Below are positions 1 to 64,000 of a stretch of 64,000 nucleotides of DNA, piece after piece. Numbering within the stretch: the stretch's first letter is position 1; each line of letters starts with the position of its first letter. The notes below the pieces were generated by a model, which did not search any database, was not told the origin of the DNA, and worked only from the letters and a program-made list of their open reading frames with translations. This DNA comes from Anadara kagoshimensis (Eukaryota > Mollusca > Bivalvia > Arcoida > Arcidae): assembly GCA_021292105.1 (NCBI GenBank), contig CM037872.1, positions 13,108,791 through 13,172,790 of the forward strand. Direction: 5' to 3'. The position numbers and the translations under genes were made by a program.

Positions 1-2621
1 ACTAAAATTTAAAAGTATAAATGGAATTAAAGTTTAGAGTATGAATGGATATAAACAACAAATAATTTCATCCATTTGTATTATTATCATTTTTATTAGT
101 TAAGTTAGTTTTTATGATGTATGGATTATTAAAATAAGTTTTAATAAATCATAAATTTATGTACAAAATATAAAAGTTTTTATATTACATCATACTGTGA
201 TGACTGGATGATTTTTGTATGTTAAGTATGAATGATTTTTGGAATAAATGGATAGTTTAGTATGAATGATTTTTGAATGAATGACCTTAACATGTCCTCC
301 TTTAATGTTAGATTTTAAGTAGTTTGTTGTTGAATTTTAAAGTTAAAATGTTTATCATCAGCCATGACATTAATGGGGTCATTATTTAAAAAGTTAAAGG
401 AGTAACAGTTATTATTATTCAGATTTTAAATGTTATATTGTACTGACGGCAACAGTGTCATATTATTTTACTATGTCTATGTCACGTTGATTTCTAAACG
501 TAAACAAAGATCGATTTTATAATGTTTACTTCATAATCACAAAGTTTTGTATTTGCTGAAGTACTTACATTAATGTAGCTTCATTGTGTTGCAAATATTG
601 CTAGCTGGAACGACTTTTGTTGGTGTTTAAGCTATTTTTTTATTACTGTTGTTAAACACATGTTTACAGTTGCCGCCATTGTTGATCGGCGACCTTACAA
701 GCGAGTACCTCAAGTCCAGAGTTTATAAATTTGTAAAATCGAGTAAAAATCAGAATTTAGGTAATAAGTCATAATTTTTGGATAGAAAATTGTATTTATA
801 TGTTTATCATTCCGTACAAGCCATTTTTCATGTATTTACAGCAATATTAATAAGTTACAGAACATTTTCTGTGACCCCTGTTACAACCCCAGTACAATCC
901 CTGTTTCAGATCTCAGTTTCCAGTATCAAACCCCTGTTTCACTGAAGTTGTCATAGTAACTGACTGGAGTATAAAAAGGAACACGGATTTAAAACTGGGC
1001 TCTTTGTCTTCAGAACAACCAGACGCTACACATTATTTTGATTTTACTAGTTTAGGTACTTATTTTATTTTTGGAGCCTATTTAATATTAGTAAATATTT
1101 TTGGTTTAAAAGAGTATTTAAATAATGATCTATTTGACTAAAATTCCAGACAATTTTCTGGAAACCTGTCAAATTAAATCATATTGAAATTTATTTATTT
1201 AAAGTGAAATATGGACAATATCAGATTGGACACATGTGTTATTTTAGGAGTCAAAAAGGGAAATAATTAATTCTAAACTTAACCTACGTATTGAAGAATC
1301 TCTTGAAATATATCTACAGTATTTTGGCACATTTAGATAAATTTTCTAAATCTATACCAGAGTACTGTACTATTTATTTCATTAAAATATTAGCAAGTTG
1401 GTCTAGTCAGTGTGAACTTTGGGTCTTTACTAAGCAGTAATATTTATCTAAAACAAATTGTTCTAATTTATTTGTGAATTAATGTGAAGCTGTATCTTAT
1501 GCTGATTATTTTTTTGTGATATGGGTTATTTAATAAATCATTTAAACAGTCAAATTATATGAATCCATTATTTATTTTATTTAAGTATGTAAGATAAACC
1601 ACTTGGTCGTTACAATACTATCAATTGAGTTTGTTTCATTGTTTAGGTTTACTGATATTTTTGGCATGACCAGGAATGTGTATTTATTATTATTGAATCA
1701 CCTGAATCCCATAGATCAGGTAATTTTCATTTTATTCAGATTTTACTCGTATCTTATTTTTAGAATTTCACTTCAGTATATATACATGTAGTCATAATAA
1801 CAAAAGTAATGGTTCATTTGCATAATGTGATATGGTAGATTTACAATACAAATGTTTAAGTGCATTTTGGTAATTTTTACAACTTATTCCGTCTTTAAAT
1901 TATATATTTATAGTTAAATTATTATTTTTGTATCTTTGTCAATTTTCTACGATATTTGAGATTTAGAATATTATTTTGTTTGCGCAGTTATTTCCCTTTG
2001 TCAGTGTTTACATTGATTGTATATATCTATATATATAATAATCCCATACGTAGCGTAGCCTTGTCTCGTTACAGGGCGATTTATTGTAGTAATATCTAGA
2101 GAATTTTGTTTTGTTTACAATTTCCACACTGGTATACTGTGTTCTTGCTTTCTCTGAAAAAAGCCTTAACAAATAATTAGAGCAATGGAAATGAGTTCAT
2201 TATCATTAGGCCACCACTTTGGCGTTTTTGAACATACACCTGTAACCGCTTTAATGACCCTATGGCAGAGCAAAGGTCAAGCAATCTATTACTCTAGTCA
2301 ATCTATGAAAAAAGTTTAACCTCAAATTGCAACAAAAGTTGTTTTTTATTCACCATAAAAATTCTACCAATTTCAATCCAGTGGAATTTGTTTTTTTTTT
2401 TTTTGCAAATTAAAGTTAGCAATGTCATTTTCTATAGAAAAGGTAAATAACTCTGTAATGTGATCCTAAATTATACTCATTAAGACATTTTCAAAAACTT
2501 ATAGTAGCCTCTGCTACTATGAGCCTCTTCTACTATATGAAGAACAGGTTAGAAATCAGATGGAAATTTATACATAACTTAAAATAAAATATTAAGACAA
2601 TTTAGAATGTCCTATGTAAAT
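1..2621. other. AT-rich stretch without a supported gene
   Basis: I see no coding exon, RNA gene or recognisable repeat here. The only long open frame (1603-1791) is 62 codons of low-complexity hydrophobic sequence and is not credible as a gene. Short imperfect repeats of AGTATGAATGATTTTT occur at about 210-280. A TATA-like core promoter motif at 970-979 is listed separately. The stretch ends at the left terminus of the ISL2EU-type transposon. Confidence 0.6.
970..1014 (+). promoter_or_regulatory. possible TATA-type core promoter
   Basis: TATAAAAAGG at 970-979 is followed about 30-40 bases later by a TTCAGA initiator-like motif at 1009-1014. The spacing fits an RNA polymerase II core promoter, but no open frame follows. 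It could be a relic of a repeat or chance in AT-rich DNA. Confidence 0.2.
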
Positions 2622-2638
2622 AGACCAGTTTCTAGTTG
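2622..2638 (+). repeat. left terminal inverted repeat of the ISL2EU element
   Basis: AGACCAGTTTCTAGTTG is identical to the reverse complement of 13225-13241. It starts directly after AT at 2620-2621. Transposase and its THAP domain would be expected to act at or near this end (inference). Confidence 0.85.
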
Positions 2639-2752
2639 TTCCGTTCCGTCGCCAGTCTGACTTTTACTCACGACTAAATTTGAAAAGTGTGGGTAGCTAT
2701 ACTTCCGGTTTGGGCCCAACACGCTGTATATATCGACTGATCGAGTACAAAA

Positions 2753-5700
2753 ATGGATTTCAGTTCCTTTGGCGTGAAGGAACTACAAGATTTCTTGAAG
2801 GAAAGGGGAGTGACGTGTTGTATTTATAAAAAACAACATCTCATACGATTATGTGGATTAGCTGAAGAGCTATCTTTAGAAGTTTTAGATGGTAAAGATG
2901 CAGATGCTATGGTAAAAGAGGACTACGAACAGAGACGGACGGTAGACGACTGTGGACTAACAACAATACTGGACCCAGTGCAAAAGTGCACAACATGGAC
3001 AACTAACCTTGCCAAAATACCTGATGTGGAATCATGCGATGTCATGTTGTATTTACTCAAATATTGCAGGTAGTGTATTGGGCTGTTGGGCTTCTTTTAC
3101 ACTAGTGCGACACTACATCACCAGGGTAAACATACCACATACAAAATTGTAAATTATGTTACGATGACTCAATTGACCATGGAACCAATGCATTTTTATA
3201 ATGAATAGAAATTTAAATATTATAAATGATTTTGGTGTTAGCTAGGTACTGTGGTCAAAACAGTAGGGTGGGTCACTACAAAGTAATATTTTGCAGGAAT
3301 GGAGAAAATGCAACCAGGACCTTTCTTATTCCATCAGGATGCTCTAGATATTCAGCTAGAGTATATTGTCTCCTGTTGAGACCCACACATGATGAATAAA
3401 TATATCCAGTTATAACTAGTTTTTCATTAAATCCAGTGTCCATAACAAAACGAAAATTGGATTAGAACTAGTGGTCCCAATAATAATAATGGGGTCCATA
3501 TCGATACCACATGGTCAATAACCCATAATAATGCTTCGTTGTGATAATGTCCAGTTATTCTCTTGTAAACTTGTCTTTTCTCTGCAACATAAATGCTTCT
3601 TCTGCTGATGCCATTGCTGGTATATTTGTTTCACAGTTAATATGTTAGGGTAGAGCTTGTTCCCACTATTGGAACGTTAACATTATAAAATGAATGAAGC
3701 TGCTAATACAAATGAACTGTTGACCCAGTGATATTGCAAGCTAAGGCTTATCAAGGCCCTCAAAAATCTTAAAGCTGGCATCACCATATTGTTGATATTA
3801 TTATAATTATCTCACTTATACCAAGGGCATCAGCTATAAAATGGTGGGGAAAATAGAGTCCCCAGTAAAAAAAAAAAAAATTTGGTAAAACATACGTCAA
3901 TTTTTATTTTGTGGCAACAGTTTAAGTACAGTTTTTATCCAGTACATATTATTAAAGAATTTAACCATTTTACTGTGCATTACTCCAGCACAGTGTAATT
4001 AAATAATGGATAACAGATTTCAAAGTTGAAGACCATAACATTTTTATTGTACTTCAAAATATCATTTTTGCAGTTGGAGTGATTCAAGATTAAGAAAGTA
4101 CAAATCTGATGATGGATATAAACTTTATATGACCAACCATATACATGGTGTGGAATTTTGTCCACTTCTTAATGCATCATACTGCTACATAAAGTCAACA
4201 TGCATTCCACAGACCAGACAAAATGAGGCCCCTTATTTAGTTTGGGTACTGATATCTTCAAACGGTGAAGTAATATCAGGTGGATGTTCATGTGTGGCGT
4301 GAGTATTTTTTAATTCTGAAAAAAGTGTTGAAATTTAAAAAAAAATTTTAAATGTATTAGTCCAAGTTTATTCTGTTATTTATGATTTTTATTTGTTTTG
4401 TTTATACTATTTAAATTTCTATTTAAGAATGTGTTGTTTTTTTCTCAACATCAGTTCCATAAATGTGCTCTTTTTCCAGTTACGATGTGGCTACTGAGAT
4501 AAGAGCATGTACTGATCTGATAATCAAACAGACTTTACTGTTCTTTGATCATTTGCTGCATTGTTTTGTCATCAAGAGGGACTACAAAGCTGAAGAAAAA
4601 AGAGGTGTGTAATAAGATAGGTAATATTCAGTTTATTATTATTACTATAATTATTTTTTGTTTACATTACACATTTTTCTTGACTTAAGTTTCAAAAAGT
4701 CTCTAGGGATTTGATTAGTATGAAATGAACCACTGTAGCCACATAATATTGAAATACAATCGATATGATAAAGATACTATAGTAATAGTCTTTAGGTAAT
4801 TATTAGATGGTTTATTTTCAATTAATTTCATTTATTTTGTGATGGCCATGTCTTGTTACCAAACAACAAAAGAATCCATATAAGAATTCCATTTTAGGTC
4901 CTTACTCGAATTGTAATTTGTAGTATTAAGGAGAATAATTTTAATTTTGATTTACCAAATTAACAGCTTAAAAACATATTCTATGAAATAGAACCAAACT
5001 CAAAACAAGCCAACTTTAATTTTTTGTTCTATATGAACATGCATACAAAAATATAAAAAAAATTATGGTAGGTTTCAACATTTAATTTATAACAACTCTT
5101 GTTCAATATATGCAGTATTTCAAGGATTTTGCATTTTTACTCAAAAATCAGTATAAATTGCAAAAAAAAAAAAAAAACCTCAAAGAAACTCAAGAGATTC
5201 ATTAAAATGTTATAAACACCAAAAATACACCATACCTATATTTAACTTGTTAAAAAATGTCAGTTGGCAGTTCAATGCACATTTATTAAATTATTAAAAC
5301 AATTAGTAAAAAATACAACTAAGAAAGTGTTCATTTTACCGTTTTTTCTTCAAAATTTTCATGTACAAAAAAATAAAATCTACTACTGAAAATCTTATCA
5401 AAGTCTGCCAAAAGTTTAACCAAATTTACTTCACAAAAACAAAGAAAAACTGATAGGTGATCAGGATATTATCAGATTTAAAAATAAAAAAATACCCTAC
5501 CCCCATGATTTTTTACAATTTTTCTTTGAACAAATTGAAAAAAAATCCACAAAAGGTTTTCTCTTTTCAGTAAATTCAAATATTAGCATCAGATTCTTGA
5601 AAATACACAAAACACAATGTATTTTTACACATAATCAATGTTTTATGATCTGGATATTTAAAATATTCATAATTATATTAAAAACATCTGCGTATCTATA

Positions 5701-8700
5701 GGAATTCAAAACCTCCAACGAAAAGAGCTAAATGTGACAGTTTTGTTATACCATGTCAACATTCTAATATCTCTTGGAACATAAATTTCCATTACTTTGT
5801 GGTATGATAAAAAAGATAACTTTATATCATGGTCAGTTAACATTTTGTGTAGCAACATCAAAGTACGATGCTAATTGAGCCATATTACACAGACACATAA
5901 ACAAAGTAGTCTACACTGGTGCACAATGAAAAAAATAAACAAAATTGTCTTTAAATGCTGTTATACTTGAACAAAACCCAAGGATCAGCATATATAACAA
6001 CGATTAATTACAAAGCTATTAATTATATCACAGAATAGCATTAGCAAATATGTATTAGTTTAAATTTTATAAACATTATTGTTAATTTTTGTATGCATAC
6101 AGATTTAAATTTTGTTGTATTTCAGAGGCAATGGAACATGTAAACACTGTGTTGCACTCTTGTTCAGCATTATGGATTTTTGTGAAAGGCACAGAGACAG
6201 ACATACTGAGGCATGTACTGATGTTGAATGCAAATGGGATAAACCAAAAAAAACAACAGAGCCAGCTGAAACAGAACTAATCAATATAACAAGAGGCCCA
6301 TGGGCCTTAACGCTCACCTGAGGAAGAGTACATATCTTATGCAGAGGTTCAATGGTCAATGACATTATTAAAAGAGAATATCAAAATTTTCAGCAGTAAG
6401 GGCCAATAATATGCAAGTATTTTTGCAAATTAATTATAATAATTATTATATAAGTATGCTATATATAACATATTTAAAGTCTAGCTACAATATATTATTT
6501 ATAAACAGCTAAAACATCTGTATGCCAATACCTACAATATTCCAATATACATGCCTATACAAAGAGTTTATAGTTTTTGAGATAATTAACCATTTAAGTA
6601 TTCGTTTGCATCTATGACCTTGACCTTTAAACCTATGACCTTCATTCATATATCAAAATGATTGTTGTGCAAATGCCTACAATATTCCATTGTACATGCC
6701 TATACAAAAAGTTTATAGTTTTTGAGATAATTAACCATTTAAGTATTTGTTCGCGTCTATGACCTTGACCTTTGAACCTATGACCTTCATTCATATATCA
6801 AAATGATTGATAGGCCAATACCTACAATATTCTAATATACATGCCTATACAAAAAGTTTATAGTTTCTGAGATAATTAACCATTTAAGTATTAGTTTGCA
6901 TCTATGACCTTGACCTTTGAACCTATGAACTTCATTCATATATCAAAATGATTGTTAGGCCAATACCTACAATATTCCAATATACATGCCTATACAAAAA
7001 GTTTATAGTTTTTGAGATAATTAACCATTTAAGTATTCGTTCAATTTTATGACCTTGACCTTTGATACTATGACCTTCATTCATATATCAAAATGATCAT
7101 TAGGCCAATACCTACAATATTCCAATACACATGCCTATACAAAAAGTTTATAGTTTTTGAGATAATTAACCATTTAAGTATTCGTTCGCATCTATGACCT
7201 TGACCTTTGAACCTTCATTCATATATCAAAATGATCGTTAGGCCAATACCTACAATATTCCAATATACATGCCTATACAAAAAGTTTATAGTTTTGCAGA
7301 TAATTAACTATTTTGGTATTCTTGGACATCTGTGACCTTGACCTTTGAACCCATGACCTTTATTCATATATCAAAATGACCATTGTGCCATTACCTACAA
7401 TATTCAGATATACATGCCTATACAAAAAATTCATAGTTTTGCAGATAATTAACTATTTTGGTATTCTTGGACATCTGTGACCTTGACCTTTGAACCCATG
7501 ACCCTGTTCTATGTATCAAAATGATCGTCATGTCAATACCTACAAATAACTGAAAATCCTACGCCATTATCACAAGAAATGTTAAAAAAATAGGATTTTT
7601 TTATCAAAGGTCAAAAACTGGGACATGACCTTGACATCAATTGGAAGAAAATTGCAAGACAAGATCAACAGTGAAAACTCCATACAATTATCTTCAGCCG
7701 TTATTGAGCTATAACAATAAATGTCTCATTTTCAAAATTACATAATTTTACGCAAAAAACGCGTAACCTATTTTTCGTCTAATTTTCATGAAAAACACAA
7801 TTTTAATGTTCCTAGGTATGCTGAATCCAAATATCCAATCAAAATTTGTCTGCACCTTTTGGTTTCAGAGAAGAAGATTTTTTTGTCTTTTTGCTATTTT
7901 TAGTAACAGCGGCCATCTTGTTGGGCGTGGCCAAACCCCGAACACAATTTTGAAAGGCTGTTACCCAGGCATGATAATCACCAAGTTTCATCAAATATGG
8001 CCCAGTAGTTTTGGAGTAAAAGATTAAAATGTAAAGTTTACGCACGACGGACGACGGACGGTGATAGATTGCAATAGCTCATCTTAGCCTTTGGCTCAGG
8101 TGAGCTAAAAATGCAAAATGCTTTTACACCCTTAGTTGAGCCAACACCATCCAGTTTTATCCCCAATGTTTCAATAGATCCTCTTCTTTTAAAAAATGTG
8201 GAAAAAGAGGTGTACATGTTATTTAAACATACCAATGCACTAGTTTTGCAAACACTTGATCCCCCGTCAGATGATGAATCTATTTCATCTGATGAACATG
8301 TTCTCCAAACAATTGAAGATGCCTTTGATCAATACAATACAATAAAAACCCAAAATTCAATTGTAGACCACTTAAAATCTGTTTTTACAGAAGATATTAT
8401 CAGAGTGATTAGGATTATAACAATTGGACAGGCAAGCAATCCTGCTTGGTTTATTCACAGAAGGGGCAGGATAACTGCCTCAATTTTCCCATCGATAATG
8501 CATTTTAGATTTAACAATAGCTGTGACAACTATATCTTGAAAAAGATAATGGGTTCATGTGACACTGTAAATTCAGCATCTCTCCAGTTTGGTAGAGATC
8601 ATGAACCTATCGCCAGGCATCAATATATTGAATATGTCAAAAAAATTCACAGGTCACTAAAGGTGGAGCAATGTGGGCTTTGTATTGATATCAACAACCC

Positions 8701-9061
8701 ACACATGGGTGCATCTCCTGATGGTATTGTTATCTGCAAGTGTTGTGGTAAGGGTTTGCTCGAGATAAAATGTAGTTATGTTTATCAAAATGCAACCCCA
8801 ATTGAAGCTTGTAATGATAATCATTATCATGTTTATTGTGATGAAAATGGCGAGGTTAAATTGAAAATTTCAAGTCCTTGGTATATGCAAATACAAGGTC
8901 AAATGGGTGTGTACAATCTGCCCTGGTGCGATTTTGTATTTTACACAAAAAAGGGAATATCTGTAGACAGAATTCATTTTGATCAAGATATATATCAACA
9001 AATTGTTGAAAAATGTACAAAATGTTTTGAAAGATATGTTGTTAAAGCACATCAACAATAA
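2753..9061 (+). CDS. SAP / SWIM zinc-finger / YqaJ-type nuclease of the transposon, split by an insertion
   Basis: Three exons: 2753-3069, 4074-4298 and 6126-9061. Both junctions use GT/AG and keep phase. Exon 1 encodes a SAP-like helix pair (LQDFLKERG...KKQHLIRLCG), a putative DNA-binding module. The exon 2/3 junction builds a SWIM zinc finger, CSC...CKHC, which supports the splice choice. From 8111 the frame encodes a YqaJ/lambda-exonuclease-like PD-(D/E)XK fold: NPAWFIHRRGRITAS, a Glu in FGRDHEP, the Asp of GASPDGI, LLEIKC and the Gln in MQIQGQM, so all expected catalytic positions are present. It ends at a TAA at 9059-9061. A 1.8-kb element (about 6289-8107) interrupts exon 3 between the SWIM and YqaJ parts and brings a stop about 13 codons in. 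The product is therefore broken unless the insert is spliced out. The gene converges on the transposase gene, 532 bp away. The start ATG in AAAATGG fits the SAP boundary. Confidence 0.8.
6289..8107. mobile_element. 1.8-kb non-autonomous element with satellite core, inserted in the YqaJ gene
   Basis: The insert starts ACAAGAGGCCCATGGGCCTT with GCTCACCTGAG close behind, and ends in CTCAGGTGAGC. The two ends are therefore short inverted copies. The core is a seven-copy 145-bp tandem repeat (6528-7553), followed by a unique 3' part with the CGGACGACGGACGG string at 8045-8060. It holds no coding sequence I trust. The flanking reading frames belong to one protein, which shows that this is an insertion. 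A shorter, more diverged relative lies at 49880-50490. I believe this repeat class is abundant in bivalves, but cannot assign it firmly to a superfamily (SINE-like, Helentron-like or MITE). The target duplication is unclear. Confidence 0.7.
6528..7553 (+). repeat. 145-bp tandem repeat, seven copies
   Basis: The anchor ATGCCTATAC recurs at 6551, 6696, 6841, 6986, 7131, 7269 and 7414. The spacing is exactly 145 bp except once, where a 7-bp loss gives 138. Each unit carries TGACCTTGACCTTTGA, which contains two TGACCT half sites spaced as in nuclear-receptor response elements. The last two copies are the most diverged. The array forms the core of the inserted 1.8-kb element. Confidence 0.9.
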
Positions 9062-9593
9062 TAACACTGGTAACAAATTTCCTATTTTTGAGTTACAACA
9101 CAGTCCATTAGTGAAAATATAAATGAACCTATTTTGCTAAAAATTGTCATGTATACAAATTGATGTTAAGGCCAAGCCAAATTAATTTCTAGTTCTGCAG
9201 ACCCTTCTGCCTGTAACATTTAGGATTAAGAAAAAAATAATTCCATTTTCAAATCATAATATGCCAGTCCAAAATGCCCTACATGGCAAGTTGTGTCCAT
9301 ATTTTCATTATTATATTAAAACTTTTGCCAAAACAGCATATTCTATGCTTTAATGAATTCTGTTTGTGCATTTTATTTGCCGTTTTATGCAATAACAATC
9401 TTTTTTTTGCATTTTACTTGCTTGCCTCATTCAAATTTTGTGTTCCTGGAGAAAAATGTTATTCAGAAAAAAATTACATTGTTAATACATTGTTAATTGT
9501 TAAAAATTACATTGTTAATTGCTTGCTTGACTCTAAAAATGTAGAACTGAAAATTAATTTGGTGTAGCCTAACATTATTTCACATTTAAAATG

Positions 9594-12500
9594 CTATTGA
9601 ACCAAAGGGTTTTTAAGATTACATAAAAATGCACAGACTTTTAATATTTGGTTGCATAAAGGTTTTACATTCAGTGGAATAGTATTTTCCAGTATTTTGA
9701 AATTTTTCAATCGCCCAATAGCTCTTTCAACATGTATTCTTAATTTTGCAATCTTTCTTGTCTTTGTAATATCCACTGGTGTAAGACGCTTTCCTATTCC
9801 CCAAGAGCATTTCTTTGTAAAAGGGGGGATATTTAGTGGGGCATGCCTCTCCAACAAAAGATCTCTTATCATAAATCCTCAGTCGGCCATCACTTCATCA
9901 CCAGGTCTTACGAGATCTAAAATCCCACAATTCTTGGTGATGAAGCGATCCGAAACATTGCCACCCCAAAGATTTGAGATGAAAGAAAATGCCCCTGAAG
10001 GAGTGATGGATACTAGTGCTTTAAATGTATTCCTATGTTTGTATGAACTATAGGTTTGCATCTGAGCTGTAGGGGATGATGGTTTCTCAATAAAAAATTC
10101 AGTACAATCAATAATACAAGTTGTTTTGGGATAAGAAGATTTAAAGGCTTTGGGAATGAATTTCTTTCGGCGACGGGGGTTGGGCCACTTCAACAAAGGT
10201 GAAAATACAAAATTTAAATAATTTATCCAGGTAACAAATATTTGAGAAACTCTTGACTTTGATATGCCAAAAATATCTGCAAGAACAAAAGTTGGCAATG
10301 CAAGCCGTAAACGAAGTAATGTTAAAATAAATTCGTGAAATCTAGTCAGTTTTCTAGCTGGGCCAGTTTTCTTCTTTGACGAATCATTCTGATAGTTGGT
10401 AGTATGATGTGTTCCCAAACTCCCTCGCCAATACTTTAATACAGGTGACAATGTGTTTATAATCGCTGAAAATATAGAGAAAAAAGTATAAAAATGCAAC
10501 ATGTATACCATAGAAAAATAAACACTCAGTTGACAACTTGGGGATTCAAACTTAAGACATCAGATTCCCACCCCTAAACAAAATATATACATTTCTTACT
10601 GATGTTATGTCAATCTCATTTATGCTACCTAATTGACCACAAGGATTATAAACCACTGTGGTAGCTCAGTTGGTAGAGTGCTCGGTCCGTAAGTGGCATG
10701 TTGTGGGTTTGAACCCCGGCCAGGTCTGACCCAAGACTTTAAGGCTAGTAGTGACTGTTCTTTCGCCAAGCACTTGGCATTACAGAATGAAAAATTTCTG
10801 CACTTTCGCCTATTGCTGGGGATGTGTCGATTTAAGTGAAATATTCTTGACTGGGACGTTAAACACCATTACTCAACTCAACTCACAAGAATTATGAGTG
10901 TCAATACAGGGTTTGAATTTCAATTGTTTGGAAACCTTATTTGCAATGTACTAGTTTAACATTTTGCATGTACAAGTGTCATCAAAAAAGAAGCCAAAGA
11001 CATCACACATGAATCATATTCTGTAACATTAAGATCTTTTCTACACATTTTGACAATGTTCTAAGTAGCGTGCTATTACTTTGTTCAAATTAATGCAATT
11101 ATAACACAAACTTTGAAATAGACATGGCACTGCAAGTGATTCAAAACCTTAATTTTCTTTATACTTGCAAAATGAAATAATTATTCTAATTTTTATCATG
11201 TATAATGAAAGAAAACACATGTTAACACAGACCAATAAGAAGTTTAAATTTTTACCAAAAAGGCCAAAAAGTGACTATACAGATGGAATTCCCAAGTATC
11301 TCTGGACAGAAGCATCATCTTCTGTAATTTTCTCAATGAAAAGAATACGTCTAAGTCCATCTTTGTCTTCCATCTGTTTTTTGCATTCTGTGAATTCTTC
11401 CTCTCCCTGCCTCATATCCATCAATGTCAAATCAGTCTGTACTGATACATCTTTCATTTTAATGGTGTTGGTCTGGATATAGTCATGATCTAAAATTGGA
11501 ACATCAGAAAATATGGATTCATATGTTTATTTTTGATTATTGTTGGTAATGTTATAACCAAGTCATTGATCTAAAAATGTGGTATTAAATGATTGGCTAA
11601 TAGCTATTATGAAATTCAAAAATGATAATAGCACTTAAGAAATAAAATAATATTCAAATATTTATATTGCATCATGCAATCTGCAAAATTTTCTAACAGC
11701 ATAACTTTTCATGTATACGTACTCTTCTGATTCTTAAGGATCTATAGTAGTTAATAAGTTCAAATCTATTTATTTTTAACTAAACAGAGTGTGGTTGTGT
11801 TAAATGTGTACACGTACAAATTGAGTGTCAGTTAAATGTCAATCCTTCACTTTTTAGTCTTAAATACACAATATGCAAAATTTTTGTTTTCATTCATTCC
11901 ATATTTTCGAAGTTCAGGAATATAAACATATTGCACTAAAGGGTCAATCTCCTCAAAATTTTCTGCATCATAAAATTCAAGAAGACAATACACATTGTCA
12001 TACTTCAAAGAAAGTAGGTATTGTAATTTCTTAAATTTTAATTAACTAAATTACCTGAATACAGTTTAAAATTTGCATCTCCTGAATATGTACTGGTAGT
12101 GCTGGTGGTAGTCACTATGATCTCTTCCTTCTCTACAGGTAATGGGAATTGGCTGGTTGATAAATCATTGATCTAAATTTGTAAAGAAAATCTTGCATAA
12201 CTATTAATTTTCTCAGTCATATGTCATCAACAGGAGTGAAGTGCAAATACTTTAAAGAACAGCTATTGGAGTGGTGGAGTAACATAAATCATATACCTCC
12301 CTATAACTTGGTGTTTTGTTGCTGATGTTACTATATTTTGGTCCATACAGTATAGCAGGCCATGTTGAAGACCTGCACTTTAACATTAAATTTTATTTAT
12401 TTTTATATTTATTTGATTTTATACTAAAATGATTATGTACCACCTATACAAAACATGGTAATTATTGAATAATTATGATAAGTAAACAATTTATTTCTTG

Positions 12501-13104
12501 ATTACTTGCAGTAATCTGTCATCAATTTGTATATACTATATGAATGTTAGTAATTATATGCATGTGGTGGTGAACACTGTAATTCAGTATACCAAAAAAG
12601 ATTATTATTATTAATTATTAATTTTATGGTAGCACATTTGTAAACAGGCAATAAAACAGGCGTAATAAAATCTATATTCATGATTTGACTATTTGATCAT
12701 GCTTTACAAACATTTAAAACTGTACATGTATAGTGATTTAACAATACTTACAAGTAATGTGGATTCCTGTGGTGGAATCTCCTCGTCCATCACCGACAGC
12801 TGTCTTCTTGTGGCCAATCCAGATCTTGGCACTCCCGGTTTCTTATACCCATTGTATGCAAACAGCTCGGGATATGGATGCTCCTGCGTTGGCTTTCCAT
12901 CTATGAAATGTCTGGAGCACAGATGATGCCACCTCTTTGGTTTAAAGTCAGCCCTTCTCAACAGCGATAACCATACGTTTTTTGACGCAACTGGCTTTTA
13001 CCCAACGGAAATTTGAAAAATTGAACGTCTGCCATGAAACCATATCGACCTCTCTTGTTTTCAGCAGCATTACAGCCCTCCGCTACACAAAAATAGCTGG
13101 ACAT
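9594..13104 (-). CDS. THAP-domain DDE transposase (HARBI-like, DDE_Tnp_4 fold) of the ISL2EU element
   Basis: Four leftward exons: 13104-12752, 12172-12055, 11489-11281 and 10465-9594. Exon 1 starts MSSYFCVAEGC and encodes a THAP zinc finger: C-x4-C, the FFKFP motif and LCSRHF. It contains one frame slip in the A6 run near 12978. Exons 2 and 3 join in phase and encode a low-complexity linker ending in LGIPS. Exon 4 encodes a helix-turn-helix-like stretch (LADIFGISKSRVSQIF) and the DDE core: Asp in IIDCTEFFIEKPSS, Asp in DEVMAD and Glu in RIHVERAIGRLKNF. One TGA at about 9876-9878 replaces the Arg expected in MADRGF, as a CGA to TGA change would. I could not reconcile the phase of the exon 3/4 junction. 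Apart from these faults the gene is complete. THAP should recognise the element's ends (inference). A SINE sits in intron 3. Confidence 0.8.
10650..10884 (+). mobile_element. tRNA-derived SINE with target duplication
   Basis: The head resembles a tRNA, with A box GGTAGCTCAGTTGGTAGAG and B box GGGTTTGAACCC. The 3' tail is CTTGACTGGGACGTTAAAC followed by ACTCAACTCAACTC. An 11-bp target duplication, ACAAGRATTAT (one mismatch), flanks it at 10639-10649 and 10885-10895. It lies in intron 3 of the THAP-DDE transposase. It shares most of its length with the copy at 25241-25573. Confidence 0.9.
11847..12043 (-). other. unexplained open frame in intron 2 of the THAP-DDE gene
   Basis: About 65 codons are open leftward and end at the stop 11847-11849. 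The translation looks protein-like (for example EFYDAENFEEIDPLVQYVY and PELRKYGMNENKNF), but no early Met is present. Exons 2 and 3 of the transposase join in phase across it, so it is not needed for that product. It may be a captured gene fragment, an alternative exon or chance. I do not recognise it. Confidence 0.25.
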
Positions 13105-13224
13105 TATAGCAGACGGCTCTTGTTGTCAATGAAAACAATTAAACCGGAAGTAGGGCTACCCACAAAATATACAAAATCACGTGACTTGTAGGCGATTCTA
13201 ATGCACAAATTGGAGGAGAAACGG

Positions 13225-13241
13225 CAACTAGAAACTGGTCT
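13225..13241 (-). repeat. right terminal inverted repeat of the ISL2EU element
   Basis: This is the inverted, identical copy of 2622-2638, followed by AT at 13242-13243. It closes the 10.6-kb transposon. Confidence 0.85.
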
Positions 13242-13243
13242 AT

Positions 13244-13989
13244 TGAATGTAAATAAGTTTTTTGGGTTTTTTTTAAAATACTTTATGCAAAATGATGAAT
13301 AAGGGCATGTTGAAGAGATAAAACAAAATTATAAACCTCCGATATATTTTATAATGCACAAAATGATAGAATTAGTATATCTCGGGTTAAAAACATAACT
13401 TACCTATACTTCTACTTCATGACTCGGAGTATTCTGTTATTATTTCCTCATTACTAGAAACATTAGATTGTGACAGACTAAAAATAAACTCGGTAATGTA
13501 AAAATATATATATGAAAACAATGAGATTCGCCGCTTCACCACGTGATCACTAGCTCAAAACGTTTGTGCGGAACGTTTTGGAAAACGTAAACGCCACAAT
13601 TTTCCGAAATAACGTTATTTCTACGGGAAAACGCCATCTGATGCGATTCCATATCCATTGGAAATACATATTCCGCACCAACGTTAGAGGGTATAACGCG
13701 GTACAGTGGCGAACCCCATTATAATTGATCACTTCCAGGGTCTTTGATTTATATTTTGTTCAAATAGCAAAAAAAATATATAAATATATGATAATGGGAC
13801 TAAAACTCCATCTGTTTTACAAGACTTGCCTCCCTTACATATAGAAATCCCCAAAAGAAATTAAAACTCCTAAAAAATATTTCCCCCTTATCAGACTTTT
13901 AACTATAATTATTTCATGCATTTAAGAGTATAATATTGGTAACAAAACATATTCTGCTGCAATTAGTTTGAGCTCAAACTGTAAATACA
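13244..13989. other. spacer between two large transposons, no gene seen
   Basis: There is no credible coding exon. A moderately GC-richer block at 13520-13700 contains CACGTGATCA and several AACGTT-like words, but no defined site. A short repeat-like AT stretch follows. Confidence 0.5.
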
Positions 13990-14064
13990 TAGTCTATATA
14001 CAAAACCCCAATCCACATCCTCATTATAAATAGCGAACCTTCGTGGTTTTTTATGACTTTTTAT

Positions 14065-14089
14065 GGGTACTTCCGAGATATCAAGTAAT
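14065..14089 (+). repeat. left inverted-repeat block of the unnamed DDE element
   Basis: GGGTACTTCCGAGATATC and the following AAGTAAT match the reverse complement of 22216-22240 with few changes. Similarity fades outward, so this is probably the best-preserved part of a longer degenerate terminal repeat. Confidence 0.6.
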
Positions 14090-14251
14090 AAAGGTGTGAC
14101 AGAGAACAGTGATTTTAAAAATATCAATAATAGTGTTTTTTTGACTGAATTGAATGTTGAAATATGTATTTTTGTCATTTCTGTTAATACAAACATAACT
14201 GTACCCATAGAAAATTTACAGCAATAGGTATTTAAGGGGCTATAATAATGT

Positions 14252-14646
14252 GACGGACGTTACATTTGAAAAATTGACAAGGCTTTTATATTTCTTTACT
14301 CCCATTAATATTGATAAGAAAACATTTTATTTGTTTCAGAAACAGTGTTTTACATTTTTGACAGGAAAATTAACAAATCATGCTGAGCGGTTTTATAGCA
14401 GAACCTGTGAAAAATGGTTACGGACGTTACTAAATAAATGAAGAAAAGAAAGTTTCCAAAAAAACAATTTCCAATTATATGCAAATGGCCTTAAACTTAT
14501 TGCATAAATTTAACCAGATTTAAGCTTATTATAAGGAAATAATGATGGAATTGCCACAAATACAATCATTGAAAAAGAACAAATATACGGATGTTATGGT
14601 TTGACAATTGACTAAAAATCTGTCAAACATATAATGTCCGTAACAT
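14252..14646. repeat. left subterminal motif cluster
   Basis: Four copies of a motif with core TAACRTCCG occur here. GACGGACGTTAC (14252) and ACGGACGTTAC (about 14419) are inverted, as is ACGGATGTTATGGTTTGACA (14587-14606). TGTCAAACATATAATGTCCG (14621-14640) is direct. The same motif fills 20812-22040 on the other side of the gene. Clustering at both ends of a transposase gene suggests binding sites. Confidence 0.6.
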
Positions 14647-14887
14647 ATAAATCTGTATTTAGACAATTTCTCTTTTACCCCTTTATACTTTTTCATATCA
14701 TATCATTTCTTTGATTTTATCTATATTTTGTAACTACACTCCATTCAGACAACTTAGCAACAGCTTGCTTGTCTGAATGCAGAAACAAGTTGTAATATTA
14801 TTATTGATTAGAAATAAATTTTGTTTTTATATTTTTATAGCTCACCTTATTAAAAAAAATATTTAAAACAATTTAAATGATTCTGTT

Positions 14888-14925
14888 TTCCAACCATACT
14901 CTTGACTGGGATGTTAATTAAACAT
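14888..14925 (+). repeat. SINE tail fragment
   Basis: CTCTTGACTGGGATGTTAATTAAACA resembles the 3' tail of the SINEs at 10650-10884 and 25241-25573. No tRNA-like head is attached. Confidence 0.45.
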
Positions 14926-15112
14926 TGAACACTTGATTAATGGTTGTTATTGTGTTAATAACTCCCATCAAAGTACCAGGCAAACTGAATAAGGCACAAT
15001 AGCGCATTATGATTTGTACAAATCATGTATGGCTACATGCAATAATGGCCAATACATAGCAGAAAAGGCGAAAGTCAAAAATTAGGACCTTGACCTTTTT
15101 GATTCACCTTGT

Positions 15113-15352
15113 ATTTAAATCTAAACTTGAACGCACTGGTGAGAGATCCAAGATGATCAATGAAAATACAGTCTGAAATGACAAAATTAATGTCTAAATA
15201 AAAGTCTCTGAATTTATTTTCTGAATTGTTTGGAAAATTACAACAAAAAACCAAAAACAAACTTGTAGATTAAATCTTAACTTGAACACACTGGTGAGAG
15301 ATCAAACATGATCAATCTGAAATGACAAATGTCTAAATAAAAGTCTCTGAAC
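15113..15352. repeat. diverged two-copy tandem duplication
   Basis: A block of about 90-100 bases starting TTAAATCTAAACTTGAAC at 15114 recurs about 160 bp later at 15274. Both copies contain GCACTGGTGAGAGATC-like and GTCTAAATAAAAGTCTCTGA words. It lies downstream of the last transposase exon, inside the element. Confidence 0.75.
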
Positions 15353-15376
15353 AAAAAACCACAAACAATATGATGG

Positions 15377-15732
15377 TTATTCAAAACTGAAAATCTGGAC
15401 TCGTGTTGAGCTTAATTCTTCAATTAATCTTGGTGGATTTAGTTTTTTTATAATGCTACTTGGATCTTCAGTTGATAAATCTGGCTTAGCTGGCCATTTA
15501 TACATCCCTTTGTCCTCACACATATACTGGAGCAAAATGCCATCTGCAGAAATCTCCTTGATCTATTAAAACACAAAAAAACCACATTATTGTAAAATAT
15601 ATCTAATGCAGTTACAAAGTTTTGTCTCTTTCAGTTTGTAGATATTGTAAGGAAAAGTCTAAATTCTACAAAAATGCTTATTTAATTATTAAATTTTGAC
15701 AAAATATAAATGAGCATCCTTACATGTATAAA

Positions 15733-15788
<56 letters not shown>

Positions 15789-18700
15789 TGCATTTTTTTC
15801 TCAAAGATCAAGGTCAAGAGGTCTAATATTTCTGTATGAACAGGAAGGTCTTGTAACAAGGAATATATTTGCCAAATATAAAAGTCCTAGCTCCAAGGAG
15901 AGAATGTTATGATCAATGTTATGATCAAGGTTAAAAGTTTCAAACAAACAAACTTGAATAAGCATTAAGCCCTGCACTGGTCAGGAAACATAAACCAATT
16001 GAATTTTTTGTCCAATTAAAAATTAAAAATTTTACAAAATAAACAATAATAAATCACATACACTGGCATCCATAAATAAGTTTATATGCATATGAAATTT
16101 TAAGATTTTCCAATGGTTTTAAAACTAAATTTTATTTTATGGCCAAACAAATGTATGAAATTTAAATTATCAAAGAAATACAACAAGAGCTGTTATTATT
16201 GAATGACAATGTACATGAATATACAGAATAATCAACTATAACATTCAAATTAACTAAAATTTCTTTCAGCAAAATTATACCTCTGCAGCATATTCCTTAG
16301 TGCGTTTGCCTACTGGTATTTTTACCAATACAAAATCTCCCTCTACATATGGTCCCCTATTATCAACAAATTTTATTATGAAATTTATGTTCATTCAATA
16401 AATTGTGAATTCATTGAATTGGCACTAGCAATTTTTAGTAACTTAGAAAGGCTAGAAGAAATTAAATATACAGACCTTGCCCAGCTAATACAAATTTGAT
16501 CGACTATGAATTTGTCAACGCCACCGCGGACTCTAATGGGAACTGGGACAAAGTGGTGTAAACCATTTAGAATACTTCTTTTCATTTCATTTGTACTTGC
16601 AAGACATAAAAACTTGACCGGGTTGATTGATTAATGTGGTTTAACAATAACAAATGAACTGCATTGGACCAGAACGTTGAGGCTGATGGAATGAGATGAG
16701 CTGAGTAATGGTGTTTTACGCCCCAGTCAAGATTCTATCACTTATTTTGAGGCGGTCAATTCTGGGATGGTGGAGGAAACGGAGTGTCCGGAGAAAATCA
16801 TAGACCTTTGGCAAGCAAGCTGACAAACTTTCACACACTAAGATCTGCCCGAGTGGAATTCGAACCCAGGCAGTGAGTGATTGAATGACTGGCAGACTAA
16901 ATTCCCTTAACAACTTTGTTATGGAGCAATAAAAAGATGCATGTACCTTTCTTTTTCTACAGTTGTTTCCAATATATCAAATAATAATTGGATCTCATCT
17001 GGTGGTATTTCTGGAAAACTTGTATCCATTGGCATTGGGTCTTCAGTTTCATTGTCATTACCATTCTGATCCTGTTGTTCCATTGGCATTGGGTCTTCAG
17101 TTTCATTGTCATTACCATTCTGATCCTGTTGTTCCATTGGCATTGGGTCTTCAGTTTCATTGTCATTACTATTCTGATCCTGTTGTTCCATTGGCATTGG
17201 GTCTTCAGTTTCATTGCCATTACTATTCTGATCCTGTTGTTCCATTGGCATTGGGTCTTCAGTTTCATTGTCATTACTATTCTGATCCTGTTGTTCATTT
17301 TGAACAGGCATAACTTGATTAACAGGCTCAGCAGCTATCGCAGATTTCAGAACAACAGTTTGCCATTTTTGCACATACTGTTTGTTTTCACATAAATCAA
17401 AGTTATTGCATAAACATGAAGTGCAGAAACAAGAGAGATTTCTAACTTGGACTTTCTGAGGTTCACCAACAGATTTGATGCTATGTAGTTTTCTTGTGCC
17501 TTTTAATGTTTTTGTTGCTCTCATAAGACGATTTCGTTCTATATCATTTGATTTAACAAAAAAAAAGGTACGCTTATAATGCATATGGTTACCATCTTTG
17601 GTTAGAGTGTCTTTCCCATAATTAAAAAGATCTAATGCATTATTTATTACCAAATTGTTGCAATTGACTGCTCTTCGGGCAGAGATTTTCACAACTGCTC
17701 CAGCGCCATCGGACGGACCTTTTCCATGTCTGGAACCGTAATAATGGCGCTCCACAGAGAAGCCATTATCTTGTTGTCCATAGGATATGTCACAAAATGG
17801 CAAATGCGATTTATATTGGGCACTACAGCCATCTGTGAACTGTATTTCCTTCACAATGTTTGGAATTCTACTTTTCAAATGGTTGTTTGCAATTAATACA
17901 AAGGTATTAACTGCATTTGCGTCATGGTTTAAATCATCTGATATAAAGATAAGAGCTTCTTGAACCACCGAGTCGCAATTTTCTTCTTGGCATTTGTAAT
18001 AGGCTACTGAAGGGTGCAATGTTACTTGCTCATGGCCCCAATGAGCACTTTGAATTTCATGCTGAGAAATGCAGCTGTAATTTTCAGAGTAATCCATATT
18101 TAGCACCACCCAATCTGGGGGCAAGTTTTTTGTTAAAGATGAGAATTGGTTTTGTTGCCACCTAGCAACAAACAGATGTTTGGCTAAACCGTCTAGTTCA
18201 CTTGTTAATTCCATCACGACAGAATTTAAGCTTTTTTCATGTGACCTTGGCATTACTCTGGTGACTTCTTTTCCATCTCTTTTTGTGTACTTAACCCTTT
18301 CCCACTTTGTAAATTGTATGGTTTCTTCTGCGCCATATGTTTCCAGAAGAGGTTGCATTTTGTTCATAAAAAGATCCGAGCTACAATCACCACACGTTCT
18401 ATCTATGCAGCACAGTTTAGCAAATTTACCATCAAAGTTACAAAGAGTTGCATTCACAGCTTTGTAACGGTCTTTAATCAATGATAATACACAATCTACC
18501 TTTTTCCTAGTCGCAAGGGAAAAAATTGGAGCCAACTTCAAATCTACATTTGTGCATATGTCACAATAAAAACTATACCAGGGTTGTTTGTTTGTTGCTT
18601 GAACAGCTTTAGGTTTAAGACTCGCAAATGTTGAAAATCCTATCTTCATGCCAGGATTTTCATGTTTAAAATCCTCAAAAAGTTTTCATAGGTTGATTTA

Positions 18701-20464
18701 GCACTTTTCTCGCCTAATTTTGTAACACTCTTTTTGTCTGGAACAGTGGTGGATACATCTGGCTGGTGAAAAAAATTCTCAATTATTTCTTTATTCGCAG
18801 CAGAAACCGCATTTGATCTCTTTTTCCGACTGATGTTTTCAGATTTGGCATACTTGCTTAAGGTAGCAGCTCTTACACCCAAAATTTTGGATGCAACACT
18901 TTGCAGTTTGTATTTTTTTAAACTGGACAACATAAACAAATACTCTCTTTTGAAATGTCTATTTTTTTTCAATGTTTCATTGATAACATTTGCTGATTTC
19001 TCCAGAAAATTTAACTTCACCTTCGAATTACTGTCTATTACTTTAATACTTTCAAGTGCTCGTTGTTTTCTCGGAGTTGCATTTTTTACAATGTGTTCTA
19101 TGGCTTTCGCAAATTTATTTGGAGACTTCGGCAATCCTTTGACACTTCTTGACACAGCCTTTCTCTTTGCAGAGTCCGACCACTCAGACTGACTAGATAC
19201 TGAAGATCTATCGCAATCTAATGTAACTACTGAATCTGTCTGTGTATTAACCGACCTTTTTTCCCTGCGATAAGCTCGATCTTTTTCTCTGTAACGTCTC
19301 AACTTTTGAGAATGACGTCTACCTCTACTTTCTCTCTGTTTTTCACGCCAGTATTTTCTTTTAGACTCCCTTTCATTTCTTGTCATTGGTTTAGATTTCT
19401 TGGACTTTTTCAATGTAATACCACTTTCTTGCATACGTTTCCTGTAGTTGGCTTGTCTTATTCTATTCTGTTCACGCTCTTTAGCTCTTTGTTCATCACT
19501 TTTTGGTTTAAGCCGCTGAAGTTTTTTTCTTGATCTCTCAACTTCAAGAAATGATTGCCATATTTCTGGTTTTTTTCTCATATTAGCTCTGTATCTGAAA
19601 GTAAAATAGTTGTAAAATACCACTAAGTGAAAGACATCTGTTGAATTTCAATTCAAGGACAAAGGTCAATTATGTCTTAATTGACCTATTACTTGTAGGT
19701 TCCAGAATTGTGTCTCGTGGTTCACCAGCATCATACAATATGAAGTATATCAGCCACAAAGATTCACAGAAGGAAGGCAGTGATGGCCTAATGGATAAGA
19801 TGTTAGTCTACAAATCCAGGGTCTCTCACCGCTGCGAGTTCGAACCCACTCAGAGCTCACATGTGGGAAAGTGACTTTTCCTTGCCGTTTGCCTTTACTG
19901 GTTCACCTGGTGTCAGTATAATGCGACTGGGGGAGTGGTACGCTCTTCTGCGGCGTATTGACTCGGTGAGCTAGCACCTTAAAGTCGCCCTGAGTGGGCG
20001 CTAGTAAAGGCAGACCATAAATCTCACTCGCACATCTCATGCATACATGAAATTGTGTTTAGATTAATCCTTAGAGATTAATAAATTGTTCTCGTCGAAT
20101 AGCTGAAAAATTGCTGATGCGACGTTAAACATTACAACAACAACAATAACTTCACATAAGGAAAATTTTTAATTGTATTTATTTCTGAAAATTTACAAAT
20201 AAAGGCTTTAGGTAAATATCAAAAAAAAAATTCATGCTTGTTATTTTTTTTTTTTTTTCATGCTCATAATATAATATTACTCTGTTCATCTTGCCATAAT
20301 CAATTATTGTAATTGTATTTGAGCAATAAAGATTATCATTATTTATATAATTAATACCTAGCAGCTCTTTCTGCTGGTGAAAGTTTGGTTTTAACTGGAG
20401 TGCCACTGTCAGCACTTTCCGAGGCATTGCCCAACCTCACCCTGAGCCGATATGGAGTCGATTC
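15377..20464 (-). CDS. transposase-like protein of an unnamed DDE/RNase H-like family (5' end not found)
   Basis: Leftward exons: 20464-20358, 19594-16947, 16356-16281 and 15562-15377 (TAA). All junctions are GT/AG and in phase. The N-terminus is a basic region (SPAERAARYRANMRKKPE, then RQANYRKRMQ), likely DNA-binding. The centre has motifs I take as the catalytic core: MDYSENY, FTDGCSAQYKSHLPF and SRHGKGPSDGAGAVVK. Cys-rich motifs (CDICTN, CCIDRTCGDC, CFCTSCLCNN) suggest zinc sites. After an acidic five-copy 18-residue repeat, the last exons encode a conserved tail, EGDFVLVKIPV...MYKWPAKPDL. One frame slip near 18675 in a T5 run separates two frames that overlap at 18646-18649. No other stop is seen in about 1,000 codons. 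I know the family as widespread, unnamed invertebrate and fish proteins. The first exon with the start codon was not located. SINEs occupy introns 1 and 2. Confidence 0.75.
15736..15785. repeat. (AT)n microsatellite
   Basis: About 50 bases of uninterrupted AT dinucleotide repeat, in the last intron of the leftward transposase gene. Confidence 0.95.
16694..16915 (-). mobile_element. tRNA-derived SINE, leftward
   Basis: Read leftward, it has a B-box-like GGTTCGAATTCCACTC and a conserved central part (CTCCGGACACTCCGTTTCC). The tail CTTGACTGGGGCGTAAAAC is followed by ACTCAGCTCATCTCA, and it is shared with the two other SINEs although the head differs. It lies in intron 2 of the unnamed transposase gene. 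I found no clear target duplication. Confidence 0.75.
17024..17295 (-). repeat. in-frame 54-bp coding repeat, five copies
   Basis: The anchor CTTCAG recurs every 54 bp at 17041, 17095, 17149, 17203 and 17257. Each unit encodes NDNETEDPMPMEQQDQNS or a one-residue variant. The copies are almost identical, so the expansion is recent. It adds an acidic, disordered linker between the catalytic core and the C-terminal tail of the transposase. Confidence 0.9.
19776..20150 (+). mobile_element. second type of tRNA-derived SINE with target duplication
   Basis: The head has GGCCTAATGGATAAGATG as A-box region and GCGAGTTCGAACCCAC as B box. The tail GCTGATGCGACGTTAAAC runs into an (AAC)n end. A 13-bp target duplication, TTCACAKAAGGAA, flanks it at 19763-19775 and 20151-20163 with one mismatch. 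It lies in intron 1 of the leftward transposase gene. Confidence 0.9.
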
Positions 20465-20811
20465 CTAAAATTCAAATACAAAGTATATTATTAGTAATTC
20501 TGATTCTTGACATGGTATATGGGTTTATATTCCCTGTCTGGGAAGATATTCACCCGAGCCGTTCTAAACGTTGTCATGCTATAAACCTAGGCGTCATTTT
20601 ATCCACTATGCAATGAGCAGTGTCTCCCCATCATGTTATCTAATAAAAATCCTAGAAATTTCTTTGGGGCGACAACAAAAATTGGTGTAATTTGCCACAA
20701 CTCTAGAATACATTATAACAATAAAAATCATTTCAAAAATTCAAAATAACAGTAAGAAAACATAAAATTCACCAGAAATACTTAATTTCAAATTATGCAT
20801 TATTCAAAATG

Positions 20812-22040
20812 TGTCAAAATGTATCATCCGTAACATGGATTTATGAAGTATCAGTAATTTTTGATAATATTTGTCTATTTGGACACTTTATTGATAATTT
20901 AATTAAAATGGTTATACACATTATCGTTGTGATAAATGAAGACTAAATTTGAATTATTTCATGCAATATTTTAAAGAATGATGTAGTATGGACATTATTT
21001 GAAACAGTTGACATGAATTAATTCACGTCAAAGCCTAACGGACACAACATCATCCATGTCAAAACATAACATCCGCAGACTTATTATAATTATTTTGAAT
21101 ATACCACATTGATTTGTAATGAATCATCTTCAATCTAGACTGTTCACTAGTACTCTTCATTCACATTAAACGATATGATCAATTTACACTATATATTTAT
21201 CAAAGTGTTACAAGATATATCGTATGTTACTATTGACAAATAATTTGTGTCCAACTCGTAATGGGCGTAACAAGAAGTGTGTCAAAACATAACGTACATA
21301 CATCACGTCTGGGGTATCTAAGTCAGTGGAACACATGATGTGAATTATTAATGTTATTGCGATAAATTTGAGAGAACCAAGTTGTAATAAGCTGATATTT
21401 AGGTGCCCGGGATATTAAATGTCTTCGTAGATACCACTTGTCTCCAAGATGTTTCGTGTGAGGCCCGTTATGACTTCCCTGTGACATTGACCGACTGCAT
21501 ACTTACCGCCATCGACTCCATTTTCCCTGTTGTGATGTGCACAAACATCGCGTTACTTGATGACGTAGTACACAAGAATCGTAATGGAATAGCTCATTTA
21601 GGGGGAAACAGGCTGTACTGTTTGAAAAGTCGGCGCGAGTGCCCGTTATGATGTTGACCGACATAACCCACGGTCTCGATTATTAACAGAAAATCATATA
21701 GATAAACATCCGATTCGTGTTGATTTTTAAAGTAAAGTACTCGATTTTGATAATTATACATTGAAAAAACGTTTAGTAAAACCTACGCAACTTAAACATG
21801 GTACAAGCCACATTTTGTGGGAATGTTAATTTGGACTGACATGCTAACGTCCGTATGCGTAATTCTAACCACCTCGAAAGTTAATGTTATTTATAAAAAA
21901 CGCACATTTATTGTGATAAATATAGAAATCGGGAATTAAGGTTTCAACTTCTTTACCGTTTTACTGTTTTTACCCTCTAAATTTCATTTAAATATATATT
22001 TCATTATACGCCAACCTAAATGTCACATATAACGGGCGTC
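20812..22040. repeat. right subterminal motif array of the unnamed DDE element
   Basis: Copies of the motif occur at 20812-20838 (GTGTCAAAATGTATCATCCG), 21036, 21057-21078 (TGTCAAAACATAACATCCGC), 21279-21296, 21462 (inverted), 21641 (inverted), 21837-21858 (CATGCTAACGTCCGTATG) and 22021-22040 (TGTCACATATAACGGGCGTC). The surrounding DNA has no credible gene; the frame at 21403-21651 overlaps two motif copies and is unlikely to be coding. Confidence 0.6.
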
Positions 22041-22215
22041 AAAATTCGATTTTATACGATCAATTGACCTCAAAACTAGAAAGTAAATTAAACAAAAACA
22101 CTTAGCATTATAAAGTTTATTACTCTGAAGTATTAAAAATTACGTCCAGCAGAAAAAAATATAAAATTATTAATAAAAGTGTCACATTTCCGATTTTTTT
22201 AATGAAGGTGTACAT

Positions 22216-22240
22216 TTTACTCAATATCTCAGAAGTACCC
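22216..22240 (-). repeat. right inverted-repeat block of the unnamed DDE element
   Basis: Read leftward it is GGGTACTTCTGAGATATTG, matching 14065-14089 apart from scattered changes. Confidence 0.6.
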
Positions 22241-22310
22241 TTATCATGATGGAAGTAAATAACCCTCATTCTCATTTCACTTTGAAGAGCGTCTTGGGTG
22301 TATTATTTAT

Positions 22311-23268
22311 CCGCGTCCTATAAGGTAGCACCCATTCCCACATAAACATTGTCTATTTGTAGGACGTGGTCATTCTTTGGCAAACGGACTTTTTAAATGT
22401 TCAAATATATCTACTGAAAACATGGGTTTCTACTAAAAACTGTGTGGACGATGCTAAAAGTTGTAAACAGCATGGGATTAATAATTCACTTTCTATGCAA
22501 CGCACCATAGCAATTTTTTCTGGCGGATGTAACGAGCTCTATTATTTTAAGTTATTAAAGTTTTTACTTTGCTTCTGGGATGAGATTCGGTCATTGATTA
22601 GTTCAATGATGATTAGTTTGTTTTTGATGATTATGATTTTTAATTAATGAGGGCATTTTTTCAAGAAATAAATAAGAACAAAACTAACCACAACCCCACC
22701 CCCATTTTAAAAGTTTGGTTCATGATGTAATTGTTCTTAAAATATATCTCTCTGTTCATTTTGAACAGCAAATGCATGAAAATAGGACGCGAGATCAAGC
22801 TCATCACTGTCATTGTTCAGGCTGAAACGTTTATAAAATATGTAAACGTGTACACGGTTCACAGTAAACAAAACAAAGTCGTTTACCCGAATGAATGTAA
22901 AATGTGTACAAAATTAATGTCGAGTTATATAAATCTTGTACAGTTATTGAGTTAACAGCAAAAAAACAATTATATTTACTCTATATTATAATCGACTTAT
23001 TACATTTTGTTATAAAATTCCATAAAATGCAATAAAATAAAGAATGGAGGTTAGAATAATAATCAAAACCAATATTGACTTTCAGTCAGTTAATTTGGTT
23101 ACATGCGCAGCTCATGCGTAATTTATTGACAAACCAACTTCCGATGGGTGTTTTCAAAGTAACAAGAATTACAAACAAAAATTCCTATACATTTTTAAGA
23201 GAATCAATGACAAAAAGTTTTATTTTAAAAATTTCCAAGGAAACCATGGAAGAAAGTTAAACTTGTTA
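22311..23268. other. spacer between transposons, no supported gene
   Basis: Open frames at 22366-22647 and 22731-22955 are short, with no recognisable motif, no splice context and AT-driven composition. Nothing else is seen before the TA flanking the next element. Confidence 0.5.
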
Positions 23269-23507
23269 CTGTACTGGCCAGTCAGGTTATGACAGTGAAT
23301 TTCGTCAAAAGTTCATAGAAAATAAAAAAAAAATGACAAATTTCATGTATTGTAAACTCACTTGAGCAGAGTCGTTCCAGGAAATCACAATAAATTCAAC
23401 AGATTCGGCTTTATTATCACAGCAACAGAAAATGTTCTCCCTACGGAGGTTTACAGTGTTGTTTTCCAGTGTTGTTTTCCTTGGCGATGATGGCGGAAGT
23501 CACGGCT
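23269..23507 (+). repeat. left long terminal inverted repeat (IS630-like)
   Basis: It matches the reverse complement of 29212-29411 over nearly its whole length. It is longer than its partner because it has an extra block near 23375-23395 and a doubled GTGTTGTTTTCC word at 23456-23480. Confidence 0.85.
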
Positions 23508-23663
23508 CGTTATGCTTTATGCGCATGCACGAGTATACGCGACGGTTCCATGTTTTGCATGCGGGTAGATTCAAAATTATAGTTGACGTGACATAAGGGA
23601 GACTATCCTTAATTGGAGAATTTATCATTTTTATACGCTTTATTTTTACGAGTTATTTCCCTT

Positions 23664-26600
23664 ATGTCGCTAAAAATTACTCCGGAGGTAAAAGAATGTA
23701 TAAGAAGACTGGAGGCATGCTTCAAAAGAGAAAATAGCCAGAGTTTGCATACCATAATATTAATGCCAGAATTGCCAAAGCGTTGAGGATCGGGAGATCA
23801 ACCGTTTCGACCATATTAAATGAAACAGGTATAGTAGGATGGTCAAATATTAAATAAATAATCGAATAAATAAAAAAAAATATTTACAATAGAAATTGCG
23901 ACCACACTATTTCATTTGATATACATATTTGGCATATGGTTTGACTACTGTATAAGCATGTGAAATTACTGCTTTGCTCTTGGACAGGTGCACTCCACCG
24001 TGTTGTCCATTTTTGTAATGAACCCTACTACTACCCTTGGACCTGTACATTTAATAAATGGATTTACCACTAATGGTCTTGGACCAGAAAAGTTAATATA
24101 ACAAATATTCTTCGTACATTTGCATTGTTCCTTTCGATAAATAAAACGTGGAAGCATTTTAACGTGACCAAATCGTGTGATTACAAAAGGAAAACACCTT
24201 CAAATGTCTAAATGGATTTCCTCTATCGCATTATTTTGTGTGTACAACGCCCCGTATTTGTAATCCAAAGTGCGAAAATTTTACCAAAAACCAAAACGAT
24301 AACTTTTAACCAGACCCAGCAATTGAAGTTGTAGAGGCGGTGCATCATATCAAAGTCAAGAACAACATTGCCTTAAGAGCAGAAAAAAGACAAAAGTTCG
24401 ACGACTTTGATCAGCAGGTTGTTCAGAGAACAGTTCATCAGTTTGCCCAGAAGAGAGAATATGTAAGAATTATCTACCAATCAAAGCCCCCGTGTTATAT
24501 TTGATGCATATATGACACCTACTGTAAATATTAATGCACGATTAATATATAACAAAAGTTTACTGATTGTGTCAAAAAGTTAAAATTGTGATTATAGATT
24601 GCTGTTTGAGACTTGTCTTATTATTAAAAACATGTTACAGTAGTATTGATAATAAAATCGAAAACTCTTAAAATGTTACAAGAGAAAGAAGCCAGTTTAA
24701 ATATTTTGCTCCAGTTAATGAAACTCAAAACTCGACCCTAATGTATAATAAACGAATCTCACCATTACTGCTTAAATTCTGTAACACTGGGCATTTGGCC
24801 CCAGCCATCCACCCAGACTCATAAATTATATACAATTGTAGTTATGGACACTGGTATATCTGTTTTTAAAGGTAACTCTTGCTAAAATTAAGGAAGCATT
24901 GGCCAAAGTAGATTTGACATGCAGTACCACAACATAAAAACGGTATCTAGCCAAGAACGGTTTCCGATATAAGAAAAGCCACGGGAAAAGATTTTTAAAG
25001 GAATCTGCAGAGATAATAACTAACAGACATAATTACCTTAGGTAAACTATATGTAAAATGTCTTGATTAAAATGCACTTCATTAACCTACTGAATGAACA
25101 TATTATGCAACATTTTTGCTTTACTATAGCGTACACTTATATATCACAGTGCCTCACCACCGAGTAGCTTGTAGGTCCTAGTGCCAGAAAATTTGTCAGT
25201 TCGCCGAAAGTATGTTGTTTCCTTTAGGTTCCTACACGATATGACCAATGCGGTAGCTCAGTTGGAAGAGTGCTCGCTCCGTAAGTCGGAGGTCGTGGTG
25301 GGTTCGAACGCGGACCGGGTCTGACCCAAGACTTGAAAGTGGCCAGTGACTGTTCTTTCGCCCAGTACCCGGCATTACAAAATGAAAGTCACTGTTCTTT
25401 CGGATGCGAACTTAAAATAAACGAGGTCCGATGTCACAATAAAGAACCTTATTCTATAAATGCCATCAGCTCAAAGCACAGGCAATACTCCTGCACCTTC
25501 GCCTACAGCTGGCGACGTCTCTATATAAGTTAAATATTCTTGACTGGGACGTTATGCACCTGTACTCAACTCATACACGATCCATGAAATGACTGAAAAT
25601 TGTGCACTTGCAAATAGCAAAAGAAACAAATAACATGATGCAACAATCAATGAAACTAAATTGAGATCACTGATTATAAAACTAGACTTTTTGACTGATG
25701 CTTCATTATAAGAAATGACCAAATAGTCCCCATTTTTAGTAAAAATAAATAATATTATTATTGTTTGTAAAATAGACAAATAAAAAGATTTAGAGAAGAA
25801 GGCTGGGAGATAGTTTATGTTGAGGAGACATGGATAAACAGCAACCATGCATGCAAAGGTAGGTAGCTCTGAATGATTTCAACATTATTCTATATATTAT
25901 GAATAGTGAGCTTTATACAGTATTATGATAAGTCTAGAATTTTTGTAATGGAATTTTATGTTTTTAATTTTATTTTCAATCGTTTAGCAATGTCATGGCT
26001 TATTTACAATTTAGTAACTTTATGTTGTAGGAGAGTGGACTCACATTAGAAGTGGACCTACTGGCGTTATTCTCCCAGATTGCAATGAGTGCAGCAGGCA
26101 CATACCATCAGGGAAAGGGACTAGGTTGATTATTTCAGATGCCAGTGAGATTTACTTTAAATATAAATATCAAAATGAAAGGAGGCTGGTTAATAGAAGT
26201 TGTACATGTAACTCGTGTCTATATCACAAAGAGACATACATGTATTTATATAAGCTGTACATAACTTGGTTCTGTATCATTCTTAAGTAAATGTCATTTC
26301 ATTCAAAGAAAGATTGCCATGAAACGCTAATAAATGTCAAAAATGTATTTGCAGGTTAAGATAAAAGTGGTTATATCGATGGAGTAGGTTTAATATTTTC
26401 ATCGAAAACCAACAGCGAAGATTACCAAGATGAAATTAATGGCCGTCATTTCCTGGAGTGGTTTCAAAACACTCTCACACCAGCACTACCCAAATCTTTC
26501 TGTTGTGGTATTGGACAATGCACCATACCATAACATTAGGACTGAGGATTCTCTTTACCCAACATCAAGTTCAAATAAACAGGACATTGTTACCTGGTTG

Positions 26601-28127
26601 AGAGAAAAAGGAGTAGACGCCAATGACACAATGTTAAAGGTTAAAAATTATTACAAACTTAATTTTAACACAGTATATGTTTATTTAATTAAGTTCCATG
26701 CATAGTCGTGTCTTTTGTTGTATACTGGGATATCAAGTGCATACGCTACCATATTTATGAGGAAATAATTATGGAAACACTTTACTGTGTATAAACCAAG
26801 TTGTAATATTAAAAATGAAGTTAACTGAAGTTGATAAATATTTTTATGCTGTAATAAAATAGATTCTAGTCTACACTTCCCCCACTCCTGCGGTGGGGGT
26901 CAGTTAACACACAAAAACCTCAGTAGGTTCGACTTTTTTCAATGACCTGTCATAGATTATAAAATAAATAAATATAAATTATATAATATATATTATATAT
27001 ATGATAATTTCAACTATTTATTTGTAGTCCGATTTACTCACGTCTGTAAAATGCAACAAACCACTAGTCAAACAAAAGACACGTAATTGCAGAGGAAAAC
27101 GGCCACATGGTTCTACGTTTGCCAGTGCGTCATTGTGAACTAAACCCGATTGAATTAATTCAAGGTAGCTAATACAACTGATTTTTGAACAAAATATATT
27201 CTTGCTGTTATTAAATGGAGTTTAAAGGCGATCTGTAAACCATTACCTTTGACTTTAATGGATTTGGAATCTCTAGCTTCAATTCAGTTAACTTTTTAGT
27301 GTTTTAAACCCAATCATATTTTTTTTAATAACAAAAGCTTGCAACGACAAAAACACTTTTTACTAGCAGGTTTTTGTTTTTATAATTAATTCTGATTTTT
27401 TTTTTTTTTTTTTTTTTTTTTTGCAAAATATTTTAAAACTAGTTTGCAAAACGACTACGTTTATTTCCCCTCACGTACAAACGGGAGTACCCAATTTGTG
27501 CGTAATTAATGACAACGATATTCTTTACTTTTTTAAACATAATTCAAATAACACTTGTGTCCTATAACAAAACTGCTAACATTTTTCTGATCAATATATG
27601 TTTTGTGTTTTTTAGCAGAAGAGAAGATGTACGTAACCGCGCGCAATTCAACATTTAAATTAAAGGATGTTAAGGAACTATTCCTGATGGCAAAATAGCA
27701 AATTACTGTCGATAAATGGGCAAAAGCCGTAAATCATGTAATTAATAAAGTGGAAAGTAAATTTTGGACCTATGACGAAATAACGGAGGAAGAAATTCCT
27801 CCGTTTATTATACATGTGGACAATGCCAATGACGATGACTATGCCTCGGATTCTGACACAGAGACGGTAATCGGACATACGGTTGACAGGGACATAGAGT
27901 TACATGACTTACACATTGTTGGACCGATGGGAGACGCAAACACGGACATGACACATAGTGGACAGACGAATGATGGGATAAGTGTGACAGACATAGAGGT
28001 TGAAGATTACACAGAAAAAACAGACAGATCTACGACGAAGACACTATTGGGGATGAAAGTGACGGAGGGTCATTATGTGACGCATGTGGACGACGCAACC
28101 CGGACGGTAGACAGATACAGTAGTTAG
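23664..28127 (+). CDS. DDE_3 (IS630/Tc1-like) transposase gene, eight exons, decayed
   Basis: Exons from splice sites and homology memory: 23664-23828, 24314-24462, 24872-25041, 25788-25858, 26031-26144, 26355-26639, 27029-27164 and 27618-28127. Exon 1 has a helix-turn-helix motif (ARIAKALRIGRSTVSTIL). Exon 4 has IVYVEETWINSNH, where the family usually has DET, so the first catalytic Asp appears replaced by Glu. Exon 6 has DEINGRHFLEWF and the second Asp in VVLDNAPYH. Exon 7 has LRLPVRHCELNPIELI with the final Glu. Exon 8 ends in an acidic tail. Breaks: a frame shift in exon 1 and one in exon 6, a TAA in exon 3 and a TAG early in exon 8. The encoded protein is almost certainly inactive. The gene lies wholly inside the 23269-29411 element. 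Confidence 0.75.
25241..25573 (+). mobile_element. tRNA-derived SINE with target duplication
   Basis: A box GGTAGCTCAGTTGGAAGAG, B box GGGTTCGAACGC, tail CTTGACTGGGACGTTATGC then ACTCAACTCA. The duplication TACACGAT occurs at 25233-25240 and 25574-25581. It is the same family as 10650-10884 but about 95 bp longer in the middle, with an internal re-use of the CACTGTTCTTTCG word. It lies in intron 3 of the DDE_3 gene. Confidence 0.9.
27398..27422. repeat. poly-T tract
   Basis: A run of about 25 T in the last intron of the DDE_3 gene. Confidence 0.9.
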
Positions 28128-29211
28128 ATTGCGATCTTTGTTGTAAATGGAATCATGTTAGCTGTTTAAATACATTTGTATTTCTAAATCAAATTATAAT
28201 AAAATCATGGAAAATAATTCATATTGGTGCAATGCTTGTAGGAAGAAATTATATCGGTAGTAATTTTACTAATCATGTAATGTGGATAAACGAAGAGTGG
28301 CATTTTATAACTTTTCTTTTACTGTTGTTCATCTTTTTCATAATTGTTATTCTTTGTTAATTACATATTATGATTTTATTGTATGAAATATAGATGTATT
28401 GCTGTGAAGTTCCGCGTTGTTTTTCTGTGACTAATTATGTATATTACCTCAAATTTATTTGTTTTGACGATTCTCAATTATTTATTTTATTTTTATTTAG
28501 TTATTGATAAAGGATCTGTGATAATATATATTATGTTATTGTTAACTAAATAGCATTTCTAAAAACGAATAAATTCATTTTTTATAGTCGTCTGTTTGTT
28601 TTATTAATAATTCCTATATAGTCCAGAGCCTGTTTTTCCAACTCTTCAGTTCAAGTTATCAAAAAAAATATGATGATTATCTCCGGCTGGACATACCATA
28701 GTTTATGTCAAATACAACGTTCCAGTAAAATGGTCAATATACAAAATTACCCTCAAATTTTCAATAAAATTATTGAAAACAACATTAATAATATTATTCA
28801 TCCAATTCATTTCTAGACCGTTTTTTAAAAGAAATTTTCATAGTTACAAACAAAACAATTAGCATATTTTATCATTATTTTTACATTGTTCCATACTTTT
28901 TTTTATTTATTTTTATTTTGTTTTTTTAAATCTCAAAATGAACACAGTGAACGCCGATAGCCTATCCCCAGGCATAACAGTACTTTAGACGCCCATTTCT
29001 TCATAAATAACAAATTGGATAAGTGTATAGAAATAAAGACAAAACTGCAGATTGTTCTGTTTTTAACGGTGAAAACTTCATAAAAATCGGCACAAAAATA
29101 GCCCTTTCAGAAATTAAAAAAACATCCCAACGATGATTTTGTGCAGTTCATCATGTCTTCACGTTGACGTCAACCTTACGTTACCTGTGAAAAGTGGACT
29201 CTTCCGTTACA
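28128..29211. other. 3' non-coding part of the IS630-like element
   Basis: AT-rich sequence between the transposase stop and the right inverted repeat. Several AATAAA words (for example near 28566) could serve as poly(A) signals. No further open frame is credible. Confidence 0.4.
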
Positions 29212-29411
29212 GTCGTGACTCCCGCCATCATCGCCAGGGAAAACAACACTGTAAACCTCCGTAGGGAGAACATTTTCTGTTGCTGTGTGATAATGAAGCC
29301 GAATCTGTTGAATTTAAAGTGAGTTGACAATACATGAAATTTGTCGGATTTTTTTTATTTTCTATGAACTTTTGACGAAATGCACTGTCATAACCTGACT
29401 GGCCAGTACAG
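29212..29411 (-). repeat. right long terminal inverted repeat (IS630-like)
   Basis: Reverse-complement partner of 23269-23507. It ends GGCCAGTACAG, followed by TA. Confidence 0.85.
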
Positions 29412-29725
29412 TAAATTTACCATTTGATTGGCAGCTTTCTTTATCACTAGCTGAAGAATACGGTTACCGATTCACAAAATAAAAAATATGTAAACATTAG
29501 TAGTTTTGACTTAAACGCAAGGAAATGTCAAAATATCAACACGGGAAGCGATAGTTTAGAGCGTGTTATTTAATTACTTTCAGGTTGATCGTTAGCTTAG
29601 TAGTACCACTACAACTTGTATCCATCCGCTCTTAATGTTTATCTTGTTTAATGTTAATGATAGAAAAATTTTCAGTCCCAGCAGACACAGATGATAATTT
29701 TGTTTGTGACTTCATCATTTTAAGG

Positions 29726-31017
29726 CCAAGTGGTACAAATGGGCACTATCCTACAAGTTTCTGATTTTTTCCATATATGTAAAACTTTTTGAGGCGCATC
29801 TTAAAATGTAAAAAAAAATATAGGGGTCACCTTTTTACTTTTTTAGCTATAAAGCGTCAAAAATGCCGGGATTTTACCACAGGATTAATGGGAAATTGCA
29901 TTTTTTCAGGCTCTGGAAAATTGGGAAAAGTGTAGAAAAATAACAGATTGTCCTACAAGTTTTTAAAAAACTAAGATAATAAGTTTTTAAAAAAACTAAG
30001 ATAATGTAGTTCTGAATTTTTAAATTTTCTGAAAATGTAAAGAAATACATATGTCACCTTGCTTGATTTTTCGGTATAAATCTTTAAAGACGAAATTTGA
30101 TGCGATTATATGACCAAAATTACCAATAACGCCATGATTTTTGACGATATTGCTAAAGGATTGGCAAACTTGCAAAATTTAACGTTATCGTGTCGTAAAC
30201 TAGGAGTGTTGTGTTTGTGCTTCTCGCTGTTATAGTAAACATATGAATTTTATTATTTGTATACAAATTACTTCATCAATTAGATTATTTTATATTCCCA
30301 GTTACTATGGAATGAAAATCATGATAGAAATAATAATATTCAGAGACATTATTACTTCGAATAGCAGAAGAACAAGGCCTTATAAACCGAAATTAGAGTC
30401 AATGATGATACCTCGAAAATGCAAGAACAAGGGTCATTCAGAGTCAAGGAAATATTATCAATGGCTACATTTGAAACATGAAAAAGATATTGAACTATTG
30501 AGACAAAATCTTGACTAGAGTGAAGAAATCATTATAATTCAAATCATTTTACTTGGCCAAAGTGAGTTACTGTTAAAAGACCACCGAGCTCGAAAATAAG
30601 TCACTCAGAAACTCCGTACGTATATCGGTATAAATTTTCATGACGTCATTGCAAATAAATTTTAAAAGTCATAGTGTATGAAAAATATGAAAATCTTGAA
30701 TTTTTAAAATCGAAACAATATTAAAAAAAGTTATCATCAATTAAATTTTGTGAAAAAAACGTCTATCAGTTGAAGGTATAAAAAGGCAAATCGTCAGTGA
30801 ATCACTGGTATCTAGATCTGTTGAATTTATCCGTGTATCGTATTTATGATACTTTTTTGTATATTTTCATTAATATTTTTAATCGATAGATATTATGTAT
30901 TTTATTCCCTGCAAGATAGTTATCAAAATTATTACAGTCCCTTAGAATAATACCATCAAAGTGCATAGATTTGTACACGCCGTGCGTAACGTCAGCATCC
31001 ATTTGTACCACTTGGCC
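29726..31017. mobile_element. 1.29-kb non-autonomous element with TTAA duplications
   Basis: GGCCAAGTGGTACAAATGG at 29726 is repeated inverted and exactly at 30999-31017. TTAA flanks both ends (29722-29725 and 31018-31021). TTAA targets are used by piggyBac and Kolobok elements, and these ends do not look like the CCCT ends of piggyBac. The inside is AT-rich with a TATA-like AGGTATAAAAAGG near 30775. A frame at 30243-30518 ends in a basic, protein-like stretch (ESRKYYQWLHLKHEKDIELL) that I do not recognise. Confidence 0.75.
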
Positions 31018-31308
31018 TTAATGATAAAAATTAATTTATCGACAGCATCTGGTTCTAATGACTAACACACACACCCTGGCCGTCGAAAATACACGATCAG
31101 ACGGAACTGAAGTGGCCGGAATATACAATAATTTTGTTTCAATACTGATATCCAGAATAAATGTGTTTATTGAATTTCCACCAGTCATTGGGTTTTACAT
31201 TTTTACCCGCCTCTAGAAAGACGTCCATGGTGTAGAATCAAAATTGAAACAACCGAAAACAACTTTGCAATGTATTTTTTTTTTTTTACAAATAATTAAC
31301 TTGCTTAA

Positions 31309-31576
31309 CCCTCTTGCTGCCACACGGACATATGTGTCCTCTACCGGCAGCCTTTTAACGAAATTGACAACACTAAGATAAAAGACGAAAATAAACTTAA
31401 AATCTTTTTTTGTAAAATTATAAAAATGCAAAATGTTGACTATTGAGATCATAATCTACAATTAACTAATGACGTCATATGACTACAAACGCGTCTGACG
31501 TCATATCATTTCGCATCGTGAACTTCATTTTGGCACTGCCAACGTTGCTCTGAAATTTAATTTGGCAGCAAGAGGG
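31309..31576. mobile_element. 268-bp piggyBac-type MITE
   Basis: The ends CCCTCTTGCTGCCA and TGGCAGCAAGAGGG are perfect inverted repeats starting with CCCT, and TTAA flanks both sides (31305-31308 and 31577-31580). This is the classic signature of a piggyBac-derived MITE. It carries no gene. Confidence 0.85.
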
Positions 31577-32032
31577 TTAACTGATCAACCAAAACCTGAA
31601 TAATGAAATTTATTACATCAGAAATAACCCTTTCGCTATTTTTATACCCCAAAATTGAAGTTAATACATTCCGATTCTTGGGTATGTATTAGGAATAGTA
31701 CTAGCTAAAAGATAATTTTGATGTTTTAAGATATGTTCTTTTCCAAAATTAGGTTATCGCCCTTTGACCAGTAAATATTTTTTCGGTTACAGTGAGCAAA
31801 GTGAAACCATCAAATATCAAACCATTTTTAAATATTTATAATTAATAATTTAAATGCTCAAATAAGTTTTAAAAAACTGAACCTTTGTTTAATGGTAAAT
31901 ATATAAATTGTTTATGTCTTCAACTCGATTAATAAGTATACTTCCTCGTGCAAAGTTTTTTTAGTATATATTTTGGTCCTTTGGCTATCCTTCACGCATC
32001 TTAAAACGCTTTTGGTTTCATAGTTTGGTCCA

Positions 32033-32078
32033 AGCAATACTGTTGTGGAATTGCATTGCGAAACGGCCGTCTAGTGCT
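32033..32078 (+). ncRNA. degenerate hammerhead ribozyme motif (copy A)
   Basis: The 3' half (CGAAACGGCCGTCTAGTGCT) is identical to the copies at 41.4 kb, and the upstream GGTTTCATAGTTTGGTCC is shared too. The CUGAUGA box and stem II are not preserved, so self-cleavage is not expected. It is a single relic of the same repeat family. Confidence 0.6.
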
Positions 32079-35000
32079 GTAAAATTAAAACTGCTATAAT
32101 ATTTAATTTAATAAGACATGAGACTTTAATGACAGGAGTAAATAAAAATAAGCTCTGTGCCCAGTAATTAAAATAATATTAAACTTTTGCTTTTAGTTAA
32201 AATACAATGATATTAAATCTAGCATTGATCAATAATTTAAAAACCAGTCATGGCCGTGCACATAAACAAATAAATCAAACATTTACGTTTCCACATGTAT
32301 GTTAAACAACATCTGTCGGATGCTCAATTATAGTATTGTCAATAGTAATATTTCACTCCTTGCAAAGTGAATACCGACTACACACGCTACATACGATTTA
32401 CCGGGTAACCAGTACAAAGTGAAACAATATACAAAAATTCAAACGTAATTTTTACAGCAATGGCAAAATACAACAATGACAAAAAATATGCAAGTATATC
32501 GAATCTACCAAAAGTAACTCGTCTGTCTCTAACCTCGACTTTATCATGTTGTTGGAAAATCGCTGCTTTCTTCATCAACAATTGCTTCTGGGGAATGTCC
32601 CTTTTTATCTCGCCGTCTGAACGATCTTCCAATTTTCCTTCATTTAGACTTTGCTTATGAACTATGCTATATTGGCGTCGTTTTTATGACTTGTTTCCTC
32701 GGCGTTTCCACATCTGAATAGTAAGTTGTATATTCCGACTTTTGCTTCATCTGATTTTTTGGACTATATAAACACTACTTATACGTCAGAAGACCTTTAT
32801 ATCTAACGTCTTCTATTTCGATTACAGGAATGCAGTTAATGTACATTTTACTATGTCATGCAATAGTTTTATATAAAACTGCTATTTTGTCTGAACAGAC
32901 AATTTCGTTGTGTAAATCTGTGTCGATGCTGTGCTAGTTTCTGACTCTGTCTCTGTTTAATCTAGTTTATCTTGCTTGTCACTGCCAATTTTTACAACGG
33001 TTCTATCTTTGATATAAAAAAAAATTACTTCGCATATAAAAAACTTTTAAATATTGTTTACACTTAAATACTTTCAAATTCCTTAAAAATTAGACTTTTA
33101 AACATTATTTGTATAAACTTGAACATATGGCAATTATAACTCTAAATATTCTATGCACTCTAAACTGACCTAATTCAGGAATATGACCTTTTAACTGTTT
33201 TAACAAAATATGAATGTAATCAATTATAACATCTATACAATGAAAAGTGTAGTTCTTGCATCAAGAGGAAAATTGTACAGACGTTTATCCACACTTCAAA
33301 ACCAATATTATTATCACTATGCACATGTTGACATCTCATATGTTTAAACCGACATGGAAAATCATGCAGAAAATGATGAACTACTTAACCATCGTCGTCA
33401 GATTTCTTTTAGTCGTAATCCCATAAAATCTATTCTATACCTGGCATCAACAATGATTCTACAAATTTTGGATACTGTTATTCCACTTAATTTATTTCCC
33501 ATACTAGAATTACCACAAGTTTAATTTCCGTTGTACATGGCTAAGGTTTTCCCAAATGTGTAAGAAACATTTTGTTCCTTCGGCGTCACGCCAACCAGCC
33601 TCTTTAATATTTATCTGTATGTCTGGTTTGAGATAAGGACGGTGTTTTTATTTAGTGCACCTCTGGGAACAGTTCTTATGAGGCTACAACAATATGGAAA
33701 CCTAAAAAATGGAAATAAACACATTGTAAGCACAATATAAAACCTTTAACATGGCAGCTAATAATCTAGAACAATACTACATTATTCAATTCATTTGCAC
33801 GGATATTTTACTAATAATATGTTTACACATGATGACGTCATTAAAATGTGGTGATGACAAAGGTTAAATAAAAATACTAATCCATAATCAAACTAAAATC
33901 TTTGAAACTGACTAATTAGATTTAACACGTGAACTTTCACTTAGCATTTGAACTTTCCCCAGGGAAGTTAGGTCGGGTTCTCCGGAATGGGAAGCGACCC
34001 TTGTTTATGGAAAACATATGAAAAGTATTTGAAGTGGTTCCAAAGCACGGTCTATTAGGTATCAACTCCATCGGGGACTGTTGTGTTTAATGTGTCTATC
34101 CAGTTTATCTCTTTAATACGGCGGTAGTAATGAGACTGTCTTAACATGCTTAAGATTATTTCTTAAATAACTAGTCTTACATTATAAATCATGTCGTCTT
34201 TGAAGTTGAAGTGTATGGCAACCGGATCTCTATTATGTTATATATCTGTCAAATGTTCTCCTATTCCGATCTGTCTCGTATTCTTTCTCAGTCTTACCAA
34301 CCTAAACTATTTTCTGACATCGATTAGAATTTTCGCACGAAAAACGCATAAAAATCGTGCGAATTTTGTGCGTACAAAATTACACATGGGGATTTATTAT
34401 GTCATGATTGTGGAATCTGCTCAAATCCCATGAGGATATTAATCAAGTCTTGGTTTCTCATTGCCTTTTACAAACCCTATTGCAAGCTGAAAATAGAATA
34501 ACATGTGATTTTTTTTATTTACACCTTCAAGGTGATATCTCTCTTTTTCTTTCTTTAACTCCAATATAAAATACAATTTCGACCATACCATACAATTTTA
34601 ATTGATCAATATATTTGTTCGAGATTGATTTTTTTGTTTCTTATCATTTATATCAAAAACTAATCCATGTCAGAACCACAATATAGAAGAAAATTAAAAA
34701 CTTTGAAATTGACAAGTCAGGTAAAACAAAGGAATAATTGAGGTCGGGTGTTCAGGAAAGTTAAGCACCCCCTGTTAAGCAAGCTACACCTGCCACGAGT
34801 GTAATTTTATCATTCATATTCGGTTGGTTTTTTTTTCAAATCCATGATAGTGTAATCTTTATTTTTACAAACCTTTGGAAATAAAATTAATAGAACACTA
34901 GTGAAATGAATTCAACATGGTTCCATTATGAAAAATGGACAATTTTTGTGTGGTATATACTTTAGAGTTATTGAAACATGTGCATTATGTATAATTTTAA

Positions 35001-35427
35001 TGGGGATATTTTTCAAATTATTATCCTATAAATGTTATCATGTTGATGCATTATATCTCTTTGTAATTTCCATCCAACTAAAAGATTGCCCCAAATAAAT
35101 TCAATCCAACTATTTCTTGAAATCAGATCTTCACCATCTCGATCATTATACTGAAATTCAAAATAATTGAACCTCTAAAATGGTTAATGAATAAAAACAA
35201 AAAATGAATAAATAAAACCAGAATACATGTTTCTTAAGGATGTTTTTAAATTGTTCATTAGGTATGAACTCTTAAAGTAGCTGTCCATTGACGTTATCAA
35301 ATATACTCTTCTGTGTTTTATTTTTAAATTGTCTGTGATATAACTGTTTTTTTATCAGTTGTTGCTATTTTTAATTTTTACATTTTACTACTTTGTGTAG
35401 TTGATACTATTGTATCTTTTACTATTT

Positions 35428-35484
35428 CTAGCCGCTAATAGCTGCAATAATGCTGATGCGGCTTTAAACAATCACTCACTCACT
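35428..35484 (+). repeat. SINE tail fragment
   Basis: GCCGCTAATAGCTGCAATAA and GCTGATGCGGCTTTAAACAA followed by (TCAC)n resemble the tail of the SINE at 19776-20150. No head is attached. Confidence 0.5.
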
Positions 35485-38013
35485 CTTCCTTGGTTTTCGT
35501 GTTTTTTTCTTATTGTTTATTTTGCCGTTATTTAATCAAATTATTTGGAATAATCAAAAACAAACATACTAATTTTATTGTCATAATGATACATATAAAA
35601 AAACAAGACTTTCTTCAAAAACATGGAATTTTAACCTTTTTCATTTTGCCCCATAACAGTTTCATGACAAATAGTTTACCTCCTAAAAAAATAGTGTGCT
35701 ATAATTAAAGATTTAACTTTGAAGATCTGATACTTCAAAAAATATCTAACTTTTTAGAGCATATTCCAACACCACATATTCATTGATTTTATAGTATTTA
35801 CATAAGGATTGCAATAGTTTTAGAATCTGCATTCTTGAATTTTCACAAATTGTGGCAAGTTAATAGACTGACAAGAATTTAATGTTTTTAAATTTTTAAA
35901 AAATCAAAATTTAGATATAAAAAAAGGAAAAAACAAGAACACAACAATCGGGTTAACATTGAAATCGCTGATTATAAAACTCCATCAATTACGAGAGTTA
36001 AAAATTTAAAATCATATTTCAGACATAATAAATAATTTTTATAATGCTATAGAAGTATAATAAATAAATAATGTAGCAGTTATGTGTGCAAAATATCCAA
36101 TTATTTAATTTTCCATCATTGGAAATACATGTAACAAATGAAATTAGTTTTAATTATATGTAAGCAAATTATTGACAAATCCAAATACATGGAGGTGCCA
36201 TAGCAATCCATGTTCTTGCACTAATTCATTTTAATGATTATGATTGTTTTTGTGAATAGTAAATAGTTCCATTTCGAACCCGTCAATGCTTCAACATGTT
36301 GGCTATGTGATCACTTGGAATTTAACAAAAACAAATTGCTTTCAATGGCATTGAATGCACAGTAAATTTTTAACAAGGTGACATTTTTTATAATCTTCAT
36401 TAATTTAAATAACACATTTTATTTATAAGCAGTTCAGCGGTTAATGATTCCAAAGACGAGATTTTTTTAAATTATTATTCAAAACAATATGTACATAGTT
36501 TAGATTTTATTTATTTCAATTTTTTCAAGAGACTCCCATTTTGTAAGATCGATGTTATCAAAAGTTCTTTTGAAGATACCCCAAAGTTTTCAATGTTCTC
36601 GCCACTTTTTCTCCATTTATAACCTAGCACAATGTATATATGTGACATGCTATTTTCAAAATGTTCCATTTTCTTGTATATTTAACTTGCATGTAAATAT
36701 GCCATTGGGTCAACATTGTCTGAAAAAAAATACACATTTGTCAAAAGCAGTAATTAATTAATTCCAGTTCAAGCTCATGGATTGTATGACCACCTGAAAT
36801 TACTCAAACCAACTGTAATTTTAGAAACATGATTTTTTATAACATTGGAATTTGTAGTTCTTCTTAATGGAAACTTATTTGCTTTCTTTAGTTTCTTAAG
36901 ACTTACGGTATGAAAAATATACAACAATAATAATATATTGCATTGTCTAATTAAGGAATGATTATATAATTGGTTTTTTTTTTTAATTTAAATCATTTTA
37001 GGGAATTGCTTAAATATTCAATTGCATTGATTTGCAACTGACTCAAATTTAACTGAAAATTTCATAACTTTACTTTTTAATGATAATTTGCAATGAATTT
37101 TTCGTGAGATTTTGTCAGGTATTTTTCATGCCGTGACAGTTCTAAAGATACAAAGAATTTTGGCAATTTCTTTTCAAATGTATAACAATATTTGTTAATA
37201 TAAATATCTGCTATTTATAATAAACTATATTGACAACACTTGTAGGGAAAAAAAACATAACTAATAATCACATTTGAAAACAAAATGATTTTAAAATTTA
37301 TGTAGTTATAAAATTATATTTACGTTTACAATCATTTTTTCATGAGAAATTCGCACGAACTAATAAATTGATGCAATTTTCGTGTGGTCGATAGTATAAT
37401 CGTATTGTGATAGATCGGTATGCCGCACTTCATTTCTAAACACCTACCTACAGTTTAACACTCGTCAGGTGTATAATCAAAATAAAAAGGACCATGAAAC
37501 TATAGAATTTAAATACATAATTCTCAACACACATAAAACTTGTCAACAATATTGTGATGACGGCTATAAAAAAATATCAGGACCCTGATCAGCCTAGGTC
37601 AAGCATTGATCCCTGGGTCAATAATATGTGTAAGTAGCTTGCTTCGTTGTTGAAGTGGGAACCAGCTATATCATAGAAAATTAAAAAAAAAAAACATATC
37701 AAAATACACAATCCTAAAGCAAAGTTAAAAACAATTGAAGCTGGCAAATTACTAGTACGTAAAACACAGGTTCCGCCAGGGAAGGGAAAACAACTCCTGT
37801 TTAGATACCTACACTTGTCACGTGTACATTAAAAATCGGAATATTCAGTATCTTGCTTTGCGTAACAGTTGTACAAAATGTTCTTACAGTTCCAACATGA
37901 TAAGGGTAGGAACAAGTTCTCAATTGCTTGAAATCAAAACCATTTTGGTAACGATGCAAGGAACATACTGTTAATGTAGCATCCATAATAAACATGCCCA
38001 CACGTCAACAAAT

Positions 38014-38214
38014 TCAATCGGCTTCTTCAGGCAGACTTAAAAAACCTCTGTCCTGGGTACCGATATTGACGTCAAGTTTCTTGAGATGTGATCTAACATC
38101 ACGTTCACATTGTGATAATTTCGGTATCGCTGTTTCCACTAGATTTCTAAGATAAACGGAGCACGCTTTCGTATGGAAACGGGAAAAGCTACACTTTGCA
38201 TTATCGCGCGTCAT
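38014..38214 (-). CDS. unassigned small open frame or first exon
   Basis: A leftward ORF of 66 codons begins AAAAAATGACG at 38214 and reads as ordinary globular or helical protein (FHTKACSVYLRNLVETAIPK, then CERDVRSHLKKLDVNIGTQD). It is less AT-driven than its surroundings. It could be a small protein, or the first exon of a host gene whose later exons I cannot see. The end lacks a strong GT donor. I do not recognise a family. The frame at 37801-38001 on the same strand shows no comparable quality. Confidence 0.3.
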   Translation of the reverse strand: MTRDNAKCSFSRFHTKACSVYLRNLVETAIPKLSQCERDVRSHLKKLDVNIGTQDRGFLSLPEEAD

Positions 38215-38789
38215 TTTTTCATACCGGAAATGATGCTATGTAAACAAAACACCTTCGAAGTGAATAACAGAAATTACAAAATTATTTTGTTTTTAGTTTT
38301 GACTAATATTATACTTATTTATGTTATAAGAAATAAAAAGGCTTAAATAATATCTACATACCATTGAAAGATGCTTGATACAAATCTTTCTAAACATAAT
38401 TCAAGTCCTAACGCGAGTTATCTCCTTTGAATTGGTAGGTCGAATATGGCTTTTTAAAGCCGATTATTTAAAATTATGTCGCCACAAATTCTTTCAATCC
38501 AAATCAAAGAATGTTTTTACTCTTCAAGTTTTTAAGATTTTTTAATCCATGTCTTTACCCTTTTTAAATCGTCAAAAAACTCTATACATATTGTCGTTAT
38601 TGGTAATGAGCATGGGAAGAGAGACTAATCCAAAATCTCTAGTCTTTACCAATAAAAATACCTATCCTTGCCTCTTTTATTTAGTCAATTATGCTAGTTG
38701 GTCAAGGTACACGACTACATCATTCCACAGAAGAGTGGATAGTCTATAATTGACAAAAAGTCAAAGTGTATTATTAAATCAAATGCTTG

Positions 38790-38925
38790 GCATAAAAATG
38801 GTATTGCTTTTTTGTGTTAACATCTTTTGACAGCTAGACTCCCGTCTTCAGTCCTAAAAGCATAAATAATGGTATCGCTTTTTTGTGTCAACATGTTTCG
38901 ACAGCTAGGCTCCCGTCTTCAGAAC
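38790..38925 (-). repeat. two tandem copies resembling a Penelope-type terminal motif
   Basis: Read leftward, CTGAAGACGGGAGYCTAGCT followed by GTC-AAA occurs twice, about 73 bp apart, each followed by ACACAAAAAAGC. The layout (CUGA-GA box, short stem, GAAAC) recalls the hammerhead-bearing terminal repeats of Penelope-like retroelements. The core is not canonical, stem I is not evident and no reverse transcriptase lies nearby. It may simply be a local duplication. Confidence 0.4.
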
Positions 38926-39179
38926 TTATTCATACAGAGAATATTTACCTAAGGTACAAAAGTTGACGAAGACATTGCCAAAAAAATTACGCGATGTTAA
39001 TTGTTCCCTGTTGGCTTCTATCAGTAAAAGTTGCATATTTACAGTTACTGTTATTATTTATAGAGTTGATTGAAAACCCCATAGATGTTGTATATGGAAA
39101 CTTCTTTTGTTGACAGCGATGGCGAAAGTTCGTTTATAAAAAACATTAATGGGTGAGCATCTGTTTTTAATGTTGAAAT

Positions 39180-39760
39180 ATTTTCCTCCTCATTCGTTAT
39201 AATTTTTTATTTTTCCTCTGTAATCCAATTCCCTTCCGTAACAATTCTTGCATTTTATCCAAAACCCGACACAACGAATCAAATTCCTTGTCATCCAAAA
39301 GATTGATCAATTTCCCATTTCGTCACAAATGATGTTGGATTTATATTAATAGTTCATATAATGTGTTTGGATAATATTCTTCACCATCTTTATTCCTAAC
39401 CTCTGCTATAAAGTAGCTTAGCACATTGTTCGGTTCCTCATTTGAAATTCTGACCAAATCTTTGTCCATAGTCGGAATGTTAGAATTTTGAACCATAATA
39501 TTCCTGTCAAATTTCCATATATTGAACAAATTAACCGCCAATTTTGATTTGTTTTCCGAGCTTTTTGGTACATAATTATCCAATGGATTTTAAGTCACTT
39601 TTAGTAAAAGGTTTTGGAAACCTAGATCTTTGTTTCAAAACTTTTTGAATTTCAAAGTCCGAAATATCGGAAAATAAATCGCCTTTTAACTCAAACTTTG
39701 GCTTGTAATCCGTATGTCCTACTTTCTTAAACTCTATTCACAAAGGAAAAAAACTTTTAT
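39180..39760 (-). pseudogene. tyrosine-recombinase (Crypton / KIAA1958-like) N-terminal fragment
   Basis: Leftward reading gives, in order, FSDISDFEIQKVLKQRSRF, KSKLAVNLFNIWKFDRN, the helix-rich AEVRNKDGEEYYPNTLYELL and LINLLDDKEFDSLCRVLDKM. This is the order found at the start of KIAA1958/QRICH1-like proteins, which derive from Crypton tyrosine recombinases. The pieces lie in different frames and the catalytic half (R..HxxR..Y) is missing. It is therefore a truncated, decayed copy. Confidence 0.6.
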
Positions 39761-40439
39761 TTCTCAAAGCCATATTTATTTAAATATCTTTAATTCTAGT
39801 ACTGACTGATTTATATCTAAAACTTTTCCTGACTTATTTGATTTTTTGGACAATATTTTAAGTAAGATATAAGCCTCAAACTGCACAGTGTGTAAAATAC
39901 TAGACTATCCTCGGTGGTTCGCGCATCGACCAGTCCAATATTTTACATACTGGTTTTGCAACTGTTTTTCATTCTATGCAGTTATTAAAAACAAACAGAC
40001 TAATCTATGTCTGAATAACCTATATTTTCATTTTAATCTCGTACACATCGATGAAACATGTTTTACAAAGAATAAATTCTATTATGTTTTAGAAAACATT
40101 TTGTTTATTTTTATGGTTTATATATATATATATATAATTACCTCATACAAAGGATAAACTTTATCGACTGTTATTTATTTGGAAAAAATAAGGGTAAAAC
40201 TTCAGCCTTTAAGAGCCGTGGCGCATTTCCAATATTTAAGAAGAGACTCTTCAAGTGACAAAGGGGGACTATTGGACATTTTACATTGGAAATTTTAATA
40301 AAAATGGAGCAAAACATTGCAAATCTAAACAGCAAGTTTTAGCATAATTGAGTGCTGCTTGAACATTATGGAAATATTAAAATGAGAATTCAATACTGAT
40401 TAACTTTGAAACTACTAAGTAACTTTATTTATGAATTAA

Positions 40440-40605
40440 GGTACCAAACCAATCATAATGTTGACAATTATTCCAACACAAGTAGAACTAAACTGTAGAG
40501 TTCCCTTTTCTGGAGTAAATGACTGTAGGTGTTGGAATAAAGTCAGATTTTCTATGTATAATGAGCATTGTCAATCCACTAAATAGGTCTTGTACCATAC
40601 GAATC
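40440..40605. repeat. imperfect hairpin, possible small MITE
   Basis: AAGGTACCAAACC at the left mirrors GGTCTTGTACCATA at the right, and ATTCCAACAC (40472) mirrors GTGTTGGAAT (40533). TTGACAAT and ATTGTCAA are paired as well. The arms pair over most of about 165 bp. No target duplication is obvious. Confidence 0.45.
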
Positions 40606-41360
40606 CCATTTTCAGGGAACCCAATTGAATAAATCATTTTGTATTTAATGGTCATTAATAACCGCTTGCCTCGCAGAATTCAAGAGAACAGTCACCAATC
40701 TTCACGGGCAATAATGGATTTGATTTAGATTAAGGAAAATATCTGAAACATTGGGATATTTTGACACGGCAACACAAATATAATCAGTTTAAAACTAAAA
40801 CATTAGCTACATTTAACTATACCTTAACATATGTAATTTTACCTTTCTTTTGAAAAAAAAAATCCAGCAATGTATGTTGGTTTTTTTTACCTGAACGTCA
40901 TAGTGGAAGTATCGAATAAAACCTTAACACTGTATCGACTCGATCTTTTTAAGAACTATTCTAGCAACACTGAGTTACAAACCATGCATTTAGATGCAAT
41001 AATTGGATAGCGGTTTGAGCGAAATTCTTTATGCAATACACATAGACAAGTGTAGATTATTTTTGTCTAGGAGGTAACAACCCCCACACACATGTGCGAG
41101 TCTGCGGTTATGCACGACCCGTTTGCCACTTTGAATTGAACTGTCTATCTTTTCTGTGTCTCTCATACTTCTTTTTGCGATCGTTGATATCATCAGGAAT
41201 TAGGGGGGATTTTTGTTGGGCTTTCAGTCTGATCATTATGTTAATTTTCGGAATTTAAACCGGATATCGAATTAAATTATCGTTCTTGCAATCAGTATCT
41301 CTATATGTTTGTAGCTTTTCAAAATCTTCAAAATAATTTTGGTTTCATAATTTTGGTCCA

Positions 41361-41406
41361 AGCACTACTAATGAGGAATTGTATTCCGAAACGGCCGTCT
41401 AGTGCT
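41361..41406 (+). ncRNA. hammerhead ribozyme motif (copy B)
   Basis: Stem I AGCACTA/TAGTGCT pairs fully. Stem II GGAAT-TGT-ATTCC pairs fully and is longer than in copy C. GAAAC, the short stem III and the GUC cleavage triplet are present. The CUGAUGA box is not fully canonical, so activity is doubtful. Confidence 0.7.
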
Positions 41407-41471
41407 GTAAAATTAAAACTGGTATAATATGTAATTCTTCAAAATAATTTTGGTTTCATAATTTTGGTCCA

Positions 41472-41515
41472 AGCACTACTGATGAGGAATTGTTCCGAAA
41501 CGGCCGTCTAGTGCT
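41472..41515 (+). ncRNA. type I hammerhead ribozyme with intact core (copy C)
   Basis: Order: stem I 5' strand AGCACTA (41472-41478), CTGATGA (41479-41485), stem II GGAA-TTG-TTCC (41486-41496), GAAA, a very short stem III closed by loop GGCC, then GTC and stem I 3' strand TAGTGCT (41509-41515). All conserved core bases are present and both long stems pair. Cleavage is expected after C41508. The tiny stem III is typical of the animal hammerheads that work best as dimers. This is the best ribozyme in the window. Confidence 0.85.
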
Positions 41516-41767
41516 GTAGAATTAAAACTGGTATAATATATAATTTAAACCCCTGAGCCGATATCTCTGCTGGTGCCCGAGGATATCGCATACTCAGTAG
41601 GCAATAATTTCGTTTTATTGTCAGAAATATACTATAATTTCCTGCAAGTTGAAATTTCTCAAAAACTAAGGTGTATTTCCTTAGCTTAATTTGGTAAAAT
41701 ATATTTTGGTCATTTGGGTAGCTTTTCAACATATTCAAAATAATTTTGGTTTCATAATTTTGGTCAA

Positions 41768-41808
41768 AGCACTACTGATGAGGTATTCAGAAACGGCCGT
41801 CTAGTGCT
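41768..41808 (+). ncRNA. hammerhead ribozyme motif with degraded stem II (copy D)
   Basis: AGCACTA, CTGATGA, GAAACGGCCGTC and TAGTGCT are all kept, but the stem II segment is shortened and does not pair well. Activity is therefore uncertain. Confidence 0.65.
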
Positions 41809-41840
41809 GTAAAATTAAAACTGGTATAATATGTAATTTG

Positions 41841-43060
41841 TAAGCAATATAGTTTATTACAAACAACATTGACACTTTAAAATCACTAATACGATTGCGG
41901 TAATCGCATTTGGTCCATTTAATTACTGTTGATTGTATGACCGACGTCAATTTGTCTCATATGTCCGAAGGTCTGACGGGTTTTTCATAAAACTGGTACA
42001 TGGCAAGGTATTTCTTATCCGTGGAGTAAGGAAATGGATCACAGTGCGAACATGACACATTTTTTGAACATCTTGACAGTTTCAACAGAAATCTCCGGGA
42101 CAATAACTACACCGTAAATATTGGAATCAAACCTTTGCCGAGGTGTCGTTCTCAATTTTCTAGATAGACAGGAAATGTTTACCCGTCGATGTTCACTTTA
42201 AACTTTATGAAGTGTAACCGTTAGACGATTAGGTAACGGTGTAATAATTTCTGAACTGTATTCACTGTTACTCACTATATCAAAAACTAATCAACACGGT
42301 ACAAAATCAATCTAGACTTATGTTGTAAGGAGGTTAAGGGTTACCATAAGGTCACATCATGTATAACCGTTATCTCAAGTGTTCACTGTTTTTTCAGTGT
42401 TTTTAATACGAAATGAAACAAAACAGAGGCAAAATAAATTAAATTGAGGCCTCAAAGGTAATTAACCTTTTAGGTAAAAGTATTCCAAATAAAACAGTGG
42501 GGTATTTTGTTGATGTTCCGTAACGTTAAAAAAGTGGTATAAAACATGCGATAGAGTCTTGAAAGAGACAAAACTATGACTTAGTAATAGCAACAGCAAC
42601 CAAGGACAAGTCGCAGCAATAAAAACAAACACATAAACACAATATTAACACATTTACAGACTACGTTTATTGAAATTTCCTGTTCTATAAACACTTATGT
42701 CTACACAATCTGCATTATAATAGTACGGGAAACCCCGTATATATGCATATGCCATATCATGCAATGCTTTTAAACTAATTAAACAAACTAAAGTCCATTT
42801 ACAAACCTTTTTTTGTAGATTTCTCTTAAACGAAACGTTATTGTAAAAGTAAAATCGTTTATTTATTTCTATTTTTAAACTTTTCCCAGTTTTGTCCTAT
42901 ACTCAGTAATTTTTGGTCAATTTTTAACAATGACTATTTTATCCGAGTCATACCATTTTGGATAAAGAAATACTGAGCTAATTTGCATAAGAAATACTTA
43001 TGATTTAACATAACGGTGACACTTAATCTTGACAAACTTAAAACGTTGAATGAAGAAGCC
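41841..43060. other. no gene seen
   Basis: AT-rich DNA without a credible open frame, recognisable repeat or RNA gene. Confidence 0.5.
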
Positions 43061-43069
43061 AGGAATTGC

Positions 43070-43400
43070 GTAAATATATATTTTCATAACAAAATTCTAC
43101 AAATAAAAAAAATTTCAGGAAATTTTCATTCATTACTTACTGAATACAAAAAGTAAGGCACGTGTACAATGTATTTACAAAAGTATTCTACAAATAAAAA
43201 AGTACCGTCCAGGAAGCCTGCATTAATTATTTACTAAAAACAAAAGTAACGTAAATATATTTACAAAATTTAAAAAAAAAATCGTCCCCGTACAAACAAA
43301 AAAGATATTTCACCCGGAAAATCTGTATCCATTACTAAATAAATACAAAAGTATCATTTATTTACAAAAAAGCGTTCTACAAGTAAAAAGATTCAAAAGA
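43070..43400. repeat. degenerate minisatellite, about three to four units of about 100 bp
   Basis: A TTCTACAAATAAAAA-like word recurs at about 43087, 43184 and 43374, along with ATTACTTACTGAATACAAAA and GTAAATATATTTACAAAA variants. The units differ by many substitutions and gaps, so the array is old. Confidence 0.55.
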
Positions 43401-43875
43401 GTTTTTGGGTTTTGTTCAACGTGTTTGATTTATCACTGTTATAGTGAAAAAGTGTTTGTCTCCGCTTATAGGATATGTTCGATGAAAATAAGTAGGCATG
43501 CCTTTACAGTCTTTTCCCAGTCAGATTGGCTTACGAAAAAGTTTTTCGACATCGTTTAGTTTTATTATTTTTTCTAACATAATTTTTACTGAGCCTTCAT
43601 TAATTCTATTGCATTTAATTCACAATGACGTATTGGTGAACGTAAAACAGTATGTTCATGTTTATGAGCAAATACATCTTTTTGATTTTATATTTCTCGA
43701 CTGCTATATATATTTCTAGTTTCAGTTTAGTATGATCAATATTTACACCTCGGCTTTGAAGTCATAAAATCATGTCTGCTTTTTTATGGTGTTGTATCAG
43801 GTGTGATCAAGTTATGATATTTAGCATTGTCCAAAATTGCAACACTAAGTTCTATAAAGTTGGTATAAGTTCATT

Positions 43876-44088
43876 TTAAAACCAATCCATAAGAACCTCT
43901 GAATTCATTTCTTGGTGATAGTCACCATCGCCTTTTTTGGCTTGAAAAATTAGATCAAATCCATTTATTAAACCTGATAATGCGCATCTAGTGTGTAATA
44001 TAATAAGTCTTCTCCCTTTACTACTTGGTGGAGTATTTCTACTTTTAATATTCGAACAAACCAATTGTTCAATAGGATTGATTTTCAT
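43876..44088 (-). pseudogene. DDE_3 transposase fragment (IS630/Tc1-like)
   Basis: Leftward reading gives KGRRLIILHTRCALSGLING and then GDGDYHQEMNSEVLMDWF. This is the block between the first and second catalytic Asp of DDE_3 transposases, comparable to exons 5-6 of the gene at 23664-28127. The copy is separate and diverged. A further basic exon-like segment on the same strand (44690-44800, FTPPKRKQKYVN) may belong to it, but I cannot connect the two. Confidence 0.65.
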
Positions 44089-44099
44089 TTACCCACGTT

Positions 44100-46730
44100 T
44101 CATGCACGTAAATTACCCGCCAACCCTCTTTCCTTAACTATTTGATTTTTCTTAAAAATGAATGACGCTTTGTGGTGACATCTATCCTTTCAAATACATA
44201 TTTTTTGTTATCTTTCGTTTTTCTGCATTTGACCACATTGTCTTTAACGATTTCCATAAAATATGTATATTTTTTTTATATGTACAAAACTTATACCTCA
44301 ACTTCTTTCCCATTTCTATTACAATTAGTGTTTTAAATATGTATTAACCGGGGGCATGGTCAGATGTAAATTAAAGACGATGTTGTTGGTTTTTACAAAC
44401 AATTTCAGAAAACACACTATCAAATGCCACGAACGCTTGGCCACATTAACGTTTTGGGCACTCTGCACCAATGCCTGCATTAAAACTCGATCACATTCTG
44501 GTTGTCGTTTTTCTTCATATAATTCAAGGTTTCATCAAATAGCAAATTTTAGCATTATCACAAGTGCGTGGCTCACTTTCAAACTCTCTTCAACACATAC
44601 AATGTCAACAAATCCATCATCTACAGATTAGTCTTCGACAAGATACATGTATTTAAATTCCATTTGATGTATGTTTTAAAGGAGTATGTAGTGTCTTTGT
44701 GAATGGAGAAACCGTAGAGCGACGTTTCTGCAGAGAAGTGTTGACATATTTTTGCTTGCGTTTAGGTGGGGTGAAACCAGAGCCTAGATTTTTCTTTGCA
44801 CATTGTCTTAAAAACAAAACCGTATTTTATCCATATACGGTTGATATATCTAACATAGAAAATGAATAATAATATTAACTTATTTTAAAATATTACAGCA
44901 AAAAACTAACAAGAGATATAGAATGAGGTTAATTGCAAACAAGATGATCGTTTCTTTCCCGATATTGCAAAAATAGGACCAAATGTATGAGATGCACAAA
45001 AACTGTTGATATAATAGACGATCATGTCGAATGATCTAAAACATTCCAAGTTTATTTGAAGAAAGTATGAAGCCAATCAAATCAAATGAATTGATAAATT
45101 TCATATCAAGTCCGGCATATAGGTATTAACAATGAACAGAATATCTTGACTGTAGAGGTATTTAAAACCAACAGACTGCGTGCATTTGTCTGCTTTGTAC
45201 TATAGCGTACTTTTGGGTTTAACTCCACATACAGATATATAAATGATGCTCTGTCTCTTAACAATCATAAATTTGGTGACTATGTGAATGTCATCTATTT
45301 TTGAAATAAAGATACTAGTGATTTCCAAGTTCTGCTTCATATTTAGACTTATACCACAGTTACGACGATAAGTTATTAAGTTTAATGTCTTTGTGTCCAG
45401 GATTGCCCTAGATATATTTTACGTTCTATAGTTCCATGTTCCTTTTGCCAAAAGTTTGATTACACACGTAACGGATGTAGCTAGCTAAACAGAAAATGCT
45501 TACCCTTCCGGAGCACCCGGTCTCACTTCCCTGGTGGACGGGCACGTGTATAACTTGTCAGTTTCAAAATTTTTACTTTGCTCCTGGATTGTGATTTGGA
45601 ATTTTATTGATAAAATATTAATTTATAAGCCTGGTCTTTATTAAATCCTCTCTCTCTCCTTGTGTGTGTGTATGACAGCAATACCACCCCGTCTTTTTTA
45701 TGACATAAATTATACCAGTGTGTGTGTAGCATTTATCGATTTTGCTGTATGGCATTAATCACATCGCCTAGCTTGTGTTTAAATCTCGATCAGAAAGTTG
45801 TCATTCTTTGTACAATGAGGTGGTATAATCATTAATCGGATCCATGCTCAAACTTTTAGTGAATAGAAGTTGATTTGTTTTTTTATCTGTGCGCGCGCAG
45901 GTGTAAGATGGCAGACTGAAATTTTGTGGGAGAGAAAGACGGCGATATTTTTCTTAAGATATTCAATTTGGTGATTATGCGGTGATATTTAACTCAAACA
46001 CGTGTTATTGTGAATATACTTATAGTGTTTTGAGCAAGCAAATCTGGAAATTTTGGAAAAGTGTTTAATTATTATAAACTCTGGAGTTACATGGGAATTC
46101 CAAGCAACCCCCAATCGGAACAAAGCATGTGAACATTGGAACTTGAAAGGACATCTATGTTATGAAGCAGGTTAAAATTCAAATATATTGAATGACTTCT
46201 TATTGACACTTAATGTTTATTTTTCTGCAAGTCCAGCGTAGCATGGGAGTTCCAAGCTGCCCGACATAATATAATAATTTAAATATAACATTGATTCACG
46301 GTGAAAGTGCGGCAACGAACATTGTTCTAGTCTGGGACATTCAAGCTAGACACCCAAATAGTTATGTGGTATCAATATTATATAAATTAATTCTACAAAA
46401 ATTTCTGTGAATATTATTTTATTTGTCAAACTTTTTTATTGTGAACAGTACTGAACCGGTCTTTAAACGTAATCGGGTTGTTTTATGTAAACATGGAGCG
46501 CAGTGTTTACACCTATACATAGACCTGTAAACATTGAGTATCAAGTGCTGAGTAATTTATACGTGTGGTTAATACTAGTTATACAATATGTATAAAAACT
46601 TGACAAATAACCTATGAGTGAAGTAAAATAAAAGATTTTTTAAGAAAAGAGTGGTGTACACTACAGACACTAAATACACACCGGTAATACTATCTGACAG
46701 TAAAACACTAACAATTAAAAACATTTTAAC
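44100..46730. other. mostly featureless stretch
   Basis: Apart from the possible transposase exon at 44690-44800 (leftward), no gene is supported. Near 46091 and 46245 two related words (GGGAATTCCAAGCAACCC and GGGAGTTCCAAGCTGCCC) recur, perhaps part of a leader of the LINE-like remains downstream. Confidence 0.45.
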
Positions 46731-46739
46731 AACAATATA

Positions 46740-48125
46740 GCTGTGGCAAATAGAATTTCTATGTTATCCAATCTATTGATGAGTGTTTACAGGAACTAGA
46801 ATGGAATATAAAAAATAAACGAGAAACTTTATGGGTGTATGTGTGGTTAAGTACCTGTGATTTGACCGTGAACAATAAAAAGTTTATCTCGCTCAAGGAA
46901 CAAACACACAACAGGGAAGTTGTGGATCCAATAGTAGAAAAGCTACACGAAGTTAAAGAAATAGTAGAAAATTTCTGACATTAAACTCACTATTTTTGAA
47001 ACTCCTGTCCACTCGATAACAAGATGGAATGAATATAAAGGCCATAAAGTCCAAGTCAATTCACAAGCCAAGACAAATTCTCCAGGAACAGATATTTACC
47101 TTGAATAGTGCAATAAGGCATATTAATGATTCTCTAAATGTACATTCGCCTTGTTTCTGCATAGATCTGAGCAGAAATTCAAAGTCAAGACCAGGTGGTC
47201 TAAATAGAAACGCATATAATTTCAACCTATATACGAAGGAATGGGATTCACCCAAACTTGCTGTTAGCTAGAGTATGAACCAAAAAGATCCTTATAAAAA
47301 TGAACAATGATTGCAAATCTAATAGTGATTAGTGTGTGAAGATTCTACCATCTTAACAGTTGAGCTGAAAATACCCAGGGGTAAATATTAAAACTGTAAG
47401 CTTCTATAGATATTTCGGAATGATGTTCACCTCCACACTCAGCTGGGACATATGCAAAAGTGAATTGGCACTAGCAGCTGAAAAATCTCTTTTTACGCTG
47501 TACAAGTTAAGTTTCTGCGACTATATGATATGCCTAACGACAAGGCTTTATACCTATTTGAAAGCATGGTTATACCAATTCTAACATATGGATCAAAAAT
47601 ATGGGGTTGAACCGGGGCCTGGGCCTCAAATATTTGTAATATATAAAATAGATATGGTATTAATCATGTGTGGCTCTATCTATCAAGGAGTAGCAAATAT
47701 TGATTTGTTTATATCTGCGTTTCTACAAAGAGTTAAGGATACCTATATCCAAGAAAGGTTTGTATTTAAAGACAATACTAGTAAGTTAGATTTTTATGAT
47801 ACTATTAAATTTGTTTTTGAGCCTGAAAGTCCTTATGCCTACTTAGAGTGTCGAGTCTTAATCGTGAAATAGAAACGGGTAGAAGTGAGAAAATACTCGG
47901 GGTAAAAACGAAGTAGTACATTTTTTATTTTATGAGTGTAAAATTGATATATACATGTCTAAATATCATGATTTCTATGAAATTATGAAAACGCCCAATA
48001 TGTCCATTATTTACGATATTGGAAAATATGCATATTTGTCATTTATTTTGCGAGACAGATATATAAAAAGTTTGGTATAAAAGTTTCTAAGAATGTATGA
48101 TAAAAGTGTAAACCCTGTATAAATA
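46740..48125 (+). pseudogene. LINE-like non-LTR retrotransposon remains
   Basis: Rightward pieces in several frames. At 46850-47290 is an N-terminal region I have seen attached to bivalve reverse-transcriptase genes (STCDLTVNNKKFISLKEQ, SPCFCIDLSRNSKSRPGG). At 47396-47600 are SFYRYFGMMFTSTLSW and ALAAEKSLFTLYKLS, then MVIPILTYGS, typical of the region downstream of the polymerase core in CR1/RTE-like LINEs. At 47690-48070 is a C-terminal zone with recognisable VKDTYIQERFVF and a degenerate tail. The polymerase core itself is missing, so the copy is deleted internally and frame-broken throughout. Confidence 0.6.
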
Positions 48126-48375
48126 CTACATTGAAGCCTGCCATCTTCCAAATGCAAAAATTGTATTTATTATTACATGGTTGTAACATGAGCCTCGAGC
48201 TCAAAATACTTATCTGACTAAAGAATATATATATATATAGATTGTTTTCTAATTCGTATATGATATATTAAAAACAAAGTTACAAATTTGAACAAGTTCA
48301 TTTAAAAGATTTATTTTGTGAAGTTATTAATCTGTTATGTAAATGTTATTTTAACAATTTAACAAAAACTTTAAT

Positions 48376-49864
48376 TTATTTTTTACTGTGCTTCACTTGA
48401 AGATAACAAACAATAATTATAACAGTGCTGGGCATCGATGCGATGTCTTCTGATACAATACTTGTATACGCCTTTGAAACATAACTTGCACTGAAACAAC
48501 GACCGTCGCCTCTTTCCTTCTTGTCTATTGAAACAAACGACACAGTCCATTTGTTTCCTTCCCTCAATACGCCTTACTAATGGATTTCTGCGCTCATATC
48601 TGGAAAGTCATTCCTTGCGTGCTGTCCCAAATGTTCCTCTGCGACTGAATCCACTACATTTTTAATAAACTGAAGCCCAGATATGAAGGGTCTTTCCGAT
48701 GTGTGCTGCGAATATAAGATGTATGCATTTAAAGAAACCTGTGGAATAAATGGAAAGCCATTTTCTTCCATACCTTAAGGCTTTTACGTTGGTCGTCATA
48801 ACATTGCAGCATCATGTTTGATATGTCAACACCGCCTTTGAGTTTGTTATACCTGCAAATTATAGATGATTTTCCATTTCGTTATATTTTTGCTGAGTAA
48901 TGTGACGATATCAGTCTTACAGGCTTTTTACCATTCGCAGGCCTTTATGCACACCCTAAGAGTCTACCTTGTTTTGCAAAAACAGTCTCCTCTTTCCATT
49001 GTAACATTCTTTAAAAAATTTGGGATATTCCTGTTTGTTCGTATTGTGCCAGCTAAGTAAGTGTTTGCTCTCAATAAGTCGCTAGCAAGACTTAAAGTTA
49101 CGAAGAAATTGACACAGAATACATGATTGAATTTATTTAACAAATCTGTTTTCGTCAGTAAATTAACCACTACATTTGTTTCCTGGAGTTGTCCTCTTGC
49201 AGACTCCTCGATAGCCTCGAAAAATATAGCCAGTTATGAATTCCGCAAGATTCTAAAATTTAATGCCAAACTTTGCGATTTTACTTTTAATATATTGTTC
49301 CATTACACGTCTTCCTTTGGACTTGACCAGAGTTCTAACGACTGTTTCATCCCTACGAGGTGTGTAAAAATGTCTAAAACGAAGATTAGCAAAATTAATA
49401 AGGGGTTGGAATTTTTCTGCTGGGTTATATGCAGGACTTGTGGGAGGCTAAACTTTATTATGATCCCCTAAGTGTAAGAATTGTAAAAATGACTGGGATC
49501 GATTTCTAGAAAAGACTTTATGAAACCATGGAGTGTTCTGGCTTCCTCTTTCGCTCCAATACTGATATATCGTTGGTTTCTTTATCAATCCCATATTAAA
49601 AATTGCTACAAGAAAAGATTTAAAATTCTGAGTTAGTTTTCCTTTTCTAAGCCATTGGCTTGTCCTGTTACTAGTGCTATTTATTCTCAAGTAGTCGCTT
49701 GCATATCTAAAATTATACAGAAAATAACAATCATGAAACCGTTGGTTTAGCAGACTTTGAGGTAACCCAGGCATTTGTCTCGTTAAAATTTTCGTCATGA
49801 ATATGAACAAGAGGCACAAAGGCCCTAGCGCTGACGTGAAGATATTTATTGTACAGAAATTCAA
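48376..49864 (-). pseudogene. piggyBac (DDE_Tnp_1_7) transposase, decayed
   Basis: Leftward segments in the right order. 49864-49448: KGKLTQNFKSFLVAIFNMGL, then KKPTIYQYWSERGSQNTPWF and SFLQFLHLGD. 49440-49250: EKFQPLINFANL-like region. 49170-48964: VNFFVTLSLASDLL and TYLAGTIRTNR. 48771-48376: LNAYILYSQHTSERPF, FIKNVVDSVAEEHLG and a C-terminal cysteine cluster (CVVCFNRQEG). In FVNFF-type position the family's catalytic Asp (DNFF) appears replaced. At least four frame breaks are evident. TTAA-flanked ends were not established. Confidence 0.75.
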
Positions 49865-49879
49865 TGATCAATTACATTA

Positions 49880-50490
49880 ATTTCAGGGACCGTTACAATT
49901 TTCAGCAGTTAGGGCCCAATGCAAGGGTATTTGCAAATTAAACATTACTTATCCTAAACATTCTACCATATAGTATGTATGAACAGCTAGAACAAAGGTA
50001 AAAACTAGTTCATTTCAGTATTCATACACATCTGTAACATTGACCTTTGAATCAATGACTTTTATTTAGTTATCAAACTAATCGTTAAGCCAATACCTAT
50101 ACTGTTCTAACATACGTGTTTAGAGTTTTCAAGATAATTACCAATTTCATTTCCGTTTGCATATGCGATTTTTACCTTCGAACCCAAACCTTCATCTATA
50201 TAGCAAAATGGTCGTTAGACCAATACTTGCAATATTCTAATATACATCCTTCAATAAAAAGTTTATAGTTTTTCAAATATATTGACAGATATAGTAACTT
50301 TTGCGAACTCCCCCTTAAATACTTTGTCATTTCCCCATTTTAGGCCCTACATCTACATCATTTGTGCAAATCTAAAAACCCTTTACTGAGGTATAATAGC
50401 AAGTTTAATTAAATTTGGCCCGATAGTTTTGGAGGAGATAATAAAAATGTCAAATGTGAAATTTTAACGCACGACAGACGTAAAATCCAA
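49880..50490. mobile_element. diverged short copy of the satellite-bearing 1.8-kb element
   Basis: TTTTCAGCAGTTAGGGCCCA at the left parallels the sequence near 6385, two to three decayed 145-bp satellite units follow (ACATTGACCTTTGAATC, AAGCCAATACC), and the right end (GGCCCGATAGTTTTGGAG, GCACGACAGACG) parallels 7995-8055. Both outer ends are missing. It is clearly older than the copy in the YqaJ gene. Confidence 0.65.
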
Positions 50491-50699
50491 AGTGTGTGTG
50501 TGTGCATTTGAATTTAAATTTCGCATATAAAATTTAGCAGACAGAATTGAATTCTTTTTTTAATTTATTTATATGAAGTACCACAACAATATTGACTAAA
50601 ATTATTGTTGTTGCAGGATTGAGTATGGTAAAGCACGACATTTTTATAGACTGTGCTTGGTTGAAATATTCTGTATCTGAAGAATCAACATATTTCAGG

Positions 50700-52310
50700 G
50701 CGGTCATAGGGTCATAACGTTGCATTGCAGACAGAACATTCACCTCAGAAGTCGTGACGACGAAATAGAAATGTCATGGTTTTACTAAAAGATAAAGGCA
50801 ACAAGAGAAACAATTTTGAAAAATCATTTAGCGTCCGAGACATATATGAAAACTAAGTACACGTCTCCCCAGATACAGAATGAATTGATCCTCCTTTGTG
50901 AAAAATACATTAGAGATAAAATTATTAAAAAAGTGCAACGAGTCAGTTTGCTATTCCTGTTTGGCAGATGAAGCAACGGATGCAAGTACTTTGGAACAAA
51001 TTGGCATGTGTGCACGCTACTATTCACAAACTGATAAAGAGGTTATGGAAGACTTTGTTGGTTTTATCCAAGCAGATTCAACAACAGAAGAGGCCCTTTC
51101 TGCAAAGTTTATTAAGGGTCAGAGGCGTGTTCGAAGTCTGGACATCACAAAAGTGCGTCGACAAGACTATGATGACACAAGTAATATGTTCGGCTGTCAT
51201 CGCGGAGTTCATGATAGGAAATAGTACCACACGCAACGTGTGTACACTATAAAGCTCACTCATTGAATTTACCAGTCGTTCACGCCTATAAAAAGTACTC
51301 GCGTACGCAATATGATTAATACGCTACAGCAAATTGCTTTCTCGTTCAATTATTATGCCAAATGTTTGCTTGAATTTTAAAGAAGACTTGAGTAATTATG
51401 ATATTGCTAAAGTGGAGATGGAAAAGAAGGCAAAACTTGTGCAAGAAGCCAGTATGGCCAACTCATTATATACATTTAAAGCTGCATACTCTACCATTGT
51501 AAGTTCTCTGGAAGTGTTGGAACGTGATGGTGGTGACACCCTAGACACGCAGTTATAGATGCAGTATATTCAATTTTGACCTTATCATTTCTCTTATAGT
51601 TTCTGAGGTTGTCATGCAGGGACTATTATTCCGCAACACACACTTACAGGCAAAAGACATTGACTTAGTCCAGCGGCAAAGAAGAGTAAAGTTTGAATCA
51701 CACAGATGCATGCTGCGAGACAAAATGAAACTGTTTGAGGCGATCTTTACCAAAAACCAGTTCACTAGCAGACGACGTATACCCATCTAAAACTGGAACA
51801 CCTAGACAGCAAGTTTATCGAGATAATAATCCAGCTGAAACTATCTCGGAGTATTAGAAGTGGGCTTTAGTTCATCCTTTCTTGAAACACCTTACTTCAA
51901 GTCAGACTTATTCAGGGACATGCGCGTTTCTTTGCACAGTACCCGATTCCCAAATTGCTTAATTAGTTAACGGAGTAACATGAAGACAGTATATTCAATA
52001 CCTACTCCACAGACTTAACTGGGGATAGAGCTTTCGTCGTGAAGTATGTTGATGGAATTCACGGAGATCCCTAGAAGAAGACCGACCTGACAACTTAACT
52101 TCAACAATTGGATTGACAAATAAATGTGTGGATCCATGTATCTTTACATGTTTGGTCATTTTTATCACCATGTTGGTTACTGTTACTGCTAAGAACGTTC
52201 AGCGTAATGCGAAGGGTCAAGAGTTATCTTCGATCGACAATGACTACTGGCCACTTTTCTGGATTGGCTATGCTATATAGCTACCGAGGCGAGGACATTG
52301 ATATTAATTA
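50700..52310 (+). pseudogene. hAT transposase (ZMYM1 / DUF4371-like), decayed
   Basis: Rightward pieces: KYTSPQIQNELILLCEKYIR (50850-50935), CLADEATDASTLEQIGMCAR (about 50957-51020), DFVGFIQADSTTEEALSAKF, then LDITKVRRQDYDDTSNMFG, a long degraded middle (51334-51790) and the hAT C-terminal dimerisation block RTFSVMRRVKSYLRSTMT (52180-52310). At least five changes of frame or stops occur. The order and motifs are those of the hAT-derived ZMYM1-like proteins. Confidence 0.7.
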
Positions 52311-52406
52311 GATAATCATTCTTGCTAGATAAAATACACGGAAGTTGGACTTTTAATTGATAGAATAATTAAATCTTTTCAGCATCTTGAAAACAATTTT
52401 GGTCTA

Positions 52407-52453
52407 AGCACTACTGATGGGAAAATTGTATTCCGAAACGGCCGTCTAGTGCT
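52407..52453 (+). ncRNA. hammerhead ribozyme motif (copy E)
   Basis: AGCACTA and TAGTGCT pair, and GAAACGGCCGTC is intact. Stem II (GGAA...TTCC) is enlarged and the CUGAUGA box is not fully canonical. The upstream word TTTTGGTCTAAGC and the downstream ATAAAACTTGTATATTTTG match the 41.4-kb units. It sits just downstream of the hAT fragment. Confidence 0.65.
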
Positions 52454-52499
52454 GTAAACATAAAACTTGTATATTTTGTAATTAATAAAACACAACAAG

Positions 52500-54085
52500 A
52501 TTTCTTTTTTTACGCTGTATGTTGGACAATGCATCTAACGAGATTATAGTGTACGATCAGATAAACTCCAATTACAATTCAACTTGGTTTAAGTAAAAAC
52601 ATGTTTCCATAAAATTCCAATTTCATTCAAAAAATGTCACCAAATGACATGTGACATAAATAATTCAAATTTTTCATCAATTGCATCAATTGATTTCAAA
52701 ATATTATACTTTGATACAGACCGAAACCATTTTGTACCCTTCTGCCTGAATTCCCCGCTTCAAATCATTCCCTCGGTACAACATAACCATGGACCCTTAC
52801 GCGAAACAGTACATGGTGAATCCATGAAATCACGATTTTTTTTTTTTACATTTTGGGTCCTCCACCGCAAAATACTTTTGATGTAAAAAGTTGAACGAAA
52901 TTAAAGTAATACTATCAATAGGCAAAATATCCTTCGAGTGCATATCTGTTGTAGGTTTTTACACAAAGTTAAGGAAAATAAGTAGAATGAAGACTAAGGC
53001 CTGGTTTGAATTAGTTGCCTTCTAAAATGCGTAAACTAGGCGTGGTGCCCAAGATATAAAGGCCACAGATGGTCAAAATACCAAACTGTTTTATCTTTTT
53101 CACTATTTCTCGACAAATAGGCTTTTTTGTTTATTGTTGTCCGTAAATAACATTCTTTATTTTAAATGCTATAAAAGAGTGCTGTGTTTTAAGATTTCAT
53201 TGCGTTTTGGATCCTTTATAGGCTTAATATCAATCTGACAATCACACATTTATAACAAGGCAAATTAGAGCAGATCTCGGCCATACATTCTCAATTTTCA
53301 TTCATCCTCATCTTTGTTTAAAAAAAACTCGAATTGTAATGTACACAAATGATGATTTGTCAGTTGAATGGTCACTCTTATTTCAGATTATGCTATCCCT
53401 GAAAAGGAAAAAAAACTATTCGGCGGAGAACCTAAAATGTCAAAAATGATAACATTCGTTGTCTCAAATACTTTTATGCAAATAATACACATTTACGTTT
53501 TTCTAGAATTTAAGTAACATTTAAATTCATAAATAGGGTACTTTAATATTATTTTTTTTTAATCTTTTTACCCAAATCTCCATTGTCAAATTTTCAAGGT
53601 GGGAGTTTTTAAAAGGTGTTGAACTCGGCCCAAAACAGTAAAAATGTTACTTTTCTACTTGTTTCGAAAATGTATGTTTTTCGAAAAACAAAAGATAAAT
53701 GAGCCAGTGCATGCGAAAACCTACAACTTGGTCAAAAAATTCGAAATTGAGATTTTTACATATTATTGATACCCATTACCTACAGAAACTATATGCAAAA
53801 TTTCGTCATAATATTCAAATGATAAAGGCCTTAAATGACGTCATGTTTATTCCCTATGACGTCATACTATATTACCGAAACTGGTCACGGTGTAACAGTA
53901 GAAAAGACAAGTGAAATAAAGAAAATTCGTATTTTTTTCAAGGATTTGTTTAATTTCATGGAATGATTTAGACATATAATATGCACAGAGTTACTGAAAG
54001 AGATTATACATGTCCTTATTAACTGTCTAGTTTAAATATTAAGACAGTTGTAGATGCACCAGTAGTACCTAATACAACACAATTG
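52500..54085. other. no gene seen; probable 3' flank of the next element
   Basis: AT-rich, with no credible open frame (53699-53914 is short and featureless). It may include the left end of the transposon that carries the gene at 54090-57924, but I could not find its terminal repeats. Confidence 0.4.
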
Positions 54086-54089
54086 TAAA

Positions 54090-56534
54090 TCATTCCTCAA
54101 ATGGAGCTGGGCAGGTGACATCTTGATTTACTGGTCGCACATAAGGACGGATTGAACGATACAAATACTGTTGCCGAACAGCGCTAAGTCCTGCTGGTTG
54201 AATAGGATCTGGTCGGTTCAGAGACACATTAGTTACATCTCCCTTAATAAGACAATATGATGACTCTTCTCCATCAGCAGATTTATTTAAAAACACTGTT
54301 CCGGGTGAGATGCTGGAAAACCTGAAAAATCCATTATATTTTTTGTTCAATGATCATGGAAAATTCAACGCGCGAATCCATGAAATATTCAACATCAGTA
54401 CATTGTAGCAGTAAAATTTACTAATCCAATATTGTTTTACATACTGTAAATCGGGAGATTTTTGTGCGTGAATTTGTGGGCATTTAATGATATGGAAACA
54501 AGCTCTTGTTGCTAAAATAATAGAAACTATCATAAAACGCAAAAATTAACAAAAATTCTGAGTAGCAGAATTCGAATTGAAACCCACAATCCTTGACCCA
54601 GCAACACAGTGACATGTTATTGCATTTAACATTTTAAAATTTCAGTGAAAATTTAGATTCTGTATTAAGTTTTCAACATCAAACCTGTATAACTCCTGGA
54701 CGGCGCTATAAAATAATACAATAACAGGTACACTGTAATGAATGCTTACCTAAAGTGTTGATGAGATGAAATACCACGAAGGGATCTGAATGATCTAGAT
54801 AAAAAAGACTTCCAGTCCCTCCATTCCCAATTTCTAGTTCCGTCATGGTTTTTGTACATCACTGGTCTGTTACTGAATGCAGATCGGGCAACAACATCTT
54901 CCAAATGGCCAAGAGTCTCAACATCACAGCGGCGGTACATGCGTTTGATGTGTGCAAATACTGCGTCGATCAAACATCTTGCATGGCCAGCTATTTGCAT
55001 CATCAACTGGATTTCATCGTTGAGACCAGCAAGAATTCTCCATGCCAAGTATGCCATTACGTACATATTCTTGTTCTGGCCTAGAATATAAAACATAAAT
55101 CCTTTTCAGTTTAGTTCATATACTCATAGTTTATGAGTATTAAACTGAGAATGAGATCATTATAGTGCTCAGAAAAGATAACGTCTCCTGGTTTGTTTAA
55201 CTTTCATAATGTTGAGATATCATGACAGACAAAATAAGGTACATTTAAATAACAACTAAATCTTGTACTTATAGTATGACTGGTTGTAGAATTAGTGGTA
55301 TGGTTATTGCCTTACAAATGTACCTAAACAATATCAATATTTACCTTGTTTTTCATTATCTATTTTCTTTTTTATTTATTTTATTATTTATTTATGGTTT
55401 TTTTTTTTTTTTGTTTTTTTTGCAAGTACACTTTTCAGCGACGACATTTTTGTAAATATCACTGCAAAAATTATGTGCTACATTTGATTTTTTAATATAA
55501 AATAATGCATTCAAAAGTAGCACATGACAGTTTGTATGTACAACTATAGAATATACCTGCACAGTTGTCAGAATGCAGCTGAAGTACTTTCTCTCCAATA
55601 CTGTATTTAGACAAAGCGTCATCCAAAAGAGAAATGACAGTATTTGGACCATGCACATGCTTTCCATCTTGTCCAATTGTTTCGTCTTCGTCGATAATGT
55701 AATTTAACTGGACAGGAAATCCATCAAAACGCACTCCAAATATTTGTATTTTCCGTGGTGTTAAGAAGTACAAGGCCCCAATCTGTTTTGCAAATGCGGA
55801 ATAGAAACACCTTGACTGAAATCAAATGTCACATGGACATGGCTGTATTCTGATGTTCGTGGTGGAACTTGTAAAACTGGTACTTCTGTGTTGGAAAGCT
55901 CCTCTCTTGACCTGGAAATGCACTGTCTATATACTTCTTTTTCTTTTCTGACAGATAATATATGCTCCTGCATTGCATTTGCGGCCGCTAATTTATCATC
56001 TTCAGATCTCGCATCTTTGAACTGTTTCCTTAATTTTTCGCATTTGCCACATGCATCTTCCTCTGGCTGTGATACTCTAATGTGTGGACAACAACTATTC
56101 CATAATCCTATAAAAATCAAAATGTAAACTCGTGAGAATTTTTAGCCTTTAAAAGTAGTAAATAACTGAAACATCAGTGGCGGATTTAAGGGAGGGGTTG
56201 CGGGGGTTGCAAACCCCCCCCCCTTTGAAAAATTTAAAAGAGAGAGCTATTGACTGATGTGACCCCCATATGTAAATGTAACAACCCATGGCCATTTCAG
56301 TATACGTGTTGATCTGGATCGCGTTTTCTAGACCCCACGTCTCTGGAAGCTCGCGCCTTCGGCGCTCGCACCTAGCATTAATATACTAGTAATTCTCAAA
56401 ACCCCCCCTTTCAAAAAATCCTTGATCCGCCCCTGAACATTGAATTTGGTGATCTGCAGAAAAAATTATATAAACTCGCTTTCTGGCGGAACAAAGTGAA
56501 CAAGCAAAATCATTGAATTAGGATCCCTCCCCAG

Positions 56535-56571
<37 letters not shown>

Positions 56572-57924
56572 TGATTTGCACTTATTTTCAAATGAAGGCA
56601 TTTTCAATTTTGTCCAATTTTAATGCATAAACGCATTACACATTTTTCAAGCAATTTTCACAAAGTGAATAAATTATAGAGAAGCTAAATATGAAATCAG
56701 ATTTTGACCCCAGTTATGGGTTTTAGAAATATTAACCGTTTTTTTTCAGTCAAAGGGCCATAAGTTCCAGGAAAATGAGCAAACCAACTCGGGTTAACAA
56801 TATGCGCATTTCCTATCAATTTTAGTACTTTGCTCCAAGTTTCGTGAAATAGTGCTTCATAGTTTTTGAGAATTAGCATAAATAAGAATTTCGGACGGAC
56901 AGAAGGACGGAAGGAATGACGAACAGTAACTCAAATTTAATACCCTCTCCTTGTTTTAAAGTCGGGGGAATAATAACAAATTATTAACTACAACAAAAAA
57001 TGCTAAAATTGTCTAACTGGGTAACCGATAATTTGTCAATAATACTGAGGCAACACTGGCTATGGAGAGTGTTGTAGTTGCACCTATACGAAACTTGTTT
57101 ATTTTAATGAAATGAATAAAACATACCAATAAAAGATCTGTATTTTGCAGCTCTCTCGTCATTTTCCACACATGAAGCTTCATATACTTTATGGATGTTT
57201 TTCTTGGTTTCAGATGAGTGTAAATATGTTGGTGGGATGCCATCTCGTCCTCTGAGTGGTGCTGGGAAAGGCATACCATTCTCTTCTGCATAATTGTTTA
57301 AAAAATTTACAATCCTTTGAACATCCGTGAAGTTGAACGCATTATGTGTTGTCTTTTTGTGTTGCCGTGTCTTGGTGTTATACCATTAACTTTCATGTGG
57401 TTGATGATGTTCCGCAACATCACTTCACCTACGGCATAGCATACCTTGAATGCTTCACGGCAAATAACAGCATCTTTAAATTGGAACTTACAATGGAACT
57501 GTTTCCTTTCTACTCTTCTGGTGTGTGTCCTTTCAAGATGTTTAATACCAATTACACCCATGATATATACGTCTCTCTGATCTTTTGGCATTTCACAAAC
57601 ATTCAGTATATGATCATATATAACATTATCGGAGAACTGGTCATAGCAGTTTTTCTTGCAGCCACATTCCCTTTTTTGTCTGATGTTTTCGATATCTAGA
57701 TTTTCTAGCGCCTCTTCGTGCTCATTGTCATCTTGCTGAATTTCTTGCTGTATAATTGTCTGTACTCTTTGATCATTTGGTTCAATTTCCTCTCCTCCAT
57801 TTTCTTCTCTAATATTGTCATCAAAATCATCCGTCACTGTTGGCACTTCATCGTCATTCCCCGTTCCCCTTCTGTCATTTGCTTCATTCCTTCCCCAGAA
57901 ATCATTCATTAAATTATCAAGTGT
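54090..57924 (-). CDS. transposase-like protein of a second unnamed DDE-like family (5' end not found)
   Basis: Leftward exons 57924-57127, 56107-55557, 55080-54750 and 54321-54090, all GT/AG and phase-consistent. Exon 1 has an acidic start, then CGCKKNCYDQF and KQFHCKFQFKDAVICREAF, as in widespread invertebrate proteins of unknown function that look like transposases. Exon 2 has CGKCEKLRKQ, FDFSQGVSIPHLQ, YFLTPRKIQIFGVRFDGFPV and ends in LHSDNCAG. Exon 3 starts GQNKNMYVMAYLAWR and has HARCLIDAVFAHIKRMYRR. Exon 4 ends in FSSISPGTV and a short tail. I take Asp in FDFSQ, Asp in HSDNCAGGQNKN and the LIDAVF segment as the likely catalytic set (inference). Two single-base slips occur in A runs (about 57355 and 55785). 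There is no in-frame stop otherwise. Inverted repeats were not found. Intron 1 holds an hAT-type MITE. Confidence 0.65.
56175..56435. mobile_element. 261-bp hAT-type MITE
   Basis: The ends CAGTGGCGGATTTAAGG and CCTTGATCCGCCCCTG are inverted repeats of the CAGNGGCGGAT class common to hAT MITEs. AACAT appears on both sides, a partial match to the expected 8-bp duplication. It lies in intron 1 of the gene at 54090-57924. Confidence 0.75.
56539..56570. repeat. poly-T tract, 32 bases
   Basis: An uninterrupted T run in the same intron. It is long enough that its length in an assembly is unreliable. Confidence 0.95.
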
Positions 57925-58142
57925 CTGTAATTACAACAAAATTACATACATTATTTAGTAAAATGTTAAAAATATCAACGTAGGGTTTTAAATGTCGAAT
58001 AAAACTTTGTTTTGTCATGCATTATAAAATGAGGGCACTGCATTTTATAAATAATTTAAAACATGGATCAAAATATATATTCTATTTATCACAATCATAT
58101 TATATTATAAAAAAAAAGATAAAAATTTAATTGAAAAAAATG

Positions 58143-58225
58143 ATGTCACTGTCGAGATTTGAACTCGCATTCGATAGGTTAGACCCCAACCTATTAGCCC
58201 TCGCGGCTAAGTCGGAGTTGTAACA
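58143..58225 (-). repeat. tRNA-like SINE head fragment
   Basis: Read leftward: GCCGCGAGGGCTAATAGG, then a B-box-like GCGAGTTCAAATCTCG. It resembles the head of the SINE at 19776-20150. There is no acceptor stem or anticodon arm that folds as a proper tRNA, so I do not call it a tRNA gene. Confidence 0.5.
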
Positions 58226-58385
58226 ATGCTGTTTAATGAATGTGTTAAAGCGTGGTTTACTACCGAAATATAAAAAGACTATTTATTGTTTTTATTATAG
58301 CAGAAATTCACACTTTATTTCCGTTTTATTGCATTTCATCTGCAATGGGAGTTTTTTTGGTTGCCTTTTATTATATTTTATATCA

Positions 58386-58520
58386 GGCCCGTAGGCAGGT
58401 ATTTTAGAAAGGGGGTGCGAATTTGAAGAATGTTGTTACACGCACCAACGGCGCGGTTGCGCACCGCAGGTGCGCCTTACTAGGGGGGTCGGGGGGCATG
58501 CCCCCCCAGAAATTTTTTGA
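58386..58520. repeat. GC-rich interspersed repeat fragment
   Basis: GCCCGTAGGCAGGTATTTTA starts a block with GCGCACCGCAGGTGCGCC and a near-palindromic GGGGGGCATGCCCCCC. Such blocks are common fragments of non-autonomous elements in invertebrates. It stands out from the AT-rich surroundings. Confidence 0.55.
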
Positions 58521-58565
58521 AAAAGAAACGCAAAATGGTGCATTTTGGAGTATTTTAATGAACAA

Positions 58566-60999
58566 TTAGTAGTCAAATATGATGTTTTGAAGTTCCATTT
58601 TTCTTGGGTGTTTTTTGGCGAATACATCAACAACCTTATCGAGAACAACTAGTTTTGCATAGTGAATGTGCATCAAAGCAAGGCCGGTTAATCTATTTTC
58701 GGTCATAGATGCCCTCATGTATGTTCTTAGCCTTTTGAGTGAACTTGCCCCTCGTTCACAAGAACAGCTTGTGATAGGTAGAGTACATGCTATTTGTAAC
58801 AGAACATATATGTTTGGAAACCGGTCCTTATCACAAATCTTCAATGCATCAATGAGAGTTGAGGGATTGTTTTTAGTTTCAACGCATTTCTGTTTCCAAA
58901 GAATAAGTTCTGTTCCAAATGTTTCTACAGATGGAAGATCGTCACCATACATCTCTATCGCTTCATCAAGGTTAGAATCAACTTTGGTCTTGATAACTGA
59001 TGGAACAAGTCCTATTAGTAATGAACTCTTGACCGAAAACTCTGAAATAATAATAAATACCTGTTATAAAGTGAATTACATATACATAAAATTGGTCGAA
59101 AAGTGAATGGCCACAATATATGAAACACACTGAATTTATATTGTTTCCAATATAGAATTTAGTGTTTTAAATGAAACTTTAATTTTCACCTCAATTTGAA
59201 ATAGGAATATTACTAAACATCTGTTACCAAATACTAGTAACTCATACTAATATTTTCAGAAAGATAATATACTAATATCCTGATTACCTGAAAATCTTTC
59301 CTTTAATTCCATTTTTATATGGTCAACAAATGGTACAGCTACATTTCTTTGGTAATATTGAAGAACCTGATGATGACATGGTTGTTTTTCACAAATCTCA
59401 CAGTTTTCAACAGGGGTATTGGACCTATGCTCTTGTCTTTTGGCAATCCTTGGCAAAGTAGGTGTTTCACCAACCTGAAAAGGTAACATCAAAGTAATAA
59501 CAATAAGGAACTCCAAATGTTTATCCACTATGATATTATGCTGCAGATTAATATAGTTCAATTCGTTGATATTTTAGGTATTTAATTTTGCAATTACAAT
59601 AAAGAGATTTTGAATGAGCAAAACATTTCTCTTTCATCAACATATTTTCTATTTACAATTCTATAATTAATATTTTGTGAGATTTTATATTAAAAATCCT
59701 TGTTAGAAATTCACAGATGCCAAATAAACAGTTAACAATTGTTAATTCTTCAGTGTTTTTAGATTCCTCACAAAAAGAGTGAAGTGATTATATGTTAATC
59801 CCCATTAGGATAACATGTGTTGTCAAGAAATTCAGTTAAAAAACTTTGATTCCAAACTTTAGCATGTGGTATGGAATGACACAAAGAGTAAGTGAAGGAT
59901 GAGCGTTTTTGCTATATAACCAGATAGCTTTTTACCTTTTCAGCCATCCTTACTGCTTGATCAAACCAATTCTGAAATAGTGGGTTGAAATTCTCCCTCA
60001 TTGTGACATAGTCTTCTTGCACTTTACTTATCTGAAATAAACCGTTCCAAATGAATTAGGTTTTGTTGAGATAACATCGTGATACAAAGAATATATACTC
60101 ACTGCAAATCAAAGTGAAATTGATCAAAAAGATCTTAATGAGTTCTCCAAAACATATATTAAATTATAAACCAAAAACCTTTATCCTAAGGTTTGATTTG
60201 AGGTATCCATCTAGTGAAGAGTATCGTACTGTCATACCTTTCTATGTTCCTTTGTTGTTATTTTTTTAAATTAGCATTTGTGACCGCCATATTTGAGTGG
60301 CAATGTCATATATTCAAAACAAATCCATTAGGTCCTTAATTATGATTTAATGTGCTTACAGCAAAGAACAAAAAAGAAATTCATGGCGTAGTCTACACAT
60401 AATAGTTCGTTTTATATTCATTAGTTATAAGATTTTTTGTAAATTGAAAATACAATGTGCGAATATGTAACTTACTTTCTGAATTGCACCAAAATATCCA
60501 ACTCTTTTTCTTGAAGACTCTTCGTTATCTCATCTAGTCTTGCCAGGGTCATGTATAATATCAAAAAATTGATAATAAAATCAAAAGATGTTATACTTTG
60601 AAGCAGTCCTGACGCATCTTTTTTGGAATCATTGTTCCAGTCCTTGAATAGTTCCATCTGATTTAAATCTTCATGCATTCCATATGCAATGACTTCAAAC
60701 GCCTTAACCATATAAACATAGGCTTGATAAAAATGCTTATACGATTCATGGCGAACAGCCCATCTGGTGACACACAAATTCAACAATGGTTTTCTCTTGT
60801 TAGTATCAGGTATATCTCTTAAGATTATTGCTTTCAATAGGCCTTCTCTCTTTGGACTGTTATTAAAAAATAAACATACTGCTTTCATTTTGTCAATGAC
60901 ATTCCTAATTGATGGCAGTTTACATGAATGGACGATGACCAAGTTTAGTACATGGCTACAGCAATGAGTGTATGTTACAAGGGGAGCATGCTTTGTAAC
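58566..60999 (-). CDS. hAT transposase of THAP12/52K type, 3' half only
   Basis: Leftward exons: about 60999-60476, 60031 (or 60026)-59936, 59474-59287 and 59041-58566. The first part reads VTYTHCCSHVLNLVIVHSCK, KRKPLLNLCVTRWAVRHESY and DFIINFLILYMTLARLDEIT, the central hAT region. Exons 2-3 carry TPTLPRIAKRQEHRSN, a signature of the 52 kDa PKR-inhibitor repressor-like group. The last exon holds the hAT dimerisation domain (LLQIACTLPITSCSCERGAS, LKRLRTYMRASMTENRL) and ends MELQNIIFDY. No stop or frame shift is seen in any exon. For exon 2 only the acceptor at 60026 keeps the frame open. The gene is cut abruptly near 61000, where the fold-back element begins, so the BED/THAP and catalytic start are missing. 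Confidence 0.75.
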
Positions 61000-61179
61000 A
61001 ACTCCTAATGAAGTCCGACGCCTAATGAAGTCCGGACTTCATTAGGCGTTGACAATTTCGACGCCTAATGAAGTCCACAGATTGGGGCTCAAGACGAGGA
61101 GACTTTTTGATATTACCAAAAAAAAAGTCTCAAAATTTTACGACTTCGATTTAGACCAACTAGCAATAGCAACGTACAT

Positions 61180-62261
61180 TCAGGCACATACATCGTGTGC
61201 TTTGTCCAACCGTACCATACCCCGCAAAAATGTTTAGGGGGTATTTATACGAATCACCCTGTCCGTCCGTCCGTCCGTCCGTCGGTCCGTCAAAATATCG
61301 TGTAAGCTTTACATATGTAGCTTTCATGTCTAAGAATGGATTTTAATCAAACATGGAACCAAAGTTATTGTCCGTCTGTCCGTCCGTTCGTCCGTCTGGA
61401 TGTTGGGAAAGGGAGGTATTTGTCTCTCCAAAGACCGTTATAGTTTTAACTCTTTTTGGGGAGGCATAAAAGGTACCAATCGAGAACTATTGTTTAAATA
61501 ATTGTAATCTAAGAATTTTACGAATGCAACTTGATTGACTGATTGATTGATTGATTGATTGATTGATTTGTTATTTTTTTTTAGATCTAGTCAAGGATAT
61601 TTACTTATATCGAGACGTCAGCAGCTATAGATGAAATATTTGAAGTTTTTACCTTTGAGGTGCGTACAGTGTACAGGGAGGGTCTCCAACGAGCCATACT
61701 TTCTGTGATACATTGTTATCATGTGATGCATTGGTTTATCAGGTCTTTTCCGAAGGACCCCGTGACTTTCATTGCTACATGTAAATGACATTAGCAACAC
61801 CCTGCTATTGTTTTGCATTTTACAATATTTTAATTTTGCGTGCATTACCATGCATGTAATAAGGTGCCCAAAAATAATATTTATTTATTTATTTATTTAT
61901 TCTTTTTTTTTATCTATCTTCTCCGCTAAATTTCTCAATAAGGTTTCTTAGAATCCATCATACGTACATGTATATGAAATCAAATGTGATTTTTTCCCTC
62001 AAACTTCCGTAATCTGATGGATTTCATTAAGCTTCGAGGCAACAACACGACTAACGATGTCCCATACTATTTCATCTTATTAAAAGTCTCCGTTTTAATC
62101 ATAGTTTTTGTGCAACAGATATATATTTATTTTTATCATGATAAAAAAAGTTTTGCAGTGGCCTTTATATCAACTGTTTTAAAAAGTTTAACGCGGAGGA
62201 TCGTTGATATAGACGAAATCTTGTTAGCAGTATTAGATTAAGTAGTAGTATATCTTTCTGA
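61180..62261 (+). repeat. left arm of the fold-back palindrome
   Basis: About 1.08 kb matching the reverse complement of 62937-64000. It contains (TCCG)n at 61259-61281, a (TTGA)n/(TGAT)n run at 61531-61569 and a (TTTA)n run near 61882. Simple-repeat lengths differ between the arms. Confidence 0.85.
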
Positions 62262-62936
62262 AGCTGAACTTTATTAGGCGTCGAGGTAACATAACGCCAA
62301 ATGAATTCCCTTACTATATCTTATTACATGTACATAGTGGACTTCATTAGGCGTCGGGGTAACTTAACGCTTAATGAAGTCCCTTACTATATCTTATTAC
62401 AAAGTGAACTTCATTAGGCGTCGAGGTAACTTAACGCCTAATGGAGTCCATTACTATATCTTTGTACATAGTGGATTTCATTAGGCGTCGAGGTAACTTA
62501 ACGCCTAATGAAGTCCATTTTGTAATAAGATATAGTAAGGGACTTCATTAGGCGTTACATTACCTCGACGCCTAATGAAATCCACTATGTACAAAGATAT
62601 AGTAAGGGACTTCATTAGGCGTTAAGTTACCTCGACGCCTAATGAAATCCACTATGTACAAAGATATAGTAAGGGACTTCATTAGGCGTTACGTTAAGTT
62701 ACCTCGACGCCTAATGAAATCCACTGTGAAATAAAATATAGTAAGGGACTTCATTAGGCGTTATGTTACCCCGACGCCTAATGAAGTCCACTGTGTAATA
62801 AGTTATAGTAAGGGACTTCATTAGGCGTTAAGTTACCTCGACGCCTAATGAAATCCACTATGTACATGTAATAAGGTATAGTAAGGGAATTCATTTGGCG
62901 TTATGTTACCTCGACGCTTAATGAAGTTCAGCTTCA
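62262..62936. repeat. central array of about ten palindromic units that changes direction
   Basis: Each unit is GGACTTCATTAGGCGTCGAG, a TAACTTAACG core and then CGCCTAATGAAGTCC, so each is itself a palindrome. Units are separated by about 25-30 bases containing TTACTATATCTT and TTACATAGT. Four units run one way (62262-62519) and six the other (62530-62936). Spacers invert at about 62520-62530. The same GGACTTCATTAGGCG motif opens the element at 61003-61075. Confidence 0.85.
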
Positions 62937-64000
62937 GAAAGGTATACTATTACTTTATCTAATACTGCTAACAAGATATTGTCTATATCAACGATCCTCC
63001 GCGTTAAACTTATTAAGACACTTGATATAAAGTCCACTGCAAAACTTTTTTCATGATAAAAATAAATACATCTGTTGCACAATAACTATGATTAAAACGG
63101 AGACTTTTAATAAGATGAAATAGTATGGGACATCGTTAGCCGTGTTGTTGCCTCGAAGCTTAATGAAATCCATCCCATGATAAAGTAAGCATGGGAGTTT
63201 TGGGGAAAAAATCACATTTGATTTCATATACATGTACGTATGATGGATTCTAAGAAACCTTGTTGAGAAATTTAGCGGAGAAGATAGATAAAAATAAGAA
63301 TAAATAGATAAATAAATAAATATTATTATATTTTTGGCACCTTATTACATGCATGGTAATGCACGCAAGATTAAAATATTGTAAAATGCAAAACAATAGC
63401 AGGGTGTTTCTAATGTCATTTACATGTGCAGCTCGGCATTTAGCAATGAAAGTCACGGGGTCCTTCGGAAAAGACCTGATAAACCAATGCATCACATGAA
63501 AACAATGTATCACATAAAGTCTGGCTCGTTGGAGACCCTCCCTGTACACTGTACGCACCTCAAAGGCAAAAACTTCAAATATTACATCTATAGCTGCTGA
63601 CGTCTCGATATAAGTAAATATTCTTGACTAGATCTGAAAAACCCATTCAACAAATCAATCAATCAATCAAGTTGCATCCGTAAAATTCGTAGATTACAAT
63701 TATTTAAACAATAGTTCTCTAATGGTACCTTTTATGCCTCCCCAAAAAGAGCTAAAACTATAACGGTCTTTGGAGAGACAAATACCTCCCTTTCCCAACG
63801 TCCAGACGGACGAACGGACGGACAGACGGACAATAACTTTGGTTCCAAGTTTGATTAAAATCCATTCATAGACATGGAAGCTACATATTTAAGCTTACAC
63901 GATATTTTGACGAACGGGCGGACGGACGGACAGGATGATTCGTATAAATACCCCCTAAACATTTTCGCGGGGGTATGGTACGGTTGGACAAAGCACACGA
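62937..64000 (-). repeat. right arm of the fold-back palindrome, truncated by the window edge
   Basis: Inverted partner of 61180-62261. The match still holds at base 64000 (GGACAAAGCACACGA pairs with 61195-61210), so the arm continues beyond the window. Confidence 0.85.

Follow-up and report, generated by a model that had tools for sequence, protein, structure and literature searches.

Short dispersed repeats with type I hammerhead motifs, mostly decayed, in a 64-kb stretch of eukaryotic-looking DNA

In animals, retrozymes have been characterised as 150-450 bp units repeated in tandem, which give rise to linear and circular RNAs of ~170-400 nt (PMC7229834). For Mytilus galloprovincialis the same source reports ~5000 copies of type I hammerheads, usually in repeats of ~350-390 bp (PMC7229834). 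Animal type I hammerheads with a weak stem III are described as acting as dimers (PMC7229834, PMC7761336), and dimeric type I hammerheads of this kind have been reported from newts and axolotl (PMC7229834, PMC6155905). According to the accounts of Penelope and Terminon elements, their hammerheads are usually without helix III (PMC7761336, PMC6155905). Among the hammerhead-and-mollusc matches listed from a partial library, PMC7229834 and the review PMC7761336 are the only ones that deal with hammerheads of molluscs by title or abstract, and none points by title or abstract to the sequence described here; in PMC10886601 retrozymes come up only where LTR elements are compared.

The DNA analysed here, all of which we call the window, is 64 kb long; it is AT-rich, contains transposase fragments and looks eukaryotic. 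Five homologous type I hammerhead motifs are present in it, all on the + strand, beginning at 41361, 41472 and 41768 (copies 1 to 3), at 32033 (copy 4) and at 52407 (copy 5). The five related copies that an initial annotation of this DNA had listed were indeed recovered, and GAAACGGCCGTCTAGTGCT has five exact occurrences in the window compared to a mean of 0.00 in 100 shuffles. Stem I is fully paired in four of the five, as had been stated, and the stem III sequence ACGGCCGU, which comprises two pairs and a GGCC loop, is found in all of them. Copy 2 (41472-41515) has a complete type I motif in the order CTGATGA, stem II, GAAA, stem III, GTC and a 7-bp stem I, with predicted cleavage after C41508. 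It is the only copy that keeps every core base, exactly as had been claimed for it. The broader claim that the core elements are present in all copies was right for copy 2 but not for the other four, in which the core or stem II is damaged: CTGATGA is found in copies 2 and 3 only, and copy 3 (41768-41808) has lost most of stem II by deletion. The core reads CTAATGA (G5A) in copy 1 (41361-41406), which was recognised by alignment and by Rfam RF00163, CTGTTGT in copy 4 (32033-32078), which also has one mismatch in stem I, and CTGATGG in copy 5 (52407-52453). In these four copies the cleavage-site half is intact, with the site at C41399 (copy 1), C41801 (copy 3), C32071 (copy 4) and C52446 (copy 5). 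In the canonical form of the type I hammerhead, loops 1 and 2 make a tertiary contact; here loop 2 has only 3 nt, and for copies 1-3 the predicted stem I is extended and contains an internal loop.

The 3′ half of the motif, 22 nt in length (GAAACGGCCGTCTAGTGCTGTA; 41497-41518, + strand, in copy 2), is identical in all five copies. Stem III corresponds to the 8-nt palindrome ACGGCCGT (41500-41507, + strand), for which the predicted partner is its counterpart in a neighbouring copy. Exact searches for GAAACGGCCGTCTAGTGCTGTA in viral_contigs and genome_contigs gave 0 matches each, which is not surprising for DNA that looks eukaryotic.

The identification as a hammerhead holds for copy 2, and the other copies qualify only as its degenerate homologues. 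A descriptor defined by the core CTGANGA, a stem II of at least 3 pairs, GAA, a TH cleavage site, a stem III of at least 2 pairs starting with A-T and a stem I of at least 5 pairs matched copy 2 and nothing else on both strands of the window; in 100 first-order Markov simulations the same descriptor gave 1 match, both strands included. Likewise, the type I order CUGANGA...GAAA...NUH with stems I-III, open at stem I, is found in copy 2 and is broken in copies 1, 3, 4 and 5. In local scans with Rfam RF00163 (Hammerhead_1), copy 2 scored 28.3 bits (E 9.2e-5, 701-nt scan), copy 5 22.5 bits (E 0.0021, 201-nt scan) and copy 1 19.0 bits (E 0.016, 101-nt scan); copy 3 reached 14.0 bits (E 4.8, not significant) and copy 4 gave no Rfam hammerhead match. 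The covariance-model match that the initial annotation had anticipated at copy 2 was thus obtained, but like the scores of all other copies it lies under the gathering score of 34 bits, which is a curated cut-off and not a structural criterion, and two Rfam scans of the whole window listed no hammerhead. That four of the five copies were matched locally and none in the whole-window scans is presumably due to laxer filters on short input. Scaled to 64 kb, the E-values become ~0.008 for copy 2, 0.7 for copy 5 and 10 for copy 1; therefore, on Rfam alone, only copy 2 stands. The RF00163 family shares with our copies the three-way junction, the core and a short stem III, and its consensus, GAAACGcgCGUC, also has a palindromic stem III; it differs in that our best copy stays at 28.3 of the 34 bits and has a loop 2 of three nucleotides. 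A covariance model derived from the five copies themselves, R1, scored copy 3 at 59.3 bits and copy 4 at 70.0 bits, values that are not independent of the model. R1 revealed no sixth copy in the window, the next match being the reverse strand of copy 5 (13.5 bits, E 0.17).

Each motif lies within a longer repeat module on the + strand, 109-143 bp in length by the boundaries chosen. The module of copy 1 (41311-41436), which by blastn resembles copies 3 and 4, is joined head-to-tail to the module of copy 2 (41437-41545), whose 5′ end is shorter. This is the only such contact, with a period of 111 bp and 109 nt between the cleavage sites. Copy 3 follows 293 nt on, past a 153-bp spacer (41546-41698) that is not recognisably part of the repeat; its module (41699-41838) has one of the longest 5′ extents and shares 81.5% identity with 31966-32109 in an alignment of 146 columns. 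Copies 4 (31966-32108, recognised by blastn similarity) and 5 (52373-52483) are dispersed singles. Of the three tandem and two dispersed units described before, two tandem units and the dispersed pair remain, and copy 3 does not belong to the tandem. A larger repeat unit running through the spacer had been suspected by eye and was rejected, as none of the six comparisons of the spacer with other flanks reached significance (p 0.07 to 0.49, Markov-sampled controls). The spacer contains an imperfect hairpin at 41553-41597 (outer arms CTGAG / CTCAG, inner arms CGATATC / GATATCG), which is predicted to be paired in a 293-nt circular fold.

Repeats of other kinds are found elsewhere in the window. 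An array at 62265-62927 has a unit of ~67 bp that forms an inverted repeat around GACTTCATTAGGCGTC / GACGCCTAATGAAGTC, and it matches Rfam MIR6217 with 91 bits (gathering 110). A satellite-like unit of 145 bp that includes GACCTTGACCTTTGA is repeated about seven times at 6521-7545, and a 54-bp repeat in ~5 copies (17020-17296) lies inside a 588-aa open frame (16919-18685) that has no Pfam match at 0.001.

We consider it the best explanation, with a probability of about 0.65, that the five modules are non-coding dispersed repeats of ~110-145 bp, each with one type I hammerhead, that are expected to form double-hammerhead dimers in two-copy transcripts and probably spread as a non-autonomous retroelement. 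The motif, the homology of the copies, their decay and the invariant 3′ half were observed directly, and the dimer fold was computed. Metazoan retrozymes (coral, mussel, axolotl), compared here by their description in PMC7229834, are alike in having a type I motif in a short, non-coding, AT-rich repeat and an expected action as dimers, and the axolotl HHR_Amex2 is described there with a two-pair stem III capped by a tetraloop. It is therefore natural to ask whether our copies are a non-LTR retrozyme, that is, tandem units that are transcribed, self-cleaved, circularised by tRNA ligase and reverse-transcribed from the circle. Only the tandem unit and the circle set this reading apart from the best explanation, and the odds of the two do not sum to 1. 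The type I hammerhead, the absence of a Pfam domain nearby, the one head-to-tail junction and the ~5000 type I hammerheads reported for M. galloprovincialis (PMC7229834) are in line with a retrozyme, as is the module GC of 0.30-0.36, although a GC below 50% is weak evidence in a window whose 2-kb GC is 0.265-0.381. On the other hand, only two units are contiguous, these are unequal in 5′ extent, the other three copies are out of tandem contact, and the 109 nt between cleavage sites compare with ~170-400 nt in the published elements. Tandem units of ~150-450 bp with one hammerhead each are not seen in the window, which has a single pair with a period of 111 bp. We regard retrozyme status as unlikely for these copies and do not class them as a retrozyme; of the retrozyme-like array that had been proposed, one head-to-tail junction is left as support, and the size of the unit and the dispersal of copies 4 and 5 argue against it.

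Penelope-like elements carry, according to PMC7761336, tandem type I hammerheads that may act as dimers, and mussels and other invertebrates are reported to have them alongside retrozymes (PMC7229834). Our copies could accordingly be remnants of hammerhead-bearing pseudo-LTRs of Penelope-like or Terminon elements. The minimal hammerheads of these elements, as described in PMC7761336 and PMC11167929, resemble ours in type I topology, tandem occurrence and the proposed dimer mechanism. They differ in that the non-conserved nucleotides of helix III are usually missing there, whereas all five copies here have ACGGCCGU, with its two pairs and GGCC loop. In addition, the described hammerheads of Penelope-like elements belong to pseudo-LTRs that have a reverse transcriptase ORF next to them, and neither feature was seen here: six-frame Pfam scans (E up to 0.1) of 39.5-44.3, 30.0-34.0 and 50.4-54.4 kb found no reverse transcriptase and no GIY-YIG domain within ~2 kb of each copy, a result that a heavily decayed domain could escape. 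An origin from such elements is in our view quite improbable. The window also contains a 327-aa ORF at 8078-9061 with a YqaJ / viral alkaline exonuclease domain (Pfam 3.5e-16, 3.7e-13), a DDE_Tnp_4 transposase ORF close to it (9879-10559) and, at 50949-51200 on the + strand, a weak match to DUF4371 (5.9e-05, under its cut-off) that is perhaps a decayed transposon.

How the repeats were dispersed can be approached from their edges. The similarity of the modules ends near TAATT on the 3′ side and their 5′ ends differ among copies. Two of 21 flank comparisons were under 0.05 uncorrected (down4/up5, 0.015; up1/up5, 0.040), neither of them involving the spacer; this is about the yield expected of 21 tests, and the flanks are mostly unrelated. 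The dispersal, the mostly unrelated flanks, the 3′ end near TAATT and the differing 5′ ends fit retroposition, and the repeats probably spread as a non-autonomous retroelement by means of the reverse transcriptase of another element. Six boundary guesses were tried in looking for target duplications, and a duplication of 7 nt or more arises at 8.25% of 400 random places. A possible 7-nt target duplication, TAATTAA, is present at copy 5 (chance 0.0825), 7 nt are duplicated near copy 3 but 5 nt off the edge of the module, and 6 nt around copies 1-3; for copy 4 and for two boundary guesses around copies 1-2 there was no duplication of at least 5 nt. A tRNA-derived SINE was also considered and is not supported: the 74 matches to a pol III B-box-like pattern (up to 2 mismatches) all lie outside the modules, and there is no tRNA in the 64-kb window. 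The schistosome Smalpha / W-elements, compared by their description in PMC8490949, are similar in that they have satellite-like as well as dispersed copies, some with mutated cores, and an extremely short stem III; they differ in their SINE-like descent, which is unsupported here.

Folding predictions, whose energies do not include tertiary contacts, gave different results for single and for paired copies. In copy 2 alone, the CUG of the core is paired with CGG (P 0.68-0.69), the monomeric stem III has P 0.0 and the hammerhead fold has -6.7 kcal/mol compared to -11.2 kcal/mol for the best fold. Two strands of copy 2 in RNAcofold gave exactly the double hammerhead, with -32.3 kcal/mol versus -22.4 kcal/mol for two monomers, and in ordered two-strand folds of the five copies all eight inter-strand stem III pairs were formed in 25 of 25 combinations; these folds leave out concentration, and a self-complementary sequence favours an inter-strand stem III. 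Self-complementary repeats indeed favour dimer folds regardless of function. Within one strand, the transcript of copies 1-2 (41340-41545) has an inter-copy stem III with P 0.961, an outer stem I with 0.93 and an inner stem I with 0.378; in the transcript of copies 2-3 (41451-41838) the values are 0.961, 0.921 and 0.942. In neither transcript does a copy form a stem I of its own (P 0), and the monomeric stem III has P about 0. The double hammerhead of 41361-41515 has -36.0 kcal/mol versus -19.4 kcal/mol for two monomeric hammerheads, but the minimum-energy fold of copies 1-2, at -37.7 kcal/mol, displaces the inner hammerhead, which is the one with the intact core. A dimeric hammerhead with stem III between copies is thus predicted in two-copy transcripts. 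In the three-copy transcript, stem III pairings compete (0.289 for copies 1-2, 0.255 for copies 2-3 and 0.42 for copy 1 with copy 3, a pairing of two broken cores); the outer stem I of copies 2-3 falls to 0.036, and the stem I within copy 2 has 0.286.

Based on these folds, the following mechanism is proposed for the best explanation. The hammerhead of each repeat has a palindromic stem III of two base pairs. In a two-copy transcript, ACGGCCGU of one copy would pair with that of the next to give a stem III of 8 bp, and each core of the dimer would combine one copy's 5′ half with its partner's cleavage site. Since the core is built from two copies, the intact core of copy 2, which provides the one intact 5′ half here, would cut the site of its neighbour. 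If the locus is transcribed, cleavage would be expected at C41399 (copy 1), where the core of copy 2 would be in the inner, less certain hammerhead, or at C41801 (copy 3), where it would be in the outer one; monomeric cleavage at C41508 would be weak. Transcription, cleavage, circularisation and mobilisation of these repeats are what we infer.

Is there selection on the motif? Stem II variants of different but paired length had been taken as a sign of constraint at the RNA level. This argument did not survive: the difference in stem II length between copies 2 and 1 is one 2-nt indel, none of the 14 hammerhead pairs is altered on both sides, and the same is true for all 12 pairs of the RNAalifold structure. 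Nor is RNA-level constraint supported for the catalytic 5′ half (5′ arm of stem I, core and stem II), whose mean pairwise distance is 0.134 versus 0.133 and 0.130 in the 5′ and 3′ flanks; it varies as fast as the flanks, with no sign of selection in these five copies. The fold energy of the copies, taken as 91-93 nt, is no better than that of dinucleotide shuffles (z 0.13, -0.05, 0.26, 0.69 and -1.62). The 3′ half behaves differently, with 0 of 22 columns variable, compared to 20 of the 67 gap-free columns outside it (Fisher p 0.0023); an invariant run of at least 22 columns was found in 0.69% of column permutations (p 0.0069, gap columns collapsed to events). This invariance is a lead, as it was noticed post hoc in only five sequences, two of them (copies 1 and 2) closely related.

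These data bear on the question whether the motif is a fossil with no present ribozyme function, left in dead insertions of which one has kept its core by chance. We take this as a serious possibility, though one with less than even odds, and it is compatible with the best explanation as regards the origin of the repeats. The drift of the 5′ half at the rate of the flanks, the four broken copies out of five and the missing fold-energy excess speak for a fossil; the invariant 3′ half, with its post hoc p values, the whole motif kept in copy 2 and its near-isoenergetic dimer fold with copy 1 speak against it. An idea that we find improbable and offer as speculation is that conservation is split: the cleavable 3′ half is kept, the 5′ half drifts, and enzyme-dead copies are cut by rare intact neighbours. 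If so, cutting would proceed in cis or in trans by way of stem III and its palindrome, the copies would persist because they serve as substrates, and a cluster would need no more than one intact core to be processed.

Several observations count against the best explanation itself, namely the Rfam scores below threshold, the damage to four of five cores, the lack of covariation and of a fold-energy excess and the CUG/CGG pairing in the monomer. The predicted folds add the low probability of the inner hammerhead in copies 1-2 (P 0.378) and the competition for partners in the three-copy transcript. Altogether, the locus is real, mostly decayed and ordinary in kind, a new member of a class already known, the type I hammerhead repeats of animals.

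With it, a family of short dispersed repeats joins the type I hammerhead elements known from animals. It also leads to a concrete prediction that differs from that of the initial annotation: the dimer would cleave the site of the neighbour, C41399 or C41801, rather than only C41508. If the invariant 3′ half beside a drifting 5′ half were found genome-wide, this would show whether enzyme-dead copies are kept as substrates.
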